Shown here: one piece after another, positions 1-64,000 of the stretch
Layout: the number at the start of each line of letters is the position of its first letter
Numbering within the stretch: position 1 is the first letter of the stretch
Assembly (NCBI GenBank): GCA_902779675.1
Contig: CACZCK010000003.1
Location: forward strand, 62,001-126,000
Source: an uncultured Coriobacteriaceae bacterium
Lineage (GTDB): Bacteria > Actinomycetota > Coriobacteriia > Coriobacteriales > Atopobiaceae
Direction: 5' to 3'
Length of the DNA: 64,000 nt
The notes under the pieces: model-generated
What the model saw: only the letters and a program-made list of their open reading frames with translations
The model's database searches: none
What the model was told of the DNA's origin: nothing
Translations under genes and position numbers: made by a program

Positions 1-112
1 GGAAGATGAGGGCCATGGTCAAGTGAGCAATGCTCATCAGCAGTGTCTGAGGTGACAATGGGAGTGGATCTGTACCGCAGGCTCGTCAGAGCATAGAAGT
101 TAAGGAGAGACC

Positions 113-143
113 AAGGGGTGAGAGCGATGCGTTCTCACCCCTT
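113..143. terminator. Hairpin, probable terminator
   Basis: An 11-bp perfect stem is formed by 113-123 (AAGGGGTGAGA) and 133-143 (TCTCACCCCTT) around a 9-base loop. There is no long T-run on the + side. It probably ends a transcript entering from the left of the window. Confidence 0.5.
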
Positions 144-281
144 ATGTGCAAGGTGTAGCTTCGAGACTGATTGCGACTATTGGGCAGCCCGACCATTTAC
201 TGAGTGTACAGGGGGAGAACGGTGGCGGTGCGTAAGGTAGACGCACACGAACTGGAATGTGCTAAGGCTGTGATAGACTGT

Positions 282-312
282 TTGGTTACCAAACCTTAGG
301 GATCTGTATAAG
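282..312 (+). promoter_or_regulatory. Possible promoter of the LicD-family gene
   Basis: A TATAAG -10-like hexamer at 307-312 lies 19 bases after a TTGGTT at 282-287. The wide spacer makes this weak. The palindrome 280-294 overlaps the -35 position and could be an operator. A start here would give a leader of about 80 bases. Confidence 0.3.
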
Positions 313-400
313 CTCTGCACCGTCGGTTTTCTGCGGGGACTGCTGAAAGCGAAACGGTTGAGCGTTTTGATGTCATCTCGTCGTTTTAGCGGAGGAAGAG

Positions 401-1510
401 ATGCCGATTCTATCCAAGATCAAGTCCTATCTGCCGGCGTCGTCCCGCTCGCTGCACGCCATGTACTACGAGCTTGGGCAGATGCATGGCCAAATGGGAC
501 AGATGTGGGCAGAGGTTGGGCTGACGCGCATCTGGGTCTCCGAGCTGAAGGAGGCCCTGGCCGGACTCGACAGCCGACTGATGCTCACGTTCTGGGAGGG
601 TTACCGCCGCGAGGGAGAGAGCGCCGATGCGGCGCGCGAGCGCTTCTTCAAGACCATGGGCAGCGCTCGTGGCGGGCTGAGGGTCTTCCAGCTTGCAAGT
701 GCGCAGCTGCTCGGGGAGTTTGATGCCTTCTGCGAGAAGCATGGCCTTACGTACTCGGTCGTTTCGGGAACCATACTCGGAACGGTAAGACACGAGGGCT
801 TCATCCCCTGGGACGACGATCTTGACGTGGGCATGCCCCGGCAGGATATCGAACGCGCCATAAAGATCGTCGAGGACGATCCTCGCTATCGCATCACCGT
901 CCGATACGACAAGGCGATGCTCTGCAAGCAGGTCCGGTTCTGCTACGCAGACGAGACGATTCCCTGCTTCGTCGACCTGTTCTACTACGACCTGGCCAAG
1001 TGCCATGATGCGCAGACGTTCGAGATCAGAGAGTCGGCACGCGAGGAGCTGAAGGCACGACTGGAAAGCGATGAGAGCCTCTCGTTCTGGGACGAGGAGA
1101 GCAACAACTTCATAGAGGGGGACACGTCCGAGGGGAATGCCATTGCGCGGATCTTTGACGATGCCGTGGAGTCCCTCTATGACGAGGGTGGCCCGTTTAC
1201 CTATGACGTCGAGGATGCCGCGGGAGTCATACTGGGCATCGACAATCTTGATGCCCTCGTTGACCATCACGACTGGTATCAGGTCCGCCGCGAGGACATA
1301 CTGCCGTTGCAGAAGCTGCCGTTCGAAGGCCACGAGGTCAGCGCACCGAAGGAGGCGTGGAAATGCGCCGAGGTGCACTATGGCGATCTCTACGAGCTGC
1401 CTCGCGATATCGGCCTTCACTTTGCACATTTCTCGCATGACCTCCTGCGTGACGAGAATGTTGCAAAAGAGCTGCATGAGGTAGCCGATAAGGAAAAGCC
1501 CATACACTGA
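401..1510 (+). CDS. LicD family phosphotransferase
   Basis: The 369-residue protein belongs to the LicD family, a nucleotidyltransferase fold. Its best-known members move phosphocholine from CDP-choline onto teichoic acid or lipopolysaccharide sugars. The segment around residues 118-150 carries the family core: a VSGTILGTVRHEG stretch followed by WDDDLDVGM, whose aspartates are the expected metal ligands. The first 110 residues look helical and are not part of the core domain. The start follows GGAGG at 391-395 with five bases of spacing. No signal peptide is visible, so it should act on the cytoplasmic face. Its neighbours are secreted wall enzymes and a polymer exporter, which supports a role in decorating a surface glycopolymer. 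The exact donor (choline, ribitol, glycerol or other) cannot be told. Confidence 0.85.
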   Translation: MPILSKIKSYLPASSRSLHAMYYELGQMHGQMGQMWAEVGLTRIWVSELKEALAGLDSRLMLTFWEGYRREGESADAARERFFKTMGSARGGLRVFQLASAQLLGEFDAFCEKHGLTYSVVSGTILGTVRHEGFIPWDDDLDVGMPRQDIERAIKIVEDDPRYRITVRYDKAMLCKQVRFCYADETIPCFVDLFYYDLAKCHDAQTFEIRESAREELKARLESDESLSFWDEESNNFIEGDTSEGNAIARIFDDAVESLYDEGGPFTYDVEDAAGVILGIDNLDALVDHHDWYQVRREDILPLQKLPFEGHEVSAPKEAWKCAEVHYGDLYELPRDIGLHFAHFSHDLLRDENVAKELHEVADKEKPIH

Positions 1511-1550
1511 ATTTGACAAGCACTTGTTAGGTGAGGATGGGGGAGTGTGC

Positions 1551-4112
1551 ATGCGTTACAACGGAGAGGCGAACGGAGTCCGAAAGCTTCGAGTAGTGTT
1601 GGCGGTTGCCTTCGGCATTTTGCTGGCATGGTCTCCTGCACCCGTGCTAGCTGAGCAACAATCAGAGGAAGCGTTCGAGGAGCCTGCCTCTGATAATCCT
1701 TCCCAGGATGATAAAGCCGAAGGACAGGCCTCAGAGTTGTTTGGCGACGAGGTCGGGGGGCTTGAAGCTGACAGCCTTGAGAAGCCGAAGCTGGATGAGC
1801 TCGAAGATGACATGAGCCAAGAGCAGCTTGGTTCGAGTTCCGTAGACCCTGAAGGAGAAGATGCTCCGTCTGCAGACGAGGAACCGACGGGCTCTCATGA
1901 TGACCAAGGGTCTGGGCGCCCCCTTCCCGAGGATGCCGTCGAGGTGCCCGAAGGGACGTATGTCCTCGAATCTAACGTTTCCAACGAGAAGGTAGTGGAT
2001 GCGGCTGGAAAAGAGCCTGTGGTTGGATCAAACGTTGCGACATGGACCTATCATGACGGTCAGAACCAACGTTGGGATGTGCGCAAGGACGAAGTGAGCG
2101 GATGGTATCGCATCTATCTCGGCGCTTCGAGCGAGAAGGCGCTTGGTGTGACACCAGATGGCGACAACCCTCGGAATGTTGCTATCGTTGATGCGGCGAG
2201 TTCAGGCGATAGCTCGCTGTGGTCGTTCATAAAGAACGGCACTTGGAACAATCTGCTCAATCGTGCTACGGGCCTTTGCCTCGAGGTCGTTGCAGGGAGT
2301 ACGTCAAATGGTGCAAACCTCCAGGTCGCAGAAAAGTCCGCAGCAAGCAACAAGCAGCAGAGGTTCTTCTTGCTCAGCACGGTACCGGACGTCGAGCCAA
2401 GTGCCGAGGTCACCGAGGCGGCTTATGCGGTTTCGCCTTCGGACAATGCCGACGTAGTCGTTGAGGTCCGTGGTGCCAAAGAGGCCAATGGCACCAACGT
2501 GTGGCTCTATTCCTCGAACGGAAAGAACCACCAGAAGATCTATCTTGAGAACAATGGTGACAACTACTATGTTGCATGGGTTGTGGGCACCGGCAAGGCG
2601 CTGACCCAGGAGAAAGATTCGCTGATACCGGGAACGAACGTGATCCAGAGGTCCTACGGCGGTCTTGATACCCAGCTCTGGGCGCTCAATGCCCACGGCA
2701 CAAGCTATTCTCTGGTTAACAAGGCATCGGGTCTTGCGCTTGGGTTTGGCTCGGCAAAGAGTGGCAGCAATGTTGCCATGACGCGTAACGATGGCTACAA
2801 GACGACGTTGTTCAGTCTCGTGCGCAAACCCCTGCTGACGTCGGGAATCGTCGAGATTCATCCTCGAACGTCATCGGCTGTCTCGCTTGACATACAGAAG
2901 GCCGCCTCTAGCGGGAATGCGAATCTTCTTCTGTGGACCGATACCAATGGGCTCAACCAGAGATACGAACTCGTTTCGGCAGGATCTGTCGACCTCTGGC
3001 GCATACGGACCGCTTCCTCGGGTGGATGGGTGACCGATACGGGCTCAGCCATACAGCAGAGCGGCGAGGGATCCACGGCCGCATCGGATGCAAACACATG
3101 GTGCGTTACCTTCAAGGGCGGGTGGTTCTCGCTGGTCAACAAGGGCTCGGGCAAGGCTATGGACATGCGTCGTGGCAAGACGAGCAAAGGAACCTCGATC
3201 ATCCGCTACCAGCCCAATGGCAGGGATTCTCAGCACTTCACCTTCGAGCCATCGACGCTGCTTGTGCCTGGATGCTACTTCTTCAAGAACGGGCTCGGAA
3301 CCTATCTGGATATTGCGGGAGACTCCGCGGCTGCAGGTGCAAATGTGCAGGCGTGGGCAAAGGATGGTGGGCTTGGCCAGTACTTCACGCTTGAGCGCAG
3401 TGGCTCAGCATACCGCATACAGAACACCTATTCCGGCAAGTACCTGACTGCAGCCGGAACTGCCAACAGCTCAAACGTTACGCAGCGGGCATCGAGTGGC
3501 TCAAACGCACAGAAATGGAAGGCCGTGATCGCCGATGGCGGCATGGTAAGCTTTGTCGGCCTCGCCTCCAACAAGGCGCTGGACGTCAAGCGCAACAGCG
3601 CGGCCAACGGGGCAAACGTGCAGATCTATACGACAAATCAGGGCAAGGGCCAGGTTTGGAAGCCCGTCAAAACCTCATACCACCCCTTCTCTGGATACGT
3701 ATTGCGCGCCGTCAATCGTGCCAATGCGAGCAGCAGCTCCACGGGCTATCTGCTGGTGGTGGACAAGTCTGCCCATCGTGTGATAGCGATGGTTGGGGAG
3801 AACGGGCACTGGAGGCCTACCAAGGACATGGCGTGCTCGGTTGGCGCGTATGCTACTCCGACTGTAGAGGGATCCTTTGTGGTTCAGAGCCGTGGATACT
3901 CTTTTGGGTCGGGATACACCTGCTATTACTGGACGCAGTTCTATCAGGACTATCTGTTCCATTCGATCACGTATAACGAGGGGACACGTGACGTCCAGGA
4001 TGGTCGTCTTGGAATGCACATCTCCCATGGCTGCGTGCGAATGCCCATCAACGATGCGTATTGGATCTATTCGACCATCCCGAGTGGGACACGGGTGCTC
4101 ATCTATTCATGA
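1551..4112 (+). CDS. Secreted ricin-fold protein with C-terminal L,D-transpeptidase
   Basis: This is an 853-residue secreted protein. Residues 1-34 are a signal peptide, with a basic RKLR, a hydrophobic core and probable cleavage after VLA. Residues 35 to about 125 are very acidic and low in complexity. Residues about 130-710 are ricin-type beta-trefoil repeats, marked by recurring Q-x-W or Q-x-F ends and NGANVQ-like turns, and expected to bind glycan. The last 140 residues form a YkuD L,D-transpeptidase domain with SHGCVRM at 825-831; Cys828 is the predicted nucleophile for 3-3 peptidoglycan cross-links or protein attachment. I prefer the ATG at 1551, behind a purine-rich GGTGAGGATGGGGGA, over an in-frame TTG at 1524. 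It shares most of its scaffold with the next gene, 65 bases downstream. Substrate is inferred from the family. Confidence 0.9.
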   Translation: MRYNGEANGVRKLRVVLAVAFGILLAWSPAPVLAEQQSEEAFEEPASDNPSQDDKAEGQASELFGDEVGGLEADSLEKPKLDELEDDMSQEQLGSSSVDPEGEDAPSADEEPTGSHDDQGSGRPLPEDAVEVPEGTYVLESNVSNEKVVDAAGKEPVVGSNVATWTYHDGQNQRWDVRKDEVSGWYRIYLGASSEKALGVTPDGDNPRNVAIVDAASSGDSSLWSFIKNGTWNNLLNRATGLCLEVVAGSTSNGANLQVAEKSAASNKQQRFFLLSTVPDVEPSAEVTEAAYAVSPSDNADVVVEVRGAKEANGTNVWLYSSNGKNHQKIYLENNGDNYYVAWVVGTGKALTQEKDSLIPGTNVIQRSYGGLDTQLWALNAHGTSYSLVNKASGLALGFGSAKSGSNVAMTRNDGYKTTLFSLVRKPLLTSGIVEIHPRTSSAVSLDIQKAASSGNANLLLWTDTNGLNQRYELVSAGSVDLWRIRTASSGGWVTDTGSAIQQSGEGSTAASDANTWCVTFKGGWFSLVNKGSGKAMDMRRGKTSKGTSIIRYQPNGRDSQHFTFEPSTLLVPGCYFFKNGLGTYLDIAGDSAAAGANVQAWAKDGGLGQYFTLERSGSAYRIQNTYSGKYLTAAGTANSSNVTQRASSGSNAQKWKAVIADGGMVSFVGLASNKALDVKRNSAANGANVQIYTTNQGKGQVWKPVKTSYHPFSGYVLRAVNRANASSSSTGYLLVVDKSAHRVIAMVGENGHWRPTKDMACSVGAYATPTVEGSFVVQSRGYSFGSGYTCYYWTQFYQDYLFHSITYNEGTRDVQDGRLGMHISHGCVRMPINDAYWIYSTIPSGTRVLIYS

Positions 4113-4177
4113 CGAGCGTTCGATTGTGCGTGTTGACGACCGTGATTGCTGCGCAACTAATTGGATGAGGTTGAGAC

Positions 4178-6772
4178 TTGCTTAAGAAGAACATGGGGCT
4201 TTGCAAAGCCATTCGGATTGTGACGATGCTCGAACTGGCGATTGCCGGTGCCGTCCTGTCACCCAGCCACTGTCTTGCCGCCGATGGGGAACCCACCGAG
4301 ATCGCAGACAGTGCTGCCGCAGCCGACGCTACTGGTGCGAGCACGGATGATGGCGAGCAGGCGCAGACGGACGAAGCTTCTGGTCTGAGTCCGGAGGCGC
4401 TGCAGGGTGTTACGGTCGATGGCGCCAATGACGACCTAGGCAATGAGTCTGCGCAAGAACTTATCGCATCGGAACCCACGGACGAGGCGATCGGCCAAAC
4501 CATCGACGAGGGGCAGGAGGCGGCTGCCTCGATGGGGGACGAAGAGAGCGAAGGCGGCACGATTGAGGCAGGGGAGAGCATCGTCGCATTAGAGCAGCAT
4601 GATGACGGCCTCGAGCTTCCCGAGAATGCCGTGGACGTCAATGAGGGTACGTACCTCATCGAGACTGGGGTCGCGAACGATAAGGTCCTCGGTGTTGCCG
4701 ATGCAACACCCAAAGGGCATTCTGCCGTGAAGTCATACACCTACAACGACAAGGAAAGTCAAAAGTGGAACATCGAACGTGACGATGCGAGTGGTTGGTA
4801 TCGCATTCTTCTGGTGGGGACCACCCGTCCGCTTGCCCTCGGAAAGGCCTATTCGGGGAACTCTGTCGAGCTGCTCTATCCGGAAGTCGTCGGCGACCGT
4901 GCCCTCTGGGCGTTTGTTCCCAGCGCTGCTGGCAGCCTCTGGTACAACATGATCAACCGCGCCGTTCCCGACATGCTGCTCGACATTTCTCATTCGAGCA
5001 CTGCCAATGGAGCTGCGGCTCTGCTCTACAAGACAAGCGAGTCGGCAAAGAACAGACGGTTCTATCTCATCGACACAAAACCGACGGTCGAGAGCGACGT
5101 CGCCCTGGACGAGGGCGCGTACAAGATCACGCCATCTGCAAACTCCGGCATCTCCGTCGAGACGCGAGGCGCCAAGACTGCAGACGGCACCAACGTCTGG
5201 CTGTACAAGACGACGGGCAACGGCAACCAGAAGATCTATTTCGAGCCTGTCCGCGATGGATTGTATGCGGCATGGATCGCGGGCACCGGCAAGGTGATGA
5301 CGCCGGCCAACGCCAAGATGATTCCCGGCGTAAATGTCGTCCAGAAGACCTATACGGGCTCGAACCTGCAACTGTGGGCGCTTCAGAAGCATGGTTCAGT
5401 GTTCGCGCTCGTCAACAAGGCAAGCGGCCTCGCCCTGGGCGCGGGTGGAAGCAAGTCAGGCAGCAACCTCGCCCTCACGCGAAACGACGCCTACAAGACG
5501 ACGCTGTTCAACGTATCCCGCACTCCGCTTCTCTCTGCCGGTGTGGTGGAGATTCACCCCCGGACGAACAGCAAGGTGTCCCTTGACGTCAGGGGAGCCG
5601 CGACTGGCACGGCAGGGCTCGTCCTCTGGAACGACACCAATGCCATCAATCAGCGTTTCGAGCTGGTCTCGGCTGGGAAGACAGACCACTGGCGCATACG
5701 CACCGCTTCGTCCGGCGGCTGGGTTTCCGAGGTCGGAACCGACGGATCGAACGTCAAACAGGCTGGCAAGGGGTCTGATGCGGCGACAGATGCCAACACC
5801 TGGAAAGTGGTCTACAAGGGTGGCTGGTACTCGCTCATCAACTGCGCCTCCGGCAAAGCGCTTGACATGCGTCGTGGCAAGACGGAGAAGGGCACCGAGG
5901 TAGCTGGCTATACGCCAAATGGAAGGGATTCGCAGCACTTCACCATCCAGAAGGCTACCCTGATACAACCCGGCTATGGCTTCCTGAAGAATGCCGGAGG
6001 CCGCTTCCTCGATCTGGCTGGCGCATCGCGCAAGTCGGGGGCAAATATCCGCGTTGCAGATAGGAGCAACAAGGTCGCGCAGGTATTTTACTTTGAGCAG
6101 GTTGGTAATGCCTGGCGCATCAGCAATGCATTGAGCGAGCTGTACCTGACTTCCGCGAGCACGAAGAGCGGTGCAAATGTATGCCAGAAGGAGCTCGCAT
6201 CGACAGACAACCAGCTGTGGAAGATCTCCATCGCAGACGGTGGCGGGATTCAGATATCAAATGCTGCGGACAGCAAGCTTCTCCTCACGGCATACAAGGC
6301 GGGCGAGAACAACAACGCCAACGTGTATGTCACGAGCTATAAGCATGGCACCCCACAGCTCTGGAAGCCCGTAACCCTGACGGAGGGAAGCCTCACGTCT
6401 AAGCAGAAGTCCGTGGTGAGGGCGGCGCTGTCTACACCTTCTCCTGGCGCTGGGCTTTGTGCGGCATGGATAACGGATGTCTTCGTGAACGCTGGAATCG
6501 GCTATTACGGTGGGGATGCCTGCGACCAGTACCGGTGGTTCTGCAAGAGCGACAATCTATCGAAACTTCGTACGGGTATGATCGTGGCTGTGAGTACGCA
6601 TGGCCACACGTGGGCAGGCGGCATCTGGGGCCACGTGTCGGTATACGTCGGCAACGGAAAGGTCATGGACAACATCGGGTACATTCGTACCATGTCGGTC
6701 TACAAATGGGTCTCCTACTATGGTGACCGCGTCACACCCAAGTGGGGTTGGTTCGGAAAGTCGCTGGCATAG
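4178..6772 (+). CDS. Secreted ricin-fold protein with C-terminal CHAP/NlpC-like peptidase
   Basis: An 864-residue paralogue of the preceding protein. A signal peptide covers residues 1-35 (SPSHCLA then A), an acidic linker runs to about 145, and ricin-type repeats cover about 148-735. The repeat region matches the neighbour closely, for example SLDV, NKASGLALG and TRNDAYKTTLF blocks in the same order. The end differs: residues 738-864 look like a papain-like peptidoglycan hydrolase of the CHAP or NlpC/P60 type, with likely nucleophile Cys761 (GLCAAW) and His819 (GHVSVYVGNG). It is therefore predicted to cut peptide bonds in the wall, whereas its neighbour makes them. The start is a TTG with GATGAGG seven bases upstream; an ATG at 4193 is an alternative. 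A 26-bp hairpin follows the stop. The catalytic assignment is by motif only. Confidence 0.85.
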   Translation: MLKKNMGLCKAIRIVTMLELAIAGAVLSPSHCLAADGEPTEIADSAAAADATGASTDDGEQAQTDEASGLSPEALQGVTVDGANDDLGNESAQELIASEPTDEAIGQTIDEGQEAAASMGDEESEGGTIEAGESIVALEQHDDGLELPENAVDVNEGTYLIETGVANDKVLGVADATPKGHSAVKSYTYNDKESQKWNIERDDASGWYRILLVGTTRPLALGKAYSGNSVELLYPEVVGDRALWAFVPSAAGSLWYNMINRAVPDMLLDISHSSTANGAAALLYKTSESAKNRRFYLIDTKPTVESDVALDEGAYKITPSANSGISVETRGAKTADGTNVWLYKTTGNGNQKIYFEPVRDGLYAAWIAGTGKVMTPANAKMIPGVNVVQKTYTGSNLQLWALQKHGSVFALVNKASGLALGAGGSKSGSNLALTRNDAYKTTLFNVSRTPLLSAGVVEIHPRTNSKVSLDVRGAATGTAGLVLWNDTNAINQRFELVSAGKTDHWRIRTASSGGWVSEVGTDGSNVKQAGKGSDAATDANTWKVVYKGGWYSLINCASGKALDMRRGKTEKGTEVAGYTPNGRDSQHFTIQKATLIQPGYGFLKNAGGRFLDLAGASRKSGANIRVADRSNKVAQVFYFEQVGNAWRISNALSELYLTSASTKSGANVCQKELASTDNQLWKISIADGGGIQISNAADSKLLLTAYKAGENNNANVYVTSYKHGTPQLWKPVTLTEGSLTSKQKSVVRAALSTPSPGAGLCAAWITDVFVNAGIGYYGGDACDQYRWFCKSDNLSKLRTGMIVAVSTHGHTWAGGIWGHVSVYVGNGKVMDNIGYIRTMSVYKWVSYYGDRVTPKWGWFGKSLA

Positions 6773-6777
6773 CAACG

Positions 6778-6833
6778 GCCCAAACCACAGACTCGTCCCA
6801 CAACATATTGTGGGACGAGTCTGTGGTTTGGGC
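6778..6833. terminator. Very long perfect hairpin after the wall-enzyme pair
   Basis: Positions 6778-6803 and 6808-6833 are exact inverted copies, 26 bp each, around a 4-base loop (CATA). The hairpin begins six bases after the stop codon of the peptidase gene. There is no T-run of note on either side, but the stem strength suggests a bidirectional stop or a transcript-protecting structure. Confidence 0.75.
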
Positions 6834-6902
6834 GATGGGGCCATACGCGTGCTAGTATTTCTTATATTGCCTAGAGGCCATCCGACGATTCGAGGGGGGA
6901 AT

Positions 6903-7736
6903 GTGAGCCAGACTGCAACTGCCGAGGCCGCCCCAACGACCATCTCAAAGAGCGACGCCTGGTATCCGACGTCACAGCGTGACATGTACGTGGTCAAGCA
7001 GCTCGTGACCAAGGACTTCAAGCTTAAGTACCGCCGCAGCGTGCTGGGCATCGCGTGGAGCGTGCTCAACCCGCTGCTCATGATGTGCGTGCAGGCGGTG
7101 GTGTTCACCAAGCTCATGAGCCGCCACGACCAGACTATTCCCAACTTTCCCATCTACCTGATTCTGGGCAACACCGCGTGGCATCTGATGAGCGATGCCA
7201 CAAACCGCGGCATGGAGTCTATCATCCATGCGCAGTCGTTGCTCAAGAAGGTGCGTATCAACCGTTGGGTCTTTCCCGTGCAGAAGGTGCTCTTCGCTGT
7301 GGTCAACTATGTGTTCTCGCTGGCCGCCGTCGCACTCGTCATGGCCATTTTCCGTTGGACTCTGGGGCCTTGGGCGCTCTTGGTGCCATTGGGCATCCTG
7401 TATCTCACCGTCTTTTGCATCGGACTCTCGCTCCTGCTGTCCTCGCTTGCCGTCTTTTTCCGCGACGTCATCCACTTGTGGGGAGTCGTGCTTACGGCAT
7501 GGATGTACCTCACGCCGTTGTTCTACTCGGTCACCATTCTTCCTGACTGGATGCAGTCGGTCATGCGGTTCAATCCCATGTATCTGTACATCACCTTCAT
7601 CAGGCGCTGTCTGCTTTGGAAGATGAACCCCGGGCTTCTGGTCCATGGTGGCTGCATTGCCTGGGCGCTGGTCATGTTGGGCATCGGCTATGCCGTGTTC
7701 CGCAAGACCGAGGACCGCTTCATCCTGTTCATCTAG
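6903..7736 (+). CDS. ABC-2 type polysaccharide/teichoic acid exporter, permease
   Basis: A 277-residue integral membrane protein of the ABC-2 family, close in layout to TagG and Wzm, the permeases that export teichoic acid or O-antigen-like polymers. After a short cytoplasmic N-terminus it has the family signature KDFKLKYRRSVLGIAWSVLNPLL, then about six hydrophobic segments ending near residue 270. I place the start at the GTG at 6903, behind GAGGGGGG at 6892-6899, rather than at upstream in-frame codons that would run through the hairpin and the previous gene. The ATPase partner follows nine bases after the stop. The neighbourhood (LicD-family protein, glycosyltransferase) fits export of a cell-surface glycopolymer; the polymer itself is unknown. 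Confidence 0.9.
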   Translation: MSQTATAEAAPTTISKSDAWYPTSQRDMYVVKQLVTKDFKLKYRRSVLGIAWSVLNPLLMMCVQAVVFTKLMSRHDQTIPNFPIYLILGNTAWHLMSDATNRGMESIIHAQSLLKKVRINRWVFPVQKVLFAVVNYVFSLAAVALVMAIFRWTLGPWALLVPLGILYLTVFCIGLSLLLSSLAVFFRDVIHLWGVVLTAWMYLTPLFYSVTILPDWMQSVMRFNPMYLYITFIRRCLLWKMNPGLLVHGGCIAWALVMLGIGYAVFRKTEDRFILFI

Positions 7737-7745
7737 GAGTCATCT

Positions 7746-8510
7746 GTGGGTAACGAGATCATCCGGACCAACGAGCCGGGAACCATATATGTCGATGACG
7801 TCACCATGACGTTCAACATCGCCAAAGAGCAGTTCAACTCCCTCAAGGAGTACTTCATCGCCATGACGCGGCATGAGCTCAAGTTCAAGCCGTTCCATGC
7901 GCTCAAGAACATCTCGTTCAGCGTGGAGAAGGGCGAGTCGGTCGGACTTGTGGGCACCAATGGCTCGGGCAAGTCCACCATGCTCAAGATCATTGCCGGC
8001 GTGCTCTCGCCTTCCGAGGGCAAAGTCACGGTCAACGGCAACATCGCTCCGCTCATCGAGCTTGGCGCCGGCTTCGACCGCGAGCTGACGGCCCGCGAGA
8101 ACATCTACCTCAACGGCGCCCTGCTCGGCTACCGCAAGGAGTTCATCGACGAGAACTTCGGGCGTATCGTCGAGTTCGCCGAGCTGCAGAAGTTCATGGA
8201 CATGCCGCTCAAGAACTACTCCAGCGGCATGGTGGCGCGCATCGCGTTTTCCATTGCAACCATCACTGAGCCTGACCTGCTTATTGTCGACGAGGCGCTT
8301 TCGGTGGGCGACAAGTTCTTCCGCGAAAAGTGCGAGGCGCGCATCAGCGAACTGGTCAACTCCAAGAACGTGACCGTACTGTTCGTCAGCCACAATGTCG
8401 AGCAGATGAAGCGTGTCTGCGAGCGGTGCATCTGGATCGAGAAGGGCGACATGCGCATGGACGGACCGTCCGACGTGGTCGCAGAGGCATACTCCAACAT
8501 GAAGAGGTAA
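7746..8510 (+). CDS. ABC exporter ATP-binding protein, TagH/Wzt-like
   Basis: The 254-residue ATPase partner of the preceding permease. It shows a Walker A motif GTNGSGKST near residue 74, the ABC signature YSSGM near 160, Walker B LLIVDEAL near 178 and the switch histidine in FVSHN. The spacing of motifs and the IELGAGFDRELTARENI stretch are typical of the TagH/Wzt group. It lacks the C-terminal carbohydrate-binding domain of longer Wzt proteins, so export should not depend on recognising a capped chain end through that domain. Start is GTG behind AGGAG at 7735-7739. The glycosyltransferase gene starts three bases after the stop, so the three genes are probably one transcript. Confidence 0.92.
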   Translation: MGNEIIRTNEPGTIYVDDVTMTFNIAKEQFNSLKEYFIAMTRHELKFKPFHALKNISFSVEKGESVGLVGTNGSGKSTMLKIIAGVLSPSEGKVTVNGNIAPLIELGAGFDRELTARENIYLNGALLGYRKEFIDENFGRIVEFAELQKFMDMPLKNYSSGMVARIAFSIATITEPDLLIVDEALSVGDKFFREKCEARISELVNSKNVTVLFVSHNVEQMKRVCERCIWIEKGDMRMDGPSDVVAEAYSNMKR

Positions 8511-8513
8511 TCC

Positions 8514-9647
8514 ATGGAACAAGTCGACGTCTCAGTCATCGTCCCTTGCTACAACACCGAGAAGTTCCTCGATCAGGCGCTGGCCTCTGCGGAGCAGAAC
8601 GACCGCGTCAACATCGAGATCATCGTGCTCAACGACGGGTCTACGGACGGCTCGCTCGAGATCATGCGTGCGCATGAGGCCGCCGACCCGCGCGTGCACG
8701 TCATCGACAAGGAGAACCAGGGCTACGGCGCATCCGTGAACCGCGGCATCGCGGAGTCGCACGGCACCTACATCGCCATCCTCGAGCCGGACGACTGGGT
8801 CGCCCCGCACATGTACGACGACCTCTTCGAGTACGGCATGAGCTTCTCCTACACCGGGGCGATGCCCGACATCATCAAGTCGCCCTACACGCGTGTCGTG
8901 CTGCCCGAGACCCCGGACCAGTACCTCTGCAACTGTTCCTACTACAAGCGCGTCGACCCGGGCTTCCAACCCTTCCGCCTGTCTGACGCGCCGCACCTCA
9001 TCCAGCATCACCCCTCCATCTGGTCGGCCCTCTATCGCAAGGGCTTCCTCGAGGAGAAGGGGATCCGTTTCATGGAGGTGCCCGGCGCGGGCTGGGTCGA
9101 CAACCCCTTCCTGATCGAGACCCTCTGCCAGGCCGACACGATCGTGTACAAGGAGCAGCCCTACTACTGCTACCGCGAGGACCTGCCTGGCTCCTCGTCG
9201 GTGCTGCGCAAGGCGCGCCTGTCCTTCGACCGCTGGAACCAGATGCTCGACATCATCGAGCGCCTCGGCGTCACCGACGACGGCATCCTCAAGGCGTTCT
9301 ATGTCATTGGCTTCAGGTACGTGGGCGGTGGCTTCGCCGACTTTGGTGACGACAACCCCGACATCAAGCAATGGGCGGCCGAGATCTTCAGGAGGATGGA
9401 CCCAGAGCGCGTGGTGCGCATCGCCAACCTCTCGGGCTACTCCAAGAAGCAGTTCTTCGAGCTCTCGGGCTTCGGCCCGCTGCCCTACAGCAACCTGGCC
9501 TACTACGGCGAGCTGGTCAAGGAGTTCGTCTACTCCACCCGCACCAACGGCATCGGCTTTGGCTTCAAGCGCATCGGGCTCTATGCAAAGCAGGTGGCAA
9601 CGCAGAAGGGCCTGCTCAAGCAGAAGCTCAACGTAGCCGAGGAGTAG
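8514..9647 (+). CDS. Family 2 glycosyltransferase
   Basis: A 377-residue GT-A fold transferase. The N-terminal 110 residues hold the family core: VIVPCYNTEKFL, then LNDGSTDGS for nucleotide-sugar binding, and EPDDW near residue 94 as the metal-binding DxD equivalent. The C-terminal half has no clear transmembrane segment, so it is probably cytoplasmic or peripheral. ATG at 8514 uses the GAAGAGG at the end of the ATPase gene as its ribosome site. Gene order (permease, ATPase, transferase) suggests it builds or extends the polymer that the ABC system exports. Donor and acceptor cannot be read from the sequence. Codons here are notably GC-rich compared with the two ricin-fold genes. Confidence 0.88.
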   Translation: MEQVDVSVIVPCYNTEKFLDQALASAEQNDRVNIEIIVLNDGSTDGSLEIMRAHEAADPRVHVIDKENQGYGASVNRGIAESHGTYIAILEPDDWVAPHMYDDLFEYGMSFSYTGAMPDIIKSPYTRVVLPETPDQYLCNCSYYKRVDPGFQPFRLSDAPHLIQHHPSIWSALYRKGFLEEKGIRFMEVPGAGWVDNPFLIETLCQADTIVYKEQPYYCYREDLPGSSSVLRKARLSFDRWNQMLDIIERLGVTDDGILKAFYVIGFRYVGGGFADFGDDNPDIKQWAAEIFRRMDPERVVRIANLSGYSKKQFFELSGFGPLPYSNLAYYGELVKEFVYSTRTNGIGFGFKRIGLYAKQVATQKGLLKQKLNVAEE

Positions 9648-9675
9648 GACTAACGCAATTCGGAGCCTGCTTTCG

Positions 9676-9849
9676 TGCCTCGTCATGTGAGCTTGGCCCC
9701 TTAGGGCCTGCGAATGCAGATAGGTAGACGTCGTATGGCGTAAGCGAGGACGTAGCGAGCGAAGCGAGCGGTTCCGCAGCTGCCATACGTCGTCTACCGA
9801 TCGTTTTTGCATGAGGGGCCCTAAGGGGCCAAGCTCCCATGACGAGGCA
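9676..9849. repeat. Long imperfect inverted repeat element
   Basis: Outer arms 9676-9708 and 9817-9849 match over 33 positions with one mismatch, and inner arms 9723-9739 and 9782-9798 match over 17 with one mismatch. The 13-18 bases between outer and inner arms differ between the two sides. The central 42 bases hold an AGCGAGCGAAGCGAGC-like run. The layout resembles repeated extragenic palindromes or small non-autonomous elements. No transposase gene is present. It fills the gap between the glycosyltransferase gene and the pyr promoter and may also stop transcription. Confidence 0.75.
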
Positions 9850-9902
9850 TGGAGTAGCTGTCGCCTACTTTTGGGGTGCCCACGTGTGGCTTATGTGACT
9901 TC

Positions 9903-9931
9903 TTGTCATTGTATGGATTAGCAGCTATATT
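9903..9931 (+). promoter_or_regulatory. Promoter of the pyr operon
   Basis: TTGTCA at 9903-9908 and TATATT at 9926-9931 are separated by exactly 17 bases, five of six matches each to the housekeeping consensus. Transcription would begin near 9938, giving a leader of about 127 bases before pyrR. Confidence 0.8.
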
Positions 9932-9937
9932 GAATAC

Positions 9938-10064
9938 AACCTTTAAGCGCGGTACGGGATGCCGGCAAGGGACGCACACTATACGAACTCGCTATCACAT
10001 GTCTCCTTCTGGATGCCCATGCCGCGACAGCGGATAGGGCGTCTTTTTTTAAGGAAGGAGTCCC
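9938..10064 (+). promoter_or_regulatory. pyr leader with transcription attenuator
   Basis: The leader ends in an intrinsic terminator: GATGCCC at 10012-10018 pairs with GGGCGTC at 10037-10043, an inner CCGC/GCGG stem closes on GACA, and seven T follow at 10044-10050. The pyrR ribosome site AAGGAAGGAG starts immediately after. Upstream, around 9957-9975, GATGCCGGCAAGGGAC resembles the PyrR-binding loop of other pyr leaders, but I cannot fold the antiterminator with certainty. The expected logic is PyrR with UMP favouring termination. Confidence 0.7.
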
Positions 10065-10631
10065 ATGGACCAGTCCAAACTGAAGGCGGTCATCATGGAC
10101 GAGCAGGCGATGGATCGTGCCATCACCCGCGTAGCCCACGAGATCATCGAGCACAATGAGGGTGCCGAGAGCATTGCCATCGTCGGCGTGCTGCGCCGCG
10201 GCGTGCCTCTGGCCGAGCGTCTGGCCGACAAGATCGAGTCCATCGAGGGCGTGCGTCCCAAGATCGGCAAGCTCGACATCAGCTTCTACCGCGATGACTT
10301 CTCGAGCCGCCTTGCACCGGTGCTCCATGCTACCGAGATCATGTTCCCGATCGACGGCGTCGACATCGTGCTGGTTGACGACGTGCTCTACACCGGCCGC
10401 ACCGTGCGCTCCGCGCTCGACGCCCTCATGGACCTGGGTAGGCCAAAGAGCGTGCAGCTGGCAGTCATGGTCGACCGCGGTCACCGCGAGCTCCCCATTC
10501 GCGCAGACTACGTGGGCAAGAACGTGCCTTCCTCGCACGAGGAGGATGTGCGCGTGAGCATCGTCCCGCTCGACGAGAAGGATTCCGTCGAGATCTGGGG
10601 CATTGAGAAGAACGTTGGAGGTACCGAGTAA
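10065..10631 (+). CDS. pyrR: PyrR bifunctional pyr regulator / uracil phosphoribosyltransferase
   Basis: A 188-residue type I phosphoribosyltransferase of the PyrR family. The PRPP-binding motif VLVDDVLYTGRTVRSALD is seen near residues 105-122, and the family's ERLADKIE and DISFYRDDF segments precede it. PyrR binds the pyr mRNA leader when UMP is high and promotes termination or blocks translation; it also has weak uracil phosphoribosyltransferase activity. The terminator just upstream is the obvious target. ATG at 10065 sits behind AAGGAAGGAG. The stop codon overlaps the pyrB start by one base, so pyrB is probably coupled in translation. Confidence 0.96.
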   Translation: MDQSKLKAVIMDEQAMDRAITRVAHEIIEHNEGAESIAIVGVLRRGVPLAERLADKIESIEGVRPKIGKLDISFYRDDFSSRLAPVLHATEIMFPIDGVDIVLVDDVLYTGRTVRSALDALMDLGRPKSVQLAVMVDRGHRELPIRADYVGKNVPSSHEEDVRVSIVPLDEKDSVEIWGIEKNVGGTE

Positions 10632-11554
10632 TGCTTTCCGTCAAGCACCTCATCGACACGCCGTCGCTCACGGCCGACGACATCACGCAGATCCTCGACA
10701 CGGCGAAGTCGTTTGATCCGATCGTCAACGCCCGCACCATCAAGAAGGTTCCGGCGCTGCGTGGCCGGACCATCGTCAACCTGTTCCTTGAGCCCTCCAC
10801 CCGCACGCTGAAGAGTTTCGAGCTCGCAGAGAAGCGCCTTTCGGCCGACTCGATCTCCATGGGCGGTGCCACCTCCTCGGTTGTCAAGGGCGAGAGCCTG
10901 GCCGACACCATTCAGACCATCGACGCCATGAACGTCGACATGTTCGTCGTGCGCGCCCGTCTCGCTGGCACGCCGCAGAAGATCACCGAGAACACCGACG
11001 CCATCGTCATCAATGGTGGTGACGGCAAGCATCAGCATCCCACGCAGGCCATGCTCGACCTCTACACCATCCGCGAGCACTTCGGTCACCTTGACGGCCT
11101 GAAGGTCGCCATCGTTGGTGACCTGGCTCACAGCCGCGTCTGCGGTTCGCTGGCCCCCGCACTCAAGACCATGGGTGCCGACGTTACGCTGGTCGCCCCG
11201 CCCACCTTCCAGGTTGGCGACCCCTCCTGGTTCGGCTGCAACCAGACAAACCACCTCGACGACGTGATCGAGGACATGGACGTGGTGTACATGCTCCGCG
11301 TGCAGCTGGAGCGCATGGAAGGCGCTGCCATCCCGTCTCGCCGCGAGTACAACCGCCTTTACGGACTCTCGCTCGAGCGCGAGGCGCGCATGAAAGACAA
11401 CGCCATCATCTGCCATCCGGGTCCGATGAACCGTGGTATGGAGATCGATGCCGAAGTCGCCGACTGCGCACGCTCGAGGATCCTGAACCAGGTCAACGCG
11501 GGCGTACTGACTCGCATGGCCGAGATGTACCTGCTGCTGGGAGGAGAAGAGTAA
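10631..11554 (+). CDS. pyrB: Aspartate carbamoyltransferase, catalytic subunit
   Basis: A 307-residue catalytic chain that joins carbamoyl phosphate and aspartate in the first committed step of pyrimidine synthesis. The carbamoyl phosphate motif EPSTRTLKSFELAEKRL lies near residues 55-71 and the HPTQAML active-site segment near 136. No regulatory chain gene (pyrI) follows, which is usual for Gram-positive operons controlled by PyrR. It is preceded by GGAGG in the pyrR 3' end and its TAA overlaps the pyrC ATG by one base. Length and motifs are normal. Confidence 0.97.
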   Translation: MLSVKHLIDTPSLTADDITQILDTAKSFDPIVNARTIKKVPALRGRTIVNLFLEPSTRTLKSFELAEKRLSADSISMGGATSSVVKGESLADTIQTIDAMNVDMFVVRARLAGTPQKITENTDAIVINGGDGKHQHPTQAMLDLYTIREHFGHLDGLKVAIVGDLAHSRVCGSLAPALKTMGADVTLVAPPTFQVGDPSWFGCNQTNHLDDVIEDMDVVYMLRVQLERMEGAAIPSRREYNRLYGLSLEREARMKDNAIICHPGPMNRGMEIDAEVADCARSRILNQVNAGVLTRMAEMYLLLGGEE

Positions 11555-12849
11555 TGGCTTATCTGATTAAGGGTGCCCATGTGGTCGACCCCCAGGTCGG
11601 CTTGGATGACGTCTGCGACGTGCTTGTCGAGGGCAAGACCATCGTCGAGGTCGCAAAGGACATCGAGGCCGCGGAGGGCGTCGAGGTCATCGACGGCACC
11701 GGCAAGTATCTCGTTCCCGGTCTGGTGGACATGCACGTGCACTTCCGCGACCCCGGCTTCGAGTACAAGGAGACCATCGCCTCTGGTTCGCGCGCTGCCG
11801 CGCACGGCGGATTTACCGACGTGGCCACCATGCCCAACACCGACCCGGTGACCGACAATGGCGCCAACATCCGCTACCAGATCGACCGCGCCCGTAAGGC
11901 CGGCCTGATTCACATCCGTCCCATGGGCGCGCTCACCCGTGGCGAGAAGGGCGAGTCACTCGCCGAGATCGGTGACATGGTGATGGAGGGCGCCTCCGCG
12001 TTCTCCGACGACGGCCATGGCGTGCAGAGCGCTGGCATGATGAAGACCTGCATGGGCTACGTCAGCCAGTTCGACCGTGTCGTCTGCGCGCACTGCGAGG
12101 TCGAGAGCCTCACCAAGAACGGCGTCATCAACTCTGGTCGCGCCGCGACGCGCCTGGGTATGTTTGGCTGGCCGGCCTTCGGCGAGGAGCTCGAGATCTA
12201 TCGCGACATCGAGCTCTGCCGCATGACGGGCTGCGCCTTGCACATCTGCCACATCTCCACGGCCAAGGGCCTCGAGATGGTCAAGGCCGCAAAGGCCGAG
12301 GGTCTGCCCGTGACCTGCGAGGTCACCCCGCACCACCTGTTCCTCTGCGACGAGGACATCGACGAGACCTACAACACCAACCTCAAGATGAACCCGCCGC
12401 TGCGCAAGGCGAGCGACGCTGCCGCCCTGCGTCAGGGTATCGTCGATGGCTCCATCGACTGCGTGGTCACCGACCATGCGCCCCACGCCGTGCACGAGAA
12501 GGACTGCGAGTGGGAGATCGCCTTCTTTGGCACCATCGGCCTGGAGACGTCGCTGCCGCTCATGCTCACCAACATGGTGTCCACGGGCGAGATGAGCTGG
12601 AACCGCCTGGTTGAGGTCATGGCCGTCAACCCGCGTCAGCTGCTGCGCTGCAAGCCGGTCAAGATCGAGGCGGGCTCGCAGGCGGACCTCACCCTCATCG
12701 ATCCCAAGAAGCAGATCGAGGTCACCGAGGGTTACTTCGAGAGCAAGTCCAAGAACTCCGCATTCCTGGGCCAGACGCTGACTGGTGTCGCCACCGACGT
12801 GCTCATGGCCGGCAAGCGTACGCTCGCCGACTGCGTCGTGGCTGGTTAG
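11554..12849 (+). CDS. pyrC: Dihydroorotase
   Basis: A 431-residue class I dihydroorotase of the amidohydrolase family, closing carbamoyl aspartate into dihydroorotate. The metal-binding HxH is in DMHVHFRDPG near residue 60, the MPNTDP substrate segment near 93, and later histidines in HICHIS and DHAPHA complete the zinc site. The length matches the long, bacterial PyrC type found in pyrB-pyrC operons. GGAGGAG precedes the ATG. A hairpin at 12873-12905 follows, so part of the transcription may stop here before pyrK. Confidence 0.97.
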   Translation: MAYLIKGAHVVDPQVGLDDVCDVLVEGKTIVEVAKDIEAAEGVEVIDGTGKYLVPGLVDMHVHFRDPGFEYKETIASGSRAAAHGGFTDVATMPNTDPVTDNGANIRYQIDRARKAGLIHIRPMGALTRGEKGESLAEIGDMVMEGASAFSDDGHGVQSAGMMKTCMGYVSQFDRVVCAHCEVESLTKNGVINSGRAATRLGMFGWPAFGEELEIYRDIELCRMTGCALHICHISTAKGLEMVKAAKAEGLPVTCEVTPHHLFLCDEDIDETYNTNLKMNPPLRKASDAAALRQGIVDGSIDCVVTDHAPHAVHEKDCEWEIAFFGTIGLETSLPLMLTNMVSTGEMSWNRLVEVMAVNPRQLLRCKPVKIEAGSQADLTLIDPKKQIEVTEGYFESKSKNSAFLGQTLTGVATDVLMAGKRTLADCVVAG

Positions 12850-12872
12850 CCGGCGCCAGACCAGAACAGACT

Positions 12873-12905
12873 GTGCCGGGCCTCGCGCATCGCGGAGCCC
12901 GGCAC
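12873..12905 (+). terminator. Hairpin between pyrC and pyrK
   Basis: GTGCCGGGC at 12873-12881 pairs with GCCCGGCAC at 12897-12905 around a 15-base interior that can itself pair (CGCG with CGCG). Only a short TTTG follows. It may reduce, not abolish, transcription into pyrK. A weak TAGTAT at 12928-12933 could be a -10 element of a secondary pyrK promoter. Confidence 0.55.
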
Positions 12906-12969
12906 TTTGCTGAGCGGGACGTTCGTCTAGTATGGAAGGCGAGAGGCGTCCTTGCGAGGGGAGGAGCGA

Positions 12970-13770
12970 ATGGACCTAGGTAACGTCACGCAGTACGGCT
13001 TTGAAGTCGTGTCCAACGAATGCGTGGCCCAGGATGTCTGGCGCCTTATTGTCAGAAGTGACGTGGCGCAGACGATCGAGCCTGGACAGTTCATGAATCT
13101 GCGAGTGCCCGGCGACGGTGCGCACATCTTGCGCATACCGCTCTCATTCAAGCGCGCCGACGCCGATGACGGGACGGTCGAGCTGCTGTATGCCGTGGTG
13201 GGGGAGGGAACCAGACGCCTTTCGGCCATGCGGCCGGGCGACTCGTCGACCCTCGTCGGGCCGAGCGGTAATGGCTGGCGAGCTCCGGCCCATGCGGGGC
13301 GAGCCCTGCTCGTGGCTGGTGGCATCGGCCTGCCGCCGGTGCTTGCGGCTGCAGATTTGCTCTCTGCGCTCGATGTGGACTTCGACCTGATCGTGGGTGC
13401 CAGAAGCGCCGCGATGCTCGTCATGCCCGACGTTGAGGCATGCATGGCCTCGGCTGGCGATGACGCTCGGCTCGTGGTGTGCACCGATGACGGGTCGGCC
13501 GGCGTCAGGGGATTTGTCACGCAGGGCATGGAGGAGCTGCTCGGCGAGCGATCCTATGCGCAGGTCTACACCTGCGGACCCAGCGTCATGATGGCGGGCG
13601 TCGCACGACTCGCGCGCAAGGCGGGCATTGCCTGCCAGGTGTCCATGGAACGCATGATGGGCTGCGGCTTTGGTGCCTGTGCCTGCTGCAACGTAGCCCT
13701 GAGCGAGGGCGGATACGCGCTCTGCTGCCAGGACGGTCCCGTCTTCGATGCCGAGGAGGTGGCATGGTGA
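12970..13770 (+). CDS. pyrK: Dihydroorotate dehydrogenase electron transfer subunit
   Basis: A 266-residue FAD and [2Fe-2S] protein that passes electrons from class 1B dihydroorotate dehydrogenase to NAD. The ferredoxin-reductase-like fold is seen in GQFMNLRVPG (FAD side) and LLVAGGIGLPPV (NAD side, near residue 115). The C-terminal cluster motif GCGFGACACC followed by CCQDGPVF supplies the four iron ligands. The ATG at 12970 follows GGGAGGAG; an in-frame TTG at 12952 is less likely. It overlaps pyrD by seven bases, and the two subunits are expected to form one complex. Confidence 0.95.
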   Translation: MDLGNVTQYGFEVVSNECVAQDVWRLIVRSDVAQTIEPGQFMNLRVPGDGAHILRIPLSFKRADADDGTVELLYAVVGEGTRRLSAMRPGDSSTLVGPSGNGWRAPAHAGRALLVAGGIGLPPVLAAADLLSALDVDFDLIVGARSAAMLVMPDVEACMASAGDDARLVVCTDDGSAGVRGFVTQGMEELLGERSYAQVYTCGPSVMMAGVARLARKAGIACQVSMERMMGCGFGACACCNVALSEGGYALCCQDGPVFDAEEVAW

Positions 13771-14693
13771 GCGTGAGCATGGCCGTCGACCTGGGCGGCA
13801 TCAAGATGAGGAATCCCCTCAACACGGCTTCGGGCACCTATGGCAACGGATGGCAGTTCGAGGGCTTCTACGACGTAGGCGCGACACTGGGTGCCATCAC
13901 CTGCAAGGGCGTGGCAGCCGAGCCCTGGGACGGCAATCCCGCGCCGCGCCTCGCCGAGCTGCGCGGGTCGGCCATCATGAACTCGGTGGGCCTGCAGAAT
14001 CCGGGCATCCCCGCATTCGTCGATCTCTACGGCTCATATCTGCAGGGCCTGCGCGACAGGGGCTGTCAGGTCATCTGTCAGGTGGCAGGGCATTCTATCG
14101 ACGAGTACGTGCGGGCGATCGAGCTCTACGAGGAGCTGGCGCCGTTCGCGTCCGGCTTCGAGATCAACATCTCCTGTCCCAACATCGCTGCCGGCGGAGC
14201 CGCCATGGGAGCGACCCCGGCTGCCGCTGCCGAGGTTATGGCAGCCGTCAGGCCACGGACGAGCCGTCCGCTGGTGGTCAAGATGGCTCCGCACGACGTG
14301 GCCGAGATTGGCCGTGCGCTGGAGTCGGAAGGCGCGGACGCACTGTCGCTCATCAATACGATCCCGGGCATGGCGATCGACGTGCGCACGCGCAAGAGCC
14401 GCCTGTCGCGCCCGACTGCAGGTGTCTCGGGGCCAGCCATTCACGCCATCGCCGTCCGCATGGTGTGGGAGTGCGCCAAGGCCGTGAAGATTCCGCTCTG
14501 CGGCATCGGTGGCGTAGCCAGTGGCGAGGACGCCGCAGAGATGATCCTTGCCGGCGCGACTGCCGTGTCGGTGGGCACGGCCAATATGTGCGAACCCACC
14601 TGCGTGCCCCGCATACTCGCCGAGCTCGAGCAGTGGGCGCAGGAGCAGGGCGTCAACGACATCAACGAACTGATTGGAGCCTTCGAATGCTAA
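13764..14693 (+). CDS. pyrD: Dihydroorotate dehydrogenase, class 1B catalytic subunit
   Basis: A 309-residue FMN enzyme oxidising dihydroorotate to orotate. The signature NPLNTASGTYG is at residues 14-24, the active-site segment EINISCPNI holds the catalytic cysteine near residue 138, and the phosphate-binding GIGGVASGEDAAEMI lies near 246-260. Pairing with PyrK makes it the NAD-linked class 1B type and not the quinone-linked class 2, which fits an anaerobe. It overlaps pyrK by seven bases and pyrF by seven bases. Confidence 0.96.
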   Translation: MVSVSMAVDLGGIKMRNPLNTASGTYGNGWQFEGFYDVGATLGAITCKGVAAEPWDGNPAPRLAELRGSAIMNSVGLQNPGIPAFVDLYGSYLQGLRDRGCQVICQVAGHSIDEYVRAIELYEELAPFASGFEINISCPNIAAGGAAMGATPAAAAEVMAAVRPRTSRPLVVKMAPHDVAEIGRALESEGADALSLINTIPGMAIDVRTRKSRLSRPTAGVSGPAIHAIAVRMVWECAKAVKIPLCGIGGVASGEDAAEMILAGATAVSVGTANMCEPTCVPRILAELEQWAQEQGVNDINELIGAFEC

Positions 14694-15409
14694 GCGAACA
14701 AGAAGCCCGCGACGCCATCATCGTCGCACTTGACTGCGACCGCGAGACTGCCCTCGACCTGGCCGACAAGCTTGCGGGCAAGGCCGTGTGGGTGAAGGTC
14801 GGCATGACGCTGTTCTACCGCTATGGGCCCGCCATCGTCGATGACATGCGCGCTCGCGGCCTGCGCGTCTTCCTCGATCTCAAGCTTCACGACATTCCGT
14901 TCCAGATCAGGGGCGCCGCCTACTCGGCCTCTCTGTCGGGTGCCGACATCCTGTCCATTCACGGTCTGGGCGGCGCGGCAATGATCGCCGAGGGCCGTGC
15001 CGGCGCCGAGGAGGCCGCTGCCGAGCGCGGTGGCGACCGCACGCGTCTGGTGGCCATCTCCGTCCTCACGAGCATGGACCAGGAGGCCCTTCAGTCCATC
15101 GGCGTCAACGACCCCGTTGCCACCGAGGTTGCGCGCCTCGCGTCGCTGGCCGTCGGTGCTGGCTCGGACGGCATCGTCTGCTCGCCGCAGGAGGCTGCCG
15201 AGATGCGTGCCCTGCTTGGCCCCGAGGCACTGATCGTGTGCCCGGGCGTGCGTCCTGCAGGTGCCGAGGTGGGCGACCAGAAGCGCGTCTCGACTCCTTC
15301 TGCAGCCATCGCCGCCGGCGCGTCCAAGCTCGTCGTGGGTAGGCCCATCACCCATGCGGACGACCCTGCAGCCGCTCTCGAGGCCATTGTTGCGGAACTT
15401 ATGTCATAG
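14687..15409 (+). CDS. pyrF: Orotidine 5'-phosphate decarboxylase
   Basis: A 240-residue TIM-barrel enzyme that decarboxylates OMP to UMP. The catalytic DLKLHDIP (Asp-x-Lys-x-x-x-Asp arrangement) lies near residues 64-71, and VCPGVRP near 187 forms part of the phosphate site. The frame stays open far upstream through pyrD, but the ATG at 14687, overlapping the pyrD stop by seven bases, gives the normal length. pyrE, which makes its substrate, is not in the window. This is the last gene of the pyr operon; a 152-base gap separates it from mihF. Confidence 0.96.
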   Translation: MLSEQEARDAIIVALDCDRETALDLADKLAGKAVWVKVGMTLFYRYGPAIVDDMRARGLRVFLDLKLHDIPFQIRGAAYSASLSGADILSIHGLGGAAMIAEGRAGAEEAAAERGGDRTRLVAISVLTSMDQEALQSIGVNDPVATEVARLASLAVGAGSDGIVCSPQEAAEMRALLGPEALIVCPGVRPAGAEVGDQKRVSTPSAAIAAGASKLVVGRPITHADDPAAALEAIVAELMS

Positions 15410-15561
15410 GCTTGCGATAGATTATCTGCGTGTTAGGTGAAAAAGGCTTGATAAACAGCCAACAGAGCGTCAATATAAGTCACCGTGTTTGTCTGACCCG
15501 CTAGTATGTCTCGTTGAGCAACTAGCTGTCGCGTATGTGTACAAGATTGTTTGGAGGAACC

Positions 15562-15870
15562 ATGGCTCTACCTCAGCTCACCGACGAGCAGCGCAAGGCT
15601 GCCCTTGAGAAGGCTGCCGCTGCCCGTCACGCCCGTGCCGAGCTGCGCGAGAAGATCAAGAAGGGTGAGATCACCCTCGACGAGGTTCTCGACTCCGAGG
15701 ACCCGATCGCTGCCCGCATGAAGGTTTCCGCCCTCATCGAGTCGCTTCCCGGCTATGGTAAGGCCAAGGCTGCCAAGATCATGAACGAGCTCGGCATCTC
15801 GCCGTCGCGTCGCGTCAAGGGCCTCGGCGCCCGTCAGCGCGAGCAGCTGCTCGAGGCCCTCTCCAAGTAG
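15562..15870 (+). CDS. mihF: Actinobacterial integration host factor (mIHF)
   Basis: A 102-residue DNA-binding protein of the mIHF family, the actinobacterial nucleoid protein unrelated in fold to enterobacterial IHF. The sequence has the long basic N-terminal helix (ALEKAAAARHARAELREKIK) and the C-terminal helix-two-turn-helix region with LPGYGKAKAAKIMNELGI, ending in ARQREQLLEAL. ATG at 15562 follows TTGGAGGAA. Its position before gmk and rpoZ, and after pyrF, is the same as in other Actinobacteria. The upstream 152 bases hold TATAAG at 15474 and TAGTAT at 15502, but neither has a good -35 partner, so the promoter is unclear. Confidence 0.93.
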   Translation: MALPQLTDEQRKAALEKAAAARHARAELREKIKKGEITLDEVLDSEDPIAARMKVSALIESLPGYGKAKAAKIMNELGISPSRRVKGLGARQREQLLEALSK

Positions 15871-16463
15871 TGGAACGTCGGGCCAGACTATTCGTTCTTT
15901 CCGGACCGTCAGGCGCTGGTAAGGGAACCGTCCTCTCCGAGGTGAGAAGGGTACGTCCTGAGCTGGGCCTGACGGTTTCGGCCACTACGCGGAAGCCGCG
16001 CGAGGGAGAGGTCGCCGACGTCTCCTATCACTACATGAGCGAGGAGAGGTTCTCCGAACTCGTCGAGGCTGGCGCCTTCCTCGAGTGGGCCTGCGTGCAT
16101 GGCCATCGCTATGGCACGCTCCTGAGCGAGGTAGATGCGTGCATTTCGTCAGGCGCTTCGGTGATCCTCGAGATCGACGTGCAGGGCGCCTTTGCGGTGC
16201 GCGAGAAGCGCCCCGACGCCGTGCTCGTGTTCATCGAGCCTCCTTCAATGGAAGAGCTCGAGCGACGTCTCCGATCGCGCGGAACGGAGGACGAGGAGTC
16301 CATCGTGCTGCGCCTGGCCAACGCGCGGCACGAGATGGAGCTCGCCGCGCGCTATGACGCTCGCATCGTCAACGACGACCTCGCCACGGCGGTCAGGGAG
16401 ACGATCGCCCTGATCGATAAATACGAAACCGATGGAGGTATCGACCAAGATGGCAGTCACTAA
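15870..16463 (+). CDS. gmk: Guanylate kinase
   Basis: A 197-residue enzyme phosphorylating GMP to GDP. The P-loop GPSGAGKGT is at residues 12-20, the GMP-binding segment SATTRKPREGE near 37-47, and YHYMSEERF near 53. The length is standard. The GTG start overlaps the mihF TAG by one base, and no strong ribosome site is seen, so translation is probably coupled. The 3' end overlaps the rpoZ start region by about 14 bases. Confidence 0.96.
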   Translation: MERRARLFVLSGPSGAGKGTVLSEVRRVRPELGLTVSATTRKPREGEVADVSYHYMSEERFSELVEAGAFLEWACVHGHRYGTLLSEVDACISSGASVILEIDVQGAFAVREKRPDAVLVFIEPPSMEELERRLRSRGTEDEESIVLRLANARHEMELAARYDARIVNDDLATAVRETIALIDKYETDGGIDQDGSH

Positions 16464-16743
16464 GCCCGAGATCGACAGCCTGCTCGAGAAGACCGAGCAG
16501 AACCCCTTCCTGCTGTGCTCCATTGCCTCGAAGCGCGCCTGCGACATCAACAACATGGTGCGCGGCCAGCACCTTCGCGTTGCGGCCGTCCAGGAGTTCG
16601 ACGACATCACCACCGTCATCTCCGGCGAGGATCCGGTCTCCATTGCCATGGAGGAGATCGAGTCCGGCACCCTCAGCTTCGTGCAGGATGCCTTCGACGA
16701 GGACATCAAGGGTTCCAACAAGCAAGTCCAGCAGAACCTCTAG
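16450..16743 (+). CDS. rpoZ: RNA polymerase omega subunit
   Basis: A 97-residue omega subunit, which helps assembly of the beta' subunit and ppGpp response in RNA polymerase. The family core NPFLLCSIASKRACDINNMVRGQ is at about residues 16-38. I start at the ATG at 16450, where GGAGGT at 16434-16439 fits as ribosome site; an in-frame ATG at 16432 would add six residues and lacks one. Overlap with gmk keeps the usual actinobacterial gmk-rpoZ coupling. Confidence 0.92.
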   Translation: MAVTKPEIDSLLEKTEQNPFLLCSIASKRACDINNMVRGQHLRVAAVQEFDDITTVISGEDPVSIAMEEIESGTLSFVQDAFDEDIKGSNKQVQQNL

Positions 16744-16746
16744 GCC

Positions 16747-17991
16747 ATGACTCACCGCGTCTGCCTCGTCCATTACCACGAGATCGGCCTCAAGGGCAAG
16801 AACCGGTCGACGTTCGAGAACCAGCTGGTACGAAACCTCAACCGGGCTTTACGAGGCCAGGGTGTCGATGCCGTCAAGCGCGTGTCGGGGCACATCCTGG
16901 TCTCGTTTGCCTCCGGGCAGGCTACCGAGGACCATGCGCGCATCATCGCGCAGGTCCCGGGGGTTGCTCGCGTCTCGCTTGCGTACCTGTGCCATCTCGA
17001 CGAGACCGAGTACTGCGCCGCAGCCGTTAAGGCCCTGGGCGAGGCCGGTGACTTCGAGACCTTCAAGGTGCATGCGCGGAGGTCCGCGACCGCCTACGGA
17101 CTGCACACCCTTGACATCCACCAACTGGTGGGAGGCGTGCTCTGTGAGGCATTCCCCACCAAGAAAGTGCAGATGCGCAACCCTGACGTCACCGTGTTCG
17201 TGCTGGTGGTGCAGGGGAGCGTCTACGTGTATGCTGCCTCGCGCCCGGGCGTGGGAGGTCTCCCGGTCGGCACTGCCGGCAAGGTAGTCACGCTGCTCTC
17301 GAGTGGCTTCGACTCGCCCGTCGCAACCTGGATGGTTGGCCGTCGTGGCGCCATCTGCGTGCCCGTGCACTTCTCGGGCCGTCCCATGACCTCCGATTCA
17401 AGCGAGTGGCTGTGCCAGGATATCGTGCAGGCACTTGCCCCCGCGGGGCTTATTGGTCGTCTGTACGTGGTGCCCTTTGGTGAGCGCCAGCGCGAGATCT
17501 CGCTCGCTGTGCCGCAGAGCCTGCGCATCATTACCTATCGTCGCGTCATGCTGAGTGTGGCCGAGCGCATCGCCGAGCTCGAGGGCGCCAAGGCGCTCGT
17601 CACTGGCGAGTCGCTCGGGCAGGTCGCCTCGCAGACGCTCGAGAACATCGCTGCGGTCAACGAGGTCGTCTCGATGCCCGTGCTGCGGCCACTGATTGGC
17701 TCCGACAAGATGGAGATCATGCGTCGTGCCGAGCAGATCGGCACGCACGATATCAGCTCGCAGTCGGCCGAAGACTGCTGCACGCTATTCATGCCCCGGC
17801 GGCCCGAGACGCACGCGCGGCTCGACGCGGTGCATGCTGCCTGGGACGCGTTTGACCATGACGCGATGATCCAGGAGCTCGTGGAGGGCGTGGAATACGT
17901 GGATTACGACCATTGCCCCGCATACAAACCACCCCGAGAGCTCAGGGCGTGGCACCGCGAGCTCGCACCAGTCGATCGCGAGGACGCATAA
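16747..17991 (+). CDS. thiI: tRNA 4-thiouridine synthase
   Basis: A 414-residue ThiI that adenylates and thiolates U8 of tRNA; the family can also supply sulfur to thiamine synthesis. The ferredoxin-like and THUMP domains cover about residues 1-165, including FKVHARRS. The PP-loop SSGFDSPV lies at about 185-192, followed by the adenylation core. The long form's C-terminal rhodanese domain is absent, so sulfur transfer must use another relay, as in most Gram-positive bacteria. Starts three bases after the rpoZ stop. Confidence 0.93.
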   Translation: MTHRVCLVHYHEIGLKGKNRSTFENQLVRNLNRALRGQGVDAVKRVSGHILVSFASGQATEDHARIIAQVPGVARVSLAYLCHLDETEYCAAAVKALGEAGDFETFKVHARRSATAYGLHTLDIHQLVGGVLCEAFPTKKVQMRNPDVTVFVLVVQGSVYVYAASRPGVGGLPVGTAGKVVTLLSSGFDSPVATWMVGRRGAICVPVHFSGRPMTSDSSEWLCQDIVQALAPAGLIGRLYVVPFGERQREISLAVPQSLRIITYRRVMLSVAERIAELEGAKALVTGESLGQVASQTLENIAAVNEVVSMPVLRPLIGSDKMEIMRRAEQIGTHDISSQSAEDCCTLFMPRRPETHARLDAVHAAWDAFDHDAMIQELVEGVEYVDYDHCPAYKPPRELRAWHRELAPVDREDA

Positions 17992-18019
17992 CCGCAGGTC
18001 AGGTTATGTGTGTTCGTGC

Positions 18020-18064
18020 GTGCGAGATGCATGCGACACTGCTGCGACAAGGCACGTGTATAAA
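18020..18064 (+). promoter_or_regulatory. Repeat array and -10 element upstream of comEA
   Basis: Three direct repeats, TGCGAGA at 18021, TGCGACA at 18032 and TGCGACA at 18043, are spaced exactly 11 bases apart. TATAAA at 18059-18064 follows nine bases after the last repeat and has no recognisable -35 hexamer. This is the layout of an activator-dependent promoter whose activator sits on one face of the helix. A similar array precedes recA (54244-54293). Confidence 0.55.
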
Positions 18065-18092
18065 CTGAGATTCTCCGCCCCTAAGATGCGAG

Positions 18093-18119
18093 CCACCCCC
18101 ACCATGGTGATGGGGGTGG
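18093..18119 (+). promoter_or_regulatory. Hairpin covering the comEA ribosome site
   Basis: CCACCCCCA at 18093-18101 pairs with TGGGGGTGG at 18111-18119 around a nine-base loop. The 3' arm is the only purine-rich candidate ribosome site for the comEA ATG at 18126, six bases away. The hairpin may act as a thiI terminator, as a translation block, or both. Confidence 0.5.
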
Positions 18120-18125
18120 TCTGTT

Positions 18126-18833
18126 ATGGCGCAGAGGCACACAAGGGGCGCGAGCACACGCCGTGTGATGCGAAGGTTTGGGCTGACAGGAGCGCGTGGT
18201 GCCCTGGTGGCGCTCGTGGCCCTCTCCTGTGCTGCGGGAGGACTTGGCGCCGTATGGCAGAGCAGAGAGGCGACGAGCGTCATCGAGCGACGAGCGCCTG
18301 CGGAGGCGGGTGATACCTCGGGGGAGGTTGCGGACAAGCAGCTTACGCAGCCAGATGAGGAGCCACAGCCTGCCATATATGTGGTGCATGTGGATGGTGC
18401 GGTCGCATCTCCCGGGGTGGTGACCCTCGAAGGAAAGGGACTGCGGGTCTTCGATGCGGTCACAAAGGCCGGGGGCTTGCTCGACGACGCCGACACAACT
18501 TCGGTCAACCTCGCCGAACCACTCGCGGATGGGGCGAAGATTCACATACCAAGCGAGGGGGAGGCTCTCGTTGCAGAGCAAGGGGTTCCCGCGGCAGGCC
18601 AGCATGAGACCATGGGAGCAACGGACAGCGCCGAAGCCGTATCGCTCGTCAACATCAACACCGCGACGAGCGAGGAGCTGCAGGTGTTGTCCGGCGTGGG
18701 CGAGGCGACGGCCGCCGCAATCATACGCGAGCGTGAGGCAAACGGACCCTTTGCCGTACCCGAAGACCTCATGCGGGTCTCGGGCATAGGGGAGAAGAAG
18801 TTCGCAAAGGTCAGGGACCAGATCTGTGTCTAG
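18126..18833 (+). CDS. comEA: Competence protein ComEA, DNA receptor
   Basis: A 235-residue DNA-binding receptor for natural transformation. A single membrane anchor (ALVALVALSCAAGGLGAVW) lies at about residues 27-45, an acidic spacer follows, the SLBB-like domain (YVVHVDGAVASPGVVTLE) starts near 79, and two helix-hairpin-helix motifs (SGVGEATAAAIIRE and SGIGEKKFAKV) form the DNA-binding end at about 170-235. The start at 18126 gives a basic N-terminus before the anchor; an ATG at 18168 is possible. It overlaps comEC by eight bases, so both should be made together as the DNA uptake pair. Confidence 0.94.
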   Translation: MAQRHTRGASTRRVMRRFGLTGARGALVALVALSCAAGGLGAVWQSREATSVIERRAPAEAGDTSGEVADKQLTQPDEEPQPAIYVVHVDGAVASPGVVTLEGKGLRVFDAVTKAGGLLDDADTTSVNLAEPLADGAKIHIPSEGEALVAEQGVPAAGQHETMGATDSAEAVSLVNINTATSEELQVLSGVGEATAAAIIREREANGPFAVPEDLMRVSGIGEKKFAKVRDQICV

Positions 18834-21213
18834 GGACGAGGGGCGGTATCCGCCGCGCCCTGCCGTGCCCGTGGCCTTGTGGTGCCTCGTCATGGCATGG
18901 ATAGCGGTGTGGATCACAGGGCACGTCAGCCTAGGAGTGCCGGCACACGTCCTGGCAATGGCATGCGGTTGGGCATGCGCTGCGTCGCTCGTGGCGCTTG
19001 CCATCGCTGCGCGCATATGTGCATCTGCAGGCCACGAGCCGCCACCCGTCGCTCTTGTTGCGGCTTGCGTCATGCTCGCGGCGACGGCGTCTGCGTGCCA
19101 TGCGTTCGAGTCACGTGCGGAGACGCGCGATGCCCTCTGCTCGAGCAGTGCCGGTGACTGGACGTTCGAGGCTTGCGACGACCCAAAGGCCACAGAACAG
19201 GGCTTTCGGGTGCGAGCCAAGGCGCTTGGAGCGAGATCTCGGGGTGGCGCAGTGTGGCTTTTGTCATCCGAGCGTATCGGCAGAGGGGAGGAGGTGCGCA
19301 TCGTGGGACGGGTGCTACCGCTCGACGACAGCGCCTATGGGCGCAGCTCGTGGGCTCAAGGGGTGTGCGCGTCCGTACGCGTCGTGCGCATACGCGAGAA
19401 ACGCGAGCCACGAGGTTTGCTGGCAGGAGTGCTGCGTCTACGTGCGGCGATGCAAGCCTGCTTTGACCGATGCGACCCTGACGTCGCAGCAGTGCTTGGG
19501 GGCTGCCTGTGTGGCGATCGTGAGCGGCTCGACGAGCGCGGCTTAGGTGACGTGTTTGCGGCCTGCGGCGTTGCACACATGATGGCCGTGTCTGGCGCAC
19601 ATCTGGCCGTCATCGGGTCTGTGGTGGCAGCTGTACTCGAAAAGACTGCGATGGGGCCACAGGTGCGTCTTGGGACACAGTCGCTCATCCTGGGATGCTA
19701 CGTGCTGGTCTGTGGGGCGCCTGTGTCCGCACTTCGCGCATGGGCGATGACGACGGCCTCAGGGGTCGGGTCGGTCGTTGGCCGGCGCACCCATGCCACC
19801 TCGTCGGCTTCGGTCGTCGCACTGTCCATGGTGCTGTCGACGCCAACTGTCGCTGCTCGACTGGGGTTCTGCCTTTCTGTCGTATCTGTCGTGGGACTAT
19901 CGCTGCTGTGTCCTCATGCTGCCTACCTGTTGCGCACCCTTGTGCCGGCACCGTTGCTTTCCCGCAGGCTCGATTACGCCACGAGGCGGCAAATCTTGGG
20001 GGTATATGATGCGGCAGTGGGCTCTTGGGCGGCGACCATCGTGTGCCAGCTCGTCACCCTGCCCTTTGTTGCGAGCGCCTTTGGAAGGCTGTCGCTGTTG
20101 GCGCCGCTTGCCAACATGGTAGCCATGCCGCTCGTGCAAGCGGTCATGGCGCTCGGTATGGCTGCTGCCTGCCTTGGCGCCACGCCCATAGCGATACCGG
20201 TCCTGTCCGTCTGCTCCGTCCCATGTCACCTGCTGCTAAGGTGGCTTCGTCTGCTGGCGGGAGTCCCCCTGTGCACGGTACGCGTGTCCAGCGACTCTGC
20301 AGTCGTGTCGTTCGCGTCGCTCGCAATAGCAACTGCCTGGCTTCTTTGGTGGCCACGCATATCTCGTCGCCAGATGTTGCAGGTGATGACTGCGTTGCTT
20401 GTTGCCTATGCGCTGTGGTTCGCGCGCGCCAGATATCTGGCACCGGCACGCCTGGTGGTACTCGATGTCGGGCAGGGGGATGCGATTCTCATCCAAGACG
20501 GTGCGCACGCCCTGCTGGTCGACACGGGACCAGACGCCTCGGTCGCGGCGGCCCTACAGCGCCAGCACGTGGTTCACCTCGACGCGGTGTTGCTGACGCA
20601 TCTGCATGACGACCATTACGGAGGCATTGATGACCTCGTGGGCGTGGTGGGCTGCGATGCAGTGCTGGTCGCCCGCGGCGTGCGCGAAGCCATGGCCGAT
20701 GACCTGCGACAGGCATGTCATGACCTCTGCACACGCGAGGTCGTCGAACTCTCCTACGGCGATGTCGTGCATGTGGGAGGGTACGTACTGAAGATGGTGT
20801 GGCCCCACGATGTGGTCGATGGCGACGAGAATGCCGAGTCGATCGAGCTGCTTCTCGAGAGAGACGGAGGTGAGGGCCGATTCAGTGCCCTGCTCACGGG
20901 AGATGCCGAGCGCGACGAGACGAGAGCTTGCGTGGCCTGTGGCGATGTGGGCGATATAGACGTGCTCAAGGTGGGTCACCACGGGTCGGAGGTCTCGCTT
21001 GACGACGCAACGGCTCGCGTGTTGAGCCCGGAGGTGTCGATCGCGAGTGCGGGTGAGGGCAACTCGTATGGGCACCCCACAAAGGAGTGTCGAGAGGTAC
21101 TCGCTCAGGTGGACTCGCACTTCTATTGCACGATCGATGTGGGAGACGTCGAGGTGAGGCCTTGCCCGAAGGGACTGCTGGTCAGGACCGAGCGCGTCGC
21201 CAGTGCCGCATGA
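18826..21213 (+). CDS. comEC: Competence protein ComEC/Rec2, DNA channel
   Basis: A 795-residue polytopic membrane protein forming the channel for single-stranded DNA entry. The N-terminal third holds membrane segments and a soluble domain; the competence domain core FAACGVAHMMAVSGAHLAV lies near residues 245-263. The C-terminal 250 residues form a metallo-beta-lactamase domain with LTHLHDDHYGG near 588, proposed in the family to degrade the non-transforming strand. All three expected parts are present and there is no frameshift, so the protein looks functional. GTG start overlaps comEA. Confidence 0.95.
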   Translation: MSRDEGRYPPRPAVPVALWCLVMAWIAVWITGHVSLGVPAHVLAMACGWACAASLVALAIAARICASAGHEPPPVALVAACVMLAATASACHAFESRAETRDALCSSSAGDWTFEACDDPKATEQGFRVRAKALGARSRGGAVWLLSSERIGRGEEVRIVGRVLPLDDSAYGRSSWAQGVCASVRVVRIREKREPRGLLAGVLRLRAAMQACFDRCDPDVAAVLGGCLCGDRERLDERGLGDVFAACGVAHMMAVSGAHLAVIGSVVAAVLEKTAMGPQVRLGTQSLILGCYVLVCGAPVSALRAWAMTTASGVGSVVGRRTHATSSASVVALSMVLSTPTVAARLGFCLSVVSVVGLSLLCPHAAYLLRTLVPAPLLSRRLDYATRRQILGVYDAAVGSWAATIVCQLVTLPFVASAFGRLSLLAPLANMVAMPLVQAVMALGMAAACLGATPIAIPVLSVCSVPCHLLLRWLRLLAGVPLCTVRVSSDSAVVSFASLAIATAWLLWWPRISRRQMLQVMTALLVAYALWFARARYLAPARLVVLDVGQGDAILIQDGAHALLVDTGPDASVAAALQRQHVVHLDAVLLTHLHDDHYGGIDDLVGVVGCDAVLVARGVREAMADDLRQACHDLCTREVVELSYGDVVHVGGYVLKMVWPHDVVDGDENAESIELLLERDGGEGRFSALLTGDAERDETRACVACGDVGDIDVLKVGHHGSEVSLDDATARVLSPEVSIASAGEGNSYGHPTKECREVLAQVDSHFYCTIDVGDVEVRPCPKGLLVRTERVASAA

Positions 21214-21281
21214 CGGATGCTGCCCGCGCGTCTGAGGCCCCCATGATTCGCTATAGTGATGTGGTCGGAAGGAGGTGAGGC

Positions 21282-22238
21282 ATGGCCCAACAGCTGCTGC
21301 CCGCATATCTCGTCGTCGGTAGCGACGAGCTCAAAGCCAAGGAGGCCGTGCGTCGCCTTCGCGGGCACCTGGAGCTCGGCTTTGAGGCGTTCAACCTCGA
21401 CGAGCGCGTGGCGGCGTCCGACATGGAGCCGCAGGAACTCATTGCCTCCCTCAACACGCTGCCGTTTGGTTCTGGCTTTCGCCTGGTGATCGTCTCGAGC
21501 GCCGAGCATCTGCCCAAGCCGGTCTCTGAGGCTATCATCTCCTACCTGAACGACCCCAACGCGAGCTGCGTGCTCTGCCTCGTAGCCGAGAAGCTCGCCA
21601 GAACGACCAGGCTCTACAAGGCCGTAGACGCCCTTGGCCAGAAGGCCGTGATCGACTGCTCACCGGCAAAGCGTTGGGACCTGCCAAAGCGCATGGTCAC
21701 GATGGCGCGCAACCGTGGGATGCGCATCGACGCCGCTGCCTGCGACGAGCTTCTGACCCGGGTGGGGGAGTCGACCACCATGCTCGACCGCCAGATCGGC
21801 ACTCTCGCCGAGCTGTGCCGAGCCTCTGGGGTCATCACACGGGCGGACGTGGAACGCTACGTGACGCGCATAGCCGAGGTCAAGCCGTGGGACTTCCTCG
21901 ATGCCGTGTGCGAACGCGACGCCCGCCGTGCACTCGAGCTCTATGGCCTGATGTCCAACCCCTCCGAGATCGCCCTGGTCACCATGCTGGTCGGGCGCCT
22001 GCGCGAGTTGGTGTGCGCCCAGTCCCTTGCGGCCAGGGGGCAGCAGGGCACCCTCGCGTCGACGCTGGGCAAGCAGGCATGGCAGATCAAGAACCACAGC
22101 AGATGGGCCGCACGCTTTGGACGCGGGGAGCTGGCAGAGGCGCTGGCTAGCTGTGCGTCATGCGATCGCGCCCTCAAGACCGGTGCGGACGCGCGGACAA
22201 CCTTCACGAGGCTCGTGCTGCAGATCTGTGGCGCGTAG
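21282..22238 (+). CDS. holA: DNA polymerase III delta subunit
   Basis: A 318-residue clamp-loader subunit. The N-terminal region YLVVGSDELKAKEAVRRLR and the C-terminal collar-type segment SNPSEIALVTMLVGRLREL are typical of HolA. It has a strong ribosome site, GGAAGGAGGTGAGG, ending two bases before the ATG. TATAGT at 21252-21257 could be a -10 element but has no clear -35. HolA directly follows comEC in many Gram-positive genomes. Its 3' end faces kdpE with nine bases between the two stops. Confidence 0.93.
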   Translation: MAQQLLPAYLVVGSDELKAKEAVRRLRGHLELGFEAFNLDERVAASDMEPQELIASLNTLPFGSGFRLVIVSSAEHLPKPVSEAIISYLNDPNASCVLCLVAEKLARTTRLYKAVDALGQKAVIDCSPAKRWDLPKRMVTMARNRGMRIDAAACDELLTRVGESTTMLDRQIGTLAELCRASGVITRADVERYVTRIAEVKPWDFLDAVCERDARRALELYGLMSNPSEIALVTMLVGRLRELVCAQSLAARGQQGTLASTLGKQAWQIKNHSRWAARFGRGELAEALASCASCDRALKTGADARTTFTRLVLQICGA

Positions 22239-22247
22239 CAAAGGCTC

Positions 22248-22952
22248 TCAGACCCTCACCATGCGGTAGCCGACGCCCACGTGCGTCTGGATGTAGCGCG
22301 GGCGGGAGGGGTTCTCCTCGATCTTCTTGCGCAGCGTGCCCATGAACACGCGCAGTGACGCGAGGTCTCCGTCCTGCGAGGTGCCCCACACCTCGTGGAG
22401 GATGTACTGATGGGTAAGCACACGGTCAATATTGTGGGCGAGCAGGCACAGGAGCTTGTATTCCATGGGAGTCAGGTGCAACTCGTTGCCGTCGAGACTG
22501 ACGGTTCCTGCCGCGTAGTCGATGCACAGACCGCCGTTCTCGAAGAGCGACTGTTGGCTTGCGGCATCATCCGACATATATCCCAGGTGGCGCTCGGTGG
22601 CGCGCAGGCGCGCGAGCAACTCGCCGACCGAGAAGGGCTTGGAGAGGTAGTCGTCAGCCCCGGCGTCGAGCGCCTCGATTTTGTCGGTGTCGTTGGAGCG
22701 CGCGGACAAAACGATGATCGGCATCGTCGACCAGGTGCGTACGCGCTTGATGACCTCGATGCCGTCGAGGTCGGGTAGCCCGAGGTCGAGCAGCATGATG
22801 TCGGGATTGGTGGTGGCAGCAGCCGCGATGGCCGACTGCCCCGTCGCCGCGGTGGCGTACCGATAGCCACGAGAGTCAAGCGCCGTCGCAACGAGGTTCC
22901 TCACGGCGGGGTCGTCCTCGACGACGAGGATCGTGTGCGTTCCGTCAGGCAT
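22248..22952 (-). CDS. kdpE: KdpE-like response regulator
   Basis: A 234-residue OmpR/PhoB-type regulator. The receiver domain has the acidic pair in VVEDDP, the phosphorylated Asp56 in MLLDLGLPD, and Lys105 in YLSKPF. The C-terminal winged helix ends with LRKKIEENPSRPRYIQTHVG and GYRMV. It is closest in character to KdpE, the activator of potassium uptake genes. It overlaps the kinase gene by eight bases. No kdpFABC pump is seen; the divergent neighbour is a Kup transporter, and an 11-bp repeat array in front of kup is its probable target. Confidence 0.9.
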   Translation of the reverse strand: MPDGTHTILVVEDDPAVRNLVATALDSRGYRYATAATGQSAIAAAATTNPDIMLLDLGLPDLDGIEVIKRVRTWSTMPIIVLSARSNDTDKIEALDAGADDYLSKPFSVGELLARLRATERHLGYMSDDAASQQSLFENGGLCIDYAAGTVSLDGNELHLTPMEYKLLCLLAHNIDRVLTHQYILHEVWGTSQDGDLASLRVFMGTLRKKIEENPSRPRYIQTHVGVGYRMVRV

Positions 22953-24081
22953 GTTGGTCTACCTCCTCGGCGGGAAGGGTGAATATGAAGCGGGCGCCAT
23001 GGGGATCGGCGTCCTCCACGCGGATGGTGCCCCCATGCGCCGTGACGATAGAGCGGCAGAGCGAAAGGCCGAGGCCCATGCTGCGCCCCACGTCAGCGGA
23101 CTTGTGACCTGCAGTGTAGAACAGCTCGAAGACCTGGTCCTTGTCCTCGTCGCTGATGCCTGGGCCGTTGTCGGCGACCTCCACCGCGACCATCGGACCC
23201 TCGCGGTGCGACGAGATGGTGATAGTCGAGCCCTCCGGCGTGTGCGCGATGGCATTGTTGACGAGGTTGACGATGACCTGCACGATGACCTGCGGGTCGA
23301 GACGTGCCAGCAGCAGGTCGTTCGATGGCACGACCACAATCTCGTGGAACCGGGCGTCACGGCTCACGTGTCGCATGGCCTCCTCGATCACGTCGTCCAC
23401 CAGCTCGACGTCGAGGTTGAGCATGACGTCGCCGTCCTCCAGGCGCGTTACGGCAAGGAGGTTCTCCACCACGGTGCGCAGCCAGGTGGCATCGTCGTAG
23501 ATGTCGCGCGTCAGCTGTCCGCGGACCTCGTCGGAGAGGCTGACCTCGTCGTCCAGAAGCATGTCGGCGTTGCCGCTGATGGAGGTGAGGGGCGTGCGCA
23601 GGTCGTGCGAGACGGACCGCAGCAGGTTGGCGCGCAGCTGCTCGCGCTCGGCCACGACGCTCGCGCGCATGGAGAGCGCCGCGTTGCGACGAAGCGAGGC
23701 CACAAGCGAGCTTGCCAGTAGCGCGAAGATGACCATGGCGGTAATGGTGCCCGCATAGTCGCGTCCGTTGATCTGCAGCGAGAAGCGTGGGTCGATGAGA
23801 AAGTAGTTGTAGCAGAGAATGGAGACGATCGAGGCGGCAAGGCTGTAGGCCTGCCCGTCGGTGAGCATGGCGGTCACCAGAACCCCTGTGACAAAGATGA
23901 TGACGACCGTCGCGTCCGAAAAGCCCGCAGCGTCGAGCAGTATGGCGAAGAGGGTGAAGACGGCCTGGCAACCCAGCATCACGAGCAGGTTGAGGCTGAC
24001 GCTTCTCCTACTTGATGACCCTGGAGCTGAGGGTAGGGCCATCAAGGCGTCAAAGAGCCCGTCGATAGAAGATGGTGCCAC
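22945..24081 (-). CDS. KdpD-like sensor histidine kinase, short form
   Basis: A 378-residue kinase matching only the C-terminal half of KdpD. Four closely spaced membrane segments (about residues 30-130, DUF4118 type, with YNYFLIDPRFS) lead to a HisKA domain with His159 in SVSHDLRTPL and an HATPase domain with the N and G boxes (NLVNNAIAHT, DNGPGISDED). The N-terminal KdpD sensing domain and the universal-stress domain, about 400 residues in full-length KdpD, are absent. I choose the GTG at 24081 because ATGAGGAGT lies just upstream; a TTG at 24162 would add 27 residues. It should signal potassium or osmotic state to the overlapping kdpE product. Confidence 0.87.
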   Translation of the reverse strand: MAPSSIDGLFDALMALPSAPGSSSRRSVSLNLLVMLGCQAVFTLFAILLDAAGFSDATVVIIFVTGVLVTAMLTDGQAYSLAASIVSILCYNYFLIDPRFSLQINGRDYAGTITAMVIFALLASSLVASLRRNAALSMRASVVAEREQLRANLLRSVSHDLRTPLTSISGNADMLLDDEVSLSDEVRGQLTRDIYDDATWLRTVVENLLAVTRLEDGDVMLNLDVELVDDVIEEAMRHVSRDARFHEIVVVPSNDLLLARLDPQVIVQVIVNLVNNAIAHTPEGSTITISSHREGPMVAVEVADNGPGISDEDKDQVFELFYTAGHKSADVGRSMGLGLSLCRSIVTAHGGTIRVEDADPHGARFIFTLPAEEVDQHA

Positions 24082-24127
24082 GTGACTCCTCATCGATCTG
24101 CGCCAGCGCACGAGGCGTGGCGATGCA

Positions 24128-24373
24128 TCATATGAGGGAGAGTATGGCACAAAACACCACAAGCAGGACGGTGGTCGCAGCTACGGCCGAGACCCTCGAG
24201 GCGCTACGACCGACAAACAGGAGGTCGGTGTCGTCTGCGGGGATGAAGGCGTCGGTGCGCTCGATGCGCCCGTACTCGCGTCCTTGGTCTTCGGGCATGC
24301 AAATCACCTCGTAATCCATGGTGGGCAAGGCAGATGCCTCTGGCAAGTACAGCGCTTGCGGCCTAAAGGCCAC
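24128..24373 (-). CDS. Small protein with C-terminal membrane anchor, unknown
   Basis: An 81-residue frame just upstream of the kinase gene on the same strand. Its first 55 residues are hydrophilic (GREYGRIERTDAF, then IPADDTDLLFVGR) and the last 21 (VSAVAATTVLLVVFCAILSLI) form one clear hydrophobic helix. I do not recognise a family. It could be an accessory peptide of the two-component system or the transporter, by position only. The GTG start at 24373 is uncertain; an ATG at 24319 would leave 63 residues and the same membrane tail. Coding status rests on the coherent hydrophobic end and the operon-like position. Confidence 0.5.
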   Translation of the reverse strand: MAFRPQALYLPEASALPTMDYEVICMPEDQGREYGRIERTDAFIPADDTDLLFVGRSASRVSAVAATTVLLVVFCAILSLI

Positions 24374-24394
24374 CTAAGCATTTGTTCGCCTTCA

Positions 24395-24487
24395 TAAAGA
24401 GGGGGTAAAGACGCCTGTTGAATGCGTATAAAGGTATGAGCTTTAGTGCTAAAGGATGCCTAAAGGAGACATAAAGCTGACATAAAG
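24395..24487 (+). promoter_or_regulatory. 11-bp-phased TAAAG repeat array upstream of kup
   Basis: TAAAG occurs at 24395, 24406, 24429, 24450, 24461, 24472 and 24483, all on the + strand. The last four are exactly 11 bases apart, the first two also, and the gaps of 23 and 21 are near two turns. OmpR/PhoB-type regulators bind 11-bp direct repeats, so KdpE from the adjacent operon is the natural candidate. The array lies between the divergent small-protein/kdpD/kdpE genes and kup. Confidence 0.65.
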
Positions 24488-24589
24488 AATGCTTGTATGC
24501 AGTCGTTCGCTCGCACGACGGGGCAGGCAGTGATAGATTGCCGCATCAGTATCGGCTCACTATGCCGAAGCACTCTCGATTGGAGCGTT

Positions 24590-26797
24590 ATGAGCAAGAC
24601 CACTGCCGGAAGTCCGGCAAAACGCGAGAGCCACAGCGCTGGCATCCCGCTTAGCGCGAGCATGATCCTGGTGACATTGGGCGTCGTCTACGGTGACATC
24701 GGCACCTCGCCGATGTACACCCTCAAGGCCATCATGAGCGGCAACGGTGGCTTGTTCACCATGTCAGCCGATGTGGTGACCGGCGCGCTTTCGCTGATCA
24801 TCTGGACAATGACTCTCATTACGACGGTCAAGTACGTGCTCATAGCCATGAAGGCTGACAACCACAACGAAGGAGGCATTTTCGCCCTCTACAGTCTGGT
24901 CAAGCACTGCGGCCGCTGGCTGATCGTCCCTGCGATGGTGGGCGGCGCGGCGCTTCTGGCCGACGGCATCCTTACGCCGGCTGTCACGGTCACATCGGCC
25001 ATCGAGGGACTGCGCACCATCGATGCGGTGCACAACGTCATTGGTGACAACCAGAGCATCGTGGTGTTCATCGTCATCGCCATCCTGTGCGGGCTCTTTG
25101 TCGTGCAGCGGGCGGGTACGTCCACCATTGGCAAGGGCTTCGGCCCCGTCATGACGTTGTGGTTCGCCTTTCTCGCAGCCACGGGCTTTGTGGGCATCCT
25201 CAACTATCCTGGCGTGCTGCGTGCGCTTAACCCCCTGCGTGGCATCGGGTTCCTCTTCAATGGGGAGCTCAACCATGCCGGCATCATGGTGCTGGGCAAC
25301 GTCTTCCTCTGCACGACTGGTGCCGAGGCGCTCTACTCTGACATGGGTCATGTCGGCAAGGCCAACATCTACGTGAGCTGGCCCTTCGTCAAGTCCGCCC
25401 TGATCATTAACTACCTCGGCCAAGGTGCCTGGATCGTGGCCAACAACTCCAGCGAGTCGCTGGCGGCCATCCCCGATCTCAACCCGTTCTTCCAGATGCT
25501 TCCAGAGAGGCTGCGCATCTTTGCCGTAGTGCTCTCCGCTTTCGCGGCCATCATTGCGAGCCAGGCGCTCATCACTGGCTCGTTCTCGATCATCTCCGAG
25601 GCCATCAGGCTTGACCTCATGCCCCACATGAAGATCAACTACCCCTCCGAGAACAAGGGTCAGCTCTACATTCCGCTGGTCAACAACATCCTGTGGGCGG
25701 GCTGCATCTTTGTCGTCCTTTTGTTCCGTAGCTCCGAGCACATGGAGGCCGCCTACGGTCTGGCCATCACCGTCACCATGTTGATGACCACTCTGCTGCT
25801 GTTTACCTATCTCTCCAAGATTCGCAAGCGCGGACCGCTGGCCTACGTGTTCCTGGTGCTGTTCATCGCCATCGAGGCCATGTTCTTCTTCTCGAGCCTG
25901 ACCAAGTTCTTCCACGGCGGCTACGTGACCGTGCTGCTGGCTTTCTCCATCTTCATGGTCATGTACGTGTGGCGTCGTGGCACGGCCGTGGAGCGCACGC
26001 AGAGCGTCTATCTTTCCGTGCGCGAGTACATCGACCAGCTCAGCCTCCTGCGCGCCGACGAGTCGATTCCCTATGTCGCCGACAACCTGGTGTTCCTCAC
26101 CAACGACTCGTCGCTCGAGAGGCTCGACCGCGACATCCTCTATTCGATTCTCAACAAGCGCCCAAAGCGTGCCCGTGCCTACTGGTTCCTCAACGTCCAG
26201 GTGACCGACGAGCCCTACACGCACGAGTTCTCCGTGAACGACTTTGGCACCGACTTCGTGTTTAAGGTGCAGCTGCGCCTGGGCTTCCGCGTCAATCAGC
26301 GCGTCAACGAGTACCTCTATCAGATCGTGCAGACCATGGTCGACCAGGGACGTATGGCGCCCCAGCAGCATCGCTACTCCATCTATCGCACGCCCAGCAG
26401 CGTCGGCGACTTCAAGTTCTGCATCATCCGCAAGGTGCCCTCCGCCGCCAACGACATCCCCGAGGGTGACCGCAACGTGATTCTGGCCAAGTACGCCATC
26501 CGCAGTGTCTGTGGTTCGCCGGCGCAGTGGTACGGCCTCGAGAACTCGTCTCTGATGTTCGAGTACGTCCCCCTGTTCGCGCGCAACAAGCGCCAGCACA
26601 AGCTCGCCTATGTCGAGCTGCCCGCCGACGTCGCCGAGCGTAATATGCACGTCGAGAAGTCGATCGAGGACGACGACATCTTCTCGGAGAACATGCGCGA
26701 GGCGCATGCGTTCGAGGAGGCTGCAGTGCAATCAGAGGTCATCGGAGGCCATACGGCCAGCTTCAGGCCTGTCATCGTGTCGGAGGACGATGAGTAG
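24590..26797 (+). CDS. kup: Kup potassium uptake permease
   Basis: A 735-residue KUP/HAK/KT family transporter that takes up potassium with protons. The N-terminal signature LGVVYGDIGTSPMYTLK is at about residues 27-43, twelve membrane segments follow up to about residue 460, and a cytoplasmic tail of some 270 residues ends the protein, longer than in many bacterial members. The ATG at 24590 follows TTGGAGCG; a frame open from 24497 is unlikely to be translated. It faces the KdpDE-like genes and has the 11-bp array in its promoter region, so its expression is probably potassium-regulated. A strong hairpin follows. Confidence 0.95.
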   Translation: MSKTTAGSPAKRESHSAGIPLSASMILVTLGVVYGDIGTSPMYTLKAIMSGNGGLFTMSADVVTGALSLIIWTMTLITTVKYVLIAMKADNHNEGGIFALYSLVKHCGRWLIVPAMVGGAALLADGILTPAVTVTSAIEGLRTIDAVHNVIGDNQSIVVFIVIAILCGLFVVQRAGTSTIGKGFGPVMTLWFAFLAATGFVGILNYPGVLRALNPLRGIGFLFNGELNHAGIMVLGNVFLCTTGAEALYSDMGHVGKANIYVSWPFVKSALIINYLGQGAWIVANNSSESLAAIPDLNPFFQMLPERLRIFAVVLSAFAAIIASQALITGSFSIISEAIRLDLMPHMKINYPSENKGQLYIPLVNNILWAGCIFVVLLFRSSEHMEAAYGLAITVTMLMTTLLLFTYLSKIRKRGPLAYVFLVLFIAIEAMFFFSSLTKFFHGGYVTVLLAFSIFMVMYVWRRGTAVERTQSVYLSVREYIDQLSLLRADESIPYVADNLVFLTNDSSLERLDRDILYSILNKRPKRARAYWFLNVQVTDEPYTHEFSVNDFGTDFVFKVQLRLGFRVNQRVNEYLYQIVQTMVDQGRMAPQQHRYSIYRTPSSVGDFKFCIIRKVPSAANDIPEGDRNVILAKYAIRSVCGSPAQWYGLENSSLMFEYVPLFARNKRQHKLAYVELPADVAERNMHVEKSIEDDDIFSENMREAHAFEEAAVQSEVIGGHTASFRPVIVSEDDE

Positions 26798-26821
26798 GCC
26801 AAAAGAGCTCTAAGATGCCTG

Positions 26822-26859
26822 AGAGGGGCTCCAGCGACACATGACGCTGGAGCCCCTCT
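26822..26859 (+). terminator. Terminator of kup
   Basis: A 15-bp perfect stem (26822-26836 with 26845-26859) around an eight-base loop begins 25 bases after the kup stop. No T-run follows, but stem strength is high. Confidence 0.75.
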
Positions 26860-27054
26860 GCCATTGCCATAGAGAGGAAGGCCTATTCTGCCAACACATG
26901 GGTTGTAGGTGTATTGGGCGAGTGGGGGAGGCCTAGAGGCACCTACAACCCGAGTTGTAGGTGGAATGAGACGTCCGAGGGCCGGGGAACCACCTAGACC
27001 CTGATTGGCAGGTTGACTTGTGACGTGGCGGGTGGGACCAATTCCACCACATAC
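26860..27054. repeat. Intergenic region with three copies of GTTGTAGGTG
   Basis: No gene is seen between the kup and rpsT terminators. GTTGTAGGTG occurs at 26902-26911 and 26954-26963 and inverted at 26940-26949. Copies two and three form a perfect 10-bp hairpin with loop CCGA; copy one with copy two forms an alternative hairpin (12 bp, 26900-26911 with 26940-26951). This is the geometry of a two-state RNA or of a multi-site operator. Confidence 0.55.
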
Positions 27055-27094
27055 AGAAAAGGCGAGGGTCCGAGCAGCACCTCGGACCCTCGCC
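27055..27094 (-). terminator. Terminator of rpsT
   Basis: Read on the - strand, a 14-bp stem (27081-27094 with 27061-27074, loop of six) is followed by TTTTCTG. It lies 26 bases after the rpsT stop and is a standard intrinsic terminator. Confidence 0.85.
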
Positions 27095-27120
27095 GTTCAC
27101 TCGATGTTGCAGGCAAGAAG

Positions 27121-27384
27121 CTACTTGATGGTGTTAACGAGCTTCTGGACGCCGCTCTTGCGCTTGGCAGCCTGGTTCTTGTGGATGACACCCTTGGTGA
27201 CAGCCTTGTCGAGCTTGCGGCAGGCAGCGTTGGCAGCGGTCTGCGCGGCCTCGGCGTCGCCGGCCTCCACGGCAGCGCGGACCTTCTTGACGTAGGTCTT
27301 GAGCTCCGAGCGGATTGCCTTGTTGCGCATGCGGGCCTTCTCGGCGGTCTTGATGCGCTTCTTCTGAGACTTGATGTTTGCCAC
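27121..27384 (-). CDS. rpsT: 30S ribosomal protein S20
   Basis: An 87-residue, lysine- and arginine-rich S20 that binds 16S rRNA early in 30S assembly. The sequence starts MANIKSQKKRIKTAEKARMRN and ends in a typical KRKSGVQKLVN. The GTG at 27384 is the right start; longer upstream extensions have no S20 similarity. It is transcribed opposite to lepA, which is the common arrangement, and has its own terminator. Confidence 0.96.
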   Translation of the reverse strand: MANIKSQKKRIKTAEKARMRNKAIRSELKTYVKKVRAAVEAGDAEAAQTAANAACRKLDKAVTKGVIHKNQAAKRKSGVQKLVNTIK

Positions 27385-27494
27385 GGTACGTTCCCTTTCG
27401 ATCTTATCGAGTGAGGCCTCTGATGCGTTGAGACACGGTGAGGTCAACTTCACGACTATAGCACGCCATGAGCTCTTGCGCTATCATTTCTCGC

Positions 27495-29302
<1,808 letters not shown>

Positions 29303-29306
<4 letters not shown>

Positions 29307-30394
29307 GCGGCATACTGAAGCCAGCATCCTGTGACAACATCCTGGGCAGCTCCAGCGAATCGACCGGCCTCGCCCCCGTGGTGAGGCCTTTTGCGCGAGA
29401 GGGCTCCCTTGCGGAGCGCCTGCGAGCGACGCCCCTGCTCATGGCGCCCATGGCGGGTGTCAGTGACGCGGCGTACCGCATGATGGCGCGCTGTGGTGGA
29501 GCGGCGCTTGCCTACAGCGAGATGGTCTCGGTGGCAGGCCTGCATTACGGAGGTGCCAAGACCTGGGAGCTCGTGGTGCCACACGATCCCGAGCCCGACA
29601 TTGCCGTGCAGCTCTTTGGGTCGGGTCCCGAGCAGTTCCGCGAGGCAGTGACGCTCGTCTGCGACCGCCTGGGAGCGCAGCTTGCCCTCATCGACATCAA
29701 CATGGCCTGCCCGGTACCAAAGGTCACACGCAAGGGCGAAGGCTCGGCGCTGCTTGATGACCCACAACGCGCTGCAGCCATCGTGCGGGCGTGCGTCGCA
29801 GAGAGCTGCGTACCCGTCACGGTCAAGATCCGTCGGGCGCGCAGGACCGGTGACGTTGAGGTTGCACCGGCGTTTGCGCGCGCCATGGAGGACGCAGGGG
29901 CAGCGGCGGTGGCCGTTCACGGGCGCACAGCCAGTCAGTTGTACCGTGGCGAGGCCGACTGGGGTGTGATTGACCGCGTCGCCCAGGCGGTCTCGGTGCC
30001 CGTCATCGGCACTGGTGACGTGCGTACGGCAGAGGACGCCGCACGCATGCTGCGCGAGACAGGTGCCACCGCGGTCATGGTGGCGCGCGGCACCTATGGC
30101 AACCCCTGGATCTTTGATGACGCGCAACGCATTCTGGCGGGGGAGGAGAGGCACCTGCATGACACCAGCCAGCGCCTTGCCGCGTTTGCATGCCATGTGC
30201 GGCTCCTGGAGGCCACGGGGGCCCATCTCGCACGGGCACGTAGTCTGGCGGGATGGTACCTTCGTGGCATGCCCAATGCGGCCCAGTGGCGCGATCGCGC
30301 CATGCAGTGCCGTGGGGTCGAGGACTACCTGAGCCTTGTTGAGGCTGTGGTTGAAGCTTCAAAGTCTCATGTTCAAGTAGAGGTAGAGACTTAG
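29303..30394 (+). CDS. dusB: tRNA-dihydrouridine synthase
   Basis: A 363-residue FMN enzyme reducing uridines in tRNA D-loops. It shows the N-terminal [12 protein letters not shown] motif near residue 51, the catalytic cysteine in NMACPVPKV near 137, and [15 protein letters not shown] near 212. Compared with other Dus proteins it has a longer N-terminal lead of about 40 residues before the barrel. The ATG overlaps the lepA TGA by four bases. The DusB subgroup is chosen for the low-GC/high-GC Gram-positive pattern; another Dus subgroup cannot be excluded. Confidence 0.9.
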
Positions 30395-30395
30395 T

Positions 30396-31652
30396 ATGGC
30401 AAAGGTCTGCGGCATATACGAGGCACTCTGGCTTGCGCGGCTCCACCTGTCGTCGGCCCACGCGCTCTACCTGCACCTACCCTTCTGCGTGCGCAAATGC
30501 GCTTATTGCGACTTCGCCTCATGGGAGACGCCGGCAGGAGACCCCCTGATGGCAGCGTATGCCGACTCGCTTGGCAGGTTGACGGCGCAGGCGGCCGACG
30601 TAGGCCTGCTCGACGGCTGCAAGACGGCCTATGTGGGCGGTGGGACACCGTCGCTTGCGGGCGAGGGACTTGTGCGCCTGGTATCGGACATCCGACTTCG
30701 CGCGCCGTCGCTCGATGAACTGACCTGCGAGGCCAACCCCGATTCGCTGACGGACAAGCTTTTGGGAAGCCTGCGGGAGGTCGGCTGCACGAGGCTGTCA
30801 ATTGGCGTCCAGAGCCTGTCTGATGCCGAGCTGGTCGAGCTTGGGCGCATACACACGGCAAAACGGGCCAACGAGCTCCTGCGGGCCGCTGTCGAGACGG
30901 GCATCGATGTGTCCTGCGACCTCATGTGCGCCACGCCGCGGCAGACCGACGCCAGCTGGCGACGCTCCGTTGAGGGGGTCTGCGAGGTGGGCGTCGGCCA
31001 CGTGAGCGTCTATCCGCTGCAGATTGAGGAAGACACCCCGCTGGGTCGGATCGTGGGAGACGACGAGCCTGCCTGGAACGACCCGGAAGTGCAGGCTCGG
31101 CGCATGGAGCAGGCGCACGAGCTGCTGTCGGCGCAGGGACTCGTGCGCTATGAAGTGGCGAGCTATGCGCGTCCGGGCAAGGAATGCCTCCACAATCAGG
31201 CCTACTGGACGGCGGTGCCCTATCTGGGGCTCGGGACGCGTGCGTGCTCGATGCTGACCCGCGAGGCCTACGAGCGGCTTAGGACCGTGTCACCTCGGCT
31301 TCCCCAAGCTGACGAGGACGCAAGCCGCATTCGCCTGACCTGCATCGATGGTGTGCGGGCCATTGCCGGCGCACAAGGGCTCGCCGACCTGCGCTATGAC
31401 GTCGAGCAACTCGACGAGCGGCGGGCTGCGGCAGAGGATCTTATGCTCGCCATGCGCATGGTGCGCGGCGCTGGTCCGGGGCTCGTGGAGCACGCCCGTG
31501 CGGTCATTGGCGCCACGCGCGTGGACGAGGCGCTGTCGTGGTGCCAACAGCAGGGTCTTGCGGAGCCAGCGGGTGGTTCATGGGTGCCAACCGTGCAAGG
31601 CTGGCTTCTGGGCAACAGGCTGTATGGCCGGATGTGGGAACTCGCCGAATAG
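30396..31652 (+). CDS. hemW: HemW, radical SAM heme chaperone
   Basis: A 418-residue radical SAM protein of the HemN/HemW family. The cluster motif CVRKCAYCDF is at about residues 33-42 and the GGGTPSL SAM-binding motif at about 85. HemW members bind heme and are not coproporphyrinogen dehydrogenases; the HemN-specific extra N-terminal motif is not seen, so HemW is the better call. About 22 residues lie in front of the normal start of homology, and a later start is possible. Gene order after lepA is conserved in many Gram-positive genomes. Confidence 0.88.
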   Translation: MAKVCGIYEALWLARLHLSSAHALYLHLPFCVRKCAYCDFASWETPAGDPLMAAYADSLGRLTAQAADVGLLDGCKTAYVGGGTPSLAGEGLVRLVSDIRLRAPSLDELTCEANPDSLTDKLLGSLREVGCTRLSIGVQSLSDAELVELGRIHTAKRANELLRAAVETGIDVSCDLMCATPRQTDASWRRSVEGVCEVGVGHVSVYPLQIEEDTPLGRIVGDDEPAWNDPEVQARRMEQAHELLSAQGLVRYEVASYARPGKECLHNQAYWTAVPYLGLGTRACSMLTREAYERLRTVSPRLPQADEDASRIRLTCIDGVRAIAGAQGLADLRYDVEQLDERRAAAEDLMLAMRMVRGAGPGLVEHARAVIGATRVDEALSWCQQQGLAEPAGGSWVPTVQGWLLGNRLYGRMWELAE

Positions 31653-31817
31653 GGATCATGCAGCCTTTCGGACGGTTGTCGTCCGGCACGTTCCTTTCGA
31701 TTCCGGCCGCAATACTTGAAGATTCATGGCACGCTGATTCGAACTCGGCTCCGATGGGTACAATTTCGGCCGTATTTCTGTCGGGGCCCTGGCCCCCTGG
31801 CACGAAAGCAGTCATCA

Positions 31818-32951
31818 ATGGCCGCAATGAACGAAAAGGACTACTACGCCATCCTGGGCGTCGAGAAGGACGCCACCGGCGAGCAGATACGCAAGGCCTT
31901 CCAGCAGAAGGCTCGCAAGCTCCACCCCGATGTCAACAAGGAGCCGGACGCCGAGGAGCGCTTCAAGGAGGTCTCCGAGGCCTACGCCGTGCTCTCAGAC
32001 GACGCCAAGCGCCAGCGCTACGACGCCATGCGCTCTGGTTCGCCCTTCGGCGGTGCCGCCGGCGGCTACGCGAGCCCTGCGGGTACCGCAGGTGGCTCCT
32101 ACACCGGCGACCCCTTTGACTGGGGCTTCCCCTTCGGCGGCTCCTACACCAGCCGACGCACCACCCGCTCTCGCTCGTACAATCCCAAGGCAGGTGCCGA
32201 CATCGTCTTCGAGGTCACGCTCGACGACGAGACGGCCGCTGCGGGCACGCGCCGCGGCGTCTCGTTCCAGCGCTATGCCACCTGTGACGCCTGCCATGGG
32301 CATGGCTCGGTTGAGCACACCCATGCCGTCACCTGCCCCACCTGCGGCGGCTCAGGGCGCATGACCGTCGATCTCGCCAGCCTCTTTGGCTTCGGCGTGG
32401 TCGAGATGACCTGCCCGGAGTGCGAGGGCACCGGCAGAGTGGTCGAGGACCCCTGCACGAGCTGCGGCGGGTCGGGACGCGTGCTCACCGCAAGCGAGGT
32501 GGTGGTGGACATTCCTGCCAACACCCACGACGGCGATACGATTCGCGTTGAGGGCATGGGCAACGCCGGCACCAACGGCGAGTCGTCGGGAGACTTCGTC
32601 TGCCGGGTGCTGCTCCCATCCGAGCGGGTGACAGCTCGCCAGGCCACCGGCCTGGGCATCATCGGGTTCTCGTTACCCTTCATCGTCTTGGGCCTCGTCA
32701 GCGAAAGTTGGCGGTTCAACATGGTGATGGGCTGCCTGATGGTTGCGTTTGGCGCCGCCCAGCTGCTCGCCGATGGCGTGAGCGGCAACGCCCGTTGGCT
32801 GCGCAATGCGGCCAAAGCCGTGGGTTCGGGTGCGGTCAGGGCCGTCGTGCTCGTTCTGCTCATGCTGGCGTTGGTTTCGATTGGCCCCTGGTTGGGTCTG
32901 CTTTTGCCGCTGTTTCTGCTGCTGTCACTGTTCGGAAGGCGTCTGCAGTAG
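31818..32951 (+). CDS. Membrane-anchored DnaJ-like co-chaperone
   Basis: A 377-residue J-domain protein with an unusual end. Residues about 4-70 are a J-domain with HPD in KLHPDVNK. A glycine/serine-rich linker follows, then four CxxCxGxG zinc repeats (CDACHGHG, CPTCGGSG, CPECEGTG, CTSCGGSG). The client-binding domain is cut to a short strand segment (VVVDIPANTHDGDTIRVEGMG), and the last 110 residues carry three hydrophobic segments, including a long LVLLMLALVSIGPWLGLLLP. The protein should present its J-domain at the membrane. A second ATG at 31827 could also be the start. A normal DnaJ follows 51 bases downstream. Confidence 0.85.
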   Translation: MAAMNEKDYYAILGVEKDATGEQIRKAFQQKARKLHPDVNKEPDAEERFKEVSEAYAVLSDDAKRQRYDAMRSGSPFGGAAGGYASPAGTAGGSYTGDPFDWGFPFGGSYTSRRTTRSRSYNPKAGADIVFEVTLDDETAAAGTRRGVSFQRYATCDACHGHGSVEHTHAVTCPTCGGSGRMTVDLASLFGFGVVEMTCPECEGTGRVVEDPCTSCGGSGRVLTASEVVVDIPANTHDGDTIRVEGMGNAGTNGESSGDFVCRVLLPSERVTARQATGLGIIGFSLPFIVLGLVSESWRFNMVMGCLMVAFGAAQLLADGVSGNARWLRNAAKAVGSGAVRAVVLVLLMLALVSIGPWLGLLLPLFLLLSLFGRRLQ

Positions 32952-33002
32952 GCGTCAAGCCCAACGCAGCGTCAGAGGGGTCATGTTCGGAGGTCTTTGA
33001 GC

Positions 33003-34088
33003 GTGGATCAGAAGAGGGACTACTACGAGGTGCTCGGTGTCGATCGCGATGCAGACGCACGTACTATCAAGCGCGCCTTTCTCAAGAGGGCTCGCAAGCT
33101 GCATCCCGACGTCAACAAACAGGCGGGTGCCGAGGAGCAGTTCAAGGAGGTCAACGAGGCCTACTCCGTGCTCTCCGACGAACGCAAGCGTGCCAATTAC
33201 GACCGCTACGGCGACCCCAATGGCCCCGGCGGCTTCGGTGGCGACTACGTCGACATGTCCGACATCTTTGGCGGCGGCTTCGGTGACATCTTTGACACGT
33301 TCTTCGGCGGTGGCCGCAGTGCAGGCGCCACCCAGCAGCGTATGCGCGGCCGCGACATGGGTATCTCGCTGCGCATAACGCTCGAGGAGGCCGCGGCTGG
33401 CTGCACCAAGACCATCTCGTACGACCGCCTGGCGCCGTGCGAGGACTGCAATGGCACAGGCGTGGCTGAGGGTGGCCACGAGACGACCTGCTCGCGCTGC
33501 AATGGCACTGGACGCGTCGTTGAGGTCCAGAGAACCATCTTCGGCCAGATGCAGTCTCAGAGCACCTGCCCGGCCTGCGGTGGCGTGGGCAAAGTTGTCG
33601 ACAAGCCCTGCGAGACCTGCGACGGTCAGGGGCGCGCGCCCGAGCGCGAGACCGTTGAGCTGCAGATTCCTGCCGGCATCCATTCCGGCCAGTCGGTGCG
33701 CGTGGAGGGCAAGGGCGAGGCTGGCATCCGCGGCGATCGCTCCGGCGACCTCGTTGCCCGCATCGACATCGCGCCACACGAGCGTTACGAGCGCCAGGGT
33801 GACGACCTCTTCTGTCGCGTGGACATCGACGCCTTCGAAGCCATGCTTGGCACCACAGTGACCATCCCGGGCATCATGGCCGACGAGCAGGTCGAGGTTC
33901 CCATCCCCACGGGCTGCCAGTACGGGCAGCAGGTGCGTGTGGAGGGCATGGGCATGCCGCGTATGGGCTCTGGCGCACGTGGCAGCGTTATTGCCGTGGT
34001 CGACGTGCACATCCCCGATGACCTCACCAAAGCCGAGCGGCTGCGCCTCCAGGAGATGCTCGAGATGCGCCAGGAGCGCGGGGCATGA
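33003..34088 (+). CDS. dnaJ: Chaperone protein DnaJ
   Basis: A 361-residue class A DnaJ that delivers clients to DnaK and stimulates its ATPase. J-domain with HPD near residue 34, a Gly/Phe-rich stretch (DIFGGGFGDIFDTFFGGG), four zinc repeats (CEDCNGTG, CSRCNGTG, CPACGGVG, CETCDGQG), two beta-sandwich client domains and a dimerising tail. The GTG at 33003 fits GGAGG at 32989-32993 better than the TTG at 32997. dnaK, grpE and hrcA are not in the window, so this copy is separate from a dnaK operon. It overlaps mtaB by four bases. Confidence 0.95.
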   Translation: MDQKRDYYEVLGVDRDADARTIKRAFLKRARKLHPDVNKQAGAEEQFKEVNEAYSVLSDERKRANYDRYGDPNGPGGFGGDYVDMSDIFGGGFGDIFDTFFGGGRSAGATQQRMRGRDMGISLRITLEEAAAGCTKTISYDRLAPCEDCNGTGVAEGGHETTCSRCNGTGRVVEVQRTIFGQMQSQSTCPACGGVGKVVDKPCETCDGQGRAPERETVELQIPAGIHSGQSVRVEGKGEAGIRGDRSGDLVARIDIAPHERYERQGDDLFCRVDIDAFEAMLGTTVTIPGIMADEQVEVPIPTGCQYGQQVRVEGMGMPRMGSGARGSVIAVVDVHIPDDLTKAERLRLQEMLEMRQERGA

Positions 34089-35371
34089 GTCTCGGCGCCA
34101 GCCGACGCGTGGCGCTCGTCAACCTCGGATGTCGCGTGAACCGCGTGGAGATCGATGCGATGGCCCTCTCCCTCCAGGAGCGGGGCTGCCAGATCGTTGG
34201 CGAACGCGAGGCCGACGTCATTGTGGTCAACACCTGTGCCGTCACCGGAGAGGCGCAGGCCAAGACGCGCAAGGCGGTGCGACATGCCGCGCACCAGCCC
34301 AAGGGCCCCGTGGTCGTGGCCACGGGATGCGTCGCGAGCCTGTTCTCCGACGAGCTTTCCGCCATATCGCCGCAGGTGGTGGTCGAGGCTGACAAGCGAC
34401 AGGTTGCGAGCCGCGTGCTCGAAGCGCTCGAGAGCCGTGAGGCGGTAGTGGCTGACGACGAGCAGAACACCGTCAAACGCGCGCGCACGACCCCAACGGG
34501 GCGCACGCGGCCGGGCATCAAGGTGCAGGACGGCTGCGACAACCGCTGCACCTTCTGCATCGTGTGGAAGGCCCGCGGGCACTCTCGCTCGGTGGACGAG
34601 CGGCAGGTCTTGGCCGAGGTGCGCGCCGCCCAGGCTCGCGGTGCCCACGAGGTGGTGCTCACGGGCATCAACCTTGGCAACTATCGCCTGAGCGACCCGG
34701 ACGGCCGTGATCGAGGGCTTCCCGGGCTGCTGGAGCTGCTGCTCGCTGAGACCGACGTGGAGCGCATTCGCCTCTCGTCGATCGAGCCGCCCGACGTGAC
34801 CGAACGTCTGCTGGCGACCATGGCCGACGCTGGAGAGCGCGTTGCTCCCTTCCTGCACGTCTGCCTGCAGTCGGGTTGCGACAGGACGCTGCGCGAGATG
34901 GGCCGCGTGTACGATACGGCCGCATTTGCGCAGATAGTTGCCGTGGCTAGGCAAGCTCTGCCCGATCTCTCTCTGGGAACCGACCTCATCGTGGGGTTTC
35001 CCGGCGAGACGGACGCCGACTTTGTGCGATCGCTTTCCTTCTGCGAGCAGATGGCCTTCTCGAGGATGCACGTGTTCCGCTACTCGAGGCGCCCAGGCAC
35101 GCCTGCAGCGGACCGTCCCGACCAGACGCCCGCATCGGTGGCCCAGACACGCAGCGAACGCATGCTGGAGCTGGCCGCACGCATGCGACGCGAGCAGGCG
35201 CTGCTGCGCGTGGGCAAGGAGGAGCTGGTGGTGGTGCAGTATCCCGACGGACGCGGCGTGACCGGCGGCCTCTTTGACGCACTGGTGGGGGAGGGCCATC
35301 CCCTCGACTCGCTTGTGCGGGCCACGGTGCGGGGCGTGCTTCCCGACGCGACGCTGGACGCTCGCGGATAG
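34085..35371 (+). CDS. mtaB: tRNA t6A37 methylthiotransferase MtaB
   Basis: A 428-residue radical SAM methylthiotransferase that converts t6A37 to ms2t6A in tRNA. The N-terminal UPF0004 domain has the three auxiliary-cluster cysteines in NLGCRVN, NTCAVT and TGCVAS; the radical SAM motif CDNRCTFC is near residue 153; a TRAM-like C-terminus closes it. The CxVWKARG form following the cluster motif and the R at LGCRVNRVE separate MtaB from MiaB and RimO, both also present in this window. Position after dnaJ is conserved in Gram-positive genomes. Confidence 0.9.
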   Translation: MSLGASRRVALVNLGCRVNRVEIDAMALSLQERGCQIVGEREADVIVVNTCAVTGEAQAKTRKAVRHAAHQPKGPVVVATGCVASLFSDELSAISPQVVVEADKRQVASRVLEALESREAVVADDEQNTVKRARTTPTGRTRPGIKVQDGCDNRCTFCIVWKARGHSRSVDERQVLAEVRAAQARGAHEVVLTGINLGNYRLSDPDGRDRGLPGLLELLLAETDVERIRLSSIEPPDVTERLLATMADAGERVAPFLHVCLQSGCDRTLREMGRVYDTAAFAQIVAVARQALPDLSLGTDLIVGFPGETDADFVRSLSFCEQMAFSRMHVFRYSRRPGTPAADRPDQTPASVAQTRSERMLELAARMRREQALLRVGKEELVVVQYPDGRGVTGGLFDALVGEGHPLDSLVRATVRGVLPDATLDARG

Positions 35372-35443
35372 CCAGCCGTCACGCCTCGGGCGCCATTGGT
35401 CTATCATCAGGACGACGACCACTCAAACGCCCGTGGGAGGCCT

Positions 35444-36406
35444 ATGAACCCGACGCACGTCAGAATGACCATACCCGACAACGTCGACCCTGCCATCCTG
35501 ATGGGGCCAACCGATGCGCTGCTGAGGCGCATTGAGCGCTCCTTCGACGCCATGGTCACCGTGCGCGGCAACGTCATCTCGCTGGTCGGGCCAGCCGAGG
35601 CGGTCAACCAGGCAACGACGGTCTTCTCCAGGCTCATTTCGATGGTCGAGTCTGGGCGCACGCCCGAGGCATCCGACGTGGATTTGGTGATCGGGCAGGT
35701 GACCCACGGGGGCGGCGATCCGGTCGACTTCTCCGACGACATCCTGCTCACCTACCGCGGGCGCGCACTGCAACCCAAGACGGCAGGTCAGAAGCGCTAC
35801 ATCGACGCCATCCGCCGCAGCACCATCACCTTTGGCATCGGCCCTGCGGGCACGGGCAAGACCTATCTGGCCATGGCCATGGCGGTGGCGGCCCTCAAGC
35901 GCAAGGAGGTGGCGCGCATCGTCCTGGTGCGCCCGGTCGTGGAGGCCGGTGAGTCGTTGGGTTACCTCCCCGGAACGCTGCAGGAGAAGCTCGACCCCTA
36001 CATTCGTCCGCTCTACGACGCGCTCTTCGACATGACCGACATGGAGCGCGGCAACGCCCTCATCGAGCAGGGCATCATCGAGATTGCGCCGCTGGCGTTC
36101 ATGCGCGGGCGCACCATGAACAACGCCTTCGTGATACTCGACGAGGCGCAGAACACCACGCCCGACCAGATGAAGATGTTCCTCACGCGCCTGGGGTTCT
36201 CCTCCAAGTTCGTGGTGACCGGCGACGTCACGCAGCGCGACCTGCTCGGCGTCAACGGCCTTGACGTGGCCAGGAGGGTACTCGAGGGCATCGAAGACAT
36301 CTCGTTCGTCGACCTCGACCGCAATGACATCGTGCGCCATTCGCTGGTAGCGCGCATCGTTGACGCATACGAGGCCGACGAGGGAAGGGGGGCACGGCAT
36401 GGCTGA
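35444..36406 (+). CDS. phoH: PhoH family ATPase
   Basis: A 320-residue PhoH-like protein. A KH-like N-terminal segment (residues about 1-80) precedes a P-loop domain with GPAGTGKTYLAMAMA near residue 133 and Walker B VILDEAQNT near 230. PhoH proteins are linked to RNA metabolism and are almost always encoded just before ybeY, as here. The ATG at 35444 follows GGGAGGCC. It overlaps ybeY by eight bases. Confidence 0.94.
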   Translation: MNPTHVRMTIPDNVDPAILMGPTDALLRRIERSFDAMVTVRGNVISLVGPAEAVNQATTVFSRLISMVESGRTPEASDVDLVIGQVTHGGGDPVDFSDDILLTYRGRALQPKTAGQKRYIDAIRRSTITFGIGPAGTGKTYLAMAMAVAALKRKEVARIVLVRPVVEAGESLGYLPGTLQEKLDPYIRPLYDALFDMTDMERGNALIEQGIIEIAPLAFMRGRTMNNAFVILDEAQNTTPDQMKMFLTRLGFSSKFVVTGDVTQRDLLGVNGLDVARRVLEGIEDISFVDLDRNDIVRHSLVARIVDAYEADEGRGARHG

Positions 36407-36905
36407 GCTCGAACTCGACCTTAGCTACGACGAGGGGGTCGCCTGCGCGCTCGACGACGCCGAGCTGGAGCGCACGGTCGCGCTCGTGCTTGACGAGGAG
36501 GGGGTCGACCGCCCGTGCGGCCTGTCGCTCTCGGTTGTGACCGACGAGCACATGCACGAGCTCAATCGCGAGTGGCGTGAGGTCGACCGGCCGACGGATG
36601 TGCTCTCGCTGGAGTGCGAGCGTCCCGACGACCCCGACCTGGCGCCGGGAGAGCCCTGCGAGCTGGGCGACGTCGTGCTGGCGCCGGCGTACATCGCACG
36701 GCAGGCGGACTCGTTCGGCACCACCCCGGCAGACGAGACGCGGCTGCTTCTGGTCCATGGCGTGCTGCACCTGCTGGGTTACGACCACCTGGTGGACGAG
36801 GAAGCCGAAGTCATGGAGGCGCGAGAGGACTTCCTCGTCTCGCTGCTCGAGACCGACGGCGATCTGCGAGGCGTCCGCGTGACGCGACACGAGGACGACG
36901 CATGA
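36399..36905 (+). CDS. ybeY: Endoribonuclease YbeY
   Basis: A 168-residue metal-dependent RNase that matures the 3' end of 16S rRNA and takes part in ribosome quality control. The zinc-binding signature HGVLHLLGYDH is at about residues 118-128. RPTDVLSLE near 64 is also conserved. It starts at the ATG at 36399 inside the end of phoH and overlaps dgkA by four bases. Size and motifs are normal. Confidence 0.96.
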   Translation: MAELELDLSYDEGVACALDDAELERTVALVLDEEGVDRPCGLSLSVVTDEHMHELNREWREVDRPTDVLSLECERPDDPDLAPGEPCELGDVVLAPAYIARQADSFGTTPADETRLLLVHGVLHLLGYDHLVDEEAEVMEAREDFLVSLLETDGDLRGVRVTRHEDDA

Positions 36906-37285
36906 TACCCGGCACCGGCAGGAACCATCCCTCGTTCAGGCGCAGCTTCCTGTTTGCCCTTCAGGGCTTCAGGACGGCCTTCGCGACGGAGCGCAACATC
37001 AAGGTGATGCTTGGCGGCGGCGTCTTCGCCATCGCCATGGGGCTGCTCCTGCGCATCGACGCGATAGGGTGGGCGTGTATCCTGCTGTGCTGTGGCACGG
37101 TGATCGTTACGGAGCTGATCAACACGGCCATCGAGACGATTGTCGACCTCGTTTCGCCTGAATTCCATCCACTGGCCGGACGTGCTAAGGACATCGCGGC
37201 CGCCGCCTCGTGGACGATGTGTCTCACCTCGGTCGTGGTGGGGCTTATCGTGTACGGGCGGGCACTGTTCGCGCTGCTGGGCTAG
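36902..37285 (+). CDS. dgkA: Diacylglycerol / undecaprenol kinase
   Basis: A 127-residue membrane kinase of the DgkA family. Three hydrophobic helices are visible, and the signature ELINTAIETIVD is present near residues 62-73. In Gram-positive bacteria this family phosphorylates undecaprenol and so recycles the lipid carrier used for wall and teichoic acid synthesis. The ATG overlaps ybeY. The ybeY-dgkA-era order is conserved. Confidence 0.93.
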   Translation: MIPGTGRNHPSFRRSFLFALQGFRTAFATERNIKVMLGGGVFAIAMGLLLRIDAIGWACILLCCGTVIVTELINTAIETIVDLVSPEFHPLAGRAKDIAAAASWTMCLTSVVVGLIVYGRALFALLG

Positions 37286-37323
37286 GTCCGGCGGCATATC
37301 GCAAGACGAAAGGCGGCTGACCC

Positions 37324-38244
37324 ATGGCCGAGACCCAAGAGCAAACTCCCTTCACCAGCGGGTTCGTGGCGCTGGTCGGTCGTCCCAGTGTGGGAAAGTC
37401 CACGCTGCTCAATGCCTGCCTCGGCGAGAAGGTGGCCATCACCAGTCCCGTGGCGCAGACCACGCGCCGGCGCCTTCGTGCCGTGGTTAACACGCCCACC
37501 TCGCAGCTGGTGATAGTCGACACCCCCGGTTTGCACAAGCCCAAGGACGCGCTGGGCAAGGAGCTCAACCGTGTGGCGCTCGGCGAGCTGGCCGACGTCG
37601 ATGCGGTGGCCATGCTCATCGACGCCACCAAGCCGGTGGGCAGGGGAGACCAGTGGGTTGCCAATCACGTGCAGGCATCCGAGGCCGAGTACAAGCTGCT
37701 CGTCATCAGCAAGGCCGACATTGCGGCGCCCGAGCAGGTTGCCTCGCAGCTCGAGGCCGCGCGCCAGTTGGCCGATTTCGACGACGAGCTGGTCCTGTCG
37801 GCCACGGAGGGCTTCAACGTCGACTCTTTTGTGGCGCTGGTCTCCAAGCACCTGCCTGAGGGCCCCAAGTGGTTCCCCGACGACATGGACATCGACGCCA
37901 CTCCTGAGGACCTTGTGGCCGAGTTCGTGCGCGAGAAGGTCCTTCTCAACATGCGCCAGGAGATACCGCACTCGGTGGGTGTCATCTGTGACGACATCGA
38001 GTGGGGCAAGCATGACCACGCCTCGGTGACGGCCACCATCCTGGTGGAGCGCGAGAGCCAGAAGGGCATGGTCATCGGCAAGGGCGGCCGCATGATAAAG
38101 CGCATCGGCAGCGAGGCGCGTGCCGACATCGAGCGGCTCCTGGGCGCCAAGAGCGTGTTTCTCGACCTCTCGGTGCGCGTGCAGCCGCAATGGCGCCGTG
38201 ACGCAAACGAGATAAGGCGCCTGGGCTACCAGGCCGATGAGTAG
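37324..38244 (+). CDS. era: GTPase Era
   Basis: A 306-residue GTPase that checks 16S rRNA 3'-end maturation and 30S assembly. G1 GRPSVGKST near residues 20-28, G3 DTPGLHKP near 66, G4 in the variant form SKAD near 137. The C-terminal KH domain with GKGGRMIKRIGSEAR binds rRNA. The G4 motif has Ser in place of the usual Asn, which should still permit guanine binding but is worth noting. AAAGGCGG lies upstream of the ATG. Confidence 0.96.
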   Translation: MAETQEQTPFTSGFVALVGRPSVGKSTLLNACLGEKVAITSPVAQTTRRRLRAVVNTPTSQLVIVDTPGLHKPKDALGKELNRVALGELADVDAVAMLIDATKPVGRGDQWVANHVQASEAEYKLLVISKADIAAPEQVASQLEAARQLADFDDELVLSATEGFNVDSFVALVSKHLPEGPKWFPDDMDIDATPEDLVAEFVREKVLLNMRQEIPHSVGVICDDIEWGKHDHASVTATILVERESQKGMVIGKGGRMIKRIGSEARADIERLLGAKSVFLDLSVRVQPQWRRDANEIRRLGYQADE

Positions 38245-38255
38245 GAAGACGTCCC

Positions 38256-39008
38256 ATGGCGGGTGGTAGGAGGAGCACGCGCCAGCGCGCCATCGTGCTT
38301 GGCCGCACCAAGCTCGCCGAGCAGGACCTCATCCTGACGCTGCTCGCCGACACCGGCGAGCAGGTGCGCGCGGTCGCCAAAGGCGCGCGAAAGCCCGGCG
38401 GTAGGCTTGCATCGCGCTCTGAGCTCTTTGGCGAGATCGACCTCCTCGTGGCAGAGGGTCGCTCTCTGGGCATCGTGTCGGAGGCGACTATCGTCAATGC
38501 GCACGAGGGGCTTCGGGGCAGTCTCGAGCGGGTCTCGGCGGCCTCTGCCATGGCCGAGGTTGCACGCCTCACCTGCTATGAGGACGTGACAGACCCCTTC
38601 CTCTATCCCATACTCTCGCGAGCGCTCACCGCCTGCGAGCAGGCGGCCGACCAAGCCCACCTCGACCTTGCCGTGGCGGCTTACGCACTCAAGGTGCTCT
38701 CGCACGCAGGATGGAGGCCCGAGCTTACATCGTGCATCTCTTGCGGCGACCCAGCCGTCTCGCACTTCTCGGTCGCGGCTGGAGGCCTGCTGTGCTCAAG
38801 CTGCGCCAAGGACGTCGAAGGGGCACTCGAGCTGAGCTCAACCGAGGTGTCGTTGCTGAGGGCCCTCATCAGCCTCACGTTCGACCAGCTCCTCGAGGTC
38901 GAGATATCACCCGAGACGGCGGCTCTGCTCTTGTCGCTTGCGCACTCGTGGTGCGCAGTGCATCTGGACGCGCGCCTGAGGGCGTTCGAGTTCATGATGA
39001 GCGTATAA
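38256..39008 (+). CDS. recO: DNA repair protein RecO
   Basis: A 250-residue recombination mediator that loads RecA with RecR. An N-terminal OB fold (residues about 1-85) is followed by a helical domain with a zinc-finger-like CISCGD and CSSC pair near 165-185. Standard size. It closes the phoH-ybeY-dgkA-era-recO run, the end of the conserved block that begins at rpsT. Confidence 0.94.
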   Translation: MAGGRRSTRQRAIVLGRTKLAEQDLILTLLADTGEQVRAVAKGARKPGGRLASRSELFGEIDLLVAEGRSLGIVSEATIVNAHEGLRGSLERVSAASAMAEVARLTCYEDVTDPFLYPILSRALTACEQAADQAHLDLAVAAYALKVLSHAGWRPELTSCISCGDPAVSHFSVAAGGLLCSSCAKDVEGALELSSTEVSLLRALISLTFDQLLEVEISPETAALLLSLAHSWCAVHLDARLRAFEFMMSV

Positions 39009-39053
39009 GAACGATCTTGGTTACCTGCGCATTTCGTGAAGCAGGTCGCCTAT

Positions 39054-39082
39054 GTAAAGTGCCATGCACGCTCGTCTATACT
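39054..39082 (+). promoter_or_regulatory. Probable promoter of the third ricin-fold enzyme
   Basis: TATACT at 39077-39082 is a good -10; the -35 position (GTAAAG, 39054-39059) is poor. Transcription would start near 39089 and leave about 30 bases before the start codon. Confidence 0.45.
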
Positions 39083-39119
39083 TCTGGTGTTATGTGCAAA
39101 CTGAGAAAATGAGGGTGAT

Positions 39120-42100
39120 ATGCCTATGAAGCGACTCTCGATTCTGGCTCTGACCATAGGCCTTGCCTTGGCGATCAGCCCCTTGCCTGCATTGGCGCAG
39201 GACGAAACGGCCGTAGGCTCAAGCCCAATCGCAGTCGAAGATTCCACCATGACCCCCGGCGAGGGTGTAGACAATGTCACGACGACGGCGGCGATCGTCG
39301 ACGAAGAAGCCACCATAGAAGACGGCGTCCAGCCGGCAAACGACGAAGAGCCGGTCGAGTCGGGGGCTGAGGTCACCGAGGAGTCCGAGCCCACTGACGT
39401 CCAGGCAGGTCAAGATGTGGTGGCACCAGTTGCCGAAGAGACGGTACAGGATGATGAGGCAATGGTCGTCCAATCCGATGAGGAGACCACCCCGGAGGAG
39501 TCCGCACCGGAGGAGACCGTCGCGCGCATAGAGTCTGCGAAAAGGAATCTGGGCCTATCCGTCAGTTCGGGCAAGAATGGCGAGGCCGTTGCCCTCGCCG
39601 ATAACAAGTACCTGCTCGGAGAGTATTGGCATACCGTCCGCCACGATGATGGCTCCTATACCTTCTCGAACCTGAAGGGAAGCGGCTGGCTTTCGGTCTC
39701 TTGTAGCATCAAGTCTGGAGCTGACATCGTCATCAACACGAAGACCGGGCTTCACTGGCTGATGGGCAACAACGCAGACGGCTCGGTGTCGTTTGCTCCC
39801 ATGGGGTACGAGAGCTTGCGCATGCAACTACAGTCTGCAGCTGCCGCTGGCGTAAAGCTGTCGCTGGCCAATGCGAGCACCAGCTCGTTCCAGAAGTTCT
39901 ACCTCGACGTTCACGATGCGCTGACCGAGGCGCTCAACGAGGGCGAACGTTTAGACGACGGCGTCGTTGCGCTTTCGTTTGTCGGACGCCCGGACAGGGT
40001 GATGGAGGTGCGCAAGGCCTCGAAGGACAACAGCGCCAACGTTGCCGTATACATCGACAATGGCAAGCAGCACCAGAAGTTCGTCCTGGAGGGCGTCAGC
40101 AACGGGCTCTATGCCATACGGTCCGCGAATTCGGGAAAGATGGTCGAGGTCTCAGGCGGGTCTACGAAGGACGGCGCTAACGTCGCCCAGTACTCGCGCA
40201 ACGGGAAGATCCATCAGCTTTGGTACCTGGTCAAGGACGGAGAGGGCTATTCGCTGCGCAACGCCAAGAGCGGTCTTGTGCTTACGGTGCTGGGTGCCGA
40301 TCAGGGTGGCAACATCCAGCTTGGCACTGCGAATGGGTCGACCAATCAGCTTGTTACCATCACCTACGTCAACCTTTTTGACGATGGCAGCGTATACAAG
40401 GTCAGTCCCACCTATGCGCAGAGCATGTACCTTGGCGTCAACAAGAATTCGGGTGCGGCAAACACCAACGTCCAGCTCGCCAACTCCGGTGATCTGCTGG
40501 GGCTGTACTGGCGCGTCAAGGTCAATTCCGACAGGTCGATATCCCTCTATAACGTCAAGGGCAACATGGCGCTGGCAGCCGACGGCACACTTGTAAGCGG
40601 GCATAACGCATTGGTCAAGAGCGGAAGCGGGACTGCTTGGATTGCCTGCGTGAACGATGATGGCACCATTACGCTGAAGCCTCGTGACAATAAGGCGATC
40701 GCCCTCGACGTACGCAGGGCACTGTCTGCCGACGGCTCCAACGTCTGGCTGTACACCTCCAACGGCGGAAAGGCCCAGAAGTTCATCTTTGTGGCCAACG
40801 CGCCTCTGACGGCTGCCGTGGCCGCCGCCAAGCCCTTCGACACGGGAATTTACACGCTCGGCAGCATCAGCGCGTCGGGAAAGATGATCGACGTCAAGGA
40901 CGGTTCTAAGGCTCAGGGCGCCAACGTTCAGATATACGCTAGCGACGGTAAGTCAAAGCAGAAGTATGAGCTTGAGTACCAGGGCAACGGACTCTATCGC
41001 ATACAGGCAGCCCATTCTGGCAAGTTCATCGGTGTTTTGAACGCTTCGACGAAGTCTGGCGCGAACGTCGCTACGTTTTCTCGCAGTGACATCCTTTCCC
41101 AGTATTGGTATTTCGAAAAGTGCGGCAGCGGCTATAGCATCAAGAATGCCAAGAGTGGCCTTGCCCTCGACATCCAGGGCAACAAGAAGGCAAATGGCAC
41201 GAACATCGAGGTCTATACGGCGAAGGGTTCGGCAAACCAGCAGTTTGCGGTCAAGTCCGTTCAGCTCGTAGCCAATGGCACGTATGTGATCACCTCAGAG
41301 CTTGCGCTTCCCCTGGTTCTCGACATCAAGGACAGTTCCAAGGCAAACAGCGCCAACGTACAGCTAAACCGCAGCCTCGGCGCTGCCTCGCAAAAGTTCG
41401 TGATCACGCATCTGGGCAATGGCATATACAAGATCATCAACAAGGCTTCTGGAAAGTCGCTGGATGTGAAGGGTGCCTCAACGGAAAACAGCGCAAATGT
41501 AGCTCAATACACCTACAAGAACGCTGACAACCAGAAGTGGCGCATCGGCGTGTCAGACAACGGCGGCATTACCTTCCAGTCGGTCAAGAGTGGCAAGATG
41601 CTCGACGCGAAGGGTGGCGTCAAGAAGATCGGCACCAACGTGATCCAGTACGCCGCCAACAACAAGAGCTCGCAGGGATGGGTGCTCAAGAGCGGCTCGT
41701 GGAGTTTTGGCACCGAAGTCGTCAGGATCGCAAAGACGCAGCTTGGTGGCACGTACTCCTACGTGAGCAGCGGCTACTTCCCCTCGACCAAGTCGTACAA
41801 CTGCAGCGGCCTTACGTGGTGGGTGTATCATACCGTCGGCTACGACGTGTCTCATAACCAGGGCTACTACTCGGCCTATACGGGGGAGACCAACACCACC
41901 AACTCCACCATGTGGCAGACCGAGCGCGCGGGCAACTGGAAGACCAACCCGAAGGACCTGCAACCTGGCGACCTCGTTTACTTCTCGCCCATTGCTGGCA
42001 TTTGTGACAAGTGGCATACCGGACATGTGGGCATCTACGTGGGCAACAACCAGATGATTCACGCCTGGCCGACGACTGGCGTCTGCTATGCGGATATCTA

Positions 42101-42149
42101 TAACTTCTCGGCCAAGAACAGATTCGTGGGCGGCGGCCTGCCACTGTAG
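39120..42149 (+). CDS. Secreted ricin-fold protein with C-terminal NlpC/P60 peptidase
   Basis: A 1009-residue secreted protein with the same plan as the two ricin-fold genes near the left edge. Residues 1-26 are a signal peptide (cleavage after PALA), 27 to about 140 an acidic Glu/Asp/Thr/Val linker, about 150-860 a longer run of ricin-type repeats (SGKMVEV, SANVAQY, NQKW-like units), and 863-1009 an NlpC/P60 domain with Cys895 in YNCSGLTWW and His969 in TGHVGIYVG. This family cuts D-gamma-Glu to diamino-acid bonds in peptidoglycan stems. The start may be ATG 39120 or 39126; GAGGG lies at 39111. It is a single-gene unit with its own promoter and terminator. Confidence 0.9.
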   Translation: MPMKRLSILALTIGLALAISPLPALAQDETAVGSSPIAVEDSTMTPGEGVDNVTTTAAIVDEEATIEDGVQPANDEEPVESGAEVTEESEPTDVQAGQDVVAPVAEETVQDDEAMVVQSDEETTPEESAPEETVARIESAKRNLGLSVSSGKNGEAVALADNKYLLGEYWHTVRHDDGSYTFSNLKGSGWLSVSCSIKSGADIVINTKTGLHWLMGNNADGSVSFAPMGYESLRMQLQSAAAAGVKLSLANASTSSFQKFYLDVHDALTEALNEGERLDDGVVALSFVGRPDRVMEVRKASKDNSANVAVYIDNGKQHQKFVLEGVSNGLYAIRSANSGKMVEVSGGSTKDGANVAQYSRNGKIHQLWYLVKDGEGYSLRNAKSGLVLTVLGADQGGNIQLGTANGSTNQLVTITYVNLFDDGSVYKVSPTYAQSMYLGVNKNSGAANTNVQLANSGDLLGLYWRVKVNSDRSISLYNVKGNMALAADGTLVSGHNALVKSGSGTAWIACVNDDGTITLKPRDNKAIALDVRRALSADGSNVWLYTSNGGKAQKFIFVANAPLTAAVAAAKPFDTGIYTLGSISASGKMIDVKDGSKAQGANVQIYASDGKSKQKYELEYQGNGLYRIQAAHSGKFIGVLNASTKSGANVATFSRSDILSQYWYFEKCGSGYSIKNAKSGLALDIQGNKKANGTNIEVYTAKGSANQQFAVKSVQLVANGTYVITSELALPLVLDIKDSSKANSANVQLNRSLGAASQKFVITHLGNGIYKIINKASGKSLDVKGASTENSANVAQYTYKNADNQKWRIGVSDNGGITFQSVKSGKMLDAKGGVKKIGTNVIQYAANNKSSQGWVLKSGSWSFGTEVVRIAKTQLGGTYSYVSSGYFPSTKSYNCSGLTWWVYHTVGYDVSHNQGYYSAYTGETNTTNSTMWQTERAGNWKTNPKDLQPGDLVYFSPIAGICDKWHTGHVGIYVGNNQMIHAWPTTGVCYADIYNFSAKNRFVGGGLPL

Positions 42150-42175
42150 GCACTACACGACATCTCAGTCATGAG

Positions 42176-42209
42176 CAAAGGCTCCATGCAGGTCATGGAG
42201 CCTTTGTGT
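42176..42209 (+). terminator. Terminator after the third ricin-fold gene
   Basis: A 13-bp perfect stem (42176-42188 with 42194-42206, loop CAGGT) is followed by TGTTTG. Its downstream edge overlaps the proposed rpsO -35 element. Confidence 0.8.
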
Positions 42210-42232
42210 TTGCAGCGCCAGCATGCTACTAT
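42204..42232 (+). promoter_or_regulatory. Probable rpsO promoter
   Basis: TTGTGT at 42204-42209 and TACTAT at 42227-42232 are spaced by 17 bases. The predicted start near 42239 leaves an 84-base leader before rpsO. The -35 sits in the terminator of the preceding gene. Confidence 0.5.
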
Positions 42233-42322
42233 GTCCCGGTCAGTACCCCGTACTTGGAGGCTCGCCACACCTTGACGGCCATCTCAGTTCGGGGCGAATC
42301 TGTGTAGAAAGGTGGTTTTGTC

Positions 42323-42598
42323 ATGATTACCAAGGAGCGCAAGGCCGAGCTCATCAAGCAGTACGGCAAGAACGAGAACGACTCTGGTTCTGCTGCCGTG
42401 CAGGTCGCCATCCTGACCGACCGCATTCGTGAGCTCACCGAGCACATGAAGACCCACAAGAAGGACTTCCACACCCGCCGCGGCCTGCTGATGCTGGTCG
42501 GCAAGCGTCGTCGCCTGCTTTCCTACATCAAGAAGGGCGACATCGAGGCCTATCGTACGCTGATCAAGAGCCTCGGCATCCGCGACAACATTCAGTAA
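42323..42598 (+). CDS. rpsO: 30S ribosomal protein S15
   Basis: A 91-residue S15 that binds 16S rRNA and bridges to the 50S subunit. Family features: [14 protein letters not shown] at the start, [24 protein letters not shown] in the middle, and [20 protein letters not shown] lies nine bases before the ATG. rpsO-pnp is a conserved pair, here separated by a structured 133-base spacer. Confidence 0.97.
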
Positions 42599-42610
42599 TC
42601 AGGCACGAAT

Positions 42611-42708
42611 GGGGCGCCTCCGGGCGCCCCTTTGGTATGTGCGCGGGAAGGGCCCGCGCACGCGGACGCACTGTCCGCAAGACGGCCCGCCTGCAATGGG
42701 GCAGGCGG
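42611..42708 (+). promoter_or_regulatory. Four consecutive hairpins in the rpsO-pnp spacer
   Basis: Stems: 42611-42618 with 42623-42630 (8 bp, followed by TTT, a possible terminator), 42639-42647 with 42653-42661 (9 bp), 42662-42667 with 42673-42678 (6 bp) and 42687-42694 with 42701-42708 (8 bp). In other bacteria the pnp leader is cut and controls PNPase by feedback; a similar role is inferred here. Confidence 0.65.
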
Positions 42709-42731
42709 AGATGAGAGGAACAGAAAGACTT

Positions 42732-44942
42732 ATGGCAAAGGTTACTCACGAGTTCGACCTCTACGGCAAGCACTACGTCCTCGAGACGGGCGAGCTCGCG
42801 AAGCAGGCCACCGGTGCGTGCCTCGTGCGCCAGGGCGACACCACGGCAATCGTTACCGTGGTCGTCTCCAAGGAGCGCAAGGACTACGACTTCTTCCCGC
42901 TGACCGTTGATTTCATCGAGAAGATGTACGCCGTGGGCCGCATCCCGGGCGGTTACCTCAAGCGCGAGGCGCGTCCGTCCGAGAAGGGCACCCTCACCGC
43001 CCGCATGATCGACCGCCCGCTGCGCCCGTCGTTCCCTGACGGCTTCCGCAACGAGGTCCAGGTTGTCGCCACCTCGCTGGTCGCCGACCAGGTCAATCCG
43101 ATTGATGTCATCTGCACCATGGGCGCGAGTGCCGCGCTCACCGTGGGTGGCGTGCCCTTCGAGGGCCCTCTGGCCTGTGTGCGCATCGGACGCGACCGCG
43201 ACACCCACGAGCTGCTGGTCAACCCCACCTACGAGGAGCGTGACAACTCCGATCTCGACCTCGAGCTCGCCGGTACCGGCGACTTCATCAGCATGCTCGA
43301 GGCCGGCGCCGAGGAGATCAGCGAGGAGGAGATGCTTGAGGCCATGATGTTCGGCCAGAAGGCCATCGGTGCCTTCTGCGAGCAGCAGCAGATCTTCTTC
43401 GACAAGGTCCGCGAGGCCAACGGCGACTTCCCGCAGCGCGAGTACATCCTCGACGAGCCCGTCGCCGAGGTTCACGACCGCGTCTTCGCCCACATGGACG
43501 AGATGGGTGCCGCCCTGCGCGATGCCGACAAGGCCTCCCGCATCGGCAAGGTCGAGGAGCTCAAGGCTGCCATCCGCGCCGAGTTCACCGAGGAGGAGCA
43601 GCTCCGTTGGAGCCGCGAGCTCAACGTCGAGCTCAAGGGCCTCGAGAAGCACGCCATGCGCCTTATGGTGGTCAACACCGGCGAGCGCGTCGACGGCCGT
43701 ACGGCCACCGAGGTCCGTCCGCTGATGGTCAAGCCCGACTACCTGCCGCTGGTGCACGGCTCCGGCCTCTTCCAGCGTGGCCAGACGCAGGTGCTCTCCA
43801 TCGCCACGCTCGGCATGCTCAACGAGTGGCAGCGCCTCGACACCATCGAGCCCGTCGATGGCAAGCGCTACATCCACCACTACAACTTCCCGCCGTACTG
43901 CACCGGCGAGACGGGCCGTATGGGTGCCCCCAAGCGCCGCGAGCTGGGTCACGGTGCCCTGGCCGAGCGCGCCCTGCTGCCGGTGATCCCCTCCGAGGAG
44001 GAGTTCCCCTATACCATTCGCGTCGTCTCCGAGGTCATGGAGTCCAACGGCTCCTCCTCCATGGCGTCGACCTGCGGCTCCACGCTCGCCCTCATGGACG
44101 CGGGCGTGCCCATCAAGCGCCCCGTCTCCGGTGTGGCCATGGGCCTCATCCAGGAGGAGGGCAAGACCGTCGTGCTCACCGACATCCAGGGCCTCGAGGA
44201 CTTCCTCGGCGACATGGACTTCAAGGTATGCGGCACGACCAAGGGCATCACGGCCATGCAGCTCGACAACAAGGCCACGGGTCTCACCACCGAGATCTTC
44301 CGCGCCGCCTTCGAGCAGAGCCACGAGGGCCGCATGCACATCCTCGACGCCATGATCGACGCCATTCCTGCACCGCGCGAGGCCACCAAGGACACCGCGC
44401 CGCAGATCATCAGCCTCACCATCCCGACCGACAAGATCCGCGACGTCATCGGCAGCGGCGGCAAGGTCATCCGCGGCATTCAGGATGACACCGGTGCCAC
44501 CATCGACATCCAGGAAGACGGCACCGTCTTCATCGCCGGCGTCGGCGGTGCGGGCGAGGAGGCTGCAGAGCGCATCCGTGCCATCGTCAAGGTGCCCGAG
44601 GTCGGCGAGATCTACACTGGCCGCGTTGTGGGCATCCAGGCCTTTGGTGCCTTTGTCGAGCTGCTGCCCGGCAAGGACGGCCTGCTGCACATCAGCCGTG
44701 TGGCCCAGGGCCGTGTCGACAAGGTCGAGGACGTGCTCTCCATCGGTGACGAGGTCAAGGTTCAGGTTCTCGAGGTCGACGAGAAGGGCAAGATCAGCCT
44801 CGATCGTCTCGACAAGCCCGAGGCTCCCGCAGGTGCGCCGCGCAAGCGCGAGGGCAACGCCAAGGGTGGCAACACCCGCACCCGCAAGCCCGGCGATGGC
44901 ACCCGTGGCAATCGCCAGCCGCGCCGCCACCACGAGGGCTAG
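42732..44942 (+). CDS. pnp: Polyribonucleotide nucleotidyltransferase (PNPase)
   Basis: A 736-residue phosphorolytic 3'-5' exoribonuclease. Two RNase PH-like domains flank an alpha-helical linker; the first has [24 protein letters not shown]-type residues (near 75-98) and the second [11 protein letters not shown] near 438. A KH domain ([13 protein letters not shown]) and an S1 domain ([18 protein letters not shown]) follow. The last 40 residues are basic and disordered ([15 protein letters not shown]), a likely extra RNA-binding tail. ATG is preceded by GAGAGGAA. Confidence 0.97.
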
Positions 44943-44972
44943 ACGCCACGTACCGTATGTACCTAAGCTAAG

Positions 44973-45003
44973 CGAGGCGGGAGTGCAGGGCGCTCCCGCC
45001 TCG
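44973..45003 (+). terminator. Terminator of pnp
   Basis: An 11-bp stem (44973-44983 with 44993-45003, nine-base loop) starts 30 bases after the pnp stop. TCTCGT follows, with only scattered T. Confidence 0.7.
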
Positions 45004-45089
45004 TCTCGTATGTCGCGACGTTAGCGAGCAATGCGCAATTGACGCTTTTCTCGCATGAGCAGTCGCGAACGGTCTACGATCGCGTCCGT

Positions 45090-45118
45090 TTGACTATACT
45101 TAATGGGTTGAATAGAAG
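45090..45118 (+). promoter_or_regulatory. Probable promoter of the RNase J gene
   Basis: TTGACT at 45090-45095, 17 bases, then TAGAAG at 45113-45118. An overlapping TATACT at 45095-45100 could be an alternative -10 but lacks a good -35. The 238-base gap from pnp otherwise holds only the terminator. Confidence 0.5.
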
Positions 45119-45180
45119 TCCGCGTTGTGACGCGGCAGAGATATACACCTTAAACGGACGACGGAAGGATCTTCTCTTAC

Positions 45181-46848
45181 ATGGCAAGAAAGCAACAGAC
45201 GCCCCTGCGGATCATTCCGCTTGGCGGCCTTGACGGCATCGGCAAGAACATGACCGCGTTCGAGTACGGCAATGACATGGTGCTCATCGACGCAGGTCTC
45301 ATGTTTCCCGACGATGAGCAGCCGGGTATCGACCTCGTGCTGCCCGATTACACCTACGTCCTCGAAAACGAGGAAAAGCTGCGCGGCATCATCATCACCC
45401 ATGGCCACGAGGACCACACGGGCGCGCTGCCCTATCTGCTCATGGACCTCGGGCACAAGGTGCCCATCTACTCCAGCAAGCTCACCCTTGGCTTCATCGA
45501 GGGCAAGCTTGCCGAGCACAAGCTGACCTCTCCGAAGTTCCGCGAGGTCTCCGACGGGACGCACCTCACGCTTGGCGCGTTCAACATCGACTTCTTCTCG
45601 ATGACGCACTCGATTCCCGCCGCACTCGGCGTGTACATGCGCTGCCCGGCCGGATCGGTCATGCACACCGGCGACTTCAAGCTCGATCAGACGCCCATCG
45701 ATGGCGTGACGCCCAACTACCAGGCCATCAATCGCTTTGCGGCCATGGGCGTGGACCTCCTGCTGTCCGACTCGACCAACGCCACGGAGCCAGGGTTCAC
45801 GCCCTCCGAGGCTGCGGTGGGCCCCCAGCTGCGGCACATCATCAAGAACGCGCCCGGCCGCGTCATCGTGGCGTCGTTCTCGAGCCACATCCATCGTCTG
45901 CAGCAGGTCTGCGACGCATCGGTGGCGGTCGGCCGCAAGGTGATCGTCACCGGCCGCTCCATGGTCACCAACACCAAGGTGGCACGCGAGCTCGGGTATC
46001 TGCACATCGATCAGGACAACATCATCGATGCCTTCGACAAGACCGACATCCCAGACGAGAAGATCGTCGTCTTGTGCACGGGCAGCCAGGGCGAGCCGCT
46101 CTCCGCGCTCTCGCGCATGGCCAACGGAGCCCACAAGTCGCTGACGATCACGGCAAACGACACCGTCATCATCTCCGCCACGCCTGTTCCCGGCAACGAG
46201 AAGAGCGTTGGCGGTGTCATCAACGCGCTCTCCAAGATCGGCTGCACCATCTACGACAAGTCCAACACCTTGGTGCACGTCTCCGGTCATGGCTCGCAGG
46301 AGGAGCTTAAGCTCATGCTGGCCATGACCAAGCCCACCAACTTCATGCCGGTGCACGGCGAGGCAGTCCACCTGCGCGCTCACGCCAGGCTCGCCCGCAT
46401 GATGGGGCTCGACGACGACCACATCTTCATCGCCGAGAACGGCGATACGCTGGAGATGCGCGGCGGCAAGGTCACTTGGGGCGAACCCGTGGAGTCGGGC
46501 GTCGTCTATGTCGACGGTCTGGCCATCACCGACGCAGACCCCTTCGTCTTCCGCGATCGCAAGAAGCTCGCGAGCGATGGCATCGTGACCTGCGTCGTCA
46601 CCGTGTCACGCCACCGCACCCGTGTGGGCGAGATCGAGATCGCGAGCAGGGGAGTGTCGTTCACCGCAACCGACGAGATCAACGCCGAGGCACAGCTGGC
46701 CGTACGCTCGGCTCTTGAGAAGCTGCAGGAGTCGGGTAGCCCGAGCGTGGAGCAGCTGCGCAAAGGTGCCCGCAACGCTCTTTCGAGCTATCTCTGGGGT
46801 GCCACGCGCACGCGTCCGATGGTCATTCCCATCGTCATGGAGGTCTAG
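45181..46848 (+). CDS. rnj: Ribonuclease J
   Basis: A 555-residue metallo-beta-lactamase/beta-CASP RNase with 5'-3' exonuclease and endonuclease activity in mRNA decay and rRNA maturation. The metal motif THGHEDHTG lies near residue 76; further ligands are in HTGDFKLDQ; the beta-CASP motifs follow (DSTNA, FSSHIHR, SGHGSQEELKLM). The C-terminal domain for dimerisation is present. Three bases separate it from ftsK, an arrangement seen widely in Actinobacteria. Confidence 0.96.
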   Translation: MARKQQTPLRIIPLGGLDGIGKNMTAFEYGNDMVLIDAGLMFPDDEQPGIDLVLPDYTYVLENEEKLRGIIITHGHEDHTGALPYLLMDLGHKVPIYSSKLTLGFIEGKLAEHKLTSPKFREVSDGTHLTLGAFNIDFFSMTHSIPAALGVYMRCPAGSVMHTGDFKLDQTPIDGVTPNYQAINRFAAMGVDLLLSDSTNATEPGFTPSEAAVGPQLRHIIKNAPGRVIVASFSSHIHRLQQVCDASVAVGRKVIVTGRSMVTNTKVARELGYLHIDQDNIIDAFDKTDIPDEKIVVLCTGSQGEPLSALSRMANGAHKSLTITANDTVIISATPVPGNEKSVGGVINALSKIGCTIYDKSNTLVHVSGHGSQEELKLMLAMTKPTNFMPVHGEAVHLRAHARLARMMGLDDDHIFIAENGDTLEMRGGKVTWGEPVESGVVYVDGLAITDADPFVFRDRKKLASDGIVTCVVTVSRHRTRVGEIEIASRGVSFTATDEINAEAQLAVRSALEKLQESGSPSVEQLRKGARNALSSYLWGATRTRPMVIPIVMEV

Positions 46849-46851
46849 TTC

Positions 46852-49506
46852 ATGGCGACGCGCAAGAAGACCGCCAACACGAGGGGCTCGCGCTCCAATG
46901 CGCGACGGGGCAAGGCTGCCGCACAGGCGATGCCCCGCCTCGGGGGAACCGCTAACGACATCGTTGGGCTCCTCTTGGTGGTCATCGCCATAGCTATGGG
47001 CGTTGCCCTGCTGCTTCCCAGTTCGGCGCCTGTGACGCGCATCACCGGTGAGGTTCTCGTCATGCTCTTTGGTGCCGGGGCACTGCTGTTTCCCGTGGCG
47101 TTGGGCATCTTTGCCCTCACGTTCTTCATCGGTGACGACGAGCCCCTGTCGGGTCGCGTGGCCTTCGGCCTGACGCTCATCACGCTCTCGGTGCTCAGCA
47201 TCGTCTCGATCACCTATCCGGGTGCCGAGGTCGCGAGCGACCTGGTACTCGACCACGAGGTGCTCAAGATGCGCGGAGGATACGTGGGTGGCGGCATCGC
47301 CTGGGGGCTGTTGCAGACGGTTGGCCGCGAGGTCGGCCTGGTCGTTCTCATCGGTACCATCGTGGCTGGTGTCGTGATCTGCGGGTTCTCCATCTCCGAT
47401 GCGGTCAGCCGTCTTAAGGCTGGCGTCGATACCGCGGCAGCCACCATCCAGAGCGCCAATGAGGAGCGCCGCGCTCGTCGCGAGGAGCGCAAGGCACAGC
47501 GTCTGGCACGTGCCGAGGCAGCCTACGACGACTACGACTACGATTATGCCTACGATGACGACGTCGACTACGTCGACGAGCCTGCGACGACCTACCTCGG
47601 TTCGCGTACCACGACGGTCCTCACGCGCGGCATAGTGGCCGAGCGCGAGGAGCGTGCCATGGGCACTGGCGATGTACCGACCCAGCGTCGTGCAAGCGTG
47701 CTAGGCGAGGCAGTGACTACCCTCCTGCAACGTAGGCCAGCCGTCGAAGACGACGTGGCCCCGATTGTCGACACCCCTCTGCAAGAGGAGATACCCTGGT
47801 CGCGCGTGGAATCCGAGCCTATCGCCGAGCCCGAGGCGCAGGAAGGCGCCATTCCCGACTTCCTGCAGAAGAAGGCCGACAAGTCCGCCGGCAAGAAGCG
47901 CAAGGCTACCAAGCGCGCGCCCAGGAAGACTTCCGCCAAAAAGACGCAGGACGCGGCCCCTCAGGCCGTGCAGCAGAAGGTCGCCGATGCCAACGTGCGT
48001 GTCGATGCGAAGGCAACATCGCGCCCGGGCGACGCGGACGAAACCTACACGCTGCCGCCGCTCTCGATGCTCTCGTCCAACCCTCAAAGCGCCTCCAGTG
48101 CCTCGAGCAAGGCCGAGATCGACCAGACGATGGCAAAGCTGCAGGGGACCCTGCGCGAGTTCGGCCTCTCGAGTCGTGTCGTCGATTACATCTCCGGCCC
48201 GCTGGTCACCACCTTCCGCATCGAGATGGGGGAGGGCGAGCGTGTCAACAAGATCCGCAACCTCGAGGACGACATCGCGCTGACCCTTGCCGCCGAGAAG
48301 GTCCGTATCTTCGCGCCCATCGCTGGCACGTCGTACGTGGGCATCGAGATTCCCAACAAGACCCGCCAGAACGTGCATCTTGGCGACGTGCTGCCCTATG
48401 CGAAGGGTGGCCCGCTCGAGGTTGCCATCGGTCGAGACTCCGCCGGCAAGCCCGTCATTGCCGATATCGCCAAGATGCCGCACATGCTGGTGGCCGGCAC
48501 CACTGGTTCGGGCAAGTCGGTGCTCATCAACTCCATGATCATGTCGCTGCTCATGCGTTCTACGCCCAAGCAGGTGCGTCTCATCATGGTTGACCCCAAG
48601 CGCGTCGAGTTCAAGGGATACAACGGCATCCCACACCTCTACGTGCCCGTGGTCACCGAACCGCGCCAGGCTGCGAGCGCCCTGCAGTGGGCCGTTTCCG
48701 AGATGGAGCGTCGTCTCAAGGTGTTCGAACGTGCCGGGGCACGCAACATCACCGTCTACAACACCATGTGCACCTCGGGCAAGCTGTCCGAGATGGACAA
48801 CCCGCCCGAACCCATGCCGTACCTTGTCATCGTCATCGATGAGCTTTCTGACCTCATGATGGTCGCCGGCAAGGATGTTGAGGCTTCCATCGTGCGTATT
48901 GCTCAGCTAGCGCGTGCGGCAGGTATCCACCTGGTCATCGCCACACAGCGCCCGTCGGCCAACGTCGTCACAGGCCTCATCAAGTCCAACATCGACAGCC
49001 GTGTGGCCCTCAAGGTCTCCTCCGGTATCGATTCGCGCGTCATTCTTGACGAGACCGGTGCAGACCGTCTGCTAGGCAACGGTGACATGCTCTTCAAGGA
49101 CCGTGGCCTCGCGCCCAAGCGCGTGCTGGGCTGCTACGCGTCCGATCCCGAGATTGAATCAGTCGTCGACTTCATCCGTGGCCAGGGCGAGCCGGACTAC
49201 CACGAGGAGATCCTCTCTGCGGTCGTACCGGGTCAGCCAGGCGGCGGGGGTTCCGCCGTCGACGACGAGGACGACCCGCTCATCTGGGAGGCGGCGCAGA
49301 TAGTCGTGGAATCTCAACTAGGTTCCACATCTGGGCTACAGCGCAGGCTCAAGGTTGGGTACGCTAGGGCAGGTAGGATTATGGACATGCTCGAGTCCAA
49401 GGGCGTCGTGGGACCCGCTTCGGGTTCCAAGCCGCGCGAGGTGCTCCTCGACGAGGAGGGTCTCGAGGACCTGAGGGTCCAGGAAGAGAAGTATCGGGAG
49501 GTGTGA
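46852..49506 (+). CDS. ftsK: DNA translocase FtsK/SpoIIIE
   Basis: An 884-residue septum-located DNA pump for chromosome segregation. Four membrane segments lie in residues about 36-185, followed by an acidic Tyr/Asp patch (YDDYDYDYAYDDDVDY) and a flexible linker to about 420. The motor has Walker A GTTGSGKS near 548 and Walker B LVIVIDELSDLM near 659. The C-terminal gamma winged-helix domain (LQRRLKVGYARAGRIMDMLE) that reads KOPS-type sequences is intact. It overlaps the next gene by four bases. Confidence 0.96.
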   Translation: MATRKKTANTRGSRSNARRGKAAAQAMPRLGGTANDIVGLLLVVIAIAMGVALLLPSSAPVTRITGEVLVMLFGAGALLFPVALGIFALTFFIGDDEPLSGRVAFGLTLITLSVLSIVSITYPGAEVASDLVLDHEVLKMRGGYVGGGIAWGLLQTVGREVGLVVLIGTIVAGVVICGFSISDAVSRLKAGVDTAAATIQSANEERRARREERKAQRLARAEAAYDDYDYDYAYDDDVDYVDEPATTYLGSRTTTVLTRGIVAEREERAMGTGDVPTQRRASVLGEAVTTLLQRRPAVEDDVAPIVDTPLQEEIPWSRVESEPIAEPEAQEGAIPDFLQKKADKSAGKKRKATKRAPRKTSAKKTQDAAPQAVQQKVADANVRVDAKATSRPGDADETYTLPPLSMLSSNPQSASSASSKAEIDQTMAKLQGTLREFGLSSRVVDYISGPLVTTFRIEMGEGERVNKIRNLEDDIALTLAAEKVRIFAPIAGTSYVGIEIPNKTRQNVHLGDVLPYAKGGPLEVAIGRDSAGKPVIADIAKMPHMLVAGTTGSGKSVLINSMIMSLLMRSTPKQVRLIMVDPKRVEFKGYNGIPHLYVPVVTEPRQAASALQWAVSEMERRLKVFERAGARNITVYNTMCTSGKLSEMDNPPEPMPYLVIVIDELSDLMMVAGKDVEASIVRIAQLARAAGIHLVIATQRPSANVVTGLIKSNIDSRVALKVSSGIDSRVILDETGADRLLGNGDMLFKDRGLAPKRVLGCYASDPEIESVVDFIRGQGEPDYHEEILSAVVPGQPGGGGSAVDDEDDPLIWEAAQIVVESQLGSTSGLQRRLKVGYARAGRIMDMLESKGVVGPASGSKPREVLLDEEGLEDLRVQEEKYREV

Positions 49507-51179
49507 GCCAAGTGGATCGCCCGCTCTTCAGCGACATGCTCGTGGAACGGCGCAGGCAGTTGGGCCTGTCGATCAAGCAGGCATCAAACGTGCTACGCCT
49601 CAAGGAGGAAGTGCTCATTGCCTTTGAGGAGGGCGACTTCGACAGCATCCCCAAGAGCGGTTACGCTCAGGGCATGCTCTCGTCGTACGCGCGCTACCTC
49701 GGACTCAATGCCAAGACGGTAGTCAATCAGTTCTCGACCGACCTGTTCGAGCACGAGCGCGGCGCAGGCTCGCACGAGGCGCGCCGCCGCAGCCGCCAGA
49801 ACCGCAATGCCGATGACGGTCCTCTGTACGAGACGCCGCAGGCCAACGCCATAGGACGGTCGGGAAACCGCACGTATGTCGAGTCGCACGGGTTCTTGCC
49901 CACCTCCGGTGGCTTTGCCGGCGACATGGGTGATTTTGCTACGACATCAAGCCCCCGTCCGCGTTACAGCTCGGGTGGGTCCTCGTCGGAGCAGTCGGAC
50001 CCGTATCCGCAGGGTCGGCCCTATACGTCGCGCATACCGGTCTCCACTAACCTGACTCCGCTTGGGCAGGCGCAACGGCAGAGACCCTCCTCGAGGTCGG
50101 GTCACGACCGGCAGGACGCATACGGTCGCATGTCTCGCTATGCAGATGCTCGTGACGACGTCACCACGCGCCGTGTCATGCCCTCGCAGTACCGCGACGA
50201 CATGCGCCTCGACAACGATGGTGGCAGCTATCAGTCGGCGTCATCGACCGTTGGCAGAAGGTCGTCGCGTAACATCGCTAGCACGCAGCGTCCCAACGTG
50301 CGGCGGCGCAGCGGATCTGACGAGCGTGCCCGTATCCGCAACCGCGACCATGGCAATGACGTCACCTACGGCGGCCTGCTCGGCATGATACAGGTCTTCT
50401 TCCAAGACCGCTCGCGGGTTATCGGCCTGATCATCGGGCTGTTGGCCATCATCCTCACGGGAACCATCATCTTCTCGGTGAGCTCGTGCATCAGCGCAGG
50501 CCAGTCCACCGGACGCTCGGTCACCGTCACCTCCACCGACGAGCAGACCAGCGAGGACGAGGAAACCGATGAGATGACCGACGCCGAGGAGCAGCGTGCC
50601 CGCGACGAGGCGGCCGCTGCCAAGGCTGCGGAGACCGAGGAGTCTGCGACCGAGCGTACCATCGAGGTGACGGTTGCCGACGGTGAGGTCACCTGGCTCG
50701 AGATCGAGTACGACGGCAGGAGCGACATCGCAGAGACGGTGACGGGACCCTGGAACCGCACATATACCGTGCGCCAGCAGATCTCCATCAACGTCAACGA
50801 CACGACGGCCGTTACGGTCACCGAGGACGGCAAGAAGCTCGAGTTCGACTCCAAGGCTTCCGGCATCGGCACCATCACCATCCAGGTGTCCAAGAAGGGT
50901 TCGACGAACGAGACCACCGATGCGAACGGAGCCACGACGGGTGAGACGCAGGATGGTGCCGGCACGCAGTCGACCGACCAGACGACGCAGACCCAGACAA
51001 CCGACCCGAACCAGCAGCAGACGGTAGACCCGAACCAGCAGGGACAGAATGCGACTGGCCAGGGCCAGACTGCGCCAACGTCGGGATCTCCCTATGAGGG
51101 ATACACGCTCGACGCCGACGGATACTACTATGGCGCTGACGGCTACTACGACGCCGCCGGCAACTTCTACTCGTACTGA
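49503..51179 (+). CDS. RodZ-like helix-turn-helix membrane protein
   Basis: A 558-residue protein with the RodZ plan. Residues about 8-70 form a cytoplasmic Xre-type helix-turn-helix (LSIKQASNVLRLKEEVLIAFEEGDF). Residues 75-300 are a long, low-complexity, Arg/Ser/Tyr-rich linker. One membrane helix lies at about 305-328 (VIGLIIGLLAIILTGTIIF). Outside are an acidic stalk, a DUF4115-like beta domain (about 385-460) and a Thr/Gln/Asn tail ending in Tyr/Asp repeats (DGYYYGADGYYDAAGNFY). RodZ links MreB to the wall machinery; mreB is not in the window. The cytoplasmic linker is much longer than in typical RodZ. Confidence 0.8.
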   Translation: MSQVDRPLFSDMLVERRRQLGLSIKQASNVLRLKEEVLIAFEEGDFDSIPKSGYAQGMLSSYARYLGLNAKTVVNQFSTDLFEHERGAGSHEARRRSRQNRNADDGPLYETPQANAIGRSGNRTYVESHGFLPTSGGFAGDMGDFATTSSPRPRYSSGGSSSEQSDPYPQGRPYTSRIPVSTNLTPLGQAQRQRPSSRSGHDRQDAYGRMSRYADARDDVTTRRVMPSQYRDDMRLDNDGGSYQSASSTVGRRSSRNIASTQRPNVRRRSGSDERARIRNRDHGNDVTYGGLLGMIQVFFQDRSRVIGLIIGLLAIILTGTIIFSVSSCISAGQSTGRSVTVTSTDEQTSEDEETDEMTDAEEQRARDEAAAAKAAETEESATERTIEVTVADGEVTWLEIEYDGRSDIAETVTGPWNRTYTVRQQISINVNDTTAVTVTEDGKKLEFDSKASGIGTITIQVSKKGSTNETTDANGATTGETQDGAGTQSTDQTTQTQTTDPNQQQTVDPNQQGQNATGQGQTAPTSGSPYEGYTLDADGYYYGADGYYDAAGNFYSY

Positions 51180-51215
51180 CGCCTGCGGCGCAAGCCGCGG
51201 GGGAGAGGGGCCACG

Positions 51216-51713
51216 ATGGCCAAGGAATCAAGCTTCGACGTCGTATCGACGGTCGACATCCAGGAGGTTGACAACGCCTTCCAGCAGACGACGCGAGAGC
51301 TTTCGCAGCGCTACGACCTGCGTCAGTCTGGCGCACAGATCACGTTCTCCAAAAAGGACGAGACCTTTACCATTTCGGCGCCCTCAGAGTTCGTGGCCGG
51401 TCAGGTGATCGACGTGCTTGGCTCCAAACTGGTTCGACGCCAGATTGACCTTGCGGCCGTTCGTTGGGACAAGCCTCAGGCTGCTGCGGGTTCGTCCGTG
51501 CGACAGGTTGGTCGTGTCGTCCAGGGTATCGACCAGGACACTGCCAAAAAGATCGCCAAGGACATCCGCGACATGAAGCTCAAGTGCAAGCCCGTCGTCG
51601 AAGGTGACAAGGTGCGTGTCTCATCGGCTTCGCGCGACGTCCTACAGCAGGTCATCGGCATGCTCAGGGAGGCGGACTATGGCCAACCCCTCCAGTTCGT
51701 CAACTACCGCTAG
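51216..51713 (+). CDS. YajQ family nucleotide-binding protein
   Basis: A 165-residue protein of the YajQ/UPF0234 family, made of two ferredoxin-like domains. The N-terminus SSFDVVSTVDIQEVDNAFQQ and the middle RQVGRVVQGIDQDTAKKI are typical. Some members bind cyclic di-GMP; whether this one does cannot be judged. GGGGGAGAGGGG precedes the ATG, and a small GCGGC-GCAA-GCCGC hairpin (51185-51198) sits in the gap from the RodZ-like gene. Its last 35 bases overlap the rimO start. Confidence 0.92.
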   Translation: MAKESSFDVVSTVDIQEVDNAFQQTTRELSQRYDLRQSGAQITFSKKDETFTISAPSEFVAGQVIDVLGSKLVRRQIDLAAVRWDKPQAAAGSSVRQVGRVVQGIDQDTAKKIAKDIRDMKLKCKPVVEGDKVRVSSASRDVLQQVIGMLREADYGQPLQFVNYR

Positions 51714-53058
51714 CCCGTCCTGCCTCTTCGTCACGCTTGGCTGCGCGAAGAACGAGGTAGACACCGACCGCATGCGCGCCCTGCTGCTCGCTTCGGGTTT
51801 TCGTGAGACAGGCGAGATTGACGATGCCGACGCCATCATCATCAACACCTGCTCCTTCCTCGCCTCGGCGACATCGGAGTCCATTGAGACGACGCTCGAG
51901 CTGGCCGAGGAGGTCACGCAGGGCGTGCGAACGCGGCCCATCATCATGTGCGGTTGCGTGCCGTCTCGCTATGGTGACGAGCTGGTGGACGAGCTGCCGG
52001 AGGTGGCGGCTTTCGTGCCAGCCGATCGCGAGGACGAGATTGTTTCTGTTGTCAGGAGCGTGATTGGCGCCGAGGACGACGCCATCGACCTTGGCGACGG
52101 CCGCGTGTTGCGTACCGTGGAAGGCACCAGCGCCTACGTCAAGATATCCGACGGCTGCGATCGCTTCTGCACCTTCTGCGCCATCCCCTACATCCGAGGA
52201 CGCTACTTCTCGCGTCCTGAGGCCGAAATACTCCAGGAAGTGCGCGGCCTGCTCGAGGGCGGCGTGCGCGAGATCGTGCTCATCGGACAGGATACGGGTA
52301 TCTGGGGCCACGACCTTCCCGGTTCGCCCAACCTGGCTGGACTCTTGCGCGCCGTGGCGCGCGAGGTGCGGCCGTATGGCGGCTGGGTGCGCGTGCTGTA
52401 CCTCCAGCCGGAGGGCATGACCGACGAGCTCATTGCCACGATGCGCGACGTCGACGAGGTGCTTCCCTACATCGACATTCCCATCCAGCATTGCTCGGCG
52501 CGCATCCTTGCGGCCATGAACCGCTCCGGCTCGCCCGACGAGCTGCGTGAGCTCTTCGACCGCCTGCGGACCGAGATCCCAGGTATGGTGCTGCGCACGA
52601 CGGGCATGGCGGGATTCCCTGGCGAGACCGACGAGGAAGCCGACGAGCTGGCCGACTTTTTGGCTGAGCAGCAGTTCGACTACACCTCGGTGTTCGCCTA
52701 TTCACCCGAAGAGGGTACCGCTGCCGCCGATATGGATGACCAGGTAGACGAGGACGTAAAGATCGAGCGCACGCAGCGCCTCATGGACATCGCCGAACAG
52801 ATGGGCTTTGCCGCGACGGCCAGTCACGTGGGCGAGCGCGTTTCGGTCATCATAGACGGCATCGAGGAGGGTGACGACGGACCTGAGCTGATTGGACACG
52901 CTTGGTTCCAGGCACCCGACAGCGATGGTGCCGTTCACATCGAAGAGGGCGAGGCAACCGTGGGCGACATCGTGGTCTGCGACCTCGTCGACTCCTTCTG
53001 CTACGAGCTGATCGGCGTAATCGCCGGAGAGGAGGACGCTCATGAGTGCAAAGAGTGA
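51679..53058 (+). CDS. rimO: Ribosomal protein S12 methylthiotransferase RimO
   Basis: A 459-residue radical SAM enzyme that methylthiolates an aspartate of ribosomal protein S12. UPF0004 cysteines occur in TLGCAKNEVD, NTCSF and CGCVPS; the radical SAM motif CDRFCTFC is followed by AIPYIRGRYFSR, the RimO form. A TRAM domain ends the protein (about 390-455). The ATG at 51679 lies within the yajQ-family gene, overlapping it by 35 bases, an unusually long overlap; GGGAGGCGG supplies the ribosome site. It overlaps pgsA by 17 bases. Confidence 0.93.
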   Translation: MANPSSSSTTASPSCLFVTLGCAKNEVDTDRMRALLLASGFRETGEIDDADAIIINTCSFLASATSESIETTLELAEEVTQGVRTRPIIMCGCVPSRYGDELVDELPEVAAFVPADREDEIVSVVRSVIGAEDDAIDLGDGRVLRTVEGTSAYVKISDGCDRFCTFCAIPYIRGRYFSRPEAEILQEVRGLLEGGVREIVLIGQDTGIWGHDLPGSPNLAGLLRAVAREVRPYGGWVRVLYLQPEGMTDELIATMRDVDEVLPYIDIPIQHCSARILAAMNRSGSPDELRELFDRLRTEIPGMVLRTTGMAGFPGETDEEADELADFLAEQQFDYTSVFAYSPEEGTAAADMDDQVDEDVKIERTQRLMDIAEQMGFAATASHVGERVSVIIDGIEEGDDGPELIGHAWFQAPDSDGAVHIEEGEATVGDIVVCDLVDSFCYELIGVIAGEEDAHECKE

Positions 53059-53647
53059 CAGCATCTGGACGCCTGCGAACGTGGTGACGCTCGTGCGCAT
53101 CGTGCTGATGCCCGTGTGGCTGCTTATCGCCGAAGCCGCACGCATCGACGAGGCCCTCATGCAGGGCTCTGCCGTCGCCTGGGCGTCATTTTTGCTGTTC
53201 GCCGCCATCGCCCTTACCGATAAGCTCGATGGTTACCTGGCACGCAGTCGTGGCCAGGTCACCAACTTCGGCAAGTTCCTCGATCCCATCGCCGACAAGC
53301 TCTGTGTGACCTGTGCCATGCTCTACCTGCTCGAGCTGGAGCTCGTACCCAGTTGGGCGGTACTGATTATCCTGGCGCGCGAGTTCATCGTGAGCGGTCT
53401 GCGCATGGTGGTTGCCGCAGAGGGCACCGTCATTGCGGCAAGCAACCTCGGCAAGTGGAAGACGGCTGTCACGATGCTTGGCATCGGCGGGTACCTGCTC
53501 TACATCACCATTCCTGGTGCCTGGACGCTCGCAGATCCCATTCGGATCCTCTCCCACATCCTGATGGTGGCAGCCGTTGTTCTCACTGGTTGGTCGGGCA
53601 TCGACTATCTCGTCAAGTGCTGGCCCGCAATCAGCAAGTCCCACTAG
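53042..53647 (+). CDS. pgsA: Phosphatidylglycerophosphate synthase
   Basis: A 201-residue membrane enzyme of the CDP-alcohol phosphotransferase family, making phosphatidylglycerol phosphate from CDP-diacylglycerol and glycerol-3-phosphate. The family motif spans DKLDGYLAR, an eight-residue gap, then GKFLDPIADK, at about residues 60-85. Several hydrophobic helices are visible. In Actinobacteria and Firmicutes, pgsA commonly lies between rimO and cinA-recA, as here. Confidence 0.93.
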   Translation: MSAKSDSIWTPANVVTLVRIVLMPVWLLIAEAARIDEALMQGSAVAWASFLLFAAIALTDKLDGYLARSRGQVTNFGKFLDPIADKLCVTCAMLYLLELELVPSWAVLIILAREFIVSGLRMVVAAEGTVIAASNLGKWKTAVTMLGIGGYLLYITIPGAWTLADPIRILSHILMVAAVVLTGWSGIDYLVKCWPAISKSH

Positions 53648-53649
53648 CC

Positions 53650-54168
53650 ATGGATCTCTCAGAGGTTCGCCGACGCGTCGAATGCAGCGCGAAAGAGCTG
53701 GTTGCTGAGGCCACCGAGGCTGGACTGACCTGCGGCTGTGCCGAGTCGTGCACCGGCGGTCTCGTCTCAGGCGCGATAACTGCCGTACCAGGCTCCTCCG
53801 CGGTGCTGCGCGGGGGAGTGGTGAGCTATGCCATACCCATCAAGCACGAGGTCCTAGGCGTCGACAATGCCATCCTCGACGACCCTGCGTTGGGTGCCGT
53901 GTCGCGCGAGTGTGCACGACAGATGTGCGAGGGCGCCAGGCGTCTTCTTGGGTGCGACATTGCGGTCTCGGTGACGGGCATTGCGGGCCCGGGAGGCGAG
54001 GAACCCCAAAAACCAGTTGGTACCGTCTGGCTGGGCTGCGCGACACGCACTGGCACGATCGAGACGCTCCGCCACTTCGACGGAGACCGCGAACTGGTCA
54101 GGATGCAAGCGGTTGAGGTCGCTCTTAGCCTCATTCGTGAAGCGATTGTGAAGCTTACCCGGGCCTGA
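53650..54168 (+). CDS. CinA C-terminal domain protein (nicotinamide-nucleotide amidase type)
   Basis: A 172-residue protein matching only the C-terminal amidase domain of CinA (PncC), which deamidates NMN. Family motifs AESCTGGLVSGAITAVPGSS, GGVVSYA and SVTGIAGPGG are all present. The N-terminal molybdopterin-binding-like domain of full CinA is absent. ATG at 53650 directly follows the pgsA stop. In streptococci cinA and recA form a competence-induced operon; the same neighbours occur here, with 209 bases between them. Confidence 0.9.
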   Translation: MDLSEVRRRVECSAKELVAEATEAGLTCGCAESCTGGLVSGAITAVPGSSAVLRGGVVSYAIPIKHEVLGVDNAILDDPALGAVSRECARQMCEGARRLLGCDIAVSVTGIAGPGGEEPQKPVGTVWLGCATRTGTIETLRHFDGDRELVRMQAVEVALSLIREAIVKLTRA

Positions 54169-54173
54169 GTTGT

Positions 54174-54202
54174 CGTGCGACATATACGCCTCATGTCGCA
54201 CG
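54174..54202. repeat. Inverted pair of GTGCGACAT
   Basis: CGTGCGACAT (54174-54183) and ATGTCGCACG (54193-54202) form a 10-bp stem with a nine-base loop just after the cinA stop. No T-run follows. The same word recurs as direct repeats 65-110 bases downstream. Confidence 0.6.
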
Positions 54203-54243
54203 CACCAATATGGCGAGCTTGTCCGACGAATGGACAAGGCGCC

Positions 54244-54293
54244 TGCGTGTTTGCTGCGACCTTGGTACGACATCGTGCGAGATTGGTGCGACA
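54244..54293 (+). promoter_or_regulatory. Phased TGCGACA repeat array upstream of recA
   Basis: Repeats TGCGTGT (54244), TGCGACC (54255), TACGACA (54266), TGCGAGA (54276) and TGCGACA (54287) are spaced 11, 11, 10 and 11 bases. A -10-like GATAAG at 54301-54306 lies seven bases after the last. Order and spacing closely resemble the comEA array. This is proposed as a second recA promoter (P1). Confidence 0.55.
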
Positions 54294-54320
54294 TCCCCCT
54301 GATAAGGTTTGAGATGCCGT

Positions 54321-54349
54321 TTGACACACGAACGGTTGTTCGCTCTTGT
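54321..54349 (+). promoter_or_regulatory. recA promoter with LexA operator
   Basis: TTGACA at 54321-54326 is a perfect -35; the -10 position (TCTTGT, 54344-54349) is weak. Between them CGAAC-GGTT-GTTCG at 54329-54342 is an exact match to the Gram-positive LexA box (CGAAC, four bases, GTTCG). LexA bound here would block the polymerase, so recA is SOS-controlled. A probable lexA end lies at the right edge of the window. Confidence 0.85.
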
Positions 54350-54377
54350 TGAGGGAGTCAAATCGTCTGGGGGTACC

Positions 54378-55505
54378 ATGGCAAGAGGCAAGAACGTATC
54401 GCGCGAGATCCACGAGAAGACGTATGGCGAGGAGCGCGACAAGGTCATAGAGAACACCACCAAGGAGATCGTCAAGAAGTTTGGCAACGGCTCCATCATG
54501 CGTTTTGGAGACTCGGGCCCCGAACTCGAGATCGAGGCCATTCCTACGGGATCCATCGCGCTCGACGCCGCCCTGGGCATCGGCGGCGTGCCACGTGGCC
54601 GCATCATCGAGATCTATGGCCCCGAGTCATCGGGCAAGACCACGCTCTCGCTCGAGATCCTTGCCGAGGCCCAGGCCATGGGCGGTGTCGTCGCCTTCAT
54701 CGATGCCGAGCACGCCCTCGATCCAGGCTATGCGGCCCGCATCGGCGTCGATATCGACGAGGTGCTCATATCGCAACCCGACACCGGAGAGCAGGCTCTC
54801 GAGATCTGCGACATGCTCGTGCGCTCTGGTGCCATCGACGTCGTGGTCATCGACTCTGTCGCCGCACTGGTGCCCCGCGCCGAGATCGAGGGAGAGATCG
54901 GCGATACCACCGTGGGTCTGCAGGCACGACTCATGAGCCAGGCGCTCCGAAAACTCGCCGGTTCCCTCTCCAAGTCCAAGACGACCTGCATCTTCATCAA
55001 CCAGCTGCGCGAGAAGATCGGCGTGATGTTCGGCAACCCCGAGACCACCCCTGGTGGAAGGGCCCTCAAGTTCTTCTCCTCGGTGCGCCTCGAGATCCGC
55101 CGCATCGACACCATCAAGAAGAACGGCGACATCACGGGCAACCGCGTGCGCGTCAAGGTCGTCAAGAACAAGGTGGCACCGCCGTTCCGCCAGGCCGAGT
55201 TCGACATCATGTACGGCACCGGCATATCCAAGGAGGGTTCGCTGCTCGATCTTGCGGTCGATCTCGACATCGTCAATAAGTCAGGCGCCTGGTACACCTA
55301 CGGCCAAGAGCGCCTTGGCCAGGGTCGCGAGGCTGCAAAGGAGTTCCTCGCCACCACGCCGGACCTCTTCGACGAGATCGACCATAAGGTCCGCGTCGCC
55401 TGCGGGCTCGAGTTCGGCGACGAACCAGTCGGTGAGCCTATCGATGGAGTCTTCGATGCCAACACGTCGTCTGTCGTGATCGACGCGCCTTCTGGCATAC
55501 AGTAA
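54378..55505 (+). CDS. recA: Recombinase RecA
   Basis: A 375-residue RecA that forms filaments on single-stranded DNA, exchanges strands and triggers LexA self-cleavage. Walker [10 protein letters not shown] is at about residues 84-92, Walker [13 protein letters not shown] near 158, and the C-terminal domain is acidic. About 20 residues precede the usual homologous start ([20 protein letters not shown]), a modest N-terminal extension. The start is the ATG at 54378 behind CTGGGGG. Upstream are the LexA box and the repeat array. recX follows two bases after the stop. Confidence 0.97.
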
Positions 55506-55507
55506 CC

Positions 55508-56212
55508 GTGCGGCATACCAGCCAAGCTGAGGCGCTTGCCTGGGAGGTCGAGCTCCCAGGCAAGCGCTCGTCACTCTCATGGGGTGCAAAGCCCAAGGGC
55601 GCCCTTCTCATCGGGTCCGATCCCGCCGACGCAGAACGCATCCCCATTCCGGTCGCGGTCGCGCGCATCCTGACTTCAAAGAAGAAGGCAGGGGAGATAC
55701 ATCCGCTTTCGCGCGCAGAGCTCCTCTACATGGTGGGGGAGGTCTCGAAAGCGTGCGCGAGGTCCCGCATCGAGCGTCTCATTGACCGTCGCGAGTACGC
55801 CTCCGACGAGGTGCGACACAAGCTGCACGAGGATGGATACGCCGCATCGACCATCGACGCCTGCGTATCGCGCGCCCAAGAGGCCGGGCTCATCAGCGAT
55901 CAGCGCTTTGCCGACTCCTTCATACGATCCAAGGTCTTTGCGGGCTGGGGCATGATGCGCATCGCACGAGAGCTGTCTTCTCGGGGGATCGACGTCTCGC
56001 AGGTCGACGGCTGGCCCTACGAGTACCTCGACCCAGACGACGAGACGCAGCGTGCCTATGAAGTCGCGTCATCGCGTCGGGTTAGCGGAACGCGAGCCTA
56101 CGAGAAGCTCGTGCGCTACCTCATGGGCCGGGGATTCTCTTCGGGAGTGGCGCATCGGGCGGCTCATCGCATCATCGAAGAGCAGGACGACGGTGACCTT
56201 GTTGACTTTTGA
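55508..56212 (+). CDS. recX: Regulatory protein RecX
   Basis: A 234-residue modulator that caps or inhibits RecA filaments. The helical repeats begin near residue 65 (LSRAELLYMV), with ASDEVRHKLHEDGYAASTIDACVSRAQEAGLISDQRFADSFIRSK-type core (about 98-140) and a third repeat at the C-terminus. The first 60 residues are not part of the RecX fold and I do not recognise them. GTG start, two bases after recA, with no clear ribosome site, so it is probably coupled to recA translation. Confidence 0.9.
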   Translation: MRHTSQAEALAWEVELPGKRSSLSWGAKPKGALLIGSDPADAERIPIPVAVARILTSKKKAGEIHPLSRAELLYMVGEVSKACARSRIERLIDRREYASDEVRHKLHEDGYAASTIDACVSRAQEAGLISDQRFADSFIRSKVFAGWGMMRIARELSSRGIDVSQVDGWPYEYLDPDDETQRAYEVASSRRVSGTRAYEKLVRYLMGRGFSSGVAHRAAHRIIEEQDDGDLVDF

Positions 56213-56253
56213 TGTGGAGTCAGATTTGCCCACATGAGCAAGCGTCAACAGAT

Positions 56254-56288
56254 TTGACAGTTTCAGTTTTCGAACATACGATTGTATG
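56254..56288 (+). promoter_or_regulatory. rny promoter with palindrome over the -10
   Basis: TTGACA at 56254-56259, 17 bases, TACGAT at 56277-56282. The palindrome CATAC-GATT-GTATG (56275-56288) covers the -10 element and the start site, as an operator would. The predicted leader of about 180 bases has a short hairpin (56312-56325) followed by T-rich sequence and another stem at 56360-56378, so attenuation or a small RNA is possible. Confidence 0.65.
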
Positions 56289-56470
56289 GCCGTTTGAGTC
56301 ATTTCTCGTCTGCTGGCTCGCCAGCTGACGTTTATCTTTTCAAGCACGCAGCCAACAGGGCCCGTCGCAAAGGCGGGCTATAGAGACATACCTCGGATGG
56401 CGGGTGTCGGGGCGTAGGCCTCGGCCTCCAGAACAGACTTGTATATCTAGCTCATTCGAGGAGACGCACC

Positions 56471-58027
56471 ATGGGAATGTATGTGGCGATAGGCCTTGCA
56501 TGCCTAGCACTAGGCATCGCAGTTGCCTACTTCTACCTGACAAACAAGAACAACGCTCGAGTGCGCGAGGCCGATCAGCATGTTGCCGAGGCACAGGCGC
56601 GCGCAGAGCGCATCACCGCAGACGCGACGCGTGACGCAGAGAGCGCACGAAAGTCCGCGCTCGTCGAAGCGCGTGAGGAGATCTTCCAGCTTCGCAAGGA
56701 GCAGGAAGCCGAGGAGAAGAAGCGCAAGAGCGAGCTGCAAAGCATGGAGAACCGCATCCTGCAGCGCGAGGAGTCTCTCGACCGTCGCAACGACTCCCTC
56801 GATCGCAAGGAGCACCAGCTCTCGAGCCTGCAGGGCCAGCTTGACCGTCGCAAGAACGAGGTCGACGCCCTCTACGGCCGCCAGATGAGCGAGCTTGAGC
56901 GTATTTCCGCCCTCACCAAGGAAGACGCCCACCGCGAGCTGCTCGACCGCGTTCGTGCAGATGTGGTGCGTGACGAGGCCCAGATCCTGCGCGACTCCGA
57001 GCAGCGCGTGCGCGCCCAAGCCGACAAGACGGCTCGTGAGATTGTCTCTACTGCCATCCAGCGCTGCGCCGCCGACCAGGCCGGCGAGATCACTGTGACG
57101 AGCGTTCACATCCCCTCTGATGACCTCAAGGGCCGCATCATCGGTCGTGAGGGTCGCAACATCCGCACCTTCGAGCAGGTCTCTGGCGTGTCCCTCGTGA
57201 TCGACGACACCCCCGAGACCGTAGTGCTTTCGAGTTTCGACCCAGTGCGTCGCGAGACTGCCCGCGTGGCACTCGAGAACCTCATCGCCGACGGTCGCAT
57301 CCACCCCGCGCGCATCGAGGAGATGTACAAGAAGGCCGAGCGTCTCGTCAACGAGCGCGTACAGGAGGCAGGCGAGCAGGCCGCCTATGATGCGGGTATC
57401 CACGACCTGCATCCCGAGCTGATCAAGACCCTCGGTGCCCTGCGGTATCGCACCTCGTTTGGCCAGAACGTCCTGCAGCACTCCGTCCAGGTGTCTGCCC
57501 TCTGCGGCATCATGGCTTCCGAGCTTGGTCTCGATGCCACTCCCGCCAAGCGTGCCGGTCTCCTTCACGACCTGGGCAAGGCCATCGACCATGAGGTCGA
57601 GGGTCCCCACGCCATCCTCGGTGCCGACCTCTGCCGCCGCTATGGCGAGCGTCCCGAGATCGTGCACGCGGTCGAGGCGCACCATGCCGACGTGGAGCCC
57701 AACACCGTGCTCGACGTGCTTGTGCAGGCTGCTGACGCCATCTCTGCAGCGCGCCCCGGCGCACGTCGCGAGTCGGCCGAGACCTACATCAAGCGCCTCG
57801 AGAAGCTCGAGGAGATCTCCAATGCGCATGAGGGCGTCGAGCGTACCTATGCCATGCAGGCCGGCCGAGAGCTGCATGTGATGGTCGAGCCCGAGCGTAT
57901 CTCCGACGCGCAGGCCATCGTGCTCGCCCACGACATCGCCAAGCAGATCGAGGACGAGATGGAGTATCCCGGCCAGGTGCGCGTCGTGGTTATCCGCGAG
58001 TCTCGCGCCGTCGACATCGCCAAGTAA
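56471..58027 (+). CDS. rny: Ribonuclease Y
   Basis: A 518-residue membrane-bound endoribonuclease that starts mRNA decay in many Gram-positive bacteria. Residues 3-22 are a membrane anchor, about 28-185 a charged coiled coil, about 205-265 a KH domain (GRIIGREGRNIRTFEQ), and about 330-430 an HD domain with LLHDLGKAIDHE. Length is standard. AGGAG precedes the ATG. It has a strong promoter 217 bases upstream and is followed after nine bases by the GHKL ATPase gene. Confidence 0.96.
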   Translation: MGMYVAIGLACLALGIAVAYFYLTNKNNARVREADQHVAEAQARAERITADATRDAESARKSALVEAREEIFQLRKEQEAEEKKRKSELQSMENRILQREESLDRRNDSLDRKEHQLSSLQGQLDRRKNEVDALYGRQMSELERISALTKEDAHRELLDRVRADVVRDEAQILRDSEQRVRAQADKTAREIVSTAIQRCAADQAGEITVTSVHIPSDDLKGRIIGREGRNIRTFEQVSGVSLVIDDTPETVVLSSFDPVRRETARVALENLIADGRIHPARIEEMYKKAERLVNERVQEAGEQAAYDAGIHDLHPELIKTLGALRYRTSFGQNVLQHSVQVSALCGIMASELGLDATPAKRAGLLHDLGKAIDHEVEGPHAILGADLCRRYGERPEIVHAVEAHHADVEPNTVLDVLVQAADAISAARPGARRESAETYIKRLEKLEEISNAHEGVERTYAMQAGRELHVMVEPERISDAQAIVLAHDIAKQIEDEMEYPGQVRVVVIRESRAVDIAK

Positions 58028-58036
58028 GCACCAGCG

Positions 58037-59122
58037 ATGCCACAGGCACCAAATCAAGACCTCACCGCATTCGTCGAGCGAATGGGTGGCGACAGAGCCC
58101 TGAGAGTCGAGGAGAGCCTCGGCCAGGGCTTTGTCCGTCTACGGGTTGCAGAAGCCGAGCGTCGCCAGGCTGCCCATGACATCCGCTGCAGTGAGGACGT
58201 GGTCATTGAGATGCTGCGCAACGCGCGCGACGCCGGTGCGAGGCGCGTCTTTGTCGCGACGTCACGCGAAGGCTCGCTTCGCCAGACCGTGATGCTCGAC
58301 GACGGCTGCGGCATACCCAAGGAGCTCTGGGACACCGTCTTCGATGCGCGTGTCACCTCCAAGCTCGAGAGCGTGCACATGGACCGCTGGGGCGTGCACG
58401 GCCGCGGCATGGCGTTGTTTTCCATCCGAGAGAACGCCAAGGTCGCTGAGGTTGTCGACAGCGTGGTGGATGGGGGATCCACCATACGCGTGGTGACCGA
58501 CACCGAGCGGCTCCCCGAGAAGAGCGACCAGTCGAGTTGGCCCTCGGTCGGTCGTGCGGACGACGGCACACGCGTGATCGAGCGTGGTCCGCACAACATC
58601 GTGCGCACCTGTTGCGAGTTTGCCCTCGAGGAGCGCGGTCGCTGCGAGGTGTACCTTGGGTCGGCTGCCGAGATCGCAGCAACGATTCGCTCCAAGGTGC
58701 GTTCGAGCCACAGTGCCTCTGACCTGCTGTTCGTCGACGACCTGGCAACGCTGCCCGTGCTCGAACGCTTCAGGCTCGCCTCCGATGCTCGTGAGCTTCG
58801 TCAGGTTGCCGCTGGTTGTGGACTTGAGATGTCCGAGCGCACGGCGCATCGCATCGTTGCGGGACGTATAAAGCCCATGCGCAGCGTCCTTGCGCGCCTC
58901 GAGCATGCGGCAACGCCACGCGAGCGGGGGCCGGTCGACCTCGGCGTGGACAGACGTGGCTTGCATATAGGCAAAGACGATGCGGAAGAGTTCCTCCGCA
59001 TGATGGAGCGTGACTTTGCCTACCTTTCCGACAGGTACTACCTCTCGCTTGGAACGGAGCCCCGCCTGCGCGTGTCTGGAAGGCGGATTACGGTGACCTT
59101 CGAGGTTGACTCCGAAGACTAA
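58037..59122 (+). CDS. GHKL-fold ATPase of unknown function
   Basis: A 361-residue soluble protein with a GHKL (Hsp90/MutL/histidine-kinase type) ATPase domain in residues about 35-190. The N-box is EMLRNARDAGA (58-68), the G1 box DDGCGIP (88-94) and the G2 box GVHGRGMALFSI (119-130). The NARDA form and GxHGRG are nearer to MutL/Hsp90 than to sensor kinases, and there is no HisKA domain, receiver or membrane segment. The C-terminal 170 residues have no family I know; residues about 275-310 (GLEMSERTAHRIVAGRI) may form a helix-turn-helix-like segment. It sits between rny and spoVS. Role unknown; a link to RNA decay or to SpoVS is by position only. Confidence 0.75.
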   Translation: MPQAPNQDLTAFVERMGGDRALRVEESLGQGFVRLRVAEAERRQAAHDIRCSEDVVIEMLRNARDAGARRVFVATSREGSLRQTVMLDDGCGIPKELWDTVFDARVTSKLESVHMDRWGVHGRGMALFSIRENAKVAEVVDSVVDGGSTIRVVTDTERLPEKSDQSSWPSVGRADDGTRVIERGPHNIVRTCCEFALEERGRCEVYLGSAAEIAATIRSKVRSSHSASDLLFVDDLATLPVLERFRLASDARELRQVAAGCGLEMSERTAHRIVAGRIKPMRSVLARLEHAATPRERGPVDLGVDRRGLHIGKDDAEEFLRMMERDFAYLSDRYYLSLGTEPRLRVSGRRITVTFEVDSED

Positions 59123-59135
59123 TTTCGGATGGCAC

Positions 59136-59168
59136 TTCACAGGGCATCGGTAAATCTGTAATATTACA
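59136..59168 (+). promoter_or_regulatory. spoVS promoter with palindromic -10 region
   Basis: TTCACA at 59136-59141, 17 bases, TAATAT at 59159-59164. The exact palindrome TGTAATATTACA (59157-59168) is centred on the -10. A repressor bound there would exclude RNA polymerase. The predicted leader is about 58 bases. Confidence 0.65.
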
Positions 59169-59228
59169 TAACTAGGTGTACCAGCCGATATGCACGCACC
59201 ATGCACCAAAATCGCGCCAGGAGACTCT

Positions 59229-59549
59229 ATGGACTACCTAAAGGTATCAAGCAAATCATCGCCGGCATCGGTCGCTGGTGCCATTGCGGGCATGGTCAAG
59301 GACGGCGTGCCCGTCAATATCCAGTCAGTTGGCGCAGGTGCGGTCAACCAGGCCATAAAGGCTGTTGCCATCGCGCGTGGCTTCCTTATTCCCACTGGCG
59401 TCGACATTTCATGCGCGCCCACGTTCGCCGACATCAACATCAACGGCGAGAGCAGGACCGCCATCCGCATTGCCGTCTACGTCCATCGTCTGGCTCCTCA
59501 AGCCTCTCATGACCAAGAGCCCGACGGGATGCAGGAGCTGATGTACTAG
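59229..59549 (+). CDS. spoVS: SpoVS family protein
   Basis: A 106-residue member of the SpoVS family, a small Alba-like fold. Family text is clear: LKVSSKSSPASVAGAIAGMV, NIQSVGAGAVNQAIKAVAIARG and PTFADI. In Bacillus it affects sporulation, but relatives occur in non-sporulating bacteria, where the role is unknown; the Alba fold suggests nucleic-acid binding. The extra C-terminal tail (HRLAPQASHDQEPDG) is longer than in the 86-residue Bacillus protein. AGGAGA precedes the ATG at 59229. It ends right before miaB. Confidence 0.93.
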   Translation: MDYLKVSSKSSPASVAGAIAGMVKDGVPVNIQSVGAGAVNQAIKAVAIARGFLIPTGVDISCAPTFADININGESRTAIRIAVYVHRLAPQASHDQEPDGMQELMY

Positions 59550-60914
59550 ATGCCCCAAACCACCAAGCTCGTCGGCCGTACGTACTGCATCAAGACGTTC
59601 GGCTGCCAGATGAACCTGCACGACTCCGAGCGGGTCAGCGGTCTGCTCGATGATTGCGGTTGCAACGAGGTGCAGACCATCGACGAGGCAGACATCGTTG
59701 TGTTCATGACCTGCTGCGTACGCGAGAACGCCGACACGCGTCTGTATGGACAGGCGTCGGCGGTCGTGAGTGCCGCACCTGCACCGCATGGCAAGCGCCT
59801 GCTGGCCGTGGGTGGCTGCATTGCGCAGCGCGACGGCGCACGTCTCAAGGCCCAAATCCCAACAGTCGACGTCGTATTTGGCACCAGCGCTCTCTCGACG
59901 CTTCCCGAGCTCCTCGTGCAGGCCCTGGAGGGCTCTGGCAGCATCGTCGTCGATACCATCGAAGAGGGAAGGGGCTTCTCTACCGATCTGCCCAGCCATC
60001 GTGCCCAGGCGTTCCACGCATGGGTGCCCATCATGACGGGATGCAACAACTTCTGCACCTATTGCATCGTGCCCTACGTGCGCGGCCGCGAGAAGAGCCG
60101 CGTGTTCGAGCGCGTCGTTGCCGAATGCGAGAGTCTCGTTGCCGACGGCGTGCGCGAGATCTGCCTCCTGGGGCAGAACGTCAACTCCTACGGGCGCGAC
60201 CTCTACGGTGCGCCGCGCTTCGACGAGCTGCTGCGTGCAGTCGGGCAGACGGGTATCGAGCGACTGCGCTTCACCTCGTCCAACCCCAAGGACCTCTCCG
60301 ACGCCACCATCGCTGCCATGGCCGAGACGCCAGCTGTCATGCCGCAGCTTCACCTTGCGGTGCAGAGCGGCTCTACGCGCATCCTCAAGGCCATGCATCG
60401 CAGCTACACACGCGAGGAGTACCTCGATCTCGTCCGTCGCATACGCTCCGCCATGCCCGACATCGCCCTTTCCACCGACATCATCGTGGGCTTTCCTGGC
60501 GAGACGGAGCAGGATTTCGAGGACACCCTCTCGCTCGTGCGCGAGGTCGGGTTCGACTCGGCATTCACCTTCATCTACTCCAAGCGGCCTGGAACTCCCG
60601 CCGCCAAGATCGTGGACGACACGCCGCACGAGGTGATCCAGGCTCGTTTCGAGCGACTGGCACAGCTGGTTGCGCAGCTCTCGCATGACTCCAACCAACG
60701 TGACCTTGGGTCGGTCGTCGAAGTCCTGGTGGAAGGCGCATCCAAGCGCGACGAGGGAATCCTCGTTGGCCACAGCGCAAAGAACCAGACCGTTCACTTC
60801 CCGGTTCCCGAGGCGTGGCAGGGTCGCGACCTGGCAGGAAGCCTCGTCAGGGTTCGCGTCGAGGAGGCGCGCACCTGGTATCTGAGGGGCGCCTGCGAGG
60901 GTGAGCCTCGATGA
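59550..60914 (+). CDS. miaB: tRNA 2-methylthio-i6A37 methylthiotransferase MiaB
   Basis: A 454-residue radical SAM enzyme adding the methylthio group to i6A37 of tRNA. Auxiliary-cluster cysteines in FGCQMNL, TCCVRE and GGCIAQ; radical SAM motif CNNFCTYC with IVPYVRGREKSR, the MiaB form; C-terminal TRAM domain (about 385-450). It starts directly at the end of spoVS and overlaps miaA by four bases, so the two tRNA A37 modification genes are one unit. Confidence 0.95.
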   Translation: MPQTTKLVGRTYCIKTFGCQMNLHDSERVSGLLDDCGCNEVQTIDEADIVVFMTCCVRENADTRLYGQASAVVSAAPAPHGKRLLAVGGCIAQRDGARLKAQIPTVDVVFGTSALSTLPELLVQALEGSGSIVVDTIEEGRGFSTDLPSHRAQAFHAWVPIMTGCNNFCTYCIVPYVRGREKSRVFERVVAECESLVADGVREICLLGQNVNSYGRDLYGAPRFDELLRAVGQTGIERLRFTSSNPKDLSDATIAAMAETPAVMPQLHLAVQSGSTRILKAMHRSYTREEYLDLVRRIRSAMPDIALSTDIIVGFPGETEQDFEDTLSLVREVGFDSAFTFIYSKRPGTPAAKIVDDTPHEVIQARFERLAQLVAQLSHDSNQRDLGSVVEVLVEGASKRDEGILVGHSAKNQTVHFPVPEAWQGRDLAGSLVRVRVEEARTWYLRGACEGEPR

Positions 60915-61855
60915 GCCTTCCCGGCCCGCTCATTGCCATCGTCGGCCCGACCGCATCTGGCAAGAGTGCACTGGCGGAGCATATCGCCTGCGAGCTTGAT
61001 ACATCCGTCATCTCCGTCGATGCCATGCAGGTGTATCGGGGCATGGACATAGGCACAGCCAAGGTTCCCGCCAGCGAGCGCGCGTGTCCGCTGCTCATGA
61101 TCGACGTCGCCGACATCGGCGAGGACTACTCCGTCAAGCTGTTCCAACACGATGCGCGCTCATGCGTCAACGACCTTCTCGCGCAAAAGAAGGTGCCGGT
61201 CCTGTGTGGGGGTACCGGCCTCTACCTCAACGCCGTGATCGATGACATGCGATTCCCGACGGGCGAGAAAGGCGATGCGCGTCGTCTTGCCTACGAGCGA
61301 GAACTTGCGGAGAAGGGTCCTCAGGCCCTCTATCAGCAGCTCGCAGAGCGCGACCCCCAGAGTGCCGAGCTCATCCATCCCAACAACTCCCGACGTGTCG
61401 TGCGGGCACTCGAGATGCTCGACGAGGGATCTTCGTATGCGCAGCACCACGAGGGCCTCAAGGCACTTGCACCCGTCTACGACACGCGCATATGGGCGAT
61501 CGACGTCGACCGCGCCACGCTGTACCGGCGCATCGACCGGCGTGTCGACCTCATGTTCGAGCAAGGGCTCGTCGACGAGGTCGCACGCCTTAGGGCGCTC
61601 GGTCTCGAGCGCAGCAAGACGGCCTCACAGGCTATTGGGTACAAGGAGGTGCTCGAGGCGTTGGAGGGCTCTCTGACGCTCTCAGAGGCCCGTGAGACCA
61701 TCAAGACGCGCACCAGGCACTACGCCAAGCGTCAGCTGTCTTGGTTCGGCCGAGACAAGCGCGTGCGCTGGATCGACGCCACCGACCTCGATGGTGCCGC
61801 ACGTGCCATCGTGCTCGACCTCCTTCGGGCAGGCCAGACCCATGAGGAGGCATGA
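60911..61855 (+). CDS. miaA: tRNA dimethylallyltransferase MiaA
   Basis: A 314-residue enzyme that puts the dimethylallyl group on A37 of tRNAs reading UNN codons, making the substrate for MiaB. P-loop GPTASGKSALAE at about residues 11-22, SVDAMQVYRGMDIGTAK near 35-51, and GGTGLYLNAV near 100 are all present. Overlaps both neighbours by four bases. Confidence 0.96.
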   Translation: MSLPGPLIAIVGPTASGKSALAEHIACELDTSVISVDAMQVYRGMDIGTAKVPASERACPLLMIDVADIGEDYSVKLFQHDARSCVNDLLAQKKVPVLCGGTGLYLNAVIDDMRFPTGEKGDARRLAYERELAEKGPQALYQQLAERDPQSAELIHPNNSRRVVRALEMLDEGSSYAQHHEGLKALAPVYDTRIWAIDVDRATLYRRIDRRVDLMFEQGLVDEVARLRALGLERSKTASQAIGYKEVLEALEGSLTLSEARETIKTRTRHYAKRQLSWFGRDKRVRWIDATDLDGAARAIVLDLLRAGQTHEEA

Positions 61856-63180
61856 TGGGACGCTTTAAGCCGTTCAGCACCGCTCCGGTCAAGGAGAGGG
61901 CCATCCTCGTGGGCGTCGATCGTGGGTCTGGCGACTGGACCATCGACGAATCGCTCGAGGAGCTCAGGCGCCTTGCCGAGACCGACGGTGCCGAAGTCGT
62001 GCAGGTGGTGACGCAGCGTCTCGATCGGCCCATTCCCAAGACCTACATCGGTAGCGGCAAAGTCAGCGAAGTCGCCCACTTGGTGGGTAGCCTCGAGGCC
62101 GACGTCGTCATCTTCGACGACGAGTTGACCCCCTCACAGCAGTCCAATCTGGAGCGTGCGTTCAAGGAGCCAACCAAGGTCATCGACCGCACGGCACTCA
62201 TCCTCGACATCTTTGGCGAGCACGCGCGCACGCGCGAGGGAAGGCTTCAGGTGCAGCTCGCACAGCTCCAATATGTGCTCCCGCGTCTGCGTGGCATGTG
62301 GAGCCATCTGGTGGGCGAGCAGACTCGTGGTGGCATCGGCAGCAGGTTCGGCCAGGGCGAAAGCCAGCTCGAGGTCGACCGCCGACTCATCAGAAACCGC
62401 ATCGCCACCCTGCGCGAGGAGCTCAAGCGACTCGAACGTCGACGCAACGTGCAGAGCAAGGCGCGCTGGGAGTCGGGCATCTATCGCGTCGCGCTAGTCG
62501 GCTATACCAATGCAGGCAAGTCCACACTGCTCAACCGGCTGACCGGCGCCGACGTATACGTGCGCGACGAGCTCTTTGCCACACTCGACCCGACCACACG
62601 CTCTCTCGACCTTGAGGAGGGGCGGCGGATCACCATCACCGATACCGTCGGGTTCATTCAGAAGCTCCCCACGACCCTTGTGGAATCTTTCAAGTCCACG
62701 CTCGCCGAGGCGCTTGCGGCAGACCTCATCCTCAAAGTCGTTGACGCATCCGACCCCCATGCTGCCAAGGAACTCGACGCAGTCGATGCCGTTCTCAGCG
62801 AGATCGGTGCCTCAGACATCCGTTCGGTCGTGGTCTACAACAAGTGCGACCTCCTCGATGGCGAGACCCGAAGGGCATTGGCGCTCGAGCACCCCGAAGC
62901 CGTCCAGATGTCGGCACTTGAGGGAACGGGTGCAGACGCGCTGCTCTACCGCATAGCACAAGAGGCCTCCGACGGCGACGTGACGATTACCGTGGTGGTG
63001 CCGTATGCGAAGGGCATGATCATAAAGATGCTGCACGAGCGTTGCCAGGTGATTCGCGAGGAGTACGTGCAGGGCGGTCTCAAGGCCACCGTACGTGCGT
63101 CTCAGCGCATGCATGACTTCCTGGAGCCATATCGCATCGAGGATGTGCCTGAAGACGGCCGTATAGCCCCTACCTCATAA
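61852..63180 (+). CDS. hflX: GTPase HflX
   Basis: A 442-residue ribosome-associated GTPase that splits stalled 70S ribosomes. The HflX N-terminal domain (about residues 10-190, with YIGSGKVSEV and FDDELTPSQQSNLE) precedes the G domain: GYTNAGKST near 220, DTVGFI near 265, NKCD near 330. The 3' end overlaps the convergent acyltransferase gene by 11 bases. ATG 61852 or 61855 are both possible. Confidence 0.95.
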   Translation: MMGRFKPFSTAPVKERAILVGVDRGSGDWTIDESLEELRRLAETDGAEVVQVVTQRLDRPIPKTYIGSGKVSEVAHLVGSLEADVVIFDDELTPSQQSNLERAFKEPTKVIDRTALILDIFGEHARTREGRLQVQLAQLQYVLPRLRGMWSHLVGEQTRGGIGSRFGQGESQLEVDRRLIRNRIATLREELKRLERRRNVQSKARWESGIYRVALVGYTNAGKSTLLNRLTGADVYVRDELFATLDPTTRSLDLEEGRRITITDTVGFIQKLPTTLVESFKSTLAEALAADLILKVVDASDPHAAKELDAVDAVLSEIGASDIRSVVVYNKCDLLDGETRRALALEHPEAVQMSALEGTGADALLYRIAQEASDGDVTITVVVPYAKGMIIKMLHERCQVIREEYVQGGLKATVRASQRMHDFLEPYRIEDVPEDGRIAPTS

Positions 63181-63943
63181 GCTCGAGCAGGCCAATCAGA
63201 ATCGGCTGATGCAGCACATAGATGGGCAGAGCATGGCGCCCCACAAGCTGGAGCGGAGGACAGCAGATGTCGTAAGTCCAGCTCGGGTAGCCATTCTGGC
63301 GCCACTGACGCCCAGCGGCCGCACCTGCAAGGTACATGAGGCTAAAGGGTAGCAGGGGATAATAGTCACCCGAGGCAAAACCCGGACCTGGAAACCCCAA
63401 AAACGAGAGCGCGCGATGGTCGTAGAGCCACGGAGGCAGGGTGAAGGTTGCTTCTCCAATGCCCACGTATCCGTGTGGGACGCCAAGCAGCAGCAGAAAA
63501 GCGACCACAAAGGCAAAGGCCGCCATGTAGCCTTTTGGAGCAAGGCCCGCACGATCGAGGAGATGCTCGATGAGCGTGCTTGCTCCCATGCAGAAGATGA
63601 TGCCAAACGATATGGGCGTATCGACGGCGACGATTGTCGTGGTTGCAAACACGATGGCGGCGACCGTCAGGTACTTGAACGAACGGCGAAGTCCGTTGCG
63701 TGAGAACGAGCACATGCAACCGGCAATGAACAGGAACGTCCAAGATATTGACGCACGCCATATGTCCTGAAAGGGTGGCTGGAAGAAGGCCAGGGGATGG
63801 CCATAGATGTAGCGAAGGTCGTAGCACAAGTGGAACAGAACCATCGATATGACCGAGAAGCCTCGAACGATATCGAAAAGGGCCATCCGTCCATGGGTGG
63901 ATGGCCCCTCGTGCTTTGTGGCGTGTGCGACGTCTGCGAGCAT
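63170..63943 (-). CDS. DUF1624/acyltransferase-like membrane protein
   Basis: A 257-residue polytopic membrane protein. The N-terminal motif ALFDIVRGFSVISMVLFHLCYDL at residues 21-43 is typical of DUF1624 (heparan-alpha-glucosaminide acetyltransferase-like) proteins and of acyltransferase family 3, which acylate glycans. About seven hydrophobic segments follow, ending with GRHALPIYVLHQPIL. The substrate is unknown; a surface glycan is likely. ATG at 63943 lies one base after the probable lexA stop, but a terminator hairpin (63880-63907) lies within the first codons, so the ATG at 63886 (giving 238 residues) may be the true start. Confidence 0.8.
   Translation of the reverse strand: MLADVAHATKHEGPSTHGRMALFDIVRGFSVISMVLFHLCYDLRYIYGHPLAFFQPPFQDIWRASISWTFLFIAGCMCSFSRNGLRRSFKYLTVAAIVFATTTIVAVDTPISFGIIFCMGASTLIEHLLDRAGLAPKGYMAAFAFVVAFLLLLGVPHGYVGIGEATFTLPPWLYDHRALSFLGFPGPGFASGDYYPLLPFSLMYLAGAAAGRQWRQNGYPSWTYDICCPPLQLVGRHALPIYVLHQPILIGLLELMR
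63874..63907 (-). terminator. Terminator-like hairpin at the lexA/acyltransferase junction
   Basis: On the - strand GGGCCATCC (63907-63899) pairs with GGATGGCCC (63888-63880) around ten bases, followed by TTTTC. It has the form of an intrinsic terminator for the gene entering from the right edge, yet lies inside the 5' part of the acyltransferase frame. Confidence 0.65.
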
Positions 63944-63944
63944 G

Positions 63945-64000
63945 CTACGACATAGAGCGAATGAGAGCGGTCACTCGCCCGAGGATGACCGGATTGGTGA
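63945..64000 (-). CDS. lexA: C-terminal fragment, probable LexA repressor (cut by window edge)
   Basis: Only the last 17 codons are inside the window. Read on the - strand they give TNPVILGRVTALIRSMS and a TAG at 63947-63945. The ILGRVTALIR form matches the conserved C-terminal strand of LexA proteins (ILGxV, hydrophobic, R). A LexA box in front of recA in this window supports the presence of LexA in the genome. With so few residues the call is tentative. Confidence 0.55.
   Translation of the reverse strand, partial: TNPVILGRVTALIRSMS

Follow-up and report, generated by a model that had tools for sequence, protein, structure and literature searches.

In Bacillus subtilis, a single activator, ComK, governs DNA uptake, the pilus, dprA, ssb and recA. 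The SsbA and RecA proteins are increased in the competent subpopulation of this organism (PMC7317962). The ComX (sigma-X) regulon of streptococci has an overlapping set of core genes, comEA-EC, dprA, ssb and recA. Among the Actinomycetota, Micrococcus luteus possesses ComEA/EC and Tad/Flp pili, and the Tad/Flp pilus is required for its transformation (PMC4322843). A 2026 report on M. luteus states that the upstream signals and the regulatory nodes of the competence cascade are still to be identified (PMC12849477). No published competence regulator or operator was found in the literature for the Atopobiaceae/Coriobacteriia lineage, including Olsenella.

The 11-bp repeats bound by OmpR/PhoB-type activators replace the -35 element. 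The PhoB box consists of two 11-bp direct repeats (PMC3978041). SARP operators are made of heptamers with 4-nt spacers, 11 bp for each monomer (PMC5930380). In the Streptomyces operators of the PimR/pimM and ActII-ORF4 type, these direct repeats lie on one helix face near the -35 position. We know of no competence regulator in the OmpR/SARP winged-helix class.

Phased words upstream of comEA and recA

The window, which is the whole 64-kb stretch of DNA analysed, contains comEA (18126–18833), comEC (18826–21213) and recA (54378–55505, with the ATG at 54378), the last followed by recX; these and the features of the comEA and recA upstream regions are on the plus strand unless stated. ComEA matches TIGR00426 above the cut-off and TIGR01259 below it, ComEC matches TIGR00360 above the cut-off and TIGR00361 just below it, and RecA is far above the cut-off of TIGR02012.

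The putative operator of comEA-comEC (18021–18049) comprises TGCGAGA, TGCGACA and TGCGACA, which start at 18021, 18032 and 18043 with 11-bp spacing, and TATAAA follows at 18059. The putative recA operator (54244–54293) has five words starting at 54244, 54255, 54266, 54276 and 54287 (spacing 11, 11, 10 and 11 bp), with GATAAG at 54301. All of these positions had been given in the first-pass annotation and are correct base for base. It had also described the distance from the last word to the -10-like element as nearly equal at the two sites; the distance is in fact identical, since the start of the last word and the start of TATAAA (18059–18064) or TAAGGT (54303–54308) are exactly 16 bp apart at each site. 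TAAGGT is the putative -10 of the recA array promoter, and about 25 sister promoters carry a TANNNT hexamer at this offset. TATAAA is taken as a putative -10 by its matching offset, and the assignment is less certain at comEA/cpaB than at recA/rpsF.

The window was scored on both strands for three TGCRAS words with 10- or 11-bp spacing (maximum score 18). Only the comEA and recA loci reached 17/18. Dinucleotide shuffles (n = 200) gave a mean of 0.1 loci at this score, and two or more loci in 0.5% of cases. Three-word arrays with one mismatch or less occur 6 times in the whole genome (2.9 Mb) versus 0 for a reversed control, and about 33 times in 18 congeneric genomes versus 7. On the shuffles and the reversed-pattern controls, a chance origin of the arrays was rejected.

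The first-pass annotation had proposed a common phased promoter for comEA-comEC and recA. The words and the spacing bear this out, but recA has in addition a separate sigma70-type SOS promoter farther downstream (54321–54349, TTGACA-N17-TCTTGT). Its spacer contains the LexA-type sequence CGAACGGTTGTTCG at 54329–54342, a CGAAC-N4-GTTCG box of the actinobacterial/Bacillus kind, in keeping with an SOS gene. The TTGACA (54321) and the LexA-type box are kept in congeners. Because this SOS promoter is present, the array would serve as a second, upstream control of recA.

Inverted copies of the word lie about 30–70 bp upstream of several arrays (L022, L023 and L021:8010-8025). In the window, a distal inverted pair, GTGCGACAT ... 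ATGTCGCAC, is located at 54171–54206 (no strand assigned), 50–68 bp upstream of the recA array, and similar distal words accompany 4–5 of the 7 array promoters of this genome. A role in looping, or as an auxiliary or second site, is possible.

Array-preceded genes in the genome and its relatives

Arrays of 3–5 hexamer words at 11-bp, occasionally 10-bp, spacing are found in the genome of the window and in 17 congeners (Atopobiaceae, Coriobacteriia). The transformation genes that they precede are comEA-comEC, recA, the Tad/Flp pilus operon (cpaB), yraN-comM-dprA and rpsF-ssb-rpsR. According to the sequence scans, comEA-EC, the pilus genes, dprA/comM, ssb and recA thus have an operator in common, as a competence regulon requires. 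In the genome of the window, near-perfect arrays stand before cpaB-cpaE of the Tad/Flp operon (C24), a sortase-dependent SpaA-type pilin operon (C3:272070), a SEC-C protein gene (C19), genes of two families designated A (AbiEi-like, C20) and B (C2, C1), and a gene for a small protein on C8. The arrays before yraN-comM and rpsF are weaker. Several of the array-preceded genes have no known link to transformation.

Protein search placed comEA and cpaB in 17 congener genomes each and recA and yraN in 16 each, and the sequence ahead of every gene was read; rpsF was located in 15. Most of these upstream sequences contain phased words. The comEA arrays lie 105–107 bp ahead of the start codon in 9 congeneric genomes. 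comM is downstream of yraN, joined in G020 by dprA, and the rpsF operon includes ssb and rpsR. Thus the further targets that the first-pass annotation had anticipated were largely recovered: dprA (in yraN-comM-dprA), pilus genes (cpaB) and ssb (in rpsF-ssb-rpsR) all have arrays, and the arrays at comEA and recA are conserved among orthologues. The exception is comF, which was not among the matches. The narrower view that the array serves uptake and recombination holds for the core transformation genes, but the set is wider and takes in sortase pilins and the SEC-C, AbiEi-like and nuclease-like proteins.

Two profiles built on held-out promoters were used; their E-values are rough owing to a shortened calibration. 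Profile R1, from the comEA and cpaB promoters of 8 congeners with the genome of the window excluded, recovered in that genome the arrays of family A (2.6e-10), spaA (1.0e-8), SEC-C (1.2e-6), cpaB (2.1e-5) and comEA (0.006). Weaker matches were two family-B sites (0.02 and 0.13), an unassigned site on C20 (0.17), recA (0.22) and the C8 gene (0.42); the weak yraN and rpsF arrays of this genome were not reported. Pilins, rpsF, yraN and recA were also recovered by R1 in sister genomes. For profile R2 the training set was limited to comEA promoters from genera other than that of the window, and 61 genomes of the family were scanned. At E<0.005 it gave 15 matches, namely 5 comEA, 4 cpaB, 3 family B, 1 yraN and 2 unrelated or unclear. 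Up to E 0.03, its matches cover cpaB (4 genomes), yraN (2) and family-B genes (3), with yraN-comM-dprA at 0.024. R2 thereby recovers these targets in further genera.

The less familiar products were compared with PDB and Pfam/NCBIfam, and families A to C received no confident function except for the AbiEi-like assignment. Family A (L217, L165, L170, L233, L245, L248, L317) is AbiEi-like, with a PADLOC AbiEi match for L233 at E 5e-8. A gene for a TfoX N-terminal-domain protein (L023:10277-10585) adjoins a family-A array gene and is divergent from it. Family B (L027, L147, L156, L243, L252, L330, L331) has a very weak Vsr-like mobile-intron nuclease match (E 0.27). Family C (L163, L244, L246, L247) consists of proteins of about 350 aa whose C-terminal part looks like a winged helix; they stand behind arrays in G008, G010, G011 and G013, and L163 has no Pfam or NCBIfam match. 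The SpaA-type sortase pilin operon is behind an array in at least 6 species (L021:8071-14397; L150, L237, L238, L239, L242), which raises the possibility that cells make sortase pili together with the transformation pilus.

Word drift, fixed phase and promoter geometry

The word varies by lineage, as TGCGAC, TGCAGC or TGTCAG, and the 11-bp phase is retained. Even among the congeners, one subclade uses TGCGAC/TGCGAG and the other TGCAGC/TGCCAG/TGCAAG at equal spacing. In other genera (Olsenella, Tractidigestivibacter, Thermophilibacter, Atopobium and uncultured relatives), autocorrelation over 25 sequences taken upstream of comEA shows peaks at lag 11 (z=8.3) and lag 22 (z=6.1), versus z of 0.2 and -1.4 at lag 11 in control regions farther upstream. 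The consensus there is TGTCAG-N5; its resemblance to the pho-box CTGTCAT is a lead only. A constant phase with a changing word is what is expected from co-evolution with a single DNA-binding protein.

Unsupervised motif finding in the recA, rpsF, yraN, SEC-C and family-B/D promoters returned TGCGAC-N5-TGCGAC-N5-GCGTAG-N5-TGCRAC followed by TANNNT. In the roughly 25 promoters of the recA, rpsF, SEC-C and family-B class, this hexamer keeps a 16-bp offset, measured between its start and that of the last word; yraN promoters have MATCCT in its place. In this class the last repeat is about 10 bp from the -10 and a -35 is missing, which fits the OmpR/PhoB-type geometry. The fixed offset at recA, rpsF and SEC-C therefore indicates that the array replaces the -35, as in activation by OmpR/PhoB or SARP proteins. 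Promoters of the comEA/cpaB class lack a clear -10 and show a conserved CGTAYATSAATTGARA block in its place.

The 5′-UTR of comEA contains a hairpin, CCACCCCCACC-ATG-GTGATGGGGGTGG (18093–18119), which pairs with the probable Shine-Dalgarno sequence (-30.6 kcal/mol, z -1.8). Hairpins at this place were also observed in L064, L072, L101 and L130-L144, with stems of quite different sequence, and loop lengths differ between relatives too widely for alignment. The persistence of the hairpin across species and genera despite these differing stems suggests translational control of comEA by occlusion of the Shine-Dalgarno.

The putative activator and the alternatives

The operator type matches the winged-helix activators, whose known sites are heptamers separated by 4 nt (SARP proteins) or direct repeats of 11 bp (PhoB). 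Like the SARP operators, the three comEA repeats are heptamers with 4-nt spacers, present in at least three copies; unlike them, the arrays have a different word and precede competence genes rather than antibiotic clusters. The arrays share with the pho box 11-bp direct-repeat units in place of the -35. However, the pho box has two units and the arrays three to five, and the identified targets include no phosphate genes. The likeness to the ComK regulon lies in one activator, here postulated, over uptake, pilus, dprA, ssb and recA, but the boxes bound by ComK are AT-rich and none is seen here, and the pilus is of the Tad/Flp rather than the ComG type. The core genes overlap with those of ComX, yet the promoters have a putative activator array with a sigma-A-like -10, and the cin-box TACGAATA is absent upstream of comEA and recA when the sequence is read by eye. 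M. luteus resembles this lineage in phylum and apparatus, but no operator or regulator has been described for it.

We are fairly confident that the arrays are the operators of a competence regulon under one OmpR/PhoB- or SARP-type winged-helix activator. A single activator on one helix face had been suggested in the first-pass annotation, a reading that is still an inference. The activator would bind cooperatively, with a monomer on every 11-bp word and all on one helix face, and would activate rather than repress. Because roughly 10 bp separate the end of the last word from a TANNNT that lacks a -35, the bound protein is proposed to recruit sigma-A RNA polymerase (class II activation). The activator would turn on DNA capture through the Tad pilus (cpaB operon), uptake (comEA-comEC), protection and loading of single-stranded DNA (rpsF-ssb-rpsR and yraN-comM-dprA) and recombination (recA, beside its LexA promoter). 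The programme would also take in sortase pilins and a number of uncharacterised proteins. Natural transformation is in this way probably a programme that one activator turns on, and transformable cells would be the outcome.

The genome of the window encodes 9 Trans_reg_C (OmpR-type wHTH) proteins, and none of the 9 genes has an upstream array, which gives no sign of autoregulation. Best placed among the candidates is a SARP-like REC+wHTH response regulator, which is encoded with a His_kinase/HATPase sensor kinase directly ahead of ligA, the DNA ligase gene (L259:3909-8275). It has orthologues in 12 of 18 congeners and was kept as a weak candidate only, being missing in the other 6. KdpE (22248–22952), the wHTH gene nearest comEC, was rejected as the most likely regulator, because its partners are a KdpD-like kinase, kup and an array built from a different word. 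In that array, on the minus strand (24448–24487) between kup and the KdpD/KdpE-like pair, four CTTTATG/CTTTAGG words lie exactly 11 bp apart; it is probably the KdpE operator, an internal case of like architecture with another word. A universal LytTR response regulator (L300 and relatives) was also set aside; it has no upstream array in the genome of the window and looks like part of a LytS/LytR pair.

Repeats at 11 bp are common to OmpR-type regulators in general, and the CTTTATG array shows them in the same window. A global nutrient or stress regulator of the PhoP, GlnR or KdpE kind could accordingly cover the transformation genes incidentally, with no dedicated competence regulator, and the presence of the TGCGAC-type box at pilins and unknown proteins would agree with this. 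Yet the array matches are few and mostly transformation operons, no phosphate, nitrogen or potassium uptake gene is among the identified targets, and the KdpE-like array carries a different word; such a regulator is unlikely, though it is the alternative that we take most seriously.

It is quite improbable that an alternative sigma factor of the streptococcal ComX or Bacillus SigH type reads a block near the start point, with the words as accessories. The comEA/cpaB promoters of the genus of the window do have RCGTAYATSAATTGARA in common downstream of the words, and cousin promoters share GAATT or CTTTCT blocks. However, the recA, rpsF and SEC-C promoters have an ordinary TANNNT -10 at fixed offset and lack the comEA/cpaB block, and the phased words are the feature common to all promoter classes. 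A dispersed intergenic repeat, or chance with shared ancestry, could draw on the descent of the congeneric promoters from one another and on the matches before genes without a known link. Such an origin without regulatory role is very hard to reconcile with the constant spacing of the arrays from the start codon and the -10 in orthologues, the arrays at unrelated targets within one genome, the drift of the word across genera with the phase kept, and the recovery by the profiles of competence operons on which they were not trained; we regard it as barely credible.

The arrays are best read, then, as operators of a competence regulon. A fuller proposal, to which we give about an even chance, is that the Atopobiaceae have a dedicated master competence activator of the OmpR/SARP class, the first such regulon in the Actinomycetota. 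Its word would have been rewritten repeatedly with the phase fixed, and its programme would extend to sortase pili and to AbiEi-like and Vsr-like nuclease-type proteins, with the ribosome-binding site of comEA masked by a conserved hairpin.

The regulation of competence in high-GC Gram-positives is an open question, for which the arrays supply a concrete operator and a gene list. The ungapped probe sequence could let the regulator be fished out of a culturable Atopobiaceae isolate. In this little-studied family of gut bacteria, genes for DNA uptake and recombination that are scattered on the chromosome carry one promoter signal, and the arrays point to unstudied genes as part of the transformation process. 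The prediction is that many gut and rumen Coriobacteriia would be naturally transformable through the Tad pilus.
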